Below, piece after piece: positions 1 to 64,000 of a DNA stretch of 64,000 bases. How positions within the stretch are numbered: position 1 is the first letter of the stretch; every line of letters starts with the position of its first letter. The notes under the pieces were generated by a model. That model searched no databases and was not told where the DNA came from. It saw nothing but the letters and a program-made list of their open reading frames with translations. The stretch is from NCBI GenBank assembly GCA_020152595.1, contig JAIGNY010003259.1:192001-256000 (forward strand), in the 5' to 3' direction. The position numbers were made by a program, and so were the translations under genes. This DNA comes from Chiridota heheva. Its lineage: Eukaryota; Echinodermata; Holothuroidea; Apodida; Chiridotidae.

Positions 1-638
1 CTCTGTCATATATGAAAAAATGAAAATCTATGGGAATATTTCTTTGAGAAGATATTCCCATTTGATGATATGATAGACATGTTGAAATCAGACTAGAAGC
101 AGCATAAAAATCCTCAAAAGATATTTGTGTGTGTTTTTCATTGAATTATTTTATGATTATAATGGTAGCTGGCGACTGTTGAATATGTAAGGAGAATATG
201 CAAATATGATCTAGCAAGGTAGCTGGGATTAACTTCTGAATAAATGTTGTTAAATGACGATGTATGATTTAAATTGGTAAAAAAAGTTACTTAAAGGGCA
301 ATTCTCTAACAAACGAGGTAAATGAAATTCAAATCCTGTGTTTTGATTGGTTGAAACACAATGGTACAATGTGCACTTACATTGATAGGCCAATCAGTAT
401 TGTTTTGGAATAAATTGTACGCCGCCACATTTTAATCACGATAGATGGCCTTTAAAAATTTGTATAGAATACCAAAATAGTTGTTAGGAAAGTGAGGTCG
501 TGACCTCATTATACTGTAGACTTTCTACACTTCATTTAGCATGCTTGATTCTTTACTTTGCAGTTTTCAATGCCTTTGTTCCCCAGATGATTTGAATTAA
601 TTTAAAAGTAACCTTTTTAAACCTTCTGCTCCTCACAG
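1..638 (+). other. IARS1 intron (partial); start is a foldback-element arm
   Basis: No coding segment is visible here. Bases 1-47 resemble the terminal arm of the foldback family best seen at 44554-45110 (aatgaaaatctatgggaatatt type). The rest is AT-rich unique-looking sequence with a pyrimidine tract before the acceptor at 638. Confidence 0.6.
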
Positions 639-734
639 CTGAAAGGCAAAGGAGCTTTTAGAGTCCTGACGGATAATTATGTGACTGATGACACTGGCAC
701 AGGAATTGTTCACCAGGCAGCATACTTTGGACAA
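639..734 (+). CDS. IARS1: IARS1 exon: end of CP1 editing domain
   Basis: This exon has 32 codons and is phase 0 at both ends (acceptor ctcacag, donor gtaaga). It carries the editing-domain signature [10 protein letters not shown]. The residue after HQA is Ala where animal and yeast IleRS normally have Pro (HQAPYFG-type motif; here HQAAYFG). The aspartates that follow this motif come from the next exon. Confidence 0.93.
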
Positions 735-3700
735 GTAAGAATCATGTGCTTCATAATAGAAATAATAATTACGTTAATTGTAATGATATAATGTTTTGAA
801 GGAGACATCAAATCTCAGGGTTTCCTTCTTGGTTACATGATAGAAGCAATAATTATAGGTCATGTGCCAAATTTACACATATTCCAAAGCAATCTAACAT
901 ATACTTTCCAATTAATTCTGTCAAAAATAACTTTTGTCTCCCAAAAATTACATTAACACTCTTCATGATGAAAATGCAAATGTACTTCTTTATAAATCTA
1001 TTTGAAATTTTCTGCCTTATAAGAAATTATTTTTCCTTTATGTGGGTCATAGATATTCATCTGTACATGATATCACTGAGTAATTGTTGCGATACCTTAA
1101 AAAGTTCATGTCAAGAGCATACTGAATAGAAAATTTAAAGCAGAATTATAAAGAACTCCATTATTTTGTGCTTACACTTAGGGCAAATGATGTAATAATT
1201 GTTCATGTATACTCTATATACTTAATGCACTGGAAGAACCCATTAATTATCCTGTGCTGAATGCATGAGGGTATCAAACCATGCACACACACTACATGTC
1301 TTGCCGGTGCTTCTAAGTTTTCCATTGTTTTCATGCGATGTACAATGTGCATATTCTTACATGACACGACGCGCGATAATGCTACGCGTGTTTATATTGT
1401 CATGATCTTAATCAAAATATTCCAATAGTGAAGGTTTGTGCATTTTTCAAATGTTTATCCCAAATTTTTGCAATTTTTGAAGAAAAAGAAAAAAGTTAAT
1501 ATATACATGGCTGATTCATAGTGCGCTATTTAGTTTTTGCTGATTTCTTTTATTAGATAATATGTTATATATGAACAGGGTCAATGAATAGCGCGCTATG
1601 CGTTCAGTACAGAATAATGCATAGAAGCTGGTTGCACAGATATCGCTGGATGCACTCGATCTCCGCCCTCGTGCATCACTCAATATGTGTCCAGCTTCTA
1701 TGCATTTATCCTGTACTAAACGCATCGCGTGTTGTTCATTTACCCTTTGATATTATTTCAGCACAACATGGCAACTTCCAAGTTACAAGTTTAATAAACA
1801 TGAATAACTTGAAAACAGAAGAAGCTTATAATATGCTGTTTTTGGCATTGTTTTTTTTTTTTAAGTTTCTATCACATATCAAGTTTAAATATTGGACTTT
1901 ATGTCTCTAACAATCACCATTTGTTTGTAATGGTACTATAGTTCTTGAAGGTTGACATATTACCTGGTAAAATTTGAAAATGTGAACGCCGGATTTGGAA
2001 TTAATCATAGAATTTCCCACGGTTCTGAAAAAAGGAGTTGAAAATCTTCCCATGGAAACTTCCCTCTTTTGCAATTTAATGTACTTTTTATCGCACAACT
2101 ACTTAGGGGACATTTTTAGAGTATATATTTACCACATTGTTGTTTACTCATGAAATCTAAACAATTTTTTTCTTTTTTAATTAATTTTTTTGTTCTACCT
2201 GGGAATTCCCAATTGTTTTGCGGGTTATAACGAATTACAGATTTGTTTTCCAGTTTTAGCGAAAGCTAAATTTTGACTTGAAGGTATGGACAGATAGTAA
2301 GTGAGCAACATTAGTAGCTTAAAGGGTGTAAAGTGTACTAAAAAACATGAAAACAGCAAAACATCTCATCATAATCGGTTAGAAAATGACTATTTCAAAT
2401 AATTTTAAAACTTGTGCAATATATTTTGTTACTCAAAATGGGACAAGAAGAAAATTCCTTACGTGAACTTAAAGTTTTTCCGATCATTTTAATGAGAGAA
2501 ATTGGGAATATCTTTGCAAACATACCGCACGTACATAAAATCCTAGTGCAGAGAAGTATATCCAATCAAATTTGAGTAGGCAGTTGTCCTGAAAGGGTTT
2601 GACAAAATGACATCATTTCCAGGCATGTCGTCAACATCAAGACATGATCAGACATGAATATACACTGAAACTTATTGTATAGTGTAGAGATTTGTATTGT
2701 GTACTTGCGTGATAATCTACTTACAATTTGGTGCTGAGGAAATGATTTAATACAAATCTTGGTTATTGTTATAAACAGGGCACAAAACTCATGGTCTCGA
2801 GAAAGGTTTCAAAAATTACTGGAGATTTGAAAATCGATCGTGTGATTTGACATAAAAGTCCAATCCTTTCCCATACTAATTGCTCGATTTTTTTCAACTT
2901 AGCATCGTTTTGGGGCAACTTTGGTGTACTTCCGAAAGTTGCGATAACAAATTTTCCGTTATTTAAAACATTTCTTACTCGCATGCCTGAACATTAGTGA
3001 GATTTATGCCCAATGTAGTGTTCCTTAACATATCTTGAAGGCGTTTAAGGTGCATAACAAGTAGGGCTAAATAGGTGAATCAAAGTAAAAGATGCCCTCA
3101 AAGCATAGTTGCGATTAATTATAAAATTTCCCACACTTCTGAATAAAGGTGTCTAAAAACTTTCCACGAAGAATCATGACAGAAATAATATTAATGTAGT
3201 GAATACATCTTTATGTGCTTTCCTCTTTTGCAATTAATGTACTGTTCATCACACAATTACATGAGGACATTTTTAGAGCACATATTTACCACTTATACTG
3301 TTGTTTACTCAAGAAACAAAAAATATATATATTTCTTCCTGCAAATTCACGATTTTCTCATGGTTATAACTGCCGGAATTGAAGATTTCGTCGAGCTCCG
3401 TCTCAAAAGTATTTTTAACTCCCTGCATAAAAAGCTTTATGCCCTTTATTAAAATTTGTCCAATTTTAGCATTTACACATGTAAACGGAAGCCATATTTG
3501 AGTGGAGGGTGGCAGTTTTGTGACTTTGAATCTCTCACATTGTACACGATTATTCTTACTATTTGATGTATCCTTTTGACAGGATGATTACCGCGTGTGT
3601 CTTGCAAATGGTGTGATCACCAAAGACATGCTTGTATGTCCAGTGGATGAAACTGGCCACTTCACAGAAGAAGTGACAGATTTTGCAGGACAGTATGTAA

Positions 3701-6700
3701 AGGTAATATGATATTCATAGCTTACTCAACAATTGGAAACTCACCTTAGAGCTCATTTTTCAGATCAATAATCACTTACATTCATTAATTTTTATTTATT
3801 GTCATGATATTGTAAAAATGATCAAGATAGCAAGTTAAAGTTTGCTTTTTACAAATGACCACAATGATTTTGCAAAGTTTCCTATAATTTAAAAGCAAAC
3901 ATTAATGCAAAGTTATTCAAAGTGACGAATAAAATGTTCGGAAAAAGAATTTGTTGATAGTGTCAGTGTTATAATTGTTCTATCATATGTTTGTAAAAGA
4001 AGTATATCTTTTAGAGGAATGATGTTATTTTATCTTCACTTTGATGACAGGATGCAGATAAGAACATCATGAAATGGCTGAAGCATAATGGTCGATTGGT
4101 AGATCAGAGGACATTCAAGCATAGCTACCCGTTTTGCTGGAGGTCTGAGACACCTCTCATCTATAAAGCAGTTTCCAGCTGGTTTGTTCGAGTTGAAAAC
4201 ATTGTGGATAGACTGATAGCAAATAACCATGAGACGTACTGGTGGGTGTAACTTGTTAATACTTGAAAAATGAGTCAATGCTGGCATATTTTTGCATCCT
4301 TAACTGAAACTTTGGGATGCATTATATTTGTGAAAGAAAACCCTTCCCACAATTGTATATATTTATATATATATGAAAAAATTGCAATCTATATATTGTT
4401 CGGAATTAATAATAAACTTTCTCATGGTAGAAATCTTCCACAAAAAAATTGCGACCAAAATAATATTACTGTAATGAATACATCTTTATATACTTCCCTC
4501 TTTCACAATTAATGTACTTTTCATCGCTTAATTACAGGGGGATATTTTTTACCACGTATACTGGTGTTTTTACTTGGAAAATCCTTCAATTTTTTTTTTC
4601 TTTTCTCAAAGTATTGCCGATTTTACTGCTGTTATAGCTGCCAAAACCATAGATTTTTCCCAGCTCCGTAAATGTAAATATACATTGTAAATATGTCATT
4701 AGCCTCACTGGGTTAGATTTCTTACCTGGGTGCCACATTATGTACTAGGTTTAATTCCTTTAATACCTGGGTGTAACAGTGTGTTCTTGAGCAACACACT
4801 TCATTTCTAATTGCTCCAGTTGACACGGCTTTGAAGTGAGCACCAGGTTGCTAAGAGTCTGCTCAGTTTGGGTCAAGTACTCTATCTGCTTGGCGAGCTC
4901 TTCCAAAAAAAACCTCCGGATAAAATAATCTCCTTTCTTCATCATGCTTTCCTCTACAACCATATTTAGTCCTCCTTTCCCACCCCTTCTCTCTCTACAT
5001 TGTTTTTCCACTCATACACCTCTTCTCTCATTCCCACCTTTCTGGCTTTTAGTTCTCGTGTTTTTCTCAATATCCCCCTGTTTACTCTCCTTCCTTCCTA
5101 CCTCTGGAATGATCTAACCTCTCAGGCACAATTTGACCCTTACTGTTGTGGTGCTGTTAAACTCTCATCAAACAAACAAACTGAAGGCTTTACCTGCCAT
5201 TTAGAAATTGCAAATAGCAGTGAATGACATGATTATGGTAGAATATTGAATATTTTGTAGGTAAGGCAACAAAGGTCAAGAGATTACAGCTCTCATTTTT
5301 CCAATTTAAATAACCATTTGCAGGGTGCCCAATTTTGTGAAGGAGAAACGTTTTGCCAACTGGCTTAGGGATGCGCATGACTGGGCGATTTCTAGGAACC
5401 GCTACTGGGGAACGCCAATCCCTCTGTGGGTCAGCGATGATTTTGAAGAGATTGTTTGCATTGGCTCGATAAAGGAATTGGAAGAGCTGACTGGTACAGA
5501 GATCACAGACTTGCATCGAGAAAGGTAAAGCTTTTATTTTGGGCAACACAATTTCATTTTAAAATTTGGTCTAGTTACCTGTTTAATACCAGTGCTAATC
5601 ATTCTGGTATTTAGGTTACATCTGTTATCTATGGTATCTTTTGTATATTGATTTAACACTAGTGTTGATAGGAAAGCTGTTTATATTACTTACTATCTTG
5701 TGTTTAAAGAATTAGTTCAGTGGTCAGGCAAGTTAATCTTATATGAAAGAGGACTTTGGAAAAAACAAAATGGTGAATAAAGCATTCAAAATTATTATTC
5801 CATTAAGAAGATATCTAAGTTTAAATTTTGGTATATTTGTGTAGTACTGACTGAAATCAGACAAGCTTTATGTATTCTATCATATTTTGTGACTCAAAAA
5901 CCATGGGATATGTCAAAAAAGTAGTAAAACTGAATCTAGGAAGGATATTTATAATATAGCACCTTGAGAAAGTTTGAGGGAAAATGATTTAAATAAAAAA
6001 AATATAAAAAAATAAACTTCCTTTAAAATACATTAACAATCGTTAGGAATGTGAAGATAAGGCCGCCAACTTTCCATAGTAGACTAACTACACCAGTCAT
6101 TTCTACAAAGATAAGACAGAGCATTAAACTTGAATATCTCCTGAACGGAATAAGATTTTTGAAGCCTTTCCTCACCATTTTGTTTCTTTTGAAGTCCTCT
6201 TTCATATAAGATGGACATGCCTGACCACTGAACTAATCCTTTAAGACAAGTTTATAGCAAATTTGTTTATAGTTTCTTTAAAGAATATAGAAAGGTTGAT
6301 ATATTCAACACAAAGAGCATTCACTTCTGAACAGAATAACCTTGTACTTACCACAAAAGCACTTGTTGTTTCTGACAAACTGCTAGTCAAAGTTTGGAGA
6401 ATGTATCCTAAACTTATGATGTATGATCGAGAAGGCACCCCAAAATCTGTAATGTTATTCTTTAAATTTCCATTCTAAATTTCAGTCACTGAATTTCATC
6501 TGACTTGTTTTCTCCCAATTAAATTTTGATGAAGGGTTAGATGGAGATTCAAAGCCTCCTGGTCATATTCAACTGCTCCCGTGAAGAGAATGTTGATGAA
6601 GGATTGAAAAGCAAGAACTTACCATAAAAAGGAAATTCATAAAATTGTCTCTTTCTGATGCCGCAAATCCACATAGAAATATGCATAATTTATCATAAGA

Positions 6701-9700
6701 GGGTTTTTATTTTCAAAATACTGTAAAAAGGTTGATTTAAATTAATTTTGAAGCTTTTTCCTGGGTTTGTAGCTTATTTTTTGCCAAGTTGTTGCAATCA
6801 ATCTGTTCAGAGATCTTTTTTTTTTCCATTTCGTAAAATTTCGTGAAGACATTAAGAAGTAACCTTTTAAACTTCAGTTTTGATAAATGGAAACTAGAGT
6901 AACATTTTAGCAGTTTTATGAATATATTAAATGTGCTGACTAATAGTTTGTAATTTGTTGTCACATGTTTCTTCATGAAACCATTTTAATTTGTATTTAC
7001 ATGCAAAGTAAGTTGTATTCTGAAATTCTGAATAGCACAAGAAAAGGTCATCACCTATTTCTGTTCCAATTTACACCGTTTTCTCCAATTTTTGAGGCCT
7101 CACTGTTTGAACACACATTCCTTTACTTAATTTTGACAGGCCCTTATGACACAGTTCCCCTAAGACCATGGGCCCACCCCCTATCTCAGCGGCACTGCTT
7201 GTCTGTATGCCAGTGTGCTCTTTCAACTAACCATATTAATTGAACTACAGTAATTGCTGGCTGAAAATCCTATCAAGCTTATTTTTGTGCTGGAACCAAA
7301 CGAAACATGATATAGATTTCTAGAGATATTTAAAGAAATTGATATAAATCCTATTCTACATGATATACAATTTATCACTTTTTCAGCGTGGATGGTTTGA
7401 CAATACCCTCCAAGAGACCAGGCCACCCTCCTCTCAAGAGAATCTCTGCTGTGTTTGATTGCTGGTTTGAAAGTGGCAGGTAATCATCTTTTCAAATTGT
7501 TTTTGTACTCCACTTGAAGGACAATAGATTCTTCATCAAGGCATTTAATAAAAAGTTAAAATCTATACTAGAGCCATGAGGGTGCTAAACCCCAGTTTCC
7601 CTGTCAAAGCGGATAAGAGCACATGGCTCTCCCTGGACTGGACACCAGTCCATCGCAGGTCTCTCCAGCAGTGCTGGTACTCACTTTACAGCTGAGTGAA
7701 CTGGAGCTAGTAGAGCAAAGTGTCTTGCTCAAGGACGCAATGCAGGGCTTGCAGTCAGTGCCTTTCTCATACGAGCATATAGCCTTTCGCAAATGAGCAT
7801 ATGTACCAAAGCATGTGCAAGGCATGGTTCAGTAAAAATTGCTATTGTTAGATAGCATTGGTAGACCTTAAAATCATAAAATAAAAAATGCCATAGGAAA
7901 TATCAAGAATAATGAGATCTCAAAATTTTGAACCAAAATAAAAAAATTCTCCAGCAATTCACAAACATCTATTGTCTAAGAATAAATGGTCTAACTCTGA
8001 CTTTTTTAGGGTCATATTACAGAATTTTGAGAAAAAGTACATTAAAAAAAGGGTAAATCTCAAAAATTGCTAAAAATTTATAAAAAATCTTTTTTTTCCT
8101 TTTAAATCTTACAATAACTTCAAGATCACATTTTTGCTTCAAAATCAAACATTCAAGTCCTAAGACTTAATAGTATGGTTTCTGGTCTAATTTTTATAAT
8201 CGGTACCTGCGATCTTTTGTTCTGGAGAAATTTCTTCAAAATTTCATTTTTGACCTGTTTTTTTTTTTTTCTCAAAAAAAATTGTGTACCCAAACCGTAC
8301 ATTACACATGCTTCATTGAACCGCCATTCGAAAGTGCTTGAAATTTCCTTTCATTTGATATATAAATAAAGGCATACCCCCCTCTATTTAGAAGCTTTCC
8401 TGTAATTTTTTTATCTCACCTTCCCAATTTGAACGACTATGTCGTCATGGAGGAAAAATGTACGGCTAGCACCCAAGCGCTCCAGGTTCGAGTCTCACCG
8501 TGACCTCTGCGTAATTATTTTTCTGCTGCAGCTTTAATCAATTTTGATGTTTTTCATGTTTCTTTTCTTTCCAAAAATTATAGATTAGTATTGGAAAATA
8601 AATTTTATAAAGAATATAGATATGTAACACAAATCTCTGTTTTTAATATTGACAAGAAGTTAAAACTTCTGCAAAGATTGACCATTTCTTGACCAAATTT
8701 AGCTGAAAATTGCTTAATTTGCATATTTTTGTGTAATATTTCCTAAAATGGCTTTCATTACTCAAAAGATAAATATCTTAGCCTCTATTCCAACCAAACT
8801 TGTAACGAAAGAAAATGAAATAAAAGTTGTCAAAAATGCATTTGAAAAAAGTTACGAAAATTGGGCTCGCTTTTTTATAGCCCTGGTAGAGTAAGGGTTA
8901 AAATAAGCCAACTGCCCATGGCAATACATGCGAACAAACAACAGTCAAGTTGTTTGTGAGAATTGATAGGAACACATGGGCAGACCTTCAAAAAAAATTA
9001 TAGTTCTAGTCGTTATAACAACAAGAAAATTGGAAATTCTCCGGAAGAAAATTTTGTTTTCATTAAAAAGATAATAATGATTTTTTTATAAAGATTACTG
9101 GAGTTAAGTAAACAACAGTATAATGTGGTAAATATGTGCTCTAAAAATGTCCCCAATGTAATTGTGTGATGAAAAGTACATTGAATTGCAAAAGAGGGAA
9201 AGATATTATTAATTACATTAATATTATTTCTGTCGTAATTTTTTATGGGAAGATTTTTGACACCTTTATTTAGAACCGTGAGAAATTTTACAATTAATTC
9301 CAACTCTGCAATTGGAATATGAGTACAAAGGGATTATGGACTTGATCTTTCTTCCAATTATGATTTTTTTTGTAGATTGTCCAGTTTCATATCTAAATAC
9401 ACTTGGCACTCATTCCAATATCATCAAAAATGTATTTAAATGGTGGAAAAAGTCTCCTTCCAACATGTTTATATTCTGTTGAAGAAAGATGAATTGAACT
9501 AGAAAACGGCTTCTGAGAAAATGTGTAAGGCCTAAAGAAGTATTTGTTGCCCTGCTCCGCTGCCCCTAACTTGCCGAAAAAATAATCCATACGCTTGAAA
9601 ATGAAGCCTATCACCCACAAGAGCTTGTGATAGAATACAAAGTTGTCCTTCCTGTTTGTAAGGAGTGTGTCTTGCAAGGGAGAGAAAATCCCAAATCACA

Positions 9701-12700
9701 CAAGAAGCATAAATGAGATATAAAAACTGAGCAAAATTATAGGAACAAACAGTATGGAAATAAAGTGAAGGGTCTTAAGTCTGTTGTATAAATGTTCTAG
9801 ATGCTAAACCCTAAGTGATTTAGTCTGGATCACAAGCGTTGTGAGAAAAAATGCCATTTCAGTGTTCTGTGGGGGAAAAAGAAAACTTCTTTTCCGCCCA
9901 CTCCTGCCTTACAATTTTCCACAAGAAAGGGCAACATTTATATTACCCATCTTAGAATAGGTCACACCCACCTCACTCACTCCCACCTCCTTATAGGCTC
10001 CCCCAACCCCTCTGCAACAATTGCCACTACACCCTTACAGTCCATCACGTTCTCCTTGCTTGCCCCTGTACAACCTTCCCAGAGCTTCACTCCTCCCCAC
10101 AACTCAATTGCCTAGTTCTTCCACAAAAACCCTCCAGATAAAGTGATCTTCTTCCTTCATCATGCTTCCCTCTACAACCATATTTAGTCCTCCTCTCCCA
10201 CCCCCTCTCTCTGCTTTGTTTTTTTCACCCATGCACCTCCTCTTTCGATCCCAGCATTCTGGTTTTAGTTCTCGTATTTCGCTCAATCTCCCCCTGTTTT
10301 CTTTCTTCCCTACCTCTAGAATGATCTAACCTCTCAGGCATAATTTGACCCTCATTGTCGTGGTGCCGTTAAGCCCTCATCAAACAAACAAAGGGCAAAC
10401 AAATAATTTATTTTTGGGCCTAATATATTATGGCATGCATGTAAATTGCTGAGGAGTTGTAGGAACATAACATCATTCTCCGCATGGGCATTTTCTGCTG
10501 GGGGACCTAAACAAACTACCCACTGAGAATAAAAACATAAATAACTTAAATCTAATTAAAAGAAAACGTTTAGATATATTTTCTTCTCCAGACTTTTCAT
10601 TAACTTTTTCCTTCAATTTTTTTTATATTCCTGGTTTGTAAAGTCCTGCTGAGTGTAATTTTTCCTGTACAAGCAAGTGCTGCATAAGTTTAAATGATGA
10701 TAATAAATAGATAATAACGTGATTTATTCTTCATTTCCCCAATTGCACAGTATGCCGTACGCCCAAGCCCACTACCCATTTGAGAACAAGAAGGAATTTG
10801 AGGATTGTTTTCCAGCTGATTTCATCGCGGAGGGCATTGACCAGACCCGAGGATGGTAAGACAGATTACAATTGTTTTAAAAACATTTGATTCACGATAG
10901 TGCCAATTTTGACTGAGTAACATTTCAATTTTTCCATTAAAGGATTAGTTCAGTGGTCAAGCAACTGGTGTCTTGTCAGGGATTGTGTTGGGAATTTGTC
11001 AATATTTCAACCAATCAAAGACATTGAACTGTAATGTATCTTTATCTCCATGATAACACAATATCTGACCTTTAGTTGATTTGTTACAACTCTCCATGTA
11101 ACAAAAATGTCACCCTTTTGTGTCATGTTATATATGCTACACAGATGCCCTAAAGTGTGAGGATGTGCTTGTTTTGGAGTGGTGATTTCATTAATATTAA
11201 AAAGTGAACGAGGTTCAATTTAAAGTTCTTTGATTGGTCGTAGATCCAGAACGACATGTCCTATGGAATAAACGTAATCTGATTAGATTATCAGAGCATA
11301 AGGAATAAATATGATGTACTGTATAAGGAGATTTATAGGTATTGCCCAGCTTGATGACATTCATGATTAACAGTGATGGAGCAAGATATAATTTTGCTGC
11401 CAACAAATTTGAAATATGTCTTTAGACATCCCTGTCAAATGTGTTCATTTATGTTTTGAATTAAACATGAGTAAATATCTAAATTAAAAGTTTTCAAGTT
11501 TGCATGTCAAGTGATCGAATGTTGCATGTATATTTCCCCCTAAGGTTTTACACCCTTCTTGTGCTGTCTACTGCCCTCTTTGATAAGCCCCCATTCAAGA
11601 ATCTAATCGTGAATGGACTTGTGCTCGCCTCTGACGGACAGAAGATGAGCAAGAGAAAGAAGAACTACCCTGATCCAATGCAGGTTGTTGAAAAATACGG
11701 AGCTGATGCCATTAGGTGAGTGAGTTTGTGCAAGTTTTAAAGGTCTACGGACGTGTAGCAATTTATGTATTGCTTGTAAGAGCATTAAAATATGAGCAGA
11801 TCAGTTTTGATTTTTGAAGAAAGAAAAAAATAATACTTTTAGTCTTTGAGTTATGGCTGATCAAATTTTGATCAATTATTGATTTATTGCAAAATTTGTG
11901 ATTGGGCTAACAGCTCAGAATCTTTATGTAATTCTTTTCATTTCTCGTCTAAAATTAAGTCACTGAAAATCACGGAAAGTCTATTTTTACTAGAAATTGA
12001 TTGGAGAGGGGGTAGGGGTTATGGTAAAGACTCAAAACCTTGGGCAGAATTTGCTGTACCACTTCAAAGAATTATGATAGACAAGTCAAAATAGGGTTTA
12101 CATAAGAAAACACCAAGGTCGCCCTGAGATACATCACAAAATTTGCATGAAATATGCAAATCGATGCCTGAGATTTAAAAACTCTGTAAAGTGGTCAATG
12201 TTTAACTGATTTTTGGTGAGCATGGAAGGCATAATGCAAACCTATGTAATGGCGATTTTTTCCGTCTGGCCATATGGGATTCAGTTCATATGTGGAAGAT
12301 TGATTGCCCATGGACTGCAGATGTGCCCTATTATTTTTGGCAGCAATGTCATGCATATTAATGAGTAGACAAGGCATAAAGTTAAAATCTTAAAATGCTC
12401 ATATTTTAACAACCACATGTCTGTTTTGTTTCATATTTGAAATAATTTTGTCAGCAAGTGTATTAGAGCTGTGAGCGTTTAGGGATTTTAGTAAACGTGT
12501 ACACGCCAAAAAAAGCGGCGTGTATCGTGTACACGAGTTTAGTACCGTAATTTTCGGAAATACACCAAAATTGCTCCAAAACTACAAGGAAGTAAAAAAA
12601 TCGCACAACCAGTATGGCAAAAGTACTGACTGCATTGCCCAAATAGACGCTGAGTTTTGCTTTCCAAATCATAAAAAGTTGACTTCTACAGTATTAATCA

Positions 12701-15700
12701 TCATTTTTATGGAAAATATGCATGGAAATTCAGTTTAGAAAGAACAGATAACTTTCTTTGAATGTCATTTAAACTCAACATCGCGTAACTTTTTTGTCCT
12801 ATTCGCTACGGCTTTCAAAGTTCTGTGAAAATCTTGCATACTGAGGCCTATGATATACCTCGCCGTAAAAGATTTCAAAACTACGCCACCACCTCCAGGA
12901 AGTTCTGAAATATCAGTCCTTTTAAAAAAATGGCCGCCATCTTTGCGAAGCATGCAGAATTTTAGCTCTGTTGAAACCTTTTTCTGTTAATTTATTATGC
13001 AATATTTTTTTCTTTCTTGCAAAATTTATTTGACTCATCAGGTAATATTTACATGTAAATGTACTGATTGTCACGATTCAAGTGTTTTTGGTCGATGAAA
13101 CGGGCCTTGATTAGGTGGGATTTAAAGCCTTATGGCCTAACGTTAGGCCTATTGTTAGTTTCACTGTTTACTGCTGCACATTCGCGGTGCATTTTACAAG
13201 TTAGATTACTCAGATTTGCGAAATCAAGTGCATAATATCCCCATTTATTGGTGATTACTGCGCATTTGTGATTTGCACATTTAAAAGGATTATGCTAATC
13301 GGGTTTACAGTTTGTAAAAAATCATTGATTGGATTTTTGTCAGCGAATGTGTGTGTGATTTGAATCATAAATATTGATTTTCAACAGCAAGACACTAGGC
13401 CTATAATGTATGAAAAAGCGATTACTCGCAATGAAGTATTTAGTAAGCGTTTACAAGATTTGCGGCGTGTAGCGTGTACACGCTAAATGGTCACAGCTCT
13501 AAAGTGTATACATGTTAATGTGTATACATGTTGATTGGATAAAAATGGTTGAATTTAATTTATTGTGAAATTTCATTCTTGTGAGAACTGAGATTTTTAG
13601 TTGTCATTGTTATATTGAGCCCATTGTGCAATAACATTTATTATACAGCCCCTACTTGTTTACTTTGAAATTGTTACACTCGCTGTTAACCCTTACTCTA
13701 CCAGGGCTTTAAAAATAGCGACCCCAATTTTAGTAACTTTTTCATATGCATTTTTGACAACTTTCCTTTCATTTTCTTTCGTTACAAAGTTGGTTGGAAT
13801 AGATGCTAAGATATTTATCTTTTGAGTAAATAAAACCAATTTAGGAAATATTAGACAAAATTATGCAAATTAAGCAATTTTTGGCTAAATTTGGTTAACA
13901 AATGGTCAATTTTTGCAGAAGTATAACTTCTTGTCAGTATTGAAAACAGAGATTTGTGTTACATATTTAGATTCTTTTTTAAATTTTCTTTCCAATGATA
14001 CTAATCTATAATTTTTAGAAAGAAAGCAAAGATGAAAACACATACAAAATGATAAAAGTCAAACGCCCCCCTGAAAGCTGCAGCAGAAAAATAATTACAC
14101 TGCGGTCACGGCGAGACTCGAACCCTGAGCAGCGCTCGCACGCTAGTCGCGTACATTTCCTCTGCACCACGTAGTCGTTCAAATTGAAGAGGTGTTATTT
14201 TATTTTTATAGTATAGGTTCTTAATAGAGGGGGTTATACCTTTATTTATATATCAAATGAAAGGAAATTTCAAGCGCTTTTGAACGGCGGTTCAACAAAG
14301 CATGCGTGATGTACGTTTTGGGTTACACGATTTTTTGAAAAAATGGCAGAAATTCATGAAATTTTGAAAAAATTTCTCCAGAACAAAAGATTGGGCGTAG
14401 GGATTATAAAATTTACCAGAAACCAATACTATCATGTCTTAGGACTTGCGTGTTTGCTTTTGAAGCAAAAGTGTGATCTTGAAATTATCGTAAGATGTAA
14501 AAGAAAAATAAAAAATTGTAAATTTTTTAGCAATTATTGAGTTTTACCCTTTTTCTAAAAATTATGTAATATGACCCCTATGAAAAAGTTTTATTTTGTG
14601 AAAGAAATATCCGAGTACTTTAAAATGATACTAAGAATACTCTTATAGGACTGTGGTAAAGTCGATTTCATTTTAGAAAAAGTGGTTTGAAAACGGCGAT
14701 ACTATCGCCGCGTGGTAGAGTAAGGGTTAAGCGAAACAATTCGTATTAAAGGCATTACTGTTAAAAACCATACTATCAAGATATTGCAATATGCTGAAGA
14801 CACTGTCATTATAACCAAAACCAGTCATGACTCTTTAAACAACATCATTTATATTCTTGATGATTTCAAAGTTGCTTCTGGTTCAAAGGTGAATTTGGAC
14901 AAATCTTTGTTTTTCCCTCTCAAGTCTTCATGATCCTTATTATTCTCAAAACTTTGCAAATTTTCCATTTCAAATTTCTTTTCTACTGGCCCCCTTAACT
15001 ACCTCTGAATTATTATTACTTATCATAAAGATGACTTCTTCAAATTGTATTACCTTCCAAAGTTATCGAGAGTAAATTCCATTTTGTGGTTATGGTCTAG
15101 CCGTGACTTCACCCCTACCCCACCCCCTTCCCCCTTCCCCGTTAATCGCATAAGCTTTGGCCATTATCTCGAAAATATGGGGCACCCAATAAATTTCTTC
15201 ATTTTAAATGTTAAAATGTATATTTATAGTTGTAAAATGCTACAGAAATTACCAGAATTGTATCAGTTTTGTTTGTACTTTAAAGTTTAGTTTAGAAGTT
15301 TTGAAAAACTTTTGCGTTATTAAAATAAAAAATATATATATTATCCTTTTTCAACAATCTCAGGATATAGTTTTTGTGAGAATTTTATAAAGAAGAATCA
15401 CCAAATTTTATACTCTTTTTCCTGCATTTGCAATATTTACACAGAATGTTGAAACTTTATTCCAAAAACGAGTATAGATTGGGCTTAGAAGTCAGCTAAG
15501 TTCTTGTTCATTAGCATATGTGGAGTTGCCATGGTAAAATCCTCCCCAGAGCTTTGTTCTTTTTGTTATTCAATTGACTGAAATCCGGAAAAAAAGCTGT
15601 TTGCTCTTTCACATGTTAAACTGCTATGTATTATTCACAATTCTCTTAAAATGGTCCTATTGATATATAACTGTAATAATTGTTTTATTGACCATGAGAA

Positions 15701-18700
15701 TTTTGAAATATATGGAGAGAAAAAAAATGTTATACAATAGTTCAAACTTTAAATTGATATTGCGCTTGGAACCTCAAAACTTTTGGTTTTCTGGTTGTGA
15801 ATTTGCTTAACATTTCATGACTAGTCTCATTATTAGTTTTATAATGATACTCGTGAGATCATAAGTCAAGTTCCTTTTTGCATCTTTTGTGCCTGGATTG
15901 TGGAAATGAAACTTGGCGGAAAGTTTGCTTGCAGATTTTTGATTTTGTAAAAGATTATAACCTGTTTTTATTTGTTTCATCAGGCTTTACCTGATCAACT
16001 CACCAGTAGTCGAGCGGACAGCTTGCGCTTCAAGGAAGATGGAGTAAGGGACGTTAAAGATGTGTTTCTGCCTTGGTACAATGCTTACCGATTCCTGATA
16101 CAGAATGTAGAAAGGCTGCAAAGAGTGAGTCACTTATGATAATTACTTTGAGTGCGAAAAGAATCAGCAGCCTATTCTCCTTTTTTTTTTTTTTAATGAA
16201 TCCCCAACAAAATTAATGAAACAAAACACTATTTACATCTTAATCACATAAATTCACACACGTGCATGCCACTCGCAGCCTTTTTAATGCTAAGCCTTTC
16301 AAAACCAAGCAAAGAAAATGTCAGTATTGATGGTGGGAGACAGGTTTTTTTCATTTACTTTTGTCATGGATTGTAGATCAAAATGTAGTTGATAAGAAAC
16401 ATACCCTGTTCTTAGTAGGTTGTGCATGTTTTACAGGATTTGTATTCAAGCTACATACATTTTTCTGCATGAACCTTTGCACACTTTATTATCTCAGCTT
16501 TGGTTGAAGGAATTTGAATTGCAGGGACTATTCTGATATTAATCTGTTTTATACTTTTAGGAAACAATTGATTTAATTTCAAAAATTGTTAGCACCTTTT
16601 AGGTATAATATCTCTAATGTGATTAGACAGGATGGGACACACCCAGAGATTGCATTGTACATTACGCTGACAAACGGAACTCATTTAATTTTGTTGGTTA
16701 AATTGTGTATATTTTTTTCAATTGAAAAAAGAAAAATTGCATCTCTATTCTGGGTTTTCAGATATGAAAGATGTGTATGAACAGGGTTTAACGACATATA
16801 GCTATCTCTCTCTGGCTTCCCTTTGTCAGGGTGAAAAATGGATATCGAGGTCATCTGCTATGGAGGTGGAAAATATCTACAGTTTCGGCAATTGTAATTG
16901 CGGGGAAAATGGGCATTCGCAGGAAGAATTTTTTTGAAGGAAAAAAATCCTTTTTTTGTTGTTGATAGATTTCTTGAGTAAGCAACAGTATATGTAGTAA
17001 ATATGTGCGATGGAAAATCTTGCCGTATAGTTGTGCGATGGATAGTAATTAAATTGAGAGAGAGGGAAGCATATAAGATGTATTTACTACATTAATATTA
17101 TTTCTGTCATGATTTTTCGGGGGAAGATCTTCGTACAACTTTATTCAGAACTGTGGGAAATTTTATAATTTACTTCAAGTTATACCTTACCTTCCATGCT
17201 ATAATTATGCAATCTGGTCACACGACCTGATTCTAACGCACTTCTAATTGAACCTAAAAAACGCAGTAACCAGCCAAGCCCTGACCTCCATAATACCTCT
17301 GTACCACCTCACTCTTTTTCAGCGCGTTGTTGTCACTAACATCGCTGAAAACTGGTCATTTTTATTTTATTAATAATTAACCTTTCTAACTCTTTTCTCT
17401 TTGGCAGCTTCTACTTGGAGGTTTTACGCTGCCCGTTCTCATCTGGCTCGCCTTTTCAAGTCTTCGAGATAAGGGTGAGGTAGCCATGGGTCGAGATTTC
17501 TTGCCAACCAACACGACTTTACCGTGTAGCCTACACTTAGGATAGCGGGTTTTGTCCCCATTCGTACAAAGCGAGTGGCTAGTTCGAGCGTCCTACTCGT
17601 GGTGGGTGTTTTAGGTCCTAGAGCACCAGTTGTGCCTGTCTAGGGACCTCTGCGCCCGGGAATTAGTCTTTTTCTCCCTTAGCCCCACCCGCCTCGAGGT
17701 GACCCTAGCGTTATACTATGTATAGTGTTTAGCACGTTAGGATATTTCAGTACACCTTCTCGTATGCATTAGGCCAATTTCCCTTTTCGATTTTGGCGCA
17801 TGCGCATTGGGTCGTAGTCACCGTTGGGTGTTCGTGGGGTCGCCCTGTAACAACTCTAGGGAGCTACAGTTGTTACAAGCGAGCTTATTTTCGTTTTCAC
17901 GTTAACAGCATATGAATATTTTTATTTTTCTTACACAGATTTGGGAAAAAATATTTAATTTTCAGGATTTAAATTGGGGTGTTGGAGAGACCGTGGGTGG
18001 GTCTCTCCGACATCCTATTTACAGGGGAAATGATCTTTCCTTTTTATCTTTACAGACCTCAAGTACACAGTGGTTGGTGTTTCCCACGCTACCCCAGCGC
18101 TTATCAAGTCATTACGTTGGATGCATTTTCTCGGGTTTCTACAGTTTTTTAGATAGAGAATTTTTTCGTTTAAATTTTTTTCCGGTTAAAGCAAGTGTTG
18201 TTGTTCTGTATAGATTGCTATGCCTCGTCTCTCTTTAGCGTGTCCGTAAGATCATAGTTACTTTGCCGTATTTATGTTTGTACGCATGGACATACGTTCT
18301 TCTCTTAAGAAATTTTTTTCAGTGAAAAGTTTTTCTGTTTAAGAAGGTTTTGATGTTCTGTTTAGACTGCTATGCCTCGTCTCTCTTTAGCGTGTCCGTA
18401 AGATCATACTTACTTTGCCGTATTTGTGTATGTACGCATGGATATATGTTCTTCTCTTTTCAGATATAAAAGAAATTTACTGAGAAGATACTTAGAGGCG
18501 TTGCGCCTAGAGCGGTAACAGTAGAGAGAGAGAGATAACCTCTTAGGGCGCTACACGCAGCGTCGCCTAAGTTGTAGTAAGATCCTATTGACGGGTCGAA
18601 AAGGTTCCGTTGGGCCCGGTCCCAGACGGTTCCGCAGCTCTATTTGCGGGCATAGTGCGGTTCGGGGCGGTTCCATAAACACGGTTCCATAAACACGGCC

Positions 18701-21700
18701 CCATACACACGGCCCCATACGGTTCCGTTGGACCGTCCCTAGACGGTTCTGCAGCCCTATTTGCGGGCATAGTGCGGTTCGGGGGCGGTTCCATACGGTT
18801 CCGGGATCCATACGGTTCCATACTGTTCCGTTGGACCGTCCCTGGCGGTTCCGCAGCCCTATTTGCGGGCATTGTGCAGTTCGGGGCGGTTCCATACGGT
18901 TCCGGGATCCATACGGTTCGCGGCCGGTTGTTTCGGGCGGACGGTTCCATTGGGCGGTTCCGTGGTCCATACGGTTCCGCGGCCCGTTGTTATGGGGCGG
19001 GACGGTTCCATTGGGACGGTTCCGTGATCCATACGGTTTCGCGGCCCGTTGTTACGGGCGGAGCGGTTCCATACGGTTCCGCGGCCCGTTATTCGGGCGG
19101 ACGGTTCCATACGGTTCCGCGGCCCGTTGTTACGGGCGGACGGTTCCATACTGGTTCCGCGGCCCGTTATTACGGGCGGGCCGGTTCCATTAGACGGTTC
19201 CATACGGTTCCAGCGGCCTGTTGTTACGGGCGGGCGGTTCCATTGGGCGGTTCGCGGCCCGTTATTCGGGCGGGCGTTTCCATACTGTTCGCGGCCCGTT
19301 GTTATGGGGCGGACGGTTCCATTGGCCGGTTCCATATGGTTCGCGGCCCGTTATTCGGGCGGGACGGTTCCATTGGGCGGTTCGCGGCCCGTGTTTTGCG
19401 GGTCCGTATTTAACGGGTTAACGTACATCGTAAATGCGGTTTAATCGTTATCGCCCACTAGCTACAAGCTCGTGGTCAGGTGACAGGTGACATTCTTGAC
19501 AAGAAGTATAGCATTGACAGCTATTTTTCCTCTTGGTCCCGTAGCCATTAGCTACGCAGTTCCGCGGCAATTCGACTGTCTCGTTGAAGCGTTACAAGTT
19601 TCGTATTTATTTTCACCAGTATCATGGACATGAAGGACAGGTCCCAGTGTCGATGTTTTACACCCAGGATGTCCGTGATGCGTGAGCGTGCAAACGCTTC
19701 TTTAAATTACGCTCGGTGACATCCATCTCACGTGTTCGGCGTGCAGATTATGCTGCGAGTCAAATCCCTGTACTCTTTGCAGCGATTGGGATCTAGCGGC
19801 GTGGTCGGAGCACAGACTCCACGCGACCGGTACTTTCAAAGAGCGGCGGAGAAAGTGGGAAGCGACGGTCTGATAGGCCCTTCGCCGTCTCTCGCCGCCA
19901 CCGCCACCCAGGTCCAAAGCCAGGGAGGCGGGGCCGCCGCCCACTCTCAGCGGGCGCCTCTTGAAATCTGGAAGTATAGCATTGAGACAGCTATTTTTCT
20001 TCTTGGTCCCGTAGCCAGCGGCTACGACAGTTATACGGTTCTCGGCCCATGTTTACGGGTCCGTGCGGTTCCACGGTCCGTGCTTTACGGGTCCGTAAGG
20101 TTCCATTGGACAGTTCCGCGGCCCGTGTTTACGGGTCCGTGCGGTTCCATACGATTCCACGGTCAGCGTTTACGGGTCCTTTCGCTTCCATTGGGCGGCT
20201 CCAGTGGCGGAACTTATCTTTAATGGGATAACGTACGCATGCAGTTCACCCGGTTATACGCCCACTAGCTACTATGCTCGTGGTCAGGTGACAGATGACT
20301 TTCTTTACAAGAAGTATAGCATCACGACAGCTATTTTTTTCTTGGTCCCGTAGCCATTAGCTACGCAGTTCCACGACTCGTGCAAACGCAATTAAGATTG
20401 TCTGCGTTGAACATTACCGTTCGTAATTATTTTCACCAGTATCATGGACATGGAGGACAGGTCTTCGGGTGTCGATGCTCTACACACCCATGATGTCCCG
20501 GCGTAGCGTGCTAACGCTTCTTTGATTTACGCTCCAGTCACATCCATCTCGCGCGTTACGCGTGCAGATTATGCTGCGAGTCCATTCTTGGTACTCTTCG
20601 CAGCGATTGGGTTCAAGCGGCGTGGTTGGAGCACAGACTCCACCGCGACCGGTATTTTTCAAGGTGCGACCGAGAGCTGCGGCTCCGGTGTTCGGATGCG
20701 TACGGCTCCGTAGTTTTGTAACGGGATATCGTATATGCACCCGCTAGCTACGAGCTATGTGGCCAGGTGACAAGTGATAATCTTCACAAGAAGTATAGCG
20801 CCGTGAGAGCTATTCTATTCATGGTTCCGTAGCCATTAGCTACGCAGTTCCACGATCATGTGAACACCATTAATACGATTATCCGCGTTGAGCGTTATAT
20901 TTCCGCAATTACTTTCACCAGTATCATAGGCACGGAGGACAGGCCTCCGGCGTCGCATGCGTTACGCACCTCAGAGGTCCCGCTATGCATAGCGTGCAAA
21001 CGCTTCTCTAGACCGTGCGGGCCTGTACGACTTCAGAGTTTTTGCAGCGGGATAACGTACACTGTACGATGAACCCGAAGTTGAGTTCACTAGCTAGGAA
21101 GCTACTTGGTCATAGCTACGCTGTTCCACGGCCGTGTGAACTGCCTCTGTAGGATTTTCCGTGTTGAGCGTCACAGTTCGCGATGTTTTGCGCCTATATC
21201 ATCGACACGAAGGGCAGGTCCCTAGTGTCGGTGCGTTACGCGCCTTGACTGTCCTGCGATCGCCGCTTGTAAACGCTTCTTAGGTTGCGCTTTAGTGTTA
21301 TCGACATGTTCAAACCCGTGTACACGCTGTGGTCCTCGGTTCGCGATGGGACGGCAGGCCCAAGAGGCGGCGCCCTCACGGGTCTTACGTGAGTTAGTAC
21401 CCTTTTTACGGCTAGTTGTAGAGCCATTGGATTACTTGCGGTTCCATTAGGGTCCGTCACGGCTCCGTAATCGGTTCCATACGGCCCCCCACGGCTTGTT
21501 TTCCACGACCCGTAAGGGGTCTGTAACACAACTTGGCGGCTCCGTCCGGGGCATGGGATGACGTTTGGGTCCGTAGTGCTGCTTAGTTCTACAGCAAGGT
21601 AGCATTACAGCGTCGTCACCCGATAGTTTGGAGATCTCCACGTCCGTGTGAGCTGACTTGGTGAGATTTTCGGCGTTGAGCGTCCGCGGTTCCGCATAGT

Positions 21701-24700
21701 TTTCACCAGTTTCATGGACGAGGACGAGTCCCCGTTTGTCAGTACGTCACGCTCCCAGGATGCGTCGCGTGTTAGCGCTTGCTCGGGTTTCGAGGCCTAG
21801 CGCTCGGGTGATAAGTTTTCCTTCTTTACGGGAGGCATACCATCACGAGAGCTATTCCCTCCGTGTTACGTAGTTCCACGACCGTTCAAACTGCTCTGAA
21901 TGTGATTTTATACAAACGGAGTTAAAGGCCTATACCAGCAGCGCGGCTGTGTGGTAGAGGACCAGTAGCCATGAACTACAGAGTTCCGCGGCCGTTTCTC
22001 TTACCGGGACACGTGCTGAGTGCGACGGTAGTCCCCTCTTCCCCACGCAGCTACGGTTTCGTAGCTCCGTGATGAAACAAACTCAGTTTACGACTCGTAT
22101 AGCTTGCGTGGCACGTGAACTCCTCCGTATTCCTTACGGCCTCAGTATATAAATTTTAACTATTCTCAACGGGAGCGCGTACTGCGTACATCTTCCCTGG
22201 CGTAGCCACTTACTCGGTGGCCCGTGGTGAATAGAGGTATAATGAGATAACGACTCACGTTACAGGTGTAAAATGCGTTCACGCTATCGTGGACCTAGGC
22301 GGTCCTTTTGTACTGATAGCTACTACGTTCGGGACACATTACCAGTACCAGTTGTCCCCTCGCGTAGCCACGAGCTTTTGCTCCGTGGTGCACAGAACAT
22401 AGTTGGCGGAGGACTCGTGGTTTTACTTGTCATGCTGCGCCTTTGTAGACCCATAACGGATCTATAATACTTAACGGGTTGCATACTTTGTGCGGCGTAA
22501 GTCCCCTGGTAGCCACACGCTTTTCAGCTCCGTGGTGCAGGGTGTTTAACGGAATTAACGGTCCGTGTAGTATACACAGGGCGTCACCTCTTTCGTGATT
22601 TCTACCCCAGTGCTGGGGTTTATGACTCATACGGTTGGCGTGAGTACGTTACCCCTACTTGTCAATATTAACTCCATGAAGGATATTTTTCTTGACCATA
22701 GGTGGCCTTTTGATAGACAACCTTACGTTTGGGGTAGCTATTACCAACAACGGCATGTATGGTTCATTCCATACTTTAACACCTTACAGCTGCTTTTTGC
22801 GGTTTCACGGCCTGTTACTTAACTGCGGTACAGACATACTGGTATTCGTTTTCTCGCCCGAGCCGTAGGCTCCAGCGGTTTCAAGGTTGTTACTATCGTG
22901 AGTGCGTTAACACTTTCCCCAGTCAACTTCTTAGACAAGTTTCGCTGTTGATAGGTGTGGCCTGGAGCTCACGCGGTCCCGCAACTGCTACAGTTTTCGG
23001 ACCCGGCTTGGGTGCCGTCGACTATGTTATGCGGCTCCGTGGTCTTCACGACCCATGCCGTCTCACAGCTACATAGCCTTACGGTTGGCAGCTCTGTCTA
23101 CGTTTTATATTAACGGCCTGCCCTTTGTTTCGCTAGCCTTTGATTTTTGGTCAGTAGGTTTTCAACAACCTTTGCTCAGGGTCGGCAGTTTTTTCTGGAC
23201 TGCGGATGGTGTCGTTCAGTCCCTCCGCTTTACACGTTCAGTCGGTGGTCACCCCCTTTGGTGGTGGTGCGGGTGCTCCCACCTGGTGTAAGCAACGACG
23301 TTTTCACCCGTCAGATATCACCGTCGGTGCTGACGGAGGCTTCTTGATCAAGGTCGGGCACTTTTCTTGTGACCCCTTCTGTCGAAACTTGGACGGTACT
23401 TGACCTTTTCGACAGGCAAAATGCCGGGGTTTTCGTTCACCTTTTTACCGCTAGTGCTGGCGAGGCTTTTCAGTTTTGCGCCCGGTTGTGGTCTCCTTTT
23501 CGGACAGAGAGGTACGGACTCCCGTCTTCTGGATTCGTTCCTCTCGTCTCGGCGCAGGACGAACTTTGGCTGCTCAAGACCTTGCAGGCTTCACGTGCGA
23601 GCCTCGGGTCAGGGCGATTTTTGTCTCTTTCCGGGCTCCGGCGGACTGCATCTCAGTCCCAGGCGCCGTTTGATGGTGTGGCCTCGGCCCGCCTTTCCTC
23701 GGCGTAGCATGGCTTTTCTGAGGGTTGTTCACCCCCTCCCGTTGTGGAGGTGGGCCCTCTCTCAAGCTTGGTTCCGTCATGAGCTCTGGGATAACTTGCA
23801 GCTATCCACGGCGTTTTCCAGTAGGGTCTACGGTCTTTGACTCGCGACCACTGGTAAGTTCTGGAGATCTCTTTGTAGTGTGTCATGTGACATTTTCCTC
23901 CAATAGATCGCCCAGTGGCTTTCTTTTAAAGTAGTCTGAACTGTTCATAGAACGGCCGCGGTATGCACTCGGGTTGGGGCATAACCTCTTTTCACGGGAT
24001 CTCGTGCGCGTTCGAGAAAACGCTTTTTGCGGTTTTTCTCTTGTTTTTGGTCTGACTCACTTTTCGGCGTTCGTGTTCCCCTGCTAACTTTAGCTCTTAC
24101 ACGGTTATGCGCTAACGAATTTTTCCCTTGTCCGGGATTTCTTCAATTCGTTTTTGTTGGTACACGCTTTGTTCCCAATCGTAGTTTACTCCCGGTTCCG
24201 TCTCGTGGGCCGAATCCGGTGTGGCTTAATGGCGTTTTTGTGGACACTTTGCTGTAATTGTGTCCAAGCGCTCTTCCGGTTGGCTTGTTTTTCTGAGCTT
24301 TTCGCTCAGGTTCTTTCAAGGTTTGCCTCTGTTACTGTCAACGAATGGTGCCTTGTTCAGTTTGATTGTACCTCGCCGTGGTTTACTATGTGTTAGTTCT
24401 TCCCACTCTTGAGGTCTTTCATCCTTCCGGGGAGAAGGAATTTCGTCCTTTAAACGGGATTCGATTCGTGTGAGTTTTCGTACCAGCCATTAAAAAAAAA
24501 AAAATTTGTGCGGCGACCTGAACTCCCTTCCTTCCTATCCTCGGTTGCAATCTGATTGCATAATTATAGCATGGAAGGTAAGGTATAACTTGAAGTAAAT
24601 TTACCCGCTAAGCGTAGCGGGAGGATATTTCTGAGAGTTATACTTACCTTCCATGCATCCCGCCTCCCCTTTGTTCAGGCCTCGGTGGAATGTTGGTGAG

Positions 24701-27700
24701 GTGGTACAGAGGTATTATGGAGGTCAGGGCTTGGCTGGTTACTGCGTTTTTTAGGTTCGGTTAGAAGTGCGTTAGAATCAGGTCGTGTGACCAGATTGCA
24801 TAATTATAGCATGGAAGGTAAGTATAACTCTCGTAAATATCCCCGCTACGCTTAGCGGGGTAAATTCACGGGAATATCTCTTTAATTATTCGCCTTTCTT
24901 TTATGATGCACATTTTCCTATAAGTTGGTTTGGTCAACTCTTGATCTTTGTCATCAGGAGGAGAAGCATTCTTTCCTTCACAATGAGTGCACCTTCAAAG
25001 CGCCTTCAAACATCATGGACAGGTGGATTCTCTCCTTTACGCAGTCTCTCATCAAGTTCTTCCGTCAAGAAATGGAAGGTTTGTGTTATGTTTTTTACTT
25101 GCGTACGATATTGTATTAATAAGATGTCACCTTTCAACTTCAAAACACAGTATAAGAATTCAGTTTAACTAAAGAAAATGGAGAATTATTGGACTGATGT
25201 TATCACAAACCTATGTATTGTTTTAATAGCTAAATATAGAAAACTATATCAAAATTATTGAACCAACAATATGTAACCAATCATGATGAAGTTTCTTGCT
25301 ATTTTGTTTTTCACAATTTTCTGTAGATTGTGAAACATTGTAGCTGTTCCCTCTGGGAGTCACTATTTCTTATGTAGATTATCACAGAACCTGCAAATGG
25401 TTTTAAGAACAGTCTATCAATGTTAACCACTATTATGCTAAACATACAAGGTTTCTTTAACAGTCCACCATTTTGCTTTCAGCTTACAAACTGTACACCG
25501 TTGTGCCTCGCTTGGTGAAGTTTGTGAGCATGCTGACCAACTGGTATGTAAGATCAAACAGAAAGAGACTAAAGGTGGGTATAGATATGAGTGCTGTTAT
25601 ATTTTGTATTTCCACATGTTTAAAGACATATGGACAGATAGAGTTTTGTTTTCGCCAGTAGGAACTTAAAATTCAGAACAGGGTAGTCTTTAAATTACAA
25701 AAGTAGCACCTACAGTTCTTGAGTTATGTCTAATCAACGTATCAATAATTTTTAATGAATACAAAAGTTGTGATGTTTGCAGAGAGAGGACAGATCAAAT
25801 TCTTTAGCGTAAGTCTCTAAGATTGTGTCCTAAAACTTCATAAAATGAAAATCATTATATTTTTTCTCCTGCTTAATTTTGATAGATGGTCATATTTAAC
25901 TGCTCCCATTGAAAAGGGCAGTGGTGAAGAATTGAAAAACAGTAGGTTAACGTAAAGGAATTCATAGGTGTTCTTGTTGTGATGTCACAAAATTACACTT
26001 TCAATTTTTAACAGATTTTGATAAAATATTTTGCTATTTTCATGGTTTATAGCAAAAATAAGCTCACGTTGTTGCTACCTGTCCATAAATCATTAAGTAT
26101 CCTTAATTACCTCAGCCAACAAAGTTGGACGGAGGTCATGTTTTTGCCTTATATTTGTTTGTTTGTCTGTTATCAAGATATCTCAAGAACTGATGATTAG
26201 ATTTGGATTAAACTTTGTGTGTGGTTTTGATACTGCTTAAGGAAGAAGTGATTAAATTTTGAGACATTGGAACAGGGAAAGGGTGCAAATAGAGGGGTGT
26301 GGACATTTTAAGGTGAGTTTGTCTGTCATTAGAATATCTCAATAACTGATGAATCGATTGGATTAAATTTGATGTGTGGTTTTATTATTGCTTAACCCTT
26401 ACTTTACCAGCACTTTTTTTGAAAACGCACTTAGAGGGTCCTCTGTCTTCGGAGCAGCACAGCAGAGTTGGGATTGATCCACTTCAGTGACCCAGTGGGC
26501 CCACCGGGACCATGCTGCATCTACTTTAAGTTGGCTCACTTGTCGCGGGTTGATTAACCCTTACTCTACCTGCACTTTGTTTGAAAACGCGCTTGGGAGG
26601 CGGGGTTAAAGACAGGGCACCCAAAACAGCGATAATATCGCGATGTGGTAGAGTAAGGGTTAAGCACAGGCTGATTATTGAAGGGTCCTCTTGTCTTCCG
26701 AGCAGCAGAGTCGGGCTGATTTCACTTCAGTGACTCAGTGGGCCGCCCACTGGGACCATGTTGCATCTATTTTTGAGTTGCCACACTTGTCACGGGTTGA
26801 TTAATCCTTACTCTACCAACACTTTTTTGAAAACACGCTTTGGGCGGGATCAATGATGGGGCACCCAAAATGGTGATCATATCGCCGTGTGGTAGAGTAA
26901 AGGTTAAGGAACAAGTGATTCAAATTTGGGACGTCTCGATGCAAGGGAAGGGCAGAAATTGAGGGGTTGGGATGTTTAGGGTAAGTTCTGTTAAGTGCCA
27001 TGAAAAGAAACCCAACAATCAATTGTTTGGATTCATTGAAAATTAAATTAAGTGGTCTCTACTATCAATGTAATAAGAACAAATGGTTTCTGCCATAAAT
27101 GGAAAATGATGGAATGTGAATGTTAACTAAATGGTTTTCAAACAATGAATGCTTAGCTTGAATTAAAGTGAAAACAATGATATGGCTTTGGAAGAAATCA
27201 ATCAGAAGATAATTTTCAAGTGTTCCGAATGCAAATGATCCTTACAGATCAAAACTTGGGGATGAATCTTGGTGAGCCTAGGATTTCTGAGTTAAATTAT
27301 AGTGGGTATTGGGATCGAATGAACTCTAAAACTATTCTAGGCATTGTTAAAATTGCAGCGGTGGCGGAAGTATGCGCTCTACAGAGTGCTAATATTTTAG
27401 TTTAAAACATGGATTTCTCTCCTCGTAGGGTTGTCATGCAATATTTTACTTTTAATATAAGGAAGATTGTGTAAAGTTATATTTTGATGAAATTTTGGCA
27501 TAAATATAAGTTTGCTTTAGTGAATACTTCATAATCTTTCTTGTATAAAGGTTGGGGATTGATATCTGTGACTGATTTAGTGGTTTGTTGTTTGCTTCAA
27601 TGCATGAGCTTGATGACTTGAATATGATGCTCACATTCAAAAGGCGCTACAACATGCACCCAATAGGAAAACAAACAAAAATAGTTTTTGATATGTGTAC

Positions 27701-30700
27701 GAGTGTTTGTAGCAAGATTTGTGTCATGGATATTTTGAATATTTATTTATTACCTATAAATTTTTAAAAACCGTAAAAAGTTGACTGACACAAGTGTCAC
27801 ATAGACAATCTAGGTTTTAGATTAAAATGTTCTTAGAATAACCTAACATTCAAAAGTTTCTTCAGGGGAAACCGGGGATAAGCACAGGCCTGATGAGTAA
27901 GGATTTAGCACCTTTTCTTCTTCTGACATTTTTCTAGGGTGAAGATGGTCTAGAAGAATGTGAGAATGCCCTTCACACACTCTTCAACGTCCTCTTCTGT
28001 ATGGTAAGAATGATGGCCCCGTGCACCCCTTTTCTGACAGAGTACATGTACCAAAACCTCAAGCACATTGTCCATCCTGATGCCATTACGCAGGCAAATA
28101 CTGACAGTGTCCATTACCTCATGATGCCCCATGCCAGGTAAGGACTTGATTTCTTTTTTTTCATCTGCAAAAACACCATTAATGGATGAAAAGTTTCACA
28201 AGACAACAAAATAACAGGCTAAGAAGGGTTTGTCACCCCATAAAAAGCATAAACTAACACCACCACCACAAAAAATCAAATAAAAATCAAAGACGCCCAG
28301 AGTAAGTAAAGAACTTATCAATGTTGACTTATGAAATTGTGAACAGAATTGGAGCTAACCCTTTCAGGCAAACCATTCCACTCATTACCCTTTGCGAAAT
28401 GATAAAATGCTGAATATCAATCCATGAGAACCCTTTGGTCAACTTTAAACCGTCACCAAGTGTCACATGATGATTAGCTGAAATTACAGGCGATCAAAGC
28501 ATCACTACCAGATAGGAATTTAATACCGGAATCATATCGCCACATACTCTTCTCAACTCAAGTTTCCCGCAGTTATAACAGCCGTTTTTCAGGTGTGTGT
28601 ATGAGGGTATAGATTGAGATGGTTCATTGACCAATCAGGTTGCGTTTTATACTATGACATTCGTCCTGCTTTGATAGCTAGAAAAATCTTTTTGTAAAAA
28701 GTGAAATGAGATGTACAAAATTGTCATGCTGAAGATTACTTGGATTACTGGGGTTTGAACTGAATATTAAAAATGGATTGCGCATTATAGATATCAAAAT
28801 ATCCTATTGTTAAATGCTTTTCACTTATTGAATTAAAAGATGAGTTTTAGAAGAGTTGGTATTTCTTTCTATTTCATTCTTGATTATTATCTGGCACATA
28901 TTTGATAGCATCCTACATTTTTTCCATCCAGGGAAGATCTGATAGACAGCGGCATAGAGAGAGCAGTGTCTCGCATGCAGAGTGTCATCGAGCTTGCCCG
29001 AGTCATCAGAGACAGGAAAACCATCCCCACAAAGTACCCTCTGAAGGAGGTTGTCATCATCAATCCCGATCAGCAGTATCTGGATGATGTCGCTACGCTC
29101 AAGAACTATATCCAGGAGGTTAGTCTTAAGTGGAGAGTATTGTTTGTATTGAAAATGGATATTTTTGCAAAACAGAAGCACTGTAAAAGCACAACTTTTA
29201 CTAAGCACAACTTCCACTAAGCACAACTTCCACTAAGCACAACTTCCACTAAGCTCAACTTCCACTAAGCACAACTTCCACTAAGCACAACTTCCACTAA
29301 GCACAACTTCCACTAAGCTCAACTTCCACTAAGCACAACTTCCACTAAGCACAACTTCCACTAAGCTCAACTTCCACTAAGCACAACTTCCACTAAGCTC
29401 AACTTTCACTAAGCTCAACTTTCACTAAGCACAAAGTTTGACCATCTCCAGTGAACTTTTTGAACTCCATTGCTTGCCTATCAGGCAAGAATAGATTTTA
29501 AAATATAAGTCCTTACATACAAGTCTCTCTGCCAACAGTCACTCAAAACAACTTCTGAAACATCATCTTTTTGGAGACTTTCCCACAAACTTTAGTTTCT
29601 TGTCACTGTTTAACACCCTAGTGCATTTCATTGGTTTTTGGTGCTATAGAAATTACATTGATAGAACTTTTTAGAAGTATGTTGCGATCAGGATTTGGTC
29701 TGACTGGGGAAAGGGGAATGTAAGGGAAAATGTCCGTGAAATAGGTTTAAGAAGGAAGTGAAAACATTGAGAGAGCAGAAGCATTTAAGAAATAAAATAA
29801 TCATAAGGAGGAGGAAGTAGAGCTGTCAGATAGGGATCCAGATGATTTGCATAAGAGAGGGTATTGAAGATGACGGTTTGGGGACAAAATGAAGATGATA
29901 TCATCGGAGATTTGGTATTGGGGAGGAAGAGTGTTACAAGGGGAGAAAATGCAGGGAGGCAGAGCTATAAGGATGGTATCGGGTAGAAAGAACATGAGTG
30001 ATGGATGATGCGAATGGTATCAATTAGGAAAATGTGAGATACCTGATCAGGAATTACTCTGCATGAATCAAAGACAAATTCACAAGACCTGTTCATATAT
30101 TTTGATTTGTTTCTACTTTTGTTTCTAAACAGGAACTAAACGTGAGAGAAATAACTTTGTCCAGGGACAAAGGCAAGTATGGAGTGAGCTTGAAAGCAGA
30201 ACCAGATCACATGACCTTAGGTAAAAGACTGAAATCTGACTTCAAGAGGGTATCAGATGCCATCAGGAAGCTGAACGACAAGCAGCTACAGGAATTTAGG
30301 AAAGCAGGTCAAATAGAGGTTGAAGGTCATGTACTGTCAGGCGATGACTTGAGGCTGAGCTTTACATCAGCGGATTCGAAGCAATCAAAATATGAGGCAC
30401 ACACAGATAACGATGTGAGAAAAAGTCCTTTTTTCGTGAATATTTTTACTGGCATTATTTTAATCTGACTGACCAATTTGTTTGGATTAGATTGCATAAT
30501 GGACATGGAATTGTTCATATGAATCTCTACCTCTACATTTGTATCAATTATACTTCACAATAGAAAGTTCTCTGATTTCAAATAGAAGCAGGTAATATTA
30601 CAATTAAATGGAGTACGCAATTATGTATTAAAGAAAATAATGAAGAGGAACACCACTGAACTGCTCTGTGGCAGAAGCCCTCAGTCCTTTGTCCTTTGGA

Positions 30701-33700
30701 TCACGTGTGTAATATTGTCCTTTTCATGCTTTGGTTGTACAGTGCTGACACTATTTTCACAAATCACAAAAATTAAGTGATCAGTGCATAAAAAGCAAAG
30801 GAAAAGGTTTGAACCTCTTTATGACCCATTGAGGCATGTTTTTGATCTATAGAGGGATTTCATCACGTGAGTCTAGCTCATCTGGAAGCCATTTTGTAGG
30901 ACAAGCGTCATTGCGTTTCACGGGTCTTCACACAGCTCAGTCACATCACACGTACAACAAACATACTTGCATGCTAAACCACCTACCAATTCAGGAAAAT
31001 TTTACTGAATGCACTTTTTTTTTCTTTTTCGTTTTCAATTTTACTTCATATTTTTCTTACATTTTATATATTTACCGGACATACAAAGGGTAACTTTTAC
31101 ATGATGCCATCTGATTGTTCGCTATGTGCAGACAAAACCTACATACCTGATATAAATTGCTCGCTGCAACTCATAGTGTAAACCGTGAGTTGAAAGCCGT
31201 TGCGTCGTACAGCAGAAACCCACTTCGAACGTTGATCAGAATCAGATGGAAATCGAAAGCGTCTTTTATTCCCAGCACGTCCATTAGTGCAACCAACGGC
31301 ACAGCAAGATTCCAGCATAATTATCTTACAAAAATAATCTTATATAACAACATGCAAATGTATGTAAGTTTAAATAAGTATAGAGCAGACGACAGTGTTC
31401 TTGTAAGACAAAATGGCGATGTAAACAAAGCCACGTGATTTCATGACGTCAGCTGAAATACCCTTATACAACAAATGCAAGTAAAATGGAATTGCGGTAC
31501 GAAGAACAAATAATCTGCATTATTGAGCTTTAATTTTCCAATTTTGTTCAACTATCTTGGGCAATACAAAACATGTGACGATGAACCCACTATGTGAAAC
31601 CCTTACACCAAGCTGAAAGATCAAACCCATTAAAGACTGCTTGCATTGCGCACACACATCCGACACCTGAGCCATATTCTATCAGGATCAAGAGCCACCC
31701 AAAACAAAGTGAATGGGAGAAGGGAGCTTTAATTAATCTGTCTGAGTTAGATGATTGACAGCTTTTTCAACCAATCATCGCATGAATTTGCCTAGCAACA
31801 AAATCTGCGTGACTAAGTGGGGCAAACATCCTATGTGGTACTGGTACAGTACAACTAGCTAGCGGCGCGCTCATGTAGTCAATGCAATTTACTGTACAAA
31901 ACAAATTTTTGCACACACAGACTGAGTGACGGCAAAATGGTGAACAAAAATTGCACATACGGGCCTGCTGTGGGTTTGTAAATCTGATTGTTGTTACCCA
32001 GAACACTTAGCAAACTGAATTTTGTTGATCCTTCTGCTAAAAACTCAAAAGATTTAAAGAAGTGCCATAAATGAACCAAAGATTGCCAATGGATTGTGGA
32101 TTTGAGGTTTGCCCCCACCTAGTTACCGCATTGCTATAGTGGGTGTGGCTTATCTCATAACTCATGGAGACATTAATTTCTTAATCTTCAATTCACACTT
32201 TTTGGCTGTAATCATTCTCTTTTTATGAATGACCTGGACTACCATGTGTATGTTTCTGTGTATTAGGAGTTGACTAAAAAGATGTTTTTAATTGAGGTGA
32301 TGAATAAGACGCTCTTGTTCTCTTGTTTCAGGTTTTAGTGCTCTTAGATGTAACACCTGATCAAAGCATGCTGGATGAGGGTACGTCACGAGAGGTCATC
32401 AATCGCATTCAAAAACTAAGGAAAAAGGTAAGCTTTGTCTTGGCACTACACCCCCTTCCCTCCTCCCCACCCCCACCCCCCTCTCTTGCTCCTGCAGTTG
32501 TATTCATTCAGATCTTAATCTCTGAATCTGAAAATATTAGGTTCGCAAAGGGGACATGAATGCCAACCGAGCATAACATAAGTATGAGTTAAAAGAAGAA
32601 AGTTACTTTATAATACATGTGTTTGCAAGTTTAGATGAAAGTAACGTAGATTAGGCACATAAACAATGTCTGATGGTAAAGCATTCCAACCTATTAGTGC
32701 ATGAGGGAAAACTGATTATTTATATACATTCCTTGTAATATAGGGAACCTGTAACTGAAGATCATGACTATTTCTTTTATTATGTTTTTTAGTTGGGATT
32801 AGATTACCTTTATCTGTGCATTTGAATGATTGTAGCTCATCAATTTAGTAGCATCTTCTGTTTCCTAGTTTTTTTGTTGCAAAAAGGTATAGTTTAATAC
32901 ACCCGTTCACAGTTCCAGTCTGCTCATGCCCACAAGGACATTTAAATTCAAGGTGCGAGTAAACAAACCAACCAGCGTGAGCGAACAGCAAAATACGCTC
33001 TTGGTTTGGGCAGTATTATCGCTCGTCGTTTAGAAATACGCACATTGTACATTGTGCGAGAACAATGGAAATTTTGTTTGTTTACTCGCAACTCAAAATG
33101 GCGAATGGGACTGTGAAAGGGTGTAATCTTCAGTGACTTATTAGAATTTCCATTTATTTTTTAGGCACAAGAAACATCCTTTTTCATTGTTGTTTCTATT
33201 CTGATGGGTAGTGAAACTCATTCTTTAACTTAAACTTGCCTTGCATCAAAAGATAAATTTTTGCCTGATGTTGACCACAGTACATTACTTTGTTGAAGCA
33301 CAAGTGAGATGTTTGTATCATATTCATCACTCAGGCCCATCTACAACCAGCCGATGACATCACCATCTTTTATGAAGTGAGTCCATCTTCGGACAGACTG
33401 TCCCAAATCATCCCTCGGCACAAGGACTACATCAATTCTACCATCAAGCAACCTGTATGTCTGTTCCCTTGTCCAGCCTCTGGTGAGGAGATCATCCAGG
33501 AGACGTTTGATGTAAGTTGATGATGAATTTCTTGTTGTAGATGATGTGTGTGACATTAGGGGTTCTTGAGTAAATATTGATAGATGGTATGTAGCTTGCT
33601 CGGGTTTAGATTTCCACTAGAGTCAAATTGTAGACAGTGAGGAGGATGTTTAAAATAATGTGATATTGTTTTGAATTTTGTCAAGATCTGTGTATGTGTA

Positions 33701-36700
33701 CTAAAGATTTACATGTAGATAGATTTGTTCCAAGTTTTTATCATTTTGCTACTTAATTCTCTTAGTAAATATATTACATATTTAATCAATTCATAGATTT
33801 TTGTTTATGTATGTATTTCGTTTAATTCGGTATAACAAAGGATACAGAAATTATAACAGATGGTTAATTTAAACATTCAAAATATTTAGGTAGAAAATTG
33901 AAGATTACGAAATAAAAATATGTATGTGAAAGAAATATCAGATTATAGGAACTGTATGCGTGTTGGGAGGAAATTAAGTGAAAGACAATTAAAAGACTGG
34001 AAATAGCTCAATTGTTTTAGTTTGATTCTTCGAAAATAGTGTCATTAATAGTAGTAAATGCAGTATATGCCCTCACCCCAGCCCCACACATGCACATACC
34101 AATACACAACACACACACACATCCATAACTACAGACACCAACATAAATTATAGAAAACAAGAATACAAATATTTCATAATGAGGAGTACAAAGGTTTGTA
34201 AGGGGAAAAAATATTGCATGGAAGTTGTTTTTTTGAAGTTACAAATTCTTTTTCTTAAATGTTTACAAACATATACAAATTTGTCATGGTAAATAATTTA
34301 TATTCAGGATATATCTACTTGGATTAAGAATTGATTAGATGTCCAAAATTACTCTTCTATGTTTCGTTTGGTCCAAGTAGGTTTTACTTTTCCCTTTGCT
34401 CATTTTACTTTGAATGTTATTTATTGGTGTAGAAAGTGATCGTATTCTAAGGAAGGCGGCAAGAATTAACTTGGGAATTACTGCGCTTTGCAACATATAC
34501 CTGTTGAGTTTACATGAGCAGGCAAACTAACTACAATTTATTCAGTCAGTTTTATTTTTAAGGAATATTCTCGTGAATTTTTATTTTCATAAATATGATA
34601 GAGGACTATAAAGAAACAAAATTGGTGTAAATTTCACAAGAATATTCCTTTCAGTTTATCTTTTTATTTATGAGAGTTTTTTGCTTTTGCTATATAATTA
34701 CAGAAGTAGATTTGTGATCTGAAGCTGGCATATTTGATATGTAAATGTTTCTTTATTTCCCCAATGATTTTAGAATTTCCTTTTCCCAACTTTGATCCGA
34801 GTTATGGCTCATCAAAGCATCGCTCATCAAAATTTTAATGTATGCAAAAGTTGTGATGTATGCAAAAGAAAAGCTCAAATCTTTTGTATAATTCTTTAAA
34901 ATGCTGTCCTAAGTTTCCGTCCCTGAAAATCATCAGACTTGTTTCCTCCCAATGAATTTGAATTGAGGGTTTTGATGTACAACTCCTCCCAATAGCATCG
35001 ATAAAGGTGGGACTGAAAAACAATAAGTTATGATAAGGGAATTTGTAGATTCTCTTTTTCTGATGTTACAAAATTTAATTAAAATATTCATAATTTATTA
35101 GGCCATGAAATAAAATATTATGTTAAATAGTCAATTTTTCAACATATTTTAATCAGTTGTTTTTGCTATTTCCATGGTTTGTAGCACATTTTCTGTCAAG
35201 GTCAACACAGGTACCTGTCCATAGATCTGTAGAGTAGTCATGGTAGTGTACATGCATGCACAGCATCCTCTTGACATACTGCATTCTTGTATTTGCATGT
35301 CCATTGTTGACAATGAATACTTACAAGTACTCCCACTAAACGAAACATAATCTTGATTAATTTGACTCGGTCATCAGAGCATTTTGAACATCCAGGACAT
35401 TTTGTCGGTGAAAACATGGAACAATTTGGGCACAACTGTACACCATGCTTTAACCTACGTATGCACAGATTCATGTGTTTTCAAACAACATTTCCACCAA
35501 ATTTGCAACAATTTCCTGCACAAATACCCAAGCGAAGACCCAAGCAAACTTAGCGAATGTTAGAGGTTTAGGCCCCAAAATGTGACCAATTTTACACTGG
35601 CTGTAATGGTATACCTGATTTGGTTTCATTAACAATTAAGTTGTTAAGATATATGCATATCATTATGACATCATCCCAAATACTTGAATAGAGTTAGTTA
35701 TCAGCAATTATGCAATGTGCTGCTCCATGCTAGCTTTTGTTTGTTAAACAACCAATTTGTTTTCTTTTCTTCAGCTAAAGGGAGTATCTCTAGAACTTGT
35801 TATATTCAGGGGTCACCTAGAGGCCACGTCGACCGCATCAACTGCCCCAGCTGCATTTTGTAGATTTGTCAATGTGGAACTCCTTGGAGGCAAGGCTAAA
35901 GGAGGAGTCACAGGGACTAAAGGTAATGGTTTCTTGCTGTGGGGGATACTCTAGAAAATTAGTGATTATCCACAGCAAATTGACTAGATTGTATGAAATA
36001 TATTTTAGAATTCATGAATATAACAAATCCCAGTAGAAATCGGTAATGGTTGGTCATTTTATAGTTTTTTTTCTCCAATTTCCAGGCTTAATCATACTAA
36101 GAAATATGCAAATTTGTGATGTTATCAGTTAAATGGTATTTACTCTATCCATTGTCAATTGCGTTGTCAACTTCATTGTCAACTTCATTCATTGTTAACT
36201 CAATTGTTTTTTAATATTGTGCCTCCATTTATGGTTGATCAGCGGTTTAGGATTTGTTGACATGTACAAACCTTATGATGTTTGAACAGAAAGAGAAAAT
36301 TGTTATTCTTTATTTTTCTTTCTATAATTTTAATCTTCACGAAATTTTCTTTTCCTAAAAGAAATTGATCGGGGTGTGGATGAGATTTGTCTGTCTGAAA
36401 CACCAACCCTCCTTCAAGTAATTGAGTACATTATACCAAAAACAAATGATTTACATAAGAAGATGGTGAGGTGCATTCATTAGTACCTCACCCACTTTGC
36501 AAAAAATTAAAAATGTGTATATTAACACCTACAATTTCAAAAGGCTGTAAAATGTTTTAAAATGTGTGTGCAAATGTTTTAATCAACATTGATGGGAAAT
36601 TTTGCCATATTTATGGTTTCTGTGAGATATTCGAGTGATTTAGGTACAGTAGCCTCTTCCTGTCTGTACCTCACCCTCCCCAGAGCTTCTTTCAGCCCCA

Positions 36701-39700
36701 TTCCCTGAGCTTCCTTAACTCCCCCTCCCCCGAGCTTCCCTAATTCCCGCCCTGAGCTTCCCTCAAATCCCGCCCTGAGCTTCCCTCAACCCCCTCCCCT
36801 AAGCTTACCTCAACCCCCTCCCCCAAGCTTACCTCAACCCCCTCCCCCAAGCTTCCCTCAACCCCTCCCCCTTTCCCGAGCTTCCCTCAACCCCTTCCCT
36901 GAGCTTCCCTCAAACCCTCTCCCCTGAGCTTCCCTTAAACCCCCTCCTTCGAGCTTCCTAAACCCCCTTCCCGAACTTCCCTCAATTCCCTCCCGAGCTT
37001 CCCTCAAACCCTCTCCCCAAGCTTCCCTCAAACCTGCTCCCCCAAGCTTCCCTAAAACCCCCTCCCCCCAAGCTTCCCTCAAACCCCTTAGTAGTGTGAA
37101 GTACCTGGAACGGTTCGGGGTCCTTAATAATCTTTTTGGTGTGTGAATCTGTTTTTGGACTTGGGCTTCGCCCCCGAACTTCTTTCACTCCCTTTCAATT
37201 CCATTGCCGATATCTTCCGCAAAAATCCCCCAAACAATCCTCTTCTTCCTACATCACTCCATTTACTGTACCTATATTTTTACCTCTTCTTCAGCACCTA
37301 CTTCTCCTCAAACTCTTTTCACCTCTGACATAATTTAATCTCTCTGGCACAGTTTGACCATCGCTGCTGTCGTGGTGCCGTTAACCTCACCAAACAAACA
37401 AACAACCCCGTCTACAGATTGGCTTTGCTAGATGAATTGATATATGTCAGTTATCTCTCTGCAGGAACTATTCTTCTAGAGAACCCTAAAGGAGATTTCC
37501 CACTAAGTCTGAACAGCCTTAAGGAACATGTGAAGGTAGTCTTTGGGCTCCAAGGATCAAACATTCAGCTGTTTAAAACAAGGAACAAAGCAACAGGTTA
37601 GTTGGATTGGTTATGTCAATGAATGTATTTAATAGACCTTTTCAAACCTATTTCATCTAAACATGATTACTTCAGTGCTTCAAGTGATAGGGGAAATTTT
37701 CCTTTGTTACCCAACCAATTAGCTGCTGTTGCTGGAAGAAAGTTGTAAGCAACAAGAAAATGTATCACGGAGGAACATTCTAAATTATATGAAGAAAGTA
37801 GCATATCTGGTTTGCTTGAACAGAATTAGTGTTTATCAAAAAAAAATTCAAGTTTTCACAACATTCCAAGAAAAACAAATGATATTTTTTGAAGAAGAAT
37901 AAAAGTTTTAAAGAAGAATTATACTCTTAAAACAAGAATAATGGTGTTATCTTTATTTTGTATCAAACAATATATAAGGCTTAATGAGTGCAGTAGAATA
38001 GGTTGCTCTACTTTTTAAAGGAATACTACACACTACTTTCTTGAAAAAATAAGAACAAGGTAACAGTAATGCAGTTTTTATGCAGTAATGCAGTTAGTTG
38101 TTACATTTAGCTTCATTATATTTTTTTGTCTACATGCTTAAAGATATTGCAATGCGTTACAATTGTGCATATGCTTTTAAAACTTAAAGTGAAATCAGGA
38201 AAATGCAATAATTTTCAGAAGCTATTTTAGGAATAGAAACTGTTTGTTTATTTTGCTTTGTCTCTGTTGTGTTTTGAGTATGCAGCAAGTTCATATCATT
38301 TTATGATGATCTCTTTTCTTTGTTTTGCACAGAGGAATAAGTGTGGCATAATTTAATTATTTTAGCTTTTAAGAATGTAAACCTTAAATGGCCTATATAA
38401 TTACAATCTTTCGATCTTTGTTTACCAGCATCATCACAATCGTTTACCAACTTTTTTGCAAACATTTTTCATGCTAAATAATAGTTTGGATAAGTATTCA
38501 ACATGTTTAAAAGATAATCTCACCCAGTCTTACACATGTACTTGTCTTGCATATTCTCAAGTGAGGTTTGCTGGAACAAGAACGTGGAATTCTTTAGATT
38601 GTAAAATTTAAAAAATTGACCTCTTTATCCATGTTTAAGAAAAAGCTCAAAACCTGGGGTGTGATGGAAGATAGATTGGGTAAGGTGGGTGGGGTGTGAT
38701 GGAAGATGGATTGGGTGGGGTGGGTGGGGTGTGATGGAAGATGGATTGGGTGGGGTGAGATGAGGTGGGGTAGGGTCTGTTATCTTTTTGTAAGTTTAAA
38801 CTATTATAGTTTTTGTTGTTGTTATATCCATATGTTCAATTAAATTCATATGACTTCATACTATTTTTCATATATCATCATACGGAAAACCATCTTTGTA
38901 TAATGTTTTATGTGCTTATTATGGTCTCCACCACTTTAAATATCCATTTTTTCTGTTGTATTTTGTCTAAAGAAGTGGAAATAAATAAAGTAAATAGATA
39001 AATAGTAATTTTATAAGATTCGATTATTTTTTTTTTTTTATGAAACTGGTTGGTCTTATTTGACCAAACTTTGGCATGGAGGTGTTGAAAGGTATATAGA
39101 CTTGTAATTTATGTACAGATATGTTCCTTTTAATATTCTGATGATTTTTGCAAGATATGCCCTATCAAAATTTCGAATTTGTTTTTGAGAAATTGTTGTT
39201 TAACTCCAAAAGTGAACGTTTACAAGATCTGTGTCCTTGAAATGGTGTGACGCAGCATCAAGAACATTTTGGAGCATATTTTCATCGAACTTTATGGGTT
39301 GGAAAGTCATGTTCAAGAATGATTTCTCCTTCCAGTTCTATGTCCTGTTTGTTTTCAGAACCTTCTGAACTAAAACTATAAGCCAACTATTCAGCCTCCA
39401 TTTTGTATGTCCAAATGCGGAAACACACACAATGTATATGTCACAGAACTTAGCGGTCACAGGTCAGTGGTGAGATATTCTCAACGCTATGTCAAAAAAC
39501 TCTGAAGTAATTGATCTTTTAAATTTTGACAGTTTGAAGACCTTGAATATACTGGATTGTTTCACATTTTGATATCGTTTCTGAAAGAAATGTATATTGT
39601 CGGTGTTTATGATGAGAATTTGTATCAATTTATGAAAGTCTGTTGCTAGTTGTCCATATACCTTTAAGCATCCATCACCTTGCTGAACCTCACACACTAA

Positions 39701-42700
39701 TTTAGTGCTTGAATGTTGCCAAGGACATCGAGTCTGAGAGAAGATGTTTCACTTTCAAAAGCTAATCAAGATGTGTTCGTCATGAGGTGTGGCTTAGGAC
39801 ACCTTCTTGTCTGTGGGTGTATAATAGTGCATCTGTGCCATTTTAAAAACATGAAGTGTGTGATGAATTCTTCAAATGCCTTTTAAGTTTAAAGGGTTGC
39901 TGAAGCACCTTTCTTATTATCCCCTTGCCAAAAATCCTCCGCATAAAATTATCTCCTTCCTTCATCATGCCTCCCTCTACGACCATATTTAATTCTCCTT
40001 TTTTCACCCCCTCTCTACTTTGTTTTTGTTTCAACCATGCACCTCCCCTCACGATCACAGCTTTCTGACCTTTTGTCCTTAAATTTCTCTCATTCTCCCC
40101 CTGTTTCCTTTACTTCCTACCTCTAGAATAATCTGACCTTTCAAGCACAATTTGACCCTAGTTGTTGTGGTGCCGTTAAGCCATCATCAAACAAACAAAC
40201 TTGCCAATGAAGTTGGTAAAGAGGGGATAAAGCATCTTTACCGGTCGTCCGTCCATTCATTTGTCCGTCCATTCGTCCGTCCGTCCACATCTATTGTCCA
40301 TCCGGCCTCTGGCATTGTTCAGCTACTGGGTAACAAAAGATTGACTGACGACTGAATGGAATTTATAATGAAGTGTCTTGGGATTGAATAAGAAAAAACA
40401 AAAAGGTTTCACACAAATAGAGTGGAAACATAATAGACTTATGATAAACTCCAAGTTAATCTGTAATGAATTTTCATTCTGATTTGGTATATTGATCAGC
40501 ACTATTTGGTTTATAAGGAGAAAAAAAGTTGATTGTGTTTCTATTGGAGTGTCAGATTAAATTTATGGTGGAGGAGGGGGGAGCTGTGCTGCAATGGAGT
40601 GAGTGAAGGTTACAGTGAAGGTATATTGAAGGTTGGTTACATGACTGGTTGGATAAGAGTATATTTGGTAGATGAATGGATGGCAAAAGGTGGTCGGGGT
40701 AGTAAGTGAAACGGATGGAAGGTGAATGGAGGATGGTAGGTGAATGGAGGATGGTAGATTATTGGAGGATGGTAGATTAATGGAGGATAGCAGGTGAAGG
40801 GAGGGGGGGGTGAATGGAGCGTGTTGGGTTGATAGTGAGGGATGGGAGGAAAGAATGTTGGGTGGAAGGTGGCATAAACATTGGTAGATGTAGGAATTGA
40901 GATGAAGGTGGAATGGCATGGGGGGCAGGATGGGGTGAAATATGGGACAGAGTGAGATGGCATGTGTCACAGAGTGGCATGTGGGACAGGGTGGCATGTG
41001 GGACAGGGTGATATTTGGGATGGTGGCATGTGGGACAGGTTGGCATGTGGGACAAGGCGGCATGGCATGTGAAACAAGGTGGTGTCATGGCATGTGAAAC
41101 AAGGTGGTGTCATGGCATTTATGACAGGCTGGGATAGCATGTGGGATGAGGTGGTATGGAATGGGGACAGGGTGGCATGGCATTTGAGACAGGATGGCAT
41201 GCAATGAAAGTCATCTGGATTTCAGTGGGAGGGGGCTAGGTGCGATTGAATGTGGGATAGCATGAAATGGCAAGGTGGGATGGCACTTGGTACAAGGAGG
41301 GATGGCATGGGGGACAGTGTGGAATGGCACCTGGTACAAAGAGGGATGGCATGTGGGACAAGGTTGGCAATTCATATGATTAAATGTCATTTCTTGATTG
41401 CAGGTGTGATGACATATGGGTCATGTGGTGGAATGGCATCTGGATTTTCATGTATGATTTTCTGTAGGGAGGGAAGTAGCATGGTATGGCATGTGGAACA
41501 GAGGGTGGAATGGCAGGTGTGACAGAGGATGGAAAACATGTTATTAGCGGCACGGGGATTTGTATCTTTTGCGATGTCAGGTACATTTGATGTATTGTAG
41601 ATATCAAAATATCATCAAGAGAAATATTCTGTGATAATGTTTTTTGAAAATTCATTTCTACTCCTTCCTCTTCACTGATGGCTCCACAAGGAAAGGCTCC
41701 TCTGCCACCGTCTGTCCTGGCCTCACTTCCTTCTCAAGTCTGCCCAACTGAACCTCTATCTACTCTGCCAAAGCAAAGGCAATCCTCCTGGCCTTAAACG
41801 TCATAGAAATCTTCTTCCACCCACGTTTCGTCATTTTTTCTGACTCTAAATCTGTACTCACTGGCATCCTCAAGATGCTCGACCCAACCCCCTCATTCTA
41901 CAAATCCTCAACAAACTTCATGCTCTTTCCTCCTTAGGGAAGAAAATTATCTATTGCTGGATCCCCAGCCACATCGGCATCCCTGGCAACGAGAGAGCCA
42001 ACAGGGTCGCCAACAAAGCTCTGTCAAATAACATTTCTCCTTTTCCAATTCCGCACTCAGACCTCCATCTCTCCATTCCAATTACATCAGTAAGACCTGG
42101 CAAGACTCCTGGAATCACGAAACCAGTAACAAACTTCACACCATCAAAACCAAAGTCGGGACCAACACCCCCCTGCACAGTCGCAATCACAGGGAAGACA
42201 TTGTTGTCACCCGCATATGCCTTGGTCACTCCTCTCTTACCCACTCCCATCTCCTTTCCGGCTTCTCTACCCAAGCTGCAACACTAACCTCTCCATCAAG
42301 CATATCCTCGTAGCCTGTCCCCTATACCTCAACTCCAGGTCTCTTCTCTCTTCACCCACCTCAATCTCAGATCTCTTCAAAAACAGTCCTTCCTCCAACA
42401 TTATCAACTTCCTCCGCAACAACAACCTATTCCACCACATATACTCTTCCTTTCTCTTCCCTTGCACACCCCTTTCTTTTCACCTTAATTAAGTTTTCCT
42501 CCTTTTTCTCCCTCTCAGTCCACCATCTCCTCTCTACCCTAACTCTTACACCTTACTTTTTGACACACTCTTGGCACATTTGACTGTTGAGTGCCGTTAA
42601 ACATCAACAAACCAAGCCAAGCCATCATTTCTGCCAAAAAGCCTGACATATATGACAATAACACCATTTTGTTTTTCTATGCTATCATTTTAACATGTGA

Positions 42701-43833
42701 ATTTTGACATAATTTTCAAACTTGTAAATTTGTGAAGATTATTATACTATTTTTTTCTATGCCAAATTTAAGCATGAAAATTTAAAGTTAAATATTTACT
42801 TGGCACATTTGACTGTTGCAGTGCCATTCAAACCTCAACAAATAAAGTTATATTTTCCTTCAGAATTATCATCTGGGTGGAATTCAGGTGCCAGAAATGT
42901 GGGAGTTGTTTTGTGCAAGTTGATTGTTGACGCTGAGTGCTTCACAATTGGTTTATCAAATGGCAGTGAATATCTCTATGTAACCCTAGCCATCGAGAAA
43001 GGGATGTAAAAGACCTGAACTACCTACCTGACAGTTTGTACATGGTTCTTCTGTTCCATACATTGGAGTTGGGGGGGTTAAAATTATATAAGTTGAGGTG
43101 GCCCAAAGTGTTGGTAAGACGGACTGAATGGGAGAATAGTCTGAGCCCCTGATGGGCAGCTCCAGCTGTTTTTCATGCTTTGCGAGGCATATTAGATAAT
43201 ATTTTGAATCCAGATGGCGTCACCAGGGTGGGGATGCATGGGTCATGGACCAACTGGCTTGTCCACCCCTGATTGGAGTACATTAACATCTAGAGTTGCA
43301 TGGGTCATGGACCGACTGGCCAGTCCACCCCTGATTGAAGTACATTATCATCAAGAGTTACATGGGTCATGGACCGACTGACCCAGTCCACCCCTGATTG
43401 GAGTACAATAACGTCAAGAGTTGGAAATCATTTAAAAGAATTCCCACAGTTCTGAAAAAGATGTCAAAAATCTCCCACGAAAAATTGTGACAGAAATAAT
43501 GATGTAGTAAATACATCTTTATATGCTTCCCTCTTTCGCAATTCAATGTACTATTCATTGCACAATTACACAGGGGACATTTTTAGAGCACATATTTACT
43601 ATATATACTGTTGCTTACTCAATATAGGAAGAATATTGAACACAACTCCATATGGGATAATTCTACAATAGGATCAAATATCTGCTCACTCTCATATTTT
43701 TAAACATTTTTTTAAATCATAAACTGAATAATATTTAGATTTTTTAATTTTTTTCCCATCAGAATTATCTTCAAATGGTGTCAAAGACGTATTTTCCCTT
43801 CATGGTTTAACCATCTTTGCATCCGTGAGTTAG
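639..43833 (+). CDS. IARS1: Cytosolic isoleucyl-tRNA synthetase (IARS1), 5'-truncated by the window, 18 visible coding exons
   Basis: The enzyme charges tRNA-Ile with isoleucine in the cytosol, in animals as part of the multi-synthetase complex. It is a class Ia synthetase with a CP1 editing domain. Coding exons: 639-734, 3583-3702, 4051-4241, 5324-5524, 7387-7479, 10751-10855, 11545-11715, 15984-16124, 24958-25078, 25483-25574, 27938-28137, 28932-29118, 30133-30414, 32332-32427, 33335-33511, 35775-35922, 37465-37596, 43763-43833. These total about 2.62 kb (~874 codons), roughly the last two thirds of a ~1260-residue animal enzyme. The HIGH motif and N-terminus lie left of the window. The KMSKS loop (GQKMSKRKK) is in exon 11545-11715. 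Every splice junction is GT/AG and phase-consistent, except that exon 15984-16124 is one base short. Assignment rests on continuous similarity to animal cytosolic IleRS; individual boundaries are my reading and no transcript was available. Confidence 0.95.
1578..1745. repeat. Hairpin MITE (~168 bp)
   Basis: Arms 1578-1643 and 1683-1745 are inverted copies with a few mismatches. Both ends read GGGT(c)AATGAA inward, both arms contain ATGCATAGAAGCTGG, and the loop is ~40 bp rich in GC. It is noncoding, so it is most simply a miniature inverted-repeat element of unknown superfamily. Confidence 0.75.
1997..2156 (+). repeat. Dispersed repeat A, copy 1
   Basis: The copy begins aattaatcatagaatttccc, contains ttccctcttttgcaatttaa, and ends gttgtttactcatgaaa. 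It is related to copies at 3113, 4405, 9099 (inverted), 16975 (inverted) and 43424. Slightly truncated in the middle. The family is a ~200-bp noncoding element of unknown class. Confidence 0.7.
3113..3316 (+). repeat. Dispersed repeat A, copy 2 (reference copy)
   Basis: This is the longest-looking copy. It opens attaattataaaatttccca, carries gacagaaataatattaatgt and acatttttagagcacatatt, and ends tgttgtttactcaagaaac. I used it to orient the other copies. Confidence 0.75.
3583..3702 (+). CDS. IARS1: IARS1 exon: editing domain
   Basis: This exon has 40 codons, phase 0 in and out, beginning DDYRVC and ending FAGQYVK before donor gtaata. The segment [11 protein letters not shown]4-DFAGQYVK is the conserved editing-domain strand and return linker of cytosolic IleRS. 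The acceptor is preceded by a pyrimidine-rich tract (tccttttgacag). Confidence 0.93.
4051..4241 (+). CDS. IARS1: IARS1 exon: end of CP1, return to catalytic fold
   Basis: This exon has 63 codons plus two bases. It encodes DADK...[27 protein letters not shown], a hallmark of IleRS/ValRS/LeuRS where CP1 returns to the Rossmann fold. The family normally reads AVPSWF; here the Pro is Ser (TCC). I chose donor TG|GTGGGT because it restores Tyr-Trp-Val-Pro with the next exon. Confidence 0.93.
4405..4578 (+). repeat. Dispersed repeat A, copy 3
   Basis: A diverged copy in the intron after exon 4051-4241. It shares aataatattactgtaatga, cttccctctttcacaattaa and ttaccacgtatactggtgtt with the family. Confidence 0.65.
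4896..5182 (+). mobile_element. LINE 3' end, truncated (copy i)
   Basis: It starts in the last codons of an ORF2 ([18 protein letters not shown], ending YNHI then TAG at ~4970). The 3' UTR follows and ends gtggtgctgttaa...tcatcaaacaaacaaac. The same ORF2 end and tail occur at 10116, 39920 and, in a related subfamily with RNase H attached, at 41660-42615. It is therefore a 5'-truncated copy of an RNase H-bearing non-LTR family. Confidence 0.7.
5324..5524 (+). CDS. IARS1: IARS1 exon: catalytic domain ([12 protein letters not shown])
   Basis: The exon opens with G completing Trp, then [14 protein letters not shown], then [17 protein letters not shown], the strongly conserved catalytic-domain segment of IleRS. 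It ends DLHRE plus AG before donor gtaaag. In total it is 1 + 66 codons + 2 bases. Confidence 0.94.
5704..6244. mobile_element. Foldback element B, copy 1
   Basis: The ends are inverted repeats of ~110 bp. The left end reads TTAAAGAATTAGTTCAGTGG and the right end is its complement (CCACTGAACTAATCCTTTAA). Inside the arms both sides contain the ATATGAAAGAGGACTT and AAAACAAAATGGTGA motifs. Both termini coincide with TTAA. No ORF is present. Further copies lie at 46099-46617 and 47275-47797, with an isolated end at 10937. Confidence 0.8.
6440..6790 (+). repeat. Dispersed repeat F, copy 1
   Basis: A noncoding stretch shared with 25715-26090 and 34790-35200. The common order is a 'ctgacttgttttctcccaat'-type core, an 'actgctcccgtgaagag'-type segment, then 'gaaaaataagttac...aaggaattcata' and 'tctttttctgatgtcacaaa'-like blocks. 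Its class is unknown. Confidence 0.5.
7387..7479 (+). CDS. IARS1: IARS1 exon: catalytic domain (DCWFESGS)
   Basis: The exon begins with C completing Ser, then VDGLTIPS..., and ends with the conserved FDCWFESG plus AG, before donor gtaatc. Ser is split across the junction with the next exon, which starts T-ATG-CCG (SMPYAQ). Confidence 0.93.
7570..7825 (+). repeat. Conserved dispersed-repeat block
   Basis: It contains ctggacaccagtccatcgca, then a 'tactcactttacagctgagt' segment and 'aaagtgtcttgctcaaggac'. Very similar blocks recur in repeats of many marine animals, by recollection, so I regard it as a repeat fragment and not a gene. No matching second copy was noticed in this window. Confidence 0.5.
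7990..8897 (-). mobile_element. piggyBac-like non-autonomous element, inverted and damaged copy
   Basis: It is inverted relative to the copy at 13690-14726 and similar over most of its length. Its right end, TGGTAGAGTAAGGG followed by TTAA (8898-8901), is intact. The left terminus cannot be found and the left ~150 bp have diverged or been lost. Like its sister it has an internal tRNA-like A/B-box segment (GGTTCGAGTC at 8485-8494). Confidence 0.7.
9099..9302 (-). repeat. Dispersed repeat A, copy 4 (inverted)
   Basis: Read on the minus strand it matches the 3113 copy from end to end, including the outer gttgtttactta and gaattaattgtaaaatttc landmarks. Confidence 0.75.
10116..10391 (+). mobile_element. 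LINE 3' end, truncated (copy ii)
   Basis: It encodes the same ORF2 ending ([20 protein letters not shown] then HI and TAG), followed by the family 3' UTR ending gtggtgccgttaagccctca and a CAAACAAACAAA tail. A gap-free match to copies i and iv is visible by eye. Confidence 0.7.
10751..10855 (+). CDS. IARS1: IARS1 exon: catalytic domain ([18 protein letters not shown])
   Basis: This exon encodes [17 protein letters not shown] followed by [15 protein letters not shown], the class Ia D-Q-x-R-G-W motif that contributes to the active site. It is one base + 34 codons + TG, and Trp is split across the donor gtaaga. Confidence 0.95.
10856..11544 (+). other. IARS1 intron with an isolated foldback-B end
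   Basis: At 10937 TTAAAGGATTAGTTCAGTGG is the terminal motif of foldback family B, but no matching right end was found. The segment tttcaaccaatcaaagacat (~11016) resembles 61576-61630. No coding sequence was recognised. Confidence 0.5.
11545..11715 (+). CDS. IARS1: IARS1 exon: KMSKS signature loop
   Basis: This exon of one base + 56 codons + AG encodes [19 protein letters not shown] then [22 protein letters not shown] and [13 protein letters not shown] is the class I signature loop that binds ATP during aminoacyl-adenylate formation. The donor is gtgagt. Confidence 0.96.
12464..13501. mobile_element. Non-autonomous hAT-like element (1038 bp)
   Basis: It is bounded by inverted ends TAGAGCTGTGA / TCACAGCTCTA and flanked by an exact 8-bp duplication AAGTGTAT (12456-12463 and 13502-13509), the target size typical of hAT transposons. 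Inverted subterminal motifs rich in GTGTACACG lie at both ends. No transposase ORF is present; the longest frames are ~70 codons and unrecognised. Confidence 0.85.
13644..13689 (+). pseudogene. LINE reverse transcriptase fragment, left piece
   Basis: Fifteen codons reading [15 protein letters not shown] resemble the P-L-S-P-Y-L-F motif of L1/Tx1-type reverse transcriptases. Upstream sequence has a stop in this frame. The frame continues at 14731 if the piggyBac-like insertion and one TTAA are removed. Confidence 0.65.
13690..14726. mobile_element. piggyBac-like non-autonomous element (1037 bp) inserted at TTAA
   Basis: It is flanked by TTAA at 13686-13689 and 14727-14730. The termini are CCCTTACTCTACCA and its complement TGGTAGAGTAAGGG, so 14-bp inverted ends starting CCC, as in the piggyBac superfamily. 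It contains no transposase ORF. It carries an internal tRNA-like A/B-box segment on the minus strand (14105-14180). A damaged inverted sister lies at ~7990-8897, and ~100-bp miniature relatives at 26558-26659 and 26805-26903. Confidence 0.85.
14105..14180 (-). promoter_or_regulatory. tRNA-like internal promoter (A and B boxes) inside the piggyBac-like element
   Basis: On the minus strand TGGTGCAGAGG (14159-14169) fits an A box and GGTTCGAGTC (14115-14124) fits a B box, ~35 bp apart. The same B box is kept in the sister element at 8485-8494. The arms do not fold as a clean tRNA, so I call it a tRNA-derived relic. Confidence 0.5.
14731..14933 (+). pseudogene. LINE reverse transcriptase fragment, right piece
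   Basis: Open to TGA at 14931, it reads [20 protein letters not shown] then DTVII and an ASG-x-KVN-x-x-KS segment. This is the catalytic YADD region and downstream strand of L1/Tx1-type reverse transcriptase, with the first Asp replaced by Glu (YAED). It continues the frame of 13644-13689 exactly across one TTAA. Confidence 0.75.
15984..16124 (+). CDS. IARS1: IARS1 exon with a one-base frame break
   Basis: The exon starts in the expected frame with LYLINSPVV (15985-16011). Immediately after GTC the conserved continuation ([14 protein letters not shown], then [13 protein letters not shown]) is read in a frame shifted by one base, as if one C were missing before GAGCGGAC near 16012. The usual Leu between RDV and KDV is also absent. 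The exon is 141 bp, whereas the flanking phases require a length one base longer. The original frame reaches TAA within 15 codons. Both halves match the family strongly, so a consensus error is at least as likely as a real mutation. Confidence 0.88.
16975..17170 (-). repeat. Dispersed repeat A, copy 5 (inverted), split from intron by the DIRS-like element
   Basis: It matches family A on the minus strand up to tgggaaattttataatt, exactly where the island begins. The usual terminal 'aattcc' continuation is not found beyond the island, so the element landed at or near the end of this repeat. Confidence 0.65.
17185..17312. repeat. Left inverted terminal repeat of the DIRS-like element
   Basis: It runs from ccttaccttccatgctataa to ctctgtaccacctcac. 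Its reverse complement is at 24696-24823. The only differences I see are ATTG versus ACCG at ~17250 and one base near the outer edge. Confidence 0.85.
18199..18465 (+). repeat. Two ~154-bp tandem copies inside the island
   Basis: Both copies contain gctatgcctcgtctctcttt, agcgtgtccgtaagatcata and acgcatgga(c/t)atacgttctt, starting at ~18203 and ~18357. No coding sequence was recognised in or between them. Confidence 0.75.
18593..19410 (+). repeat. ~40-bp GC-rich tandem array with hairpin units
   Basis: The basic unit combines CGGTTCCATACGGTTCCGC with GGCCCGTTGTTACGGGCGGA. The CCCGT-TGTT-ACGGG core can form a small hairpin in each copy. About 18 imperfect units are present, with length variation. 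The long open frames on both strands across this array are low-complexity artefacts. Confidence 0.85.
19490..22600 (+). repeat. Diverged long-period repeats inside the island
   Basis: A module appears at ~19499, ~20312, ~20788 and more weakly at ~21100 and ~21640. It runs in the order caagaagtatagca..., cccgtagccattagctacgc, ttcaccagtatcatggaca, ggacaggt..., then cgtgcagattatgctgcgag in the first two copies. GTAGC-CATTA-GCTAC is a hairpin. A second small array of the 18.6-kb type lies at 20035-20180. No protein family was recognised. Confidence 0.7.
22600..24500 (+). other. Unassigned interior of the island
   Basis: This stretch is GC-rich and lacks the tandem periodicity. The longest + strand frames are 100-150 codons (23369-23707, 23400-23840) and overlap one another. 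I see no RT (YxDD), RNase H or tyrosine-recombinase (R-H-x-R-Y) motif in any frame. It may be decayed coding sequence or noncoding. Confidence 0.5.
24554..24656. other. Internal complementary region of the DIRS-like element
   Basis: 24554-24600 is the reverse complement of the left end (17168-17212), and 24598-24656 the reverse complement of the right end (24805-24866), including its CCCGCTAAGCGTAGCGGG palindrome. The two are fused at TAAATTTAC, i.e. the sequence expected if the right end were joined to the left end in a circle. Confidence 0.75.
24696..24823. repeat. Right inverted terminal repeat of the DIRS-like element
   Basis: It is the inverted copy of 17185-17312. Beyond it the right extension (24824-24866) contains a perfect stem CCCCGCTA-CG-CTTAGCGGGG-type palindrome that the left end lacks. 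Confidence 0.85.
24958..25078 (+). CDS. IARS1: IARS1 exon: start of anticodon-binding helical domain
   Basis: This exon has 40 codons plus G. It encodes [10 protein letters not shown] then [14 protein letters not shown] and FFRQEME, the linker into the class Ia helical bundle (D-R-W-I-L-S is conserved). It follows the 8.8-kb intron that holds the DIRS-like insertion. Acceptor tcatcag, donor gtttgt. Confidence 0.93.
25483..25574 (+). CDS. IARS1: IARS1 exon: anticodon-binding domain
   Basis: This exon has two bases + 30 codons, [15 protein letters not shown] then [14 protein letters not shown]. This is the conserved helix containing N-W-Y-V-R that is characteristic of IleRS. It ends in phase 0 at donor gtgggt. 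Confidence 0.94.
26558..26659. mobile_element. Miniature piggyBac-like element (102 bp)
   Basis: It is flanked by TTAA at 26554-26557 and 26660-26663. The ends are CCCTTACTCTACC / GGTAGAGTAAGGG, the same as the 1-kb element at 13690. Its interior includes GCGATAATATCGC. Confidence 0.8.
26805..26903. mobile_element. Miniature piggyBac-like element (99 bp)
   Basis: It is flanked by TTAA at 26801-26804 and 26904-26907, with slightly mutated ends (TCCTTACTCTACCA / GGTAGAGTAAAGG). It is the sister of 26558-26659, 247 bp away. Confidence 0.75.
27938..28137 (+). CDS. IARS1: IARS1 exon: anticodon-binding domain
   Basis: This exon has 66 codons plus AG. It encodes [16 protein letters not shown] then [18 protein letters not shown], the M-A-P-x-T-P-F-L-x-E motif of class Ia helical domains, and ends [10 protein letters not shown] at donor gtaagg. 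Confidence 0.94.
28138..28931 (+). other. IARS1 intron, nothing recognised
   Basis: AT-rich intron. A pyrimidine tract precedes the acceptor at 28931. No repeat or gene was seen. Confidence 0.6.
28932..29118 (+). CDS. IARS1: IARS1 exon: helical domain and connector
   Basis: This exon has one base + 62 codons. It encodes [20 protein letters not shown] then [19 protein letters not shown] and ends LKNYIQE. The R-x-x-K-x-x-P-x-K-Y-P-L-K segment is highly conserved in cytosolic IleRS. The donor gttagt is followed within ~75 bp by a 16-bp minisatellite. Confidence 0.94.
29119..30132 (+). other. IARS1 intron with a 16-bp minisatellite
   Basis: Apart from the array at 29188-29436, nothing was recognised. 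Confidence 0.6.
29188..29436 (+). repeat. 16-bp minisatellite, ~15 copies
   Basis: The unit is ACTTCCACTAAGC(A/T)CA plus A. Copies alternate between AAGCACA and AAGCTCA variants and are otherwise almost identical. It starts about 70 bp after the donor of exon 28932-29118. Confidence 0.9.
30133..30414 (+). CDS. IARS1: IARS1 exon: C-terminal extension ([12 protein letters not shown])
   Basis: This exon has 94 codons, phase 0 both ends. It encodes [20 protein letters not shown] then [17 protein letters not shown] and an [15 protein letters not shown] segment, ending TDND at donor gtgaga. A gtaaaa inside it (after ATGACCTTAG, 30221) is not used, because the frame and the conserved LGKRLK continue through it. 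Confidence 0.93.
30415..32331 (+). other. IARS1 intron with an antisense THAP fragment
   Basis: It contains the minus-strand THAP exon remnant (31147-31318). The arms around 30850-30905 and 31385-31455 share tttcatcacgtga / catgaaatcacgtgg and ccattttgt motifs in inverted orientation, which may mark a transposon. Nothing else was recognised. Confidence 0.5.
31147..31318 (-). pseudogene. THAP zinc-finger exon remnant
   Basis: The minus strand from ATG (31316-31318) reads [20 protein letters not shown] then [19 protein letters not shown] and ends SCSEQFISG at donor CAG|GTATGT. C-x4-C, the W and F-P-S-D fit a THAP DNA-binding domain. The final zinc ligand of C-x2-H is Gln (CSEQ) instead of His. 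No downstream exon was identified. THAP domains are common in transposase-derived genes, so this may be a transposon relic within the IARS1 intron. Confidence 0.65.
32332..32427 (+). CDS. IARS1: IARS1 exon: C-terminal extension ([13 protein letters not shown])
   Basis: This exon has 32 codons, phase 0. It encodes [17 protein letters not shown] then [13 protein letters not shown], which is nearly invariant in animal IARS1. The donor is gtaagc. Confidence 0.94.
32428..33334 (+). other. IARS1 intron with a small MITE
   Basis: It holds the MITE at 32900-33123. The rest is AT-rich with nothing recognised. Confidence 0.6.
32900..33123. mobile_element. Short inverted-repeat element (224 bp)
   Basis: The ends CACCCGTTCACAGT / ACTGTGAAAGGGTG are inverted with one mismatch and flanked by TA on both sides. 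The subterminal gcgagtaaacaaac motif is also inverted (~32958 and ~33078). TA flanks suggest a Tc1/mariner-like or related class, but this is not decided. Confidence 0.65.
33335..33511 (+). CDS. IARS1: IARS1 exon: C-terminal extension
   Basis: This exon has 59 codons, phase 0. It encodes [15 protein letters not shown] then [20 protein letters not shown] and [15 protein letters not shown]. In the human protein the corresponding stretch precedes the UNE-I appendix. The donor is gtaagt. Confidence 0.9.
34560..34650. repeat. Deleted copy of foldback E
   Basis: The left arm (aaggaatattctcgtgaatt ... gatagaggactataaagaaa) runs straight into a short inverted end ttcacaagaatattcctt. It matches the termini of the element at 44554-45110 but lacks the interior. 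Confidence 0.65.
34790..35200 (+). repeat. Dispersed repeat F, copy 3
   Basis: It shares blocks with 6440-6790 and 25715-26090: gtatgcaaaagttgtgatgt, cttgtttcctcccaatgaat and tctctttttctgatgttaca. Noncoding. Confidence 0.5.
35775..35922 (+). CDS. IARS1: IARS1 exon: UNE-I-type C-terminal appendix, first part
   Basis: This exon has 49 codons plus G. It encodes [15 protein letters not shown] then [15 protein letters not shown], matching the strand pattern C-x-(Y/F)-(V/I)-N-(V/L) of the IleRS appendix. Human IARS1 has two copies of this unit; only one is visible here. The donor is gtaatg. Confidence 0.88.
36690..37085 (+). repeat. ~20-25-bp C-rich minisatellite
   Basis: The unit is close to GAGCTTCCCTCAACCCCCTC with CC-run length variation, about 16-18 copies. 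Variants alternate GAGCTT and AAGCTT. The minus-strand open frames here are artefacts of the repeat. Confidence 0.85.
37200..37407 (+). mobile_element. LINE 3' end, truncated (copy iii)
   Basis: It begins [10 protein letters not shown], related to the ORF2 end of copies i, ii and iv but frameshifted. It ends tcgtggtgccgttaacctca followed by CAAACAAACAAAC, only 57 bp before the exon acceptor at 37464. Confidence 0.6.
37465..37596 (+). CDS. IARS1: IARS1 exon: UNE-I-type appendix (LLENPKGD)
   Basis: This exon has two bases + 43 codons + G. It encodes [19 protein letters not shown] then [22 protein letters not shown]-x-G plus the VFG segment is the core of the appendix repeat. The donor gttagt leaves phase 1, so the final exon must supply two bases first. 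Confidence 0.9.
38655..38775 (+). repeat. ~36-bp GT-rich tandem repeat, ~3 copies
   Basis: The unit is gtgtgatggaagatggattg plus ggtggggtgggtgggg. Confidence 0.8.
39920..40201 (+). mobile_element. LINE 3' end, truncated (copy iv)
   Basis: It encodes [20 protein letters not shown] then HI and TAA, then the 3' UTR ending gtggtgccgttaagccatca and CAAACAAACAAAC. It belongs to the same family as copies i and ii. Confidence 0.7.
40243..40292 (+). repeat. (GTCC)n microsatellite patch
   Basis: Interrupted repeats of gtccgtccattc type, ~50 bp, just after the LINE tail. Confidence 0.75.
40890..41525 (+). repeat. ~18-19-bp minisatellite (tggcatgtgggacagggt type)
   Basis: Many imperfect units contain GGCATGTGGGACA. 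The best-ordered copies are at 40970-41070 and degrade rightward. The preceding 40660-40800 has a separate ~26-bp ggaggatggtag-type repeat. The apparent minus-strand proteins rich in His, Pro and Cys are translations of this array. Confidence 0.8.
41660..42615 (+). pseudogene. 3' part of a non-LTR retrotransposon: broken RNase H and ORF2 end
   Basis: RNase H motifs can be followed across frames: FTDGS (~41671), [13 protein letters not shown] (~41760), [11 protein letters not shown] (~41836), then [18 protein letters not shown] (~41960). The catalytic Glu of the A-E-x-x-A motif is Lys here, and the last Asp (usually NERAD) is Asn. Several frame changes and stops occur. A Cys/His-rich [17 protein letters not shown] segment and [15 protein letters not shown] follow near 42280-42440, then the 3' UTR ending gagtgccgttaaacatcaac. 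RNase H after RT fits the I superfamily (I/Nimb-like). The copy is inactive. Confidence 0.8.
42793..42846 (+). repeat. Second LINE 3'-tail remnant next to the candidate last exon
   Basis: cttggcacatttgactgttg...gtgcca...aacctcaacaaa repeats the end of the preceding LINE (42567-42614). It lies 18 bp before the acceptor at 42863. Confidence 0.75.
42864..43009 (+). CDS. IARS1: IARS1 candidate alternative last exon
   Basis: It is open for AA + 47 codons + TAA after acceptor ttttccttcag, and in the same phase as the 43763 exon. The first bases of both, AATTATC(A/T)TC, are nearly identical including the preceding cag. The encoded tail (ELSSGWNSG... ending AIEKGM) shows little of the appendix pattern beyond a short YVT-like strand. 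The sequence just upstream (42793-42846) is a LINE 3' tail remnant. It could be a real alternative terminal exon, an exonised repeat, or a decoy. Confidence 0.3.
43424..43624 (+). repeat. Dispersed repeat A, copy 6
   Basis: It contains gaattcccacagttctgaaa, ttccctctttcgcaattcaa and acatttttagagcacatatt, matching the 3113 copy in the same orientation. Confidence 0.75.
43763..43833 (+). CDS. IARS1: IARS1 probable last coding exon
   Basis: This exon has AA + 22 codons + TAG, beginning right after a strong acceptor (tttttttcccatcag). The frame fits the preceding exon (G|AA = Glu). It ends [23 protein letters not shown]. The D-(V/L)-x-S-L-x-G-x-T-(I/L) pattern matches the end of the appendix unit in animal IARS1 better than the rival exon at 42864. 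I therefore prefer it, without transcript support. Confidence 0.7.
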
Positions 43834-44553
43834 AACAGCAGACAGGGTCAACATTTCAGGCTGTGATTGCAGGTGGACTTCTCTTCACAAACACAATTAC
43901 ATATATTTATCACAAAGTGAATTATCCAAGTTTCTTCATTTATTTTAAAATTCATGATTCTTTTGGTGAGGGAGGGTAAGTGAGGCAAAGGGATCAGATT
44001 TAACTTACACTTCTATACCTGCTTTGGTATCTTTATGGTGTCTTAATTTTTGTGGAAGTCTTTACTAGGGCTCACAAGTTTGGGGATAGGGGTGTGGCCT
44101 TGTAGATAATTTACAGGGTACTGATTTTCAAAGCATTTAAATTTTCCACAAGGAAACCTTTACATGTTGGAACTTTTGGTCATTACTTCGTAAATATCAA
44201 AACTGTGCCATAGGTCATACTAACCGGTTGTCTTTATTTATAATTTTCAACATATTTATCAGGGGTTTTCTTTCCTTTCATTTTACACCTTCCATGCTGG
44301 TTCCTTTAGATTCAACATGTTGGCGTTTCCATATTTAGTTTCCTCCAATTTTTCCTGTCTTTGGTCAGCCTTTCTGCTGTCATATAGTTGATGCCACGAG
44401 ATTGCATATCCTCTGTAATACAATCTGCCCATCTTTTGTGTAGTCTGGTTAGGAGTTATTGCATTTCAAAGATTGCGTGAGTGTGTTGAAAAGTGAAATA
44501 TCCAAGTTTCTTCATTTATTTTAAAATTCATGATTCTTTTGGTGCTTTACCCA

Positions 44554-45110
44554 AAGGAATATTCCCATGAATTTTCATTTTCACATATATTATAGAGGGG
44601 ACTATTAAAGAAAAAATTTGGTGTAGAAATCATGTTAATATCGTTGTCGGTGTAAGAGTTATTTCATTTCAAAGATTATGCGAGGATGTTGAAAAGTGAC
44701 CTCACAGTGTACAGTGTGATGTCGTAAAGGCAGATCCAAGACAATTCTTATGTATTTCTATTATAAAAAAAAGTTTTTCTTTTACAGTGTACGGTTCATG
44801 AGCAAGTGGGCACAGCATGTTCATATTGAGTGTATGTTGTACCGTATCCCAATTAAACAAAAAATGCTTCCAGGAAAGAGGACAATTTTCTAAGAAATAC
44901 TTCAAACTTGTCTTGGATTTGCCTTTATGACATCATGCTGTACATATGTGAGATCACTTTTCAACACACGCAAATTTTTTAAATGCTGTTAACTCCCGAA
45001 CAGAGAAAGATATCAACACGATTTTTACACCAAATTGTTTCTTTTATAGTCCTCTATCCTATACATGAAAATGAAAATCTATGTAAATATTCCTTTAATC
45101 AAGGAAACTA
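44554..45110. mobile_element. Foldback element E (~555 bp)
   Basis: The arms are inverted over ~110 bp: aaggaatattcccatgaatt ... agaggggactattaaag... tttggtgtagaaatc on the left, and its complement from tttttacaccaaattgtttc to aatattcctttaatc on the right. Related pieces lie at 1-47 and 34560-34650. No ORF. Confidence 0.75.
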
Positions 45111-45491
45111 GTCAATCAAGAGTAAGCCTTACTAGTTACTACTGCATTGTACGCTGCTATATTTTCTTTGAGAAGATTGTATGTACTAGTTTGTGAAAGT
45201 GTGTGTGAATATTTTAGTCTAAAAACTATTGTATCACATAATATCTATCTGATAGAGTGCTTGATCTCAGAAAGGAAACCCTGTCATGTATTAAATGGTG
45301 ATATCTTCCTGTCTTATCGAATTGTCTTAATGATATCGTCTCCAGGGATTACCTCAGATGCATAAAATGTAACCATTTGAGTATCATTACATAGCTTTTT
45401 GACATTAGTGTTTTGACTGTGAGTGTTGTGTCCTTATCTCTTATCTTAATGTGGTTGGATGCCCACTTTTTTATCTAACCAAAACATCATT

Positions 45492-45507
45492 AATAAACCT
45501 AAATAAA
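45492..45507 (+). terminator. Candidate polyadenylation signals (two AATAAA)
   Basis: AATAAA at 45492-45497 and 45502-45507, followed by a GT-containing stretch. Assignment to IARS1 is by position only. Confidence 0.35.
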
Positions 45508-46098
45508 TCTGTCTGATAGCTCCCATGTGTTTTGCTTTTCTATTAAGGCCACAAAATGAGTAAAATATAGATAATCAGTCTGCCAGTATTTTTATCCTTA
45601 CAGAATGATGGAAAAAGGGAAATCTCAGGAGCTTGTAAAGTATGGTAGTAGGATAGAGGGACCGAATGGTGTCAATTAATACCATTTATAAAAGAAGCTC
45701 TCTACAAGGTTATTTTCAAGTTTTGAGAAAACAAATGATAGGTTTGCATGAAATTATTTTCTGTTAATGAAGTTTACAGGGATGTCACTATGGTCTTCTG
45801 ATTGGGGGATGTAGGGGCATAAGTTTCCTCCTGGTGGATTCGTGAAGGTGCCTGAAGAGGAACGGTTGAATATCCAAGTGTCATATTCATTTTTCCAACT
45901 GCCGTTCAGTTTGGGGAGTGGGGTGAGACACCCCCCTCCCCCTCTTAAGCGACGTCTCTGTTAATAGATAATGATTTTGTGCAAACTTTATGATTTATTC
46001 AACTCTTAAACGAAGTGTAAAGAGGGTTGTTTTTCTCTAAGCGTCTAAATTATATATTTTTCAATTTAAATTATGGAGAATTAAACTGCCCATTCAAC

Positions 46099-46617
46099 TT
46101 AAAGGATTAGTTCAGTGATCAAGCATTTCCATTTTACAAAAAAGAGGACTTCAAAAGAAATAAAATGGTGAAGAAAGCATTCAAAAATCTTATTCTATTA
46201 AGGGGGTATTCAAGTTTAAAGCTCGTGTCATATCTGTGTAGAATTGACTGGTGTAGTAAGTCTACTTTGGAAAGTTGGGGTCTTCATCACATTTTTAACA
46301 ATTAATGTATTTTAAAGAAACTTTATTTAATTTTTTCTCGTTTTTTTTTTCCTTTAACTTTCTTCAGGTGGTATATTATAAATACTCTTCCTACATTCAG
46401 TTTTACTACTTTTCTGACATATCCCATAGTTTTTAAGCCACAAAATCAGGACAAAGTATAATAAGAATACATAAAGACTGAGACACAAATGATAACCAAA
46501 CTTTGAAATTAGATATCTCCTTAACAGAATAAGATTTTTGAATGCTTTTTTCACCATTTGGTTTCTTTTGAAGTCCTCTTCCATATAAGATAGACCTTTC
46601 TGACCACCGACCTTTAA
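46099..46617. mobile_element. Foldback element B, copy 2
   Basis: TTAA at both edges (46099 and 46614). The left end is TTAAAGGATTAGTTCAGTGA, and the right arm contains the complement of the ATATGAAAGAGGACTT-type block, with the outer tip diverged (ccaccgacctttaa). Confidence 0.75.
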
Positions 46618-47274
46618 TCAATGGTGGCTTTCTTGACTATAATTCAATAATTTTCACTGAAGTCTTTGGCGGGACAAAAACAAATTTGCTAGTATGGCCT
46701 TCAAACTGATTGTGACTAATTTTGTGCACAAAATCTTTCAGGGATTAGAAATCTTTTCTTTCTTTTTGTTTTTTCCTTTGGTTATCAAATCACTGTAATA
46801 CTACAGAGAGGTATTGTATGGATATTGAAGAAGGTGGACTTGCACCTGAACACAAATTGTTTTGTGATGTTTTGTGTTTGTTATTTCCTGAAGATTTTTA
46901 AAGCACTTTCATTTTAAATTGTAATTTTTTTCTAGTCCTTATCTGTAAAGATTGGAATCACTTTCGAGTGGGAAATTTTTAGACTTTCGATCAGTTTAGG
47001 TTATGGTACATTAAGATCATTTTTAGGTGTATGGTACAAGATTAGCTCATTGTACAAGCAATTCCACATTATTTATGCCATTTCTAAAAAATGAATTGGG
47101 AATTTTTTCAAGGACTCTTTCAAGAGAGCAAATAGCTGTATCATTGCAAAGGTAAAGCTTTGCATTTGTGTAATAAAACAGAATAAAATGATGCAAACAT
47201 GAGGTGTTATTTTTTTTGACATTGACTTTTCCTTTGTCCCTTTTGTCATTTTTGAATTTTTACCCATGACAGAG

Positions 47275-47797
47275 ATTTCAGTCAGGAATCAAGCAAGTCT
47301 TATCTTATATGAAAGAGGACTTAAAAAGAAACAAAATAGTAAAGAAAGCATTCAAAAATCTTATTCCATGAAGGAGATATTTAAGTTTCATGTTTAAAAT
47401 CATTTGTGTAGAAATGATTGAAATCGGACTAGCTGTGATGTCATAGCCTCAGATTCCTCAGTCTATATATTTCTATCATATTTTGTGGCTTAAAAACCAT
47501 GGGATGTGTCAAAAAAAGAGTAAAAGTGAATCTCAGAAGAGTATTTATATTATATCACCTGAAGACAGTTTGAGGGAAAATAATTTGAATAGTGAAAAAA
47601 TTAAATAAAGTTTCTTTAAAATACATTAACATATGTTAAGAATGTGAGGATGAAGATGCCAACTTTCCATAGTAGACTTACTACACCAGTAATTTCTACA
47701 CAGAGCTTGAAACTTGAATAAACTTTACCATTTTGTTTCTTTTGAAGTCGTCTCTCATATAAAATGGACATGCTTGACCACTGAACTAATCTTTTAA
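47275..47797. mobile_element. Foldback element B, copy 3
   Basis: The right end, CCACTGAACTAATCTTTTAA, is intact. The left end begins at tttcagtcaggaatcaagca and lacks the outermost bases. The interior closely matches copy 1 (e.g. aaaccatgggatatgtcaaa versus aaaccatgggatgtgtcaaa). Confidence 0.75.
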
Positions 47798-49079
47798 ATT
47801 TCTTTTTTGTGGCTAAACTTAAGTCTCAAAACCCACAAAAAAGCCGAACAAAAAAAAGCTAAATAACTATTTTTGCGGCCAAACGAGTATCAAAAAAGCA
47901 TTTTTTTAACATTTGGCTTTTAAAAGGCCAATATACAAAACCTGATCTAGATTCAAAGTGGAATACTGACGAACCCATTCGATCATGACAATCATTGAGT
48001 GATAACGCAAGATGTATTCAAATTGCCAAGTGCAAGCCTCTAAAAGGTGTCATCATTCACGCAAAGAATCCGAGTTCTTCAATTCTCTTTTTATGCCCCA
48101 TCTCACTTGACATATCAATGACTAACCACAATTAAGTTGTTTTATAAACAGTTGATATATTGAATTATTTTCTATATTCGTAGAGGAACACTCTGTAGGT
48201 TGAGGGAAACTGAAATGTGACTGCAGTATGTGTGACACCTAACTGCCCAAGATGTTTATTCTAAAAAGATTTCCCCCCTCCCCTGTGAAATTGCTATTCC
48301 CCCCAGAAAATTGTGTAAGATTGCATATTTTGTCCAATCTGTAAGTCTTTGCCCCCACCCTCCAGGAGACAAAGCTTGCCCAGAATCAAATTCCTTTCAT
48401 CACCACTGTTTGTGCCTCATTCCAAGTTCTCCAGCTTGCTACTGTCTGTTATTAAAGGAGTCATAAAAGTCTGACATAATCCTTATTTCATTTGATAGAA
48501 TTGAAAATAACAAATTTTCTGACCCAAGTTTTATAACTCCCGAAGCAATCTAATACTTTTTTTTAGTTATTAGAAACTTTAATGCTACTACTAAATAGTA
48601 CCATGGGAGCTGCCATTTTGATTTCAAAACATGCAGATTATGATGTCATCAGCCCAGCACATGTTGGATGCTTTGTATTTCTTTATATTCTCCCTCAAGT
48701 TTTTAAGCTTATAAAAAAGTGGTTTTCTTTTGAAAGGGTCAGGAAATTTTTGTGTACACTTGAAATTATCAAAACATGCTGTTAAAACTTGTCACATCAT
48801 TTTGAAATAAAAACTTCAATCACATTTATAAAGAAATACATTATAATCCTTATGTCCCTATTGCGAAAATTATGTCATCATGCACAATATTTCAATACAG
48901 AATTTGACAAAATGATAGCCCCATGTGTCGATTTCAAACGTGAATAACTTGAAATAGGAATAAGATTTTGCTTTGCTGTTTTTGGCAGTTAAGATTTTGA
49001 TCCTCTATCATATGAAATAATGATTGTATCAGACTTTGTCTCCTTTAAGCACAGTGTCTCCACATCATTTTTTGGTCAG

Positions 49080-49330
49080 CCCACTTTGTTTCCTCCCTGA
49101 TATCCAAATCGGCGCCACTCCACTGTCATTGCTTTGATCCCACCCATAGTATTACTCCAGTAAATAACCATCTCCTCATAACTACCCTTCTCCATCCTTG
49201 CTCTTCTTAGCACTTCCTCATATGTTACACTTTCTTGCCATCTTATTTTTGATATACATAGTGAATTGTTTTTTATAAAGATGTCAATCTTTTTGTCATC
49301 ACCTTTATTCATTTCTGTGTGGTAGGACAT
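49080..49330 (-). pseudogene. Non-LTR retrotransposon ORF2 C-terminal fragment
   Basis: The minus strand reads ISKIRWQESVTYEEVLRRAR then MEKGSYEEMV. By recollection this resembles the R-W-x-D-x-(V/I)-T-N-E-E-V-L-R-R segment downstream of RT in RTE/BovB-like retrotransposons. It is short, with no flanking RT motifs; a weak call. Confidence 0.5.
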
Positions 49331-50229
49331 TTAGGGGGAAATTACCTTAGCCCTGCAAATCATCAGAAGCAATAGAAAAAAAAATTAATGATACAATTTT
49401 AAATTGATTTCAATGGTTTTAGTTTAAGTCCGTTTGCATATGATGTCGTAAAGGTAACTCATCTCAATTGAATTGACTTACCTTAACTGCAGATTCTTAA
49501 AAGGTAAAGATCTGACCCTTTAAACAAAATGTCTTCAAATTCCACTGACCAATAGCCAACATTTAACTGGTTTCTGTTAGGAATATAAATATCATTGCTA
49601 AACTTAGGGTAAATTTCAAAACGATTCCTAACGTGTTCTTGCAACATCTATTTTGCATGTATCCAAGCACTTGAATTTTTGAGAGAGAAAAAAGACAATT
49701 GAAATGTCCCTGTTTTTGCATTTTCACAATTTGACATGACACTTGATGTAACTTCTGCATTGCTGAAATATGCAATAAAAGTCCAGATTTTTAGGCATTT
49801 ACTTTTTTCACTCTTCAGTTGAATTAGCCGATGAACAGTGTAATAGACTGTTATATTGACAAAAGTTCCACAATTATTTCAGGCCAACAACAAATGCTTT
49901 TTCATTGGCAAGACCATTCCCCATGGATGTAGCCAGGGGATCGAACGGGTCGTACAACCCCCTCCTTCCCCCAAAAAAGTAAAATGGTAATGGTAAAAGG
50001 TTCATGAAATATGCTAAAAGGTCCAAATATTTCCCTCGGCGACCCCCTCCAAGAAAGAAAAAAAATATATATATATATATATATACATGCATGCATGCAT
50101 GCATACATACATACATACATACATACATACATACATACATACATACATACATACATGCATACATACATACATGCATACATACATGCATACATACATACAT
50201 ATATATATATATATAAACATGCATACATA

Positions 50230-50265
<36 letters not shown>

Positions 50266-52000
50266 CATACATATATAATAATAATAATTGAATTAATTAA
50301 TTAATAATAGTAATAATTAATAAAATAAAAATAAATAAATGAATAATTAAATAATAGTAATAATAAATTCTTCCCCCAAAAAACTAATGAAAGCGAAAAA
50401 TTGTAACGTGCATTATAATTTGTAATAGCCCTATAAATTTGTTTCAATCACCCATACAGTTACTGCACAAACCCTAATTTGCATAATATGACAGCTGTCT
50501 TGACTTTTTACAGCCTTATAGGTATTATTATGCAAGAGCAACCCATATTCGTTAAAAAAGGATAATGTTCAAGGAATTTTCCAACAGATTCAAATCTAAT
50601 TTAGAATGGAAATTAAGAGAAAATAGCATGCCTTCCCTCCCCCCAATCATTTCACTTGCCCAAAGAAAATGTAAAGCTGGTTATGGGCCCGATTATAGGC
50701 GGGCCAAGCCCCTTCCTTTATACCAATTTAATCCTTGACGCTTTTTATAATCAAACTTAGTGTTAGGCCCTATTGTAATATGGTTGGACCTCCCCATCCT
50801 TTTTTTTTTATTTAACTGGGGATCCATTCCTGACTGCCATGCAGGGCAACGCTAGGAAGTTTATTCATGGGGGAAAGAGATGGGCAGCTTTCTCTCATGG
50901 GGGAAACTCCATTCATGTATTATATATTTATATGTACAGTGCAGCAATGCATCACAATAAAGTAAACTTTTTGGGTGCAAGTAGGAAAAATGATCTCGTG
51001 GGGATTTCCCTTGAACGCCCCCCGTGACGCCGCCATTGCTGTTAAGTCATCTCCCATGAAACAGCTCAGTGATTTATGGGTGACGACGAGTGACAATCTG
51101 TCATGCTATTAAGTTTTGAAACAAACAAACATCATTTTGATTACATCACGGTTATAAATATAATTGTTCAGGTTTCAAACTTCCTTATTTTCTAGGGTTT
51201 TTTTACTTGTAGCATGAACTGATTCCATATCAACAAATTTCAATGACTTCAAAATCAAAATAACAAAATCATTTTGATGACATCCAGGGAAAAAAACAAC
51301 TTTTCGAACTTCCTCATTTTCTAGTTTCTCTTTCGCGTCAGCCTCACGTGAAACAAACAATAAACAGGTACGGAATTATGACGCGAATGTATCTTGCGTT
51401 TGTGATGATACACCGACATCAAACCATGACGTCATTTGTTTTTTTAAATGAATAACGTTATTGATTTAAAAGTATGACAAACTAAAGAAAACTTTACAAA
51501 ATCAATACAAGTAGTTTTAAAGTTGTAATAGCGCGCATCATGCTGCCACGTAACATTGACCAGCTATGTCAGTGTATAGGGCAGTAACCTTTGCACTCAT
51601 AAGTGCAATAAATTGCTCCCTGTAAATAAATGCAGTAGTGGAAATTAAATCACGTACATGGAAATCGTGCGTCAATGAATTTACGTATACACAAATTTGA
51701 TATATTTATTAGTAAGATAGTATAAATCTGTTTGTTTTTTTCCTTTCTTCTTTTAGATACTACTCAAGCGCGCTGAATATGAAATTCATTAAAAAAAAAT
51801 TTTGTTTCGTCTTGTTCTTCTCATCCAAATACAAATGTTCAGTCATGTAATCAATTGGCTCTTATCAATTTCATTAAATATATCAGCAAACAAAAAACGT
51901 TGCCGATTGGTTGCAAGATTATACAGACGAGTTTCCCTGCCTGCCTGTCTATGAAACGATATGGTCCAGCATTTCCAGAAAGGGTCGCTCTCAGGAATAC
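49331..52000. other. Intergenic DNA with a microsatellite
   Basis: Apart from the tetranucleotide array (50085-50275), I see only AT-rich or unclassified sequence and no gene. Confidence 0.55.
50085..50275 (+). repeat. (CATA)n/(CATG)n and (TA)n compound microsatellite
   Basis: catgcatgcatg then ~30 near-perfect CATA units with occasional CATG, mixed with short TA runs. The surrounding long His/Ile/Tyr or Cys/Met/Tyr frames are artefacts. Confidence 0.95.
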
Positions 52001-52009
52001 AAGAACTCC

Positions 52010-52290
52010 ACCAAATTTCCGGTTAAAAGTGGAAAAAATGGTAAATTTAGTTTTCATCAAACTTTATTCAAGTGCTACTAATCGGGAAATTACCAATTTT
52101 CGGGAAATTTCCTTCATTTTCAGCCCCCCCTCTCTATTTCCGGGAAATCCTTCCATTTCCGGAAAATGTCCTTAATTTTCGTGAATTATTTTGTCAATTT
52201 TCGGGAAATTTTCTTCAATTGTTGGGAAACATCTTAAAATTTTCGGGAAATGTTGCTAAATGTTACCAAAATCAAAATTCCGAATAATTT
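52010..52290 (+). repeat. GGGAAAT-rich dispersed repeat
   Basis: Serial imperfect copies of ttttcgggaaat(t/g)t-ctt-aa units. The same motif recurs inverted at 62770-62870 (tttcccgaaaatggaaggag) and diverged at 59150-59290. Confidence 0.6.
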
Positions 52291-52560
52291 TACGAAATTT
52301 CACTTTGAAATTAAAGACCAAATTATGCAAATTTGTGACAGAAAGAGAAAACTTAGGCCTATTGTTTTTTCATTCCTTCTCCAACGGTCTTTAGGTAGGG
52401 TCAGTTGATATACATCATGCCCTCTATAAAAATAAAAATTTGAGGGACACTTGGTTGAAGATCCTGTCAGCTGCGGAAGTAGGCCTACAAGTCTGAATAT
52501 TTTCAGTGACTGAAATTTAGGACAGAACTTAAGAAAACAAGATGGCAATCCACGCAGTTG
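52280..52560 (-). repeat. Dispersed repeat F, copy 4 (inverted)
   Basis: On the minus strand it contains blocks like those at 11930-12060 and 6440-6790 (for example cctaaatttcagtcactgaa and actgaccctacc...). The match is partial. Confidence 0.35.
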
Positions 52561-52639
52561 CTGACCTTATCGCCTCTGCCACATATAATTTGTAAATGAT
52601 CAAATATTTTTCTAGGAAACATTACATAATATGGATCAT

Positions 52640-53640
52640 CTCATATCAATTACTTGACCTTTGACGTTTGACCTTTAAATTACATTTTGTGCGAGACACA
52701 ACACATCCCCGCCCCTTCCACCAAGCCAGCAAGTAATATTGATTTGATCTTTGACCTTTAAGTGACGGGTTAATTTCTTTCCCAAGACACAAGCTTTCAT
52801 CATCCTTCATCAACCCACCAAGTAACAGCCCAATTCCACTTGCGATATTTGCACAACAAGCAGCCAACTAAAATTTACTATTTCAAATCAATTATTTGAC
52901 CTCTGAACTTTGATCTTCAAATGACCTATCCCAATTTGTGTGGTAAATACCCTGCATCACCTTCCACTAACCCACCAAGTACCAACCCAATATCACTTAT
53001 GGTTATCTCAGGAAGTGCAACACAACATTTACCATTTCTAATTCAATTATTTGACCTTTAAATGACCTTTCCCATTATATGTGAGACATAATCTTGCACC
53101 ACCCTCCACCAAACCATTAAACAACAAACTCTGGACCCCAACCCATCGAGGATCAATACTATTTAGCAATTGCAATTTAGCAATTGCAATTTCCATCGAA
53201 ATGCAGCGCAAAATTTGGCTTAATATATGGCCTTTGACCTTCAGCAACATGTCACAACTTTTCAGAGACACAACTTTACACCATCCTCTATCCACTCACC
53301 AAGTAGCAACCTAATTGCATCTACGGTTTTTCCATAGCACGCGATCGATTAAAATTTACCATTTTGAATTAACTATTTGACCTCTGACCTTTAACTTTAA
53401 AGTGACACGTTCCATTTTGTGCATGATACAACCCTGTATCGCCTTCCAATAACCCACCAAGTACCAACCCAATATCACTCACGGTTATCCCAGGAAGCGC
53501 AACACAATATTTACCATTTTTAATCAAGTAATTTACCTCTGACCTTTAATCTGTAAGGTATATGACCCAACTTGTGCGAGACACAAGTTCATCTCACCCT
53601 ACACCCTCCCACCATGTTTCAACATGATTGCTTGTACAGT
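52640..53640 (+). repeat. ~155-bp tandem array rich in TGACCT half-sites
   Basis: About six diverged units. Each contains a direct repeat such as TTGACCTCTGACCTTTAA, a gtgcgagacacaac-type segment, cacc(c)t(c/t)cac(c)aacccac(c)aagta, and 'atcacttacggttatcccag' with 'gaagcgcaacacaacattta'-type blocks. Clear units start near 52648, 52893, 53040, 53215, 53368 and 53523. TGACCT separated by one base is the classical DR1 arrangement for nuclear receptors; function here is unknown. Confidence 0.75.
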
Positions 53641-53949
53641 TTTCTCTGTACACGCGACACAACATTTTGTACACTCATCCCCCCCCCCCCTCCCCCCACA
53701 CACCCACACACACACAAGTAAATACAATACCTTATAACCATATATACTATATGTTGCGATAAGGTAATTACATAAAAGATTTGAGTTTTGAACTTTCGCA
53801 TAAATTACATTCTTATAAACTTTGATTAGCTATAATCAAAAAACACAGGTCAGTACCGTCGGAAGCCTTTCGTCATTGCAAAATTTTGCTAATTTTACAC
53901 TTTTAGAACCTCGAAAGGGTTCAAATGCACCAGCTTCTGGGGCTTCGCC

Positions 53950-54029
53950 GTGTCTACTAACTGTGGTGTAGCGGTTATTATACCTACAGACCACGAGGCC
54001 CTGGGTTCAAGCCTGGGTTGGGTAGACAC
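53950..54029 (+). repeat. tRNA-like SINE head
   Basis: An 80-nt segment starts GTGTCTAC and ends GTAGACAC, a perfect 8-bp acceptor-like stem. It has an A box (TGGTGTAGCGG, 53963-53973) and a B box (GGTTCAAGCC, 54004-54013). The T stem has a central mismatch and there is extra sequence before the 3' stem. I read it as a tRNA-derived SINE head, not a functional tRNA; the body likely runs to ~54265. Confidence 0.6.
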
Positions 54030-54269
54030 GCCAGTGCATCACAACTGGTTATCAAATGCCGTGGACATTGACTTGGTTGTCGATGTTATGTCTGTCCGTA
54101 CGTCGTACCTGTGTTCTCGTCCGGGTCGTATTAAGCGTTTCGTGATAGCATTGTTACTATCGTAACCGAATACGCAGGTGACGACCCCGTCGTTGTAATT
54201 GTGTGTTCACTCGTCGTCGTCGCGTCGGGCTTCGCCCCGGGCCTCGCCCAGCGGCGTGTCTAAAAGGGA

Positions 54270-55590
54270 GCTAAATCAATAGGCACAGATCATTGCTGTA
54301 GGAACCGGGGGCACTAGGGGCACATGCTTCCCCCTGCTTCCCGAAAAATAACAAAAGTGTCCCTCAATTACTGTCCCAATAGTAGGAAACTGGCTAATTT
54401 TGTCAGTTCTATTTTCGGGAAGAATTCCATTGGAAAAGTGCCCCTTTCTAAAAATGAAGTGCCCCTTTTACATTTACCTTGTGGTTTTGGGCTCACTTAT
54501 TCTATCTACATATAGGGATGGGGGACAGATGACTTGGAAAGTGGTCCCTAAAAGGTTGTACCCCCGCCCCACTTTTCGAAAGCTTCCTACACCCCTGACC
54601 CTGATAAACAGCTATCATATCCCATATTCTTATTTTAACATTAATAAAAGAAGTTTTAAATTTTGGTACATCTTTGAATAATTCACTTCGATAAATTTTA
54701 TTTATATGTACTTTCAGATTTCCTCATATTGCAAAATATATACTAGAAATTTACAGTCATGCCAGGGGTAACGTGGTTCTGTGACTATTGTATACAAATG
54801 TATTTATCATTTTAAACCACAATTTTTAGGCATGAAAAACGCGGAATCTTAAGAGCGTCAACTGGTCAAGGGACCTACTTTTCTCAAATGAAAATTGTTC
54901 TGCTGATGCATCTATCAGCCTTAGCTGCGGTTCAAACATTTAAAAGACTGCAAGAGGGAAAAGAGTGTCTTGACTGCAAAAAAAAAATCTCTTTTTTTTG
55001 CAAACTTTTGATGGATTTTCATCATATTTTGACAAAAAAATTGGCTGCAAACTACTAACTACAGTCATGTATATGTAGGCAGATATCAGGGTATAGGTGA
55101 CACTTGTCTTTACTTTCCAAGCTGCCAAGTATTTGCGACCTTTACAGAGCTTTTTGACTCAATTATCCAAAAAATATTTCCCCCGAATTTTCTAGAGAAA
55201 TTTCTTCTGCAGTGTATCTGCTTAGAAATAGTAACCCAAGTTGCCAAATGCTTATCTGACTCACTTTTCTGAGCTGGATTTCAACGTTGCAACCTAAAGT
55301 TTTTTTTATTTTATCAATTGAATTTGTGAATTTCTTTGTTTGATTTTACTAAGCCATTTTGGGGCATCAAAAACAAGTAACCTTCAGAGCTTCCGGAACT
55401 TGCCCATAGACCCCAGGTTATTGCCTGAATTTCCTGAACTTTCAGGATAATTTATTTCTTGCGTTTTCAAGAAAAGGTAACCCAAATAAGATAAGATAAA
55501 TTTATTTCGTCCACAACAAAAGATAAAAATTTGTCGCCCTGCAGCAAAACGTACAAAAATATATAAATATGAAAGTTATATTAAAGTTAT
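54270..55590. other. Intergenic DNA, nothing recognised
   Basis: Mostly AT-rich, with no conserved ORF. 55480-55560 looks like a short unclassified repeat (aagataagataaatttatttc). Confidence 0.5.
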
Positions 55591-55865
55591 TTAAAGAGGG
55601 CCTGCCATGGAGAAAAAAAAATTGCTGAAAAGTTGCCTAGGGGATTTTATTAACCCTCAAATTCAAATATCCATTTTAAAAATCACGAAAAACGATCGTT
55701 TACAGACGAAAAAATGTGTTTGAAATTGCCGGTTTTCATCGACGCCAAAAAAAAAAAATAATAATCCGTAGTGACGTCACCGCTTGATGATGACGTGGGT
55801 TAGGCACCCATTTGTTTGTTTACAATCTGCCAGTGTTGCGTTTCCGCATTAGAGTGTGTGTACAA

Positions 55866-56050
55866 ATGGCTAGTAACAGTGACAGCTCCAAAGAAAATTC
55901 TGAACTTGAATTATCTTATTCAACTCAGAATTTGAAGGAAATCAAAGCGAAAGCAGTGAAAGTCGTAGTGAAGGAAGTGAATTTATTGAAGAAGTTCCAT
56001 CTCTTCTGTGGTTTCCACAAGCACATCTTCCCTAGATTCTGTCATTTGTT
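55866..56050 (+). pseudogene. Fragment of an acidic Ser/Glu-rich ORF with a one-base break
   Basis: From ATG at 55866 it reads MASNSDSSKENSELELSYST then QN. If one T is missing in AATTTGAAGG (~55929), the frame continues EGNQSESSESRSEGSEFIEE then VPSLLWFPQAHLP and a stop at ~56034. Such acidic starts are familiar from P2X7-intracellular-like proteins of marine invertebrates, often in mobile contexts; that comparison is from memory and tentative. The zinc-binding part of that family was not found downstream. Confidence 0.4.
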
Positions 56051-56129
56051 TTTCATATGCTTCTGTGATTTCTTCCACCCATCTAAGGTCAAAGAAAGAA
56101 AAGAAAAAAATCTTTAATATAACCTCAGG

Positions 56130-57095
56130 TATTAGCATCTAACCGAGTATATACAAAAAATACAGCATAGGCCGTTGAACTCATATCGCAAGTAGTGCAT
56201 ACTGAGTGGGGTGCTCTTCACACCTGTTACTGACATAAAATATGAGAAACAAAAAGAATATGGCCATTGGCTGTACCACTTGCAACCGTGTGCCAACATC
56301 AATCAAGTTACAATATCAACCGTAAACATGTACCAGTACTGATGGTACAGGCGTTGTAACTTGTCCCCTTCTGGCTATGACAGTGCCAATGACTTTAAGC
56401 TGCAGACAAGTACATTTTTTTTTTTTTTTTTTTTTTTTTTGAAGGGGGTAGTTATTGATCACATCCTATGGGCTCGACTTTATTGTTGGAAGCTTTTACA
56501 GTCGCGCACATAGTTGTTGAAGTTGTGCTTTTTAGACCTGGAAAATAAGAGGCTCAATATTGAGGTGGATTTCGGACGAAATTTTACCCAATTGCAAACA
56601 AAAATATCCCCAGAAAATTTGATACCTTCGAGTTACGACATAGAACCATAAGTTAATTTCAGCATAATTCAAGGTGTTAATTTAATTAGAACCATGAAAA
56701 AAGTTGTCGAAACGCCGCTCCCAGTTCGGTGCAGCAAACGGTGACCCAACGACGATTTAAAAGTCTGTACTGCATGTGTACATTGCAGTCAACTAGTGTA
56801 AGGCCGGTAAGACTAACGAGAGGCTTGAAATTACACTTGGCAACGGAGTAGACTGGGGGTGGGAGAGGGGGGGGGGGTGCGAGAAGATTAGAACACAAAT
56901 GGAGGGGGGGGTAATACATGTACATCGATGGACTTTAAGTTTTCTTCCTTGTTGTATCAACTTATATGTAGTTAAAATTTAACCAAATTGGACGAAAAAT
57001 GAAATATGACATGAAATGGAAGGTCTAGGGTTCAAGTAGGGGGCCTATATTCTTAAAAAAAACTTAACAACTTAACGTTAGGTAACCTACAAAAC
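56130..57095. other. Intergenic DNA between two broken ORFs
   Basis: It contains a poly-T run at 56418-56440 and a G-rich tract at 56858-56880 and 56903-56912. No coding segment was recognised. Confidence 0.5.
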
Positions 57096-57099
57096 TAAC

Positions 57100-57885
57100 C
57101 TTTTTCCTTGAACCTTCTTTGCTGGCCTTGTTGAGCTGACGGTACTACTTGTACCAGGCCTAGTTGTACTTGAACTTGTGGTGGTGGTACTAGGCCTAGT
57201 TGTACTTGAACTGGTGGTGGTGGTACTAGGCCTAGTTGTACTTGAACTGGTGGTGGTGGTACTAGGCCTAGTTATACTTGAACTGGTGGTGGTGGTACTA
57301 GGCCTAGTTGTACTTGAACTGGTGGTGGTGGTACTAGGCCTAGTTGTACCTGAACTGGTGGCGGCGGCGGCGGTGGTGGCGGCGGCGGTGGCGGCGGTGG
57401 TGGTGGTGGTACTAGGCCTAGTTGTACTTGAACTGGTGGTGGTGGTGGCGGCGGTGGCGGCGGTGGCTGGACCAGGCCCAACGCTGGTGTTTTCATCCGG
57501 CCTAGTATTATTTTTAACTAGTGTAGGTCTGTAGGTTCACCCATCATTTCTGAGGTGGCATCGTCACTTTTCCCTTTCTTAATAGTTGGTACCGATCCAG
57601 GTAATACAAATAATTTTGTGCTCAGATCAAACGACATTTTTAAACGCTGGTCTAAGGGGAAACATTCTTCTGCAAAATGGTCTCTGCAAATAACACTCGA
57701 CTGTGTAATGTCGTTGGGGCTAAAGTCCTTCCGGGTAGTTTGCACAAATCTAATCCACAAACGTCGTTGTTAAGCGTCTTGTGGAAATCGGTGCATCAAA
57801 ACACCTTTTACATTTTTATTGCTGCATCCACCAACGACACAACGAAACGGCGTTTTCTTGATTTTTCTTCGAAAAGCTAGCGTAT
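57100..57885 (-). pseudogene. THAP-domain gene exon, broken by a stop and a frame change
   Basis: The minus strand reads KTPFRCVVGGCSNKNVKGVL then MHRFPQDA, stop TAA (57770-57772), QRRLWIRFVQTTRKDFSPND, VICRDHFAEECFP and LPGSVPTI. This is a full THAP domain: C-x4-C, W, C-x2-H and the A/S-V-P-T box. After GEPTDLH the frame stops at ~57518. A frame offset by one continues NNTRPDENTSVGPGP into a Thr/Ser/Pro repeat region without stops to a good donor (AAG|GTTAGT at 57100). One substitution and one indel would make a single exon. It could be a recent pseudogene, a transposon relic, or an error-bearing consensus of a real gene. No ATG was found for its start. Confidence 0.65.
57165..57475 (-). repeat. 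36-bp coding-type repeat (TTRPSTTTTSSS)
   Basis: About eight units of ggtggtggtggtactaggcc plus tagttgtacttgaact on the + strand, interrupted by a GGC/GGT expansion (57357-57410). On the minus strand each is a 12-residue Thr/Ser/Arg/Pro unit in the frame that reaches the donor at 57100. Confidence 0.85.
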
Positions 57886-57999
57886 CACTATCACAGTATC
57901 AACAGTATCGTACAATCAGAATCACCGTGTCAGTACAGTTTACACACTAACTCAATACAATCAGCTAGTAATAATATTTAGCCACAGTCTATTCACGTA

Positions 58000-59980
58000 G
58001 TTGCAAATGTTGGGTTTGGACCATGGCATACGTGCCATAAATAATCTGAGACTGAGTTGGATTTTTTCTAAAGTTTTTATTTTTACTAATTTAATTTTGA
58101 ACTTATGTGTTTGATTTTAAGGCATTTTAGACATCATAATCAAAAAATATGTAGTTTCCTGCTGGACCCCACGGTTCACTGGATGCCACGCCGTTACGCG
58201 CACGATCTGAGTGCGCAGTGCCGCCAAATGTCCCCCTTCCCCACTTATATCAAAAACCTTCCGACGGCACCGCACGTACCTTTTTAGTAATTATCATTTA
58301 GAATTAAAAGCACTTTCTGATAAATATACAATGTCCCCCTGATAATATTCCTTTTAAAATGGTTGCGCACCTGTATTCTAGCTCAAGTTGACGTCCACAA
58401 CCACTCTGTGTATTTTTTGGGTGACACGAACTTGAGAATCGAATGAAAAATATTATTTCAAGTGGAAAAACAATCAAGACTATAATGGATAAATCATCAA
58501 GAAATCCAGTGTAGCCAGTTTTTTGGATTGGGGGTTGCAGAACAAACACATTATGATGGGTATATTGTTTTCAATAACTGTCCAACTAGCGGTCTTTAAA
58601 CAGAAAGTTATATATTGCTCAACATACAGGGAGGTTACGAAGACTAACTCTAAACCTACCCCTAACCTGTTAAGGTAAGAATAGTTACACTCCAAAACTG
58701 TAAAAACTTCCCTGTATTGTGGGCAATATATACTTCTCCTCTTTAAATTGTTCGGAGGCTGAATTTGACTGAAGAGCAAAACAAAAAAGGTAATTGTTTC
58801 CAAATCTGAACCTTTTAGCAAAATTATAGGACCTTTAAATAAAATTTCCGGAGCTCTTAGCAAATTTGATTTACCTATAATTGCTGGACCTTCATTTGAG
58901 CAACATTTTGGACCTTTTACCTTCTGGGGAGCCGTTGGGGACCCCCTCCCCCGCCCTTAGCAACACACGTGGAATCATACGCATGTTTGTGTGTAAGGTT
59001 TTGTTTACTGCTCAAAACATATCAACCAGGGGCTTGGAGCGGGTCGCCTCTCAAGGGGGAAGACCCACAAAGTTTCCCGGTTAGGGCCACTATGCAAACA
59101 GAATATTGCAGTGGTAAGTGAAGTTCCATCAAACGTTGTATTGCTCAGCGGGAAATCTCCTTAAATGTAAAAAAACATCCCTAAATTTCTTTAAATTTTC
59201 AGGAACTTTTACCAATGAAACTTTCTGTAAATTTTACAAAATTTGTAATAAATTTCATCAATTTATTTCAATTATAATTTGATATTTCCCCAAATTTACC
59301 TCCCAAATTGAGAATGAATTTAAAACAAAAATATATCACAAAGACCACAAATTCGATTTACAATACAAACTAAGCGTATATAAGTAATTAAAGAATACAA
59401 ACATAGAATGAGATTGGAAATGAAAACATTGTGTTGAATTATCAAAGAGTCTGAAAGGAAATAAACTGATAAAAGAACTGAAGGAGAACTGACAAGGATA
59501 AATAAATCAAACCAATTTAAATCAACGGTAAAAACAACCTAGCAAAAGGAAATAGGAGAAAAGGTAAATATGTTTACCATTTGGAATATTTACCAAGCAC
59601 GGAACTAATGACAGAATGGCAAGTCAACACATTCAAGAAACACATTGTGACATGCAGCAGCTAATTCTGGTGCACGTGTTTCCTGTGGCAGGAATACTTT
59701 CAATATTAATACAAAAATTTAGTTTCCTTCTTTGGAATGACGCTGTGTATGCAACAATGACGTTACTTGGCAAACGTTGAATTCCTTTCTGTCGTCATAT
59801 ACATGTGTTCTTGTATTTGGTACACCTTTACTTGACGACAGCACATATATATCTATCTTTAACCATGGCAGCATGGGATTGCATCCGTTAGTATACTCAC
59901 CATTTACGTGTTTCATCATTTGTCACACGAAGAACAATCATGTTGAAAAAAGATTAAAATGATAAGTTTAGAAAATGCCC
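58000..59980. other. Intergenic DNA with one hairpin repeat
   Basis: 58607-58735 is a hairpin element: the arms tatatattgctcaacataca and its complement tgtattgtgggcaatatata flank ~65 bp. Otherwise no gene or repeat is firmly recognised. Confidence 0.5.
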
Positions 59981-59984
59981 GAGC

Positions 59985-60060
59985 AGGGAAGCGGAAAGAG
60001 AAGGGGAAAGGGAGGAGGGGGAAGGGGAGGGGTGGGGGGGGGGACACTTTATGCTTAAAG
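59985..60060 (+). repeat. Purine/G-rich tract
   Basis: An interrupted ggaaaggggaggaggggg tract, then ggggtgggggggggg. Four or more G-runs could form a quadruplex; nothing else was seen. Confidence 0.6.
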
Positions 60061-60089
60061 TGGTAAGGGTGTGAGCCCACCAACCGAAA

Positions 60090-60290
60090 AATATACCCGC
60101 AGTATGACAATTTTGTTGGTAACTGCAGTATGAAATTATACAATTTTGATACCCGCAGTATGAGAGAAGGCAATTTTGATACCTGCAGTATGAGTATTGA
60201 ACGAAAATATTGTAAAAATGGACCAGCAGTACAAAATTAGCACAGTAAAACCTCATGTTTTGGGACCTGCACTACAAAAATGATGAAAAA
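60090..60290 (+). repeat. Diverged ~45-bp tandem repeat (acctgcagtatga type)
   Basis: Serial copies of (a/t)acc(c/t)gcagtatga followed by caattttg(t/a). The last grade into acctgcactacaaaaatgat, which is the start of the module separating the TA arrays at 60347 and beyond. Confidence 0.65.
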
Positions 60291-60346
60291 GGACAATCTT
60301 TGAAGAAAAGAAAAGAAAGAGAATTTAATTTATTGTTTACTACAAA

Positions 60347-61580
<1,234 letters not shown>

Positions 61581-61872
61581 CGACCAATCAGAAACGTTGG
61601 ATTGAAGTGTATCTTTTATCTCCATGTTAAACCTGTGAAAGGAGTGCTAAAGCGAATGTAAGGGCGCTTGTTTTTGCGAATTTCACAGATATATTATCAA
61701 CAACAGACTGACAGATAGACAAACTTCATGCATCCGTAGCTCACAGACGACGTGAGGGCAAAGGTCATTTGAATATTCATATTAGATAGAAAATTACTGC
61801 GTGCTAGATAAGCATTCATATTTTTGAGGAACCCCTAAAAATACGCCCTTACTTTTCGGTTTAGTGTGGCCT

Positions 61873-62400
61873 TCAAGACAACCAGCCTTTTTTCCATTTT
61901 TGTTCACATAAAAGTAATTTGTCACTGGATCGACGAGCACGAGTAGAAATATATGATTTTAAAAGGTCAGAGATATAATTTGGAGCACACCCAATCAACG
62001 ATTTGTAAACAATAAGCAGTATTTTATATATTACCTTTTTTGACACAGGGAGCCAATGCAAGTCTTTTAGGATTGGAGTAATGTGACAAGATTTCTCTGA
62101 GAGCGTTATAACAAAGAGCTTACGCTCTTTGGTTATAAGGCGTGCAGCAGAGTTTTGAATCAGTTGAAGACGGTGAATTTGTTTTTGAGGAAGACCATAC
62201 AGTAGAGAGTTTCCCATATCTAGACGTGAAGTTACAAAGGAATGTATGATTTGAACAGTAGCAGTAGAGTCAAGATATTTCCTTATTTTACCAATGTTTC
62301 GAAGATGAAAAGCAGCAGTGCGGGTAACCCGTGAAATATGAGGGTTCATACTCATGGTTGAATCAAAGATGACACCTAGGTTACGTGCTTGAGCGCCCTT
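61873..62400 (-). pseudogene. CR1/L2-type reverse transcriptase fragment
   Basis: From ~62400 downward it reads ARNLGVIFDSTMSMNPHI, HLRNIGKIRKYL, then SFVTSRLDMGNSLLYGLP, RLQLIQNSAARLI, HITPILKDLHWLPV and YKSLIGCAPNYI. This is the segment downstream of the YADD box in CR1/L2/Jockey-type elements. The core palm is absent; the upstream side is cut by a small hAT-like element at 62437. Open for 160 codons, so relatively young, but truncated. Confidence 0.85.
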
Positions 62401-62436
62401 ATCAGGGTGGCTTGTTCAGTCCGAATGTCAGAGGAC

Positions 62437-62578
62437 CAGTGGCGGCGCATGGGCGGCATTTTCCCCTCACGAGATCGCTTTGCTCCCCACTTGATCCCAG
62501 AAAATGTTGTAAAGTGACATATTTTGTCCGATTTGCCCCTCTCTTTCCCACATGACCTAAATCCTGGCGCCACCAATG
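62437..62578. mobile_element. hAT-like MITE (142 bp)
   Basis: The ends CAGTGGCGGCGC / GCGCCACCAATG are inverted with mismatches. The flanks cagaggac and acgaggac (8 bp, six identical) look like a decayed target duplication. Confidence 0.55.
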
Positions 62579-62589
62579 ACGAGGACTGG

Positions 62590-63100
62590 TCTTACACAGG
62601 GCCCTGAGCAAAAAAATAAATACTAATACAAATACAAACAGTACAAATTAAAAAAATATAAGAAAGAAAAATAAAACAATAGAATATCAAACAAAGAATA
62701 CGTCATAAAAATGGCATAAAAAGAAACAACATTTAACAAAGTAAAACAAGTGAAATTGTAACCAAATAGTACAAATATGGGAAAGTCCTTACATTTCTCG
62801 AAAATTGAAGAACATTTCCCGAAAATGGAAGGAGATTTCCCGATTAGCAGCAACATTTGATGTAAACTTAATTGACTAATTCAAGTTTTCGGCTTGTAGC
62901 CTTATAGGCCAAACTGAGACCATCTTGAAGGTGTTTGCAGACTTGTCCTCTTAGGTAACCTTTTTATGCCCCAGGTTCAAATGGATTTTTAAGTCTGTTC
63001 TGACGGATCATTCCATTCTGACATAAAGTTTCGTTCTGATGGATCCGTTCCGTTCATATGGATTGTTCCGTCCCTCACGGATCATCCCATTCCTATAGAC
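62590..63100. other. Intergenic DNA, repeat-like
   Basis: 62770-62870 is an inverted copy of the GGGAAAT repeat. 62985-63100 has serial ttccgttc(t/c)-at-gga units. No gene. Confidence 0.5.
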
Positions 63101-63107
63101 ATATACG

Positions 63108-63896
63108 CAGTGGCGTAGGAACAATTTTTTTTTCTTGTGGGGGCTGAAGCTTTATTTCTCCAAGGACCTCGACCCTCATCCCCACCCAGAAGCCTCGTTT
63201 TTGGCATGGTTTCTTGGGCATGTTTGGCGCTTTGGGCATTTGTTTAGTTTTTTTTTTTTCAAAGAAGAATGAACAAGTGATATTCTTGTTCAGTTGTTAT
63301 CTTCTTTTTAAACTCTAACAGACTTGCCGGCAGTCGACATGCGTGCACGTACAACGGTACGTATAATTTGTTATGTACATACAACGGTACAAACACAGTG
63401 CCATAGATGCTCGCACGCGTAATTTTTTTTTCTTTTTCCAAGAGTGTTTAGGACAATTTGCATTGATATCAGTTGAAAATTCTTCTAAATCACTGTCTAA
63501 TTTTAAACGGAATAAACGCAAATTGTCCTAAACACTCCTGGGGAAAAAAATTATGCTGCCCGCACTCAGTGTCTGCGGTAGCACGCAAACGTTATGTTCA
63601 ATACAGCTTCGATCAGCTCAAAATGATTATGAGGGTGCTAAAAAGTAATAAAGTCTCCATTGAAATTACATTACCTTTTTTATCAACATAATCGAAGAAA
63701 TTAGAACATAGGACAATATCCTATAAAGTTATATTATCTAAAGTGGGTATAAACAAGTCTTATAAGGGGGTTTTCGTATATAAGAAGTAGGGTGGGGAGG
63801 GGGCTAAAGCATAGTTTATCCCCTTAAATTTTGACTGGGAGAAACCCCCCCCCCCACCCCCACCCTTTCTCCAGCCCCCCGATTCCTACGCCCTTG
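63108..63896. mobile_element. hAT-like non-autonomous element (789 bp)
   Basis: It begins CAGTGGCGTAGGAA and ends TTCCTACGCCCTTG, inverted with two mismatches. Flanks catatacg / tatatacg agree at 7 of 8 bases. No transposase was seen. The interior carries a strong hairpin: ~45-bp arms around 63417-63462 and 63517-63560 share GTGTTTAGGACAATTTGC. Confidence 0.7.
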
Positions 63897-64000
63897 TATA
63901 TACGGATTGCTCCGTCATGGGTCATTATATTTCATTAGAGTTCCTATTTTTTTCAGGGTCATGCATGTTCGTATAAAAGCGGACAGTTATCAGGTCGATC
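63897..64000. other. Window end, nothing recognised
   Basis: Short flanking sequence resembling the serial units left of 63100. No gene. Confidence 0.4.

What the first reader, a model, noticed from the sequence alone, without database searches (positions are those of the whole stretch)
17168..24866. DIRS architecture without DIRS proteins: a 7.7-kb DIRS-like element in an IARS1 intron
Seen directly: ~128-bp inverted terminal repeats (17185-17312 and 24696-24823), and an internal segment at 24554-24656 that is the reverse complement of the left outer end fused to the right outer end. Known: DIRS retrotransposons have inverted repeats plus an internal complementary region used to make a circle for tyrosine-recombinase integration. 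The inferred circle junction centres on ATT/AATT, present at both ends. No RT or recombinase is recognisable, so it would be a large non-autonomous DIRS relative with a repeat-filled interior, a type I do not know to be well described.
Basis: partly seen in the sequence, partly recalled or inferred. Interest (0 to 1): 0.85.

Follow-up and report, generated by a model that had tools for sequence, protein, structure and literature searches.

The report
Coding-free DIRS retrotransposon with coding partner
A 7.7-kb repeat in an intron of a housekeeping gene is a parasitic form of a DIRS retrotransposon that has lost its protein genes, apparently moved by coding relatives with the same ends, and its many copies offer a way to test how this odd class of element copies its own ends.

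Summary
Window 17168-24866 is a complete DIRS1-like retrotransposon without protein genes, in an IARS1 intron. Its ITRs are 98% complementary over 127 nt; an internal complementary region (ICR, 24554-24656) is the reverse complement of right end joined to left end, overlapping on AAT. Of 20 other loci fetched by their left end, 17 have a right-end match and 16 an ICR match of 85 nt or more. Paralogous empty sites of three copies show one ATT or ATA and no duplication. No Pfam family reaches its cut-off in six frames; variation between copies shows no codon phase. Two fetched copies with the same ends (L015, L021) carry broken DIRS genes. L021's recombinase piece has 154 matches in the genome, four in open frames of 859-989 aa; both of these that I sampled end in the window's right end. 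Most likely it is a non-autonomous DIRS served by a coding partner; my searches found none described among DIRS1-like elements. Further result: a 33-nt right-extension core is unlinked between terminus and ICR of the same copy (70 copies), although a nearby segment agrees in 64 of 69. Faithful copying of the end from the own ICR does not explain this.

The parts
17168..24866 (+). whole element, 7699 bp, DIRS1-like, no protein-coding genes recognised
   Evidence: both ends shared with other loci; empty sites of other copies
17168..17312 (+). left terminus: begins ATT (17168-17170), divergent ITR, then conserved ITR to 17312
24696..24866 (+). right terminus: ITR 24696-24822 plus right extension, ends ATT (24864-24866)
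24828..24860 (+). 33-nt variable core of the right extension, containing an 8-bp hairpin CCCCGCTACGCTTAGCGGGG (24841-24860)
   Evidence: hairpin seen directly in the sequence
24554..24656 (+). ICR: left half 24554-24600 (revcomp of the left end) and right half 24598-24656 (revcomp of the right end), overlapping on AAT 24598-24600
18585..19410 (+). G+C-rich short-repeat region with CCCGT....ACGGG hairpins (by eye); also present in coding relative L021
   Evidence: families D1-D6, D9, D14; RNA fold z -3.1 for 18900-19420
19410..21900 (+). diverged repeated modules (copies 275-1136 nt apart); L021 matches this module once, the window holds several where L021 has its pol genes
   Evidence: families D7, D10-D13, D15, D17-D20
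21900..24410 (+). family-specific interior without coding constraint; pieces in 18 of 20 fetched loci, not found in L015 or L021 by blastn
15999..16118 (+). stretch of the IARS1 exon upstream of the insertion
24961..25083 (+). stretch of the IARS1 exon downstream of the insertion

Best explanation
This is a non-autonomous DIRS1-like retrotransposon. Its RNA is copied by the reverse transcriptase of a coding DIRS lineage in the same genome that has the same ends and ICR. The ICR, which is the complement of the joined ends, bridges the two ends so that a circle with the junction GTAA-ATT-TAC can form. The partner's tyrosine recombinase then crosses that junction with a genomic ATT or ATA, leaving no target duplication. 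Shown here: the anatomy, the multicopy family, the target chemistry in three copies (one ATT/ATA, no duplication), absence of recognisable coding, and copies with the same ends that carry RT, RNase H and recombinase homology (broken in the two read through; open frames over the recombinase elsewhere). Inferred: that the partner proteins act on it in trans, the circle itself, and the role of the ICR.
For: Anatomy. Copies at many loci. Empty sites with a single ATT or ATA: L022 against two paralogous stretches in L014, L024 against neighbouring tandem units (exactly ATT in 2 of the 6 units printed; the others differ by small indels), L011 against one stretch in the same locus at 76%. The three bases after the terminal TAA are ATA 33, ATT 27 and other 10 of 70 right ends; right end fused head to tail to a left end in 3 of 70 (L063, L066, L103), the joint a circle would carry. 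No Pfam family above its cut-off in six frames; no phase bias of polymorphic positions and indels mostly of 1-2 nt in 14-15 copies. L021: RVT_1 at 7.9e-08, RNase H and recombinase matches by tblastn; L015: recombinase frame with 86 relatives, 10 of them with PF00589. L021's recombinase piece has 154 matches in the genome, four with open frames of 859-989 aa and no stop inside; pieces 0.8-1.3 kb downstream at two of these match the window's right end and ICR (L105 92.7% over 381 nt, L106 87.2% over 421 nt). Among the 100 listed right edges, those on C336, C212, C459 and C496 lie 0.96-1.04 kb downstream of a recombinase match in the expected orientation.
Against: No transcript, circle or new insertion was observed. 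The two coding copies read through (L015, L021) are broken; Pfam finds no recombinase domain in either, and neither place is among the 16 PF00589 places. The long open frames were seen only as lengths and were not shown to encode a whole RT-RNase H-recombinase set. The right extension of a copy does not match its own ICR better than chance, which is against the simplest form of the published copying model. L028's comparisons do not give a clean triplet, and 4 of 6 L024 units do not show exactly ATT. L018 shares 134 nt of left flank with the window at 81%, so flanks are not all unrelated.
Confidence: 0.92

Rival explanations
1. It is only a decayed coding DIRS copy: one element that lost its genes after insertion.
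For: Other copies (L015, L021) show decayed DIRS genes.
Against: Pieces of the same non-coding interior (21900-24410) occur in 18 of 20 fetched loci, at 90-96% identity in the 15 that I compared region by region (L010, L015, L017, L021 and L027 left out); L021 has pol where the window has modules, and another interior. A form shared by many insertions was multiplied in that form.
Confidence: 0.04
2. It is a foldback or TIR DNA transposon that happens to have an inverted internal repeat.
For: Inverted terminal repeats.
Against: No target duplication in three copies; the ICR equals the joined ends; coding copies with the same ends carry RT and tyrosine recombinase homology.
Confidence: 0.01
3. 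The interior encodes an unknown protein, so the element is autonomous by another route.
For: Stop-to-stop frames up to 244 aa in the window and up to 537 aa in the G+C-rich repeats of other copies (L020, not counting frames over N runs).
Against: The longest frames lie in the short-repeat region, which was not phase-tested; in 17313-18550 and 19420-24490 there is no codon phase and indels of 1-2 nt prevail; no Pfam match above cut-off.
Confidence: 0.03

Closest known systems
DIRS1-like retrotransposons (PMC3266345, sections 3 and 10 read; e.g. SkoDIRS1 of Saccoglossus kowalevskii)
   Same: ATT at both ends, AAT circular junction, ITR, right extension, two-part ICR near the right end, a short sequence common to both ITRs and both ICR halves, no target duplication
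   Different: no gag, RT, RNase H or recombinase genes recognised; 7.7 kb against 3974-6283 bp in their 28 elements
L015/L021 lineage and long-frame copies in the same genome
   Same: same ends and ICR plan (L021's ICR is degenerate); L021 also shares 17168-19951 at 85.7%
   Different: L015 and L021 carry gag-like (by eye) and recombinase sequence in the middle, L021 also RT and RNase H
SIRE, the non-autonomous relative of VIPER in Trypanosoma cruzi (PMC6681497, passages read)
   Same: non-autonomous derivative of a tyrosine-recombinase retroelement, keeping both ends
   Different: a few hundred bp, VIPER group with split direct repeats, not ITR plus ICR
LARDs (large non-autonomous derivatives of LTR retrotransposons; recalled)
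   Same: long non-coding interior, ends shared with a coding partner
   Different: LTRs, integrase and target duplication instead of ITR/ICR and recombinase

Membership tests
DIRS1-like (structure) | inverted terminal repeats | tested here: met
   127 nt, 98%
DIRS1-like (structure) | ICR complementary to both ends, halves overlapping on the 3-bp circular junction | tested here: met
   24554-24656, AAT overlap
DIRS1-like (structure) | right extension complementary only to the ICR | tested here: met
   right end longer than left by about 25 nt, present in the ICR
DIRS1-like (structure) | at least 10 nt common to both ITRs and both ICR halves | tested here: met
   TTACCTTCCATGC in all four in the window
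DIRS1-like (structure) | integration without target duplication at a site like the circular junction | tested here: met
   empty sites of L011, L022, L024; no empty site was found for the window's own insertion
DIRS1-like (coding) | RT / RNase H encoded | tested here: not met
   window: none recognised; seen in a relative with the same ends, L021
DIRS1-like (coding) | tyrosine recombinase encoded | tested here: not met
   window: none recognised; seen in the L015/L021 lineage
DIRS1-like (coding) | gag and methyltransferase | not tested
   gag-like frames in L015/L021 only read by eye; methyltransferase not searched for by itself
DIRS1-like (mechanism) | circular DNA intermediate | not testable with these tools
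   only indirect: head-to-tail joints in 3 of 70 right ends

The most novel reading that the evidence does not exclude
In this family the right extension at the element's end is not copied from the element's own ICR. It is rewritten at each insertion, either from the ICR of another co-copied element or by an error-prone, hairpin-prone end-joining step. Recombination between ICR core and right end may also occur: in L012 the stretch between the two is inverted with both breakpoints at or next to the core.
Probability: 0.35. Interest if true: 0.75.

Novelty: new variant of a known kind. Interest (0 to 1): 0.55.

Why it matters
DIRS elements are explained by a model in which the ICR restores the ends and makes a circle. 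[quoted passage not shown] A family reduced to ITRs, ICR and non-coding filler shows which sequences were kept in cis, and its copies (1121 exact ICR cores) let the end-copying step be tested from sequence alone. It also means that annotation that looks for DIRS proteins will miss such copies.

Tried and rejected
Rfam on 17000-25000: 0 matches. tblastn/tblastx for decayed DIRS genes inside the window element: only weak, inconsistent matches, so I do not claim that its interior descends from pol. The 16 PF00589 places were first taken as partner candidates: in the 3.2-3.5 kb held for each, blastn finds nothing like the window's ends (one 44-nt match at E 0.1 elsewhere); they are other DIRS families, other recombinases, and one that reads like bacterial sequence (L029). 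Post-insertion mutation as the sole cause of the variable right extension: the arms and the right ITR vary less (0.1-0.7% substitutions per site, ICR left half 1.7%) than the extension (3.2-3.4%), but the spacer between ICR and ITR varies more (5.3%), so the extension is not uniquely variable; what stands out is that it is unlinked. Sequencing error as its sole cause: unlikely, because some allele frequencies differ between terminus and ICR (GGG form 16 against 42 of 70, CCA form 2 against 12 of 70, short CTC 12 against 24 of 70; the other two forms tested do not differ) and alleles are linked within the terminus and, more weakly, within the ICR; homopolymer errors may add to it. The species was not identified; the two recombinase relatives named after an animal are from echinoderms (Diadema, Antedon). 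Copy number was not measured beyond exact word counts (529 right edges; 1121 ICR cores). The search for copies with the same outer end but another interior (pattern) did not complete and was dropped.
Full report
What is there. The window's element runs from 17168 to 24866. It starts and ends with ATT, has inverted terminal repeats of 127 nt at 98% complementarity, and holds near its right end a segment (24554-24656) that is the reverse complement of the right end joined to the left end. The two halves of that segment overlap on AAT. It sits, with its ICR end downstream, in an intron of the isoleucyl-tRNA synthetase gene, between exon stretches that match residues 635-671 and 677-713 of the cytoplasmic enzyme.

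It is a multicopy family. A search with the left end listed 40 scored places at 98-100% identity, the window included, out of 2313 first-look candidates in a 1.1-Gb genome; these 40 are the best ones, so that identity is biased upward. I fetched 20 of the other places. All 20 hold the left end, because they were chosen by it. 17 of 20 have a right-end match of more than 150 nt (not L010, L020, L027); two of the 17 are cut short in the extension (L019, L026), and in L012 the stretch is inverted. 16 of 20 have an ICR match of 85 nt or more. Flanks mostly differ; L018 shares 134 nt of left flank with the window at 81%. Pieces of the interior 21900-24410 occur in 18 of 20, not in L015 and L021. 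Some copies have internal deletions (elements of about 3.5-4.3 kb in L014, L015, L017). Exact words count 529 right edges and 1121 ICR cores, each with 0 for the reversed word.

How it inserts. For 14 loci and the window I joined the flanks and looked for uninterrupted paralogs in the sequence at hand; five joins had hits across the joint, of which those of L014 are the locus itself. L022 matches two paralogous stretches with exactly one ATT at the insertion point. L024 matches its own neighbouring tandem units; of six alignments printed, two show exactly one ATT and the others differ by small indels. L011 matches one stretch, 76% identical, with ATA. L028 is compatible with no duplication but gives no clean triplet. 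No target duplication is seen. In 70 right ends the three bases after TAA are ATA 33, ATT 27, other 10; 21 of 70 right flanks hold a short TA run in their first 15 nt; three of 70 right ends run straight into a left end (L063, L066, L103). This is what recombination at a short identical core predicts, as described for DIRS1-like elements (PMC3266345, section 3 read).

It codes for nothing recognisable. Six-frame Pfam scans with X at stops give nothing above a family cut-off (one sub-threshold C2-domain match at 0.0024). In 14 or 15 copies compared per region (15 chosen of 20), polymorphic positions show no phase bias (p 0.25-0.99) and indels of 1-2 nt prevail (regions 17313-18550, 19420-24490 and the left ITR; the short-repeat region 18551-19419 was not tested).

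A coding partner exists. L021 and L015, fetched only for their ends, carry DIRS homology: RVT_1 in L021 (7.9e-08); RNase H and recombinase matches in L021 and recombinase matches in L015 to other DIRS of this genome; and in L015 a recombinase frame with 86 relatives, 10 of them with PF00589, aligned. Both are broken, and Pfam itself finds no recombinase domain in either. L021 shares 17168-19951 (85.7%) and 24441-24861 (79%) with the window; where L021 has pol, the window has repeated modules and a family-specific interior. Searching the genome with the L021 recombinase piece gave 154 matches (150 of 2918 first-look candidates scored), four of them with open frames of 859, 860, 978 and 989 aa and no stop inside. 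At the 989- and 978-aa places I fetched the stretch 0.8-1.3 kb downstream: L105 and L106 hold the window's right end and ICR at 92.7% and 87.2% identity (L105's extension is shortened). Four further right-edge matches (C212, C336, C459, C496) lie 0.96-1.04 kb downstream of a recombinase match in the expected orientation (my comparison of the listings; 100 of 529 right edges are listed). So copies with long open frames and the same right end exist; whether any is active is unknown.

Is it a DIRS1-like element? By structure, the features I could test are met: ITR, two-part ICR, 3-bp circular junction, right extension, a short sequence shared by both ITRs and both ICR halves, no duplication in three copies (compared with section 10 and Table 3 of PMC3266345). 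By coding content it is not: none of the proteins is recognised. The accurate name is a non-autonomous DIRS1-like element.

An unexpected result. The right extension contains a 33-nt core with an 8-bp hairpin. I compared it at the terminus and in the ICR of 74 copies: 60 of the first 64 right edges listed (left out: one near a contig start, two with another word, one already held), the window, and 13 of the 16 earlier loci with an ICR (L012, L019 and L026 left out for their inverted or shortened right ends). 70 were readable at both places. The commonest form occurs at 37 of 70 termini but only 18 of 70 ICRs. The other forms are mostly unique: 32 distinct of 33 at termini, 46 distinct of 52 in ICRs. 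Terminus and own ICR are identical in 12 of 70, all of the commonest form, against 9.5 expected by shuffling; the mean edit distance to the own ICR is 3.29 against 3.39 for shuffled pairs (937 of 5000 shuffles as low). Alleles are linked within the terminus (several pairs p below 0.003) and more weakly within the ICR (best p 0.005 of 10 pairs, uncorrected), but none of five tested forms is associated between the two (p 0.25-1). As an internal control, a nearby segment shared by the ICR and the right ITR is identical within a copy in 64 of 69 (five of 74 not readable), against 31.8 by shuffling (0 of 5000). That may reflect two subfamilies, but it shows that the two places are otherwise read and inherited coherently. 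Faithful templating of the end by the own ICR predicts agreement in the right extension, and there is none beyond chance. Templating by another element's ICR, or an error-prone end step, would fit. The extension is not the only variable stretch: the spacer between ICR and ITR varies more. Sequencing error is unlikely to be the sole cause, because three of five allele frequencies differ between the two places.

Literature. Four word searches aimed at non-autonomous DIRS and one on the right extension showed no described non-autonomous DIRS1-like element in their listings or in the passages that I opened; I did not open every listed paper. The nearest is SIRE of the VIPER group (PMC6681497, passages). 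The library lacks most subscription papers and no repeat database was searched, so an entry elsewhere is possible.

Verdict. Confirmed observation, interpretation supported, new variant of a known kind. Non-autonomous partners are expected for any retroelement class, which limits surprise; the reduced cis-set and the unlinked right extension raise it.

Noticed in passing
L012:154-492: The stretch from the ICR core to the right terminus is inverted relative to the family, with both breakpoints at or next to the AATTTAC core, as if recombinase had acted between ICR and right end.
   Followed up: partly
window 24828-24860 and the ICR: The right-extension core varies more than the ITR and arms beside it, at the terminus and in the ICR, and is unlinked between the two within copies.
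   Followed up: partly
L030, L031, L032, L036, L039, L040, L041, L043: Other DIRS families of this genome with RNase H- and recombinase-like frames; by eye their right ends share GGTAAGT...CTCGT with the window element although the rest differs.
   Followed up: partly
window 18585-19410 and 20030-20200: Arrays of short G+C-rich hairpins (CCCGT....ACGGG, by eye); 18900-19420 folds more stably as RNA than 100 shuffles, z -3.1.
   Followed up: no
window 24815-24826: AAGGTAAGTAT near the right end reads like a splice donor in the gene's sense, shortly before an IARS1 exon (recalled consensus, not tested).
   Followed up: no
L106: This coding-lineage copy has ATATTAATA both in its ICR and in its right ITR where most copies have ATATTATA or ATAATTATA: a concerted change of the two places.
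   Followed up: no
L029 (G000:C984): Contig stretch with a phage-type integrase frame and neighbours that read like bacterial proteins; possible contaminant contig.
   Followed up: no
window 60300-61650: Long TA microsatellites; TA runs are also frequent at this family's insertion sites.
   Followed up: no
window 61873-62415 (-): A 180-aa open frame that looks like the end of a non-LTR retrotransposon protein (by eye).
   Followed up: no
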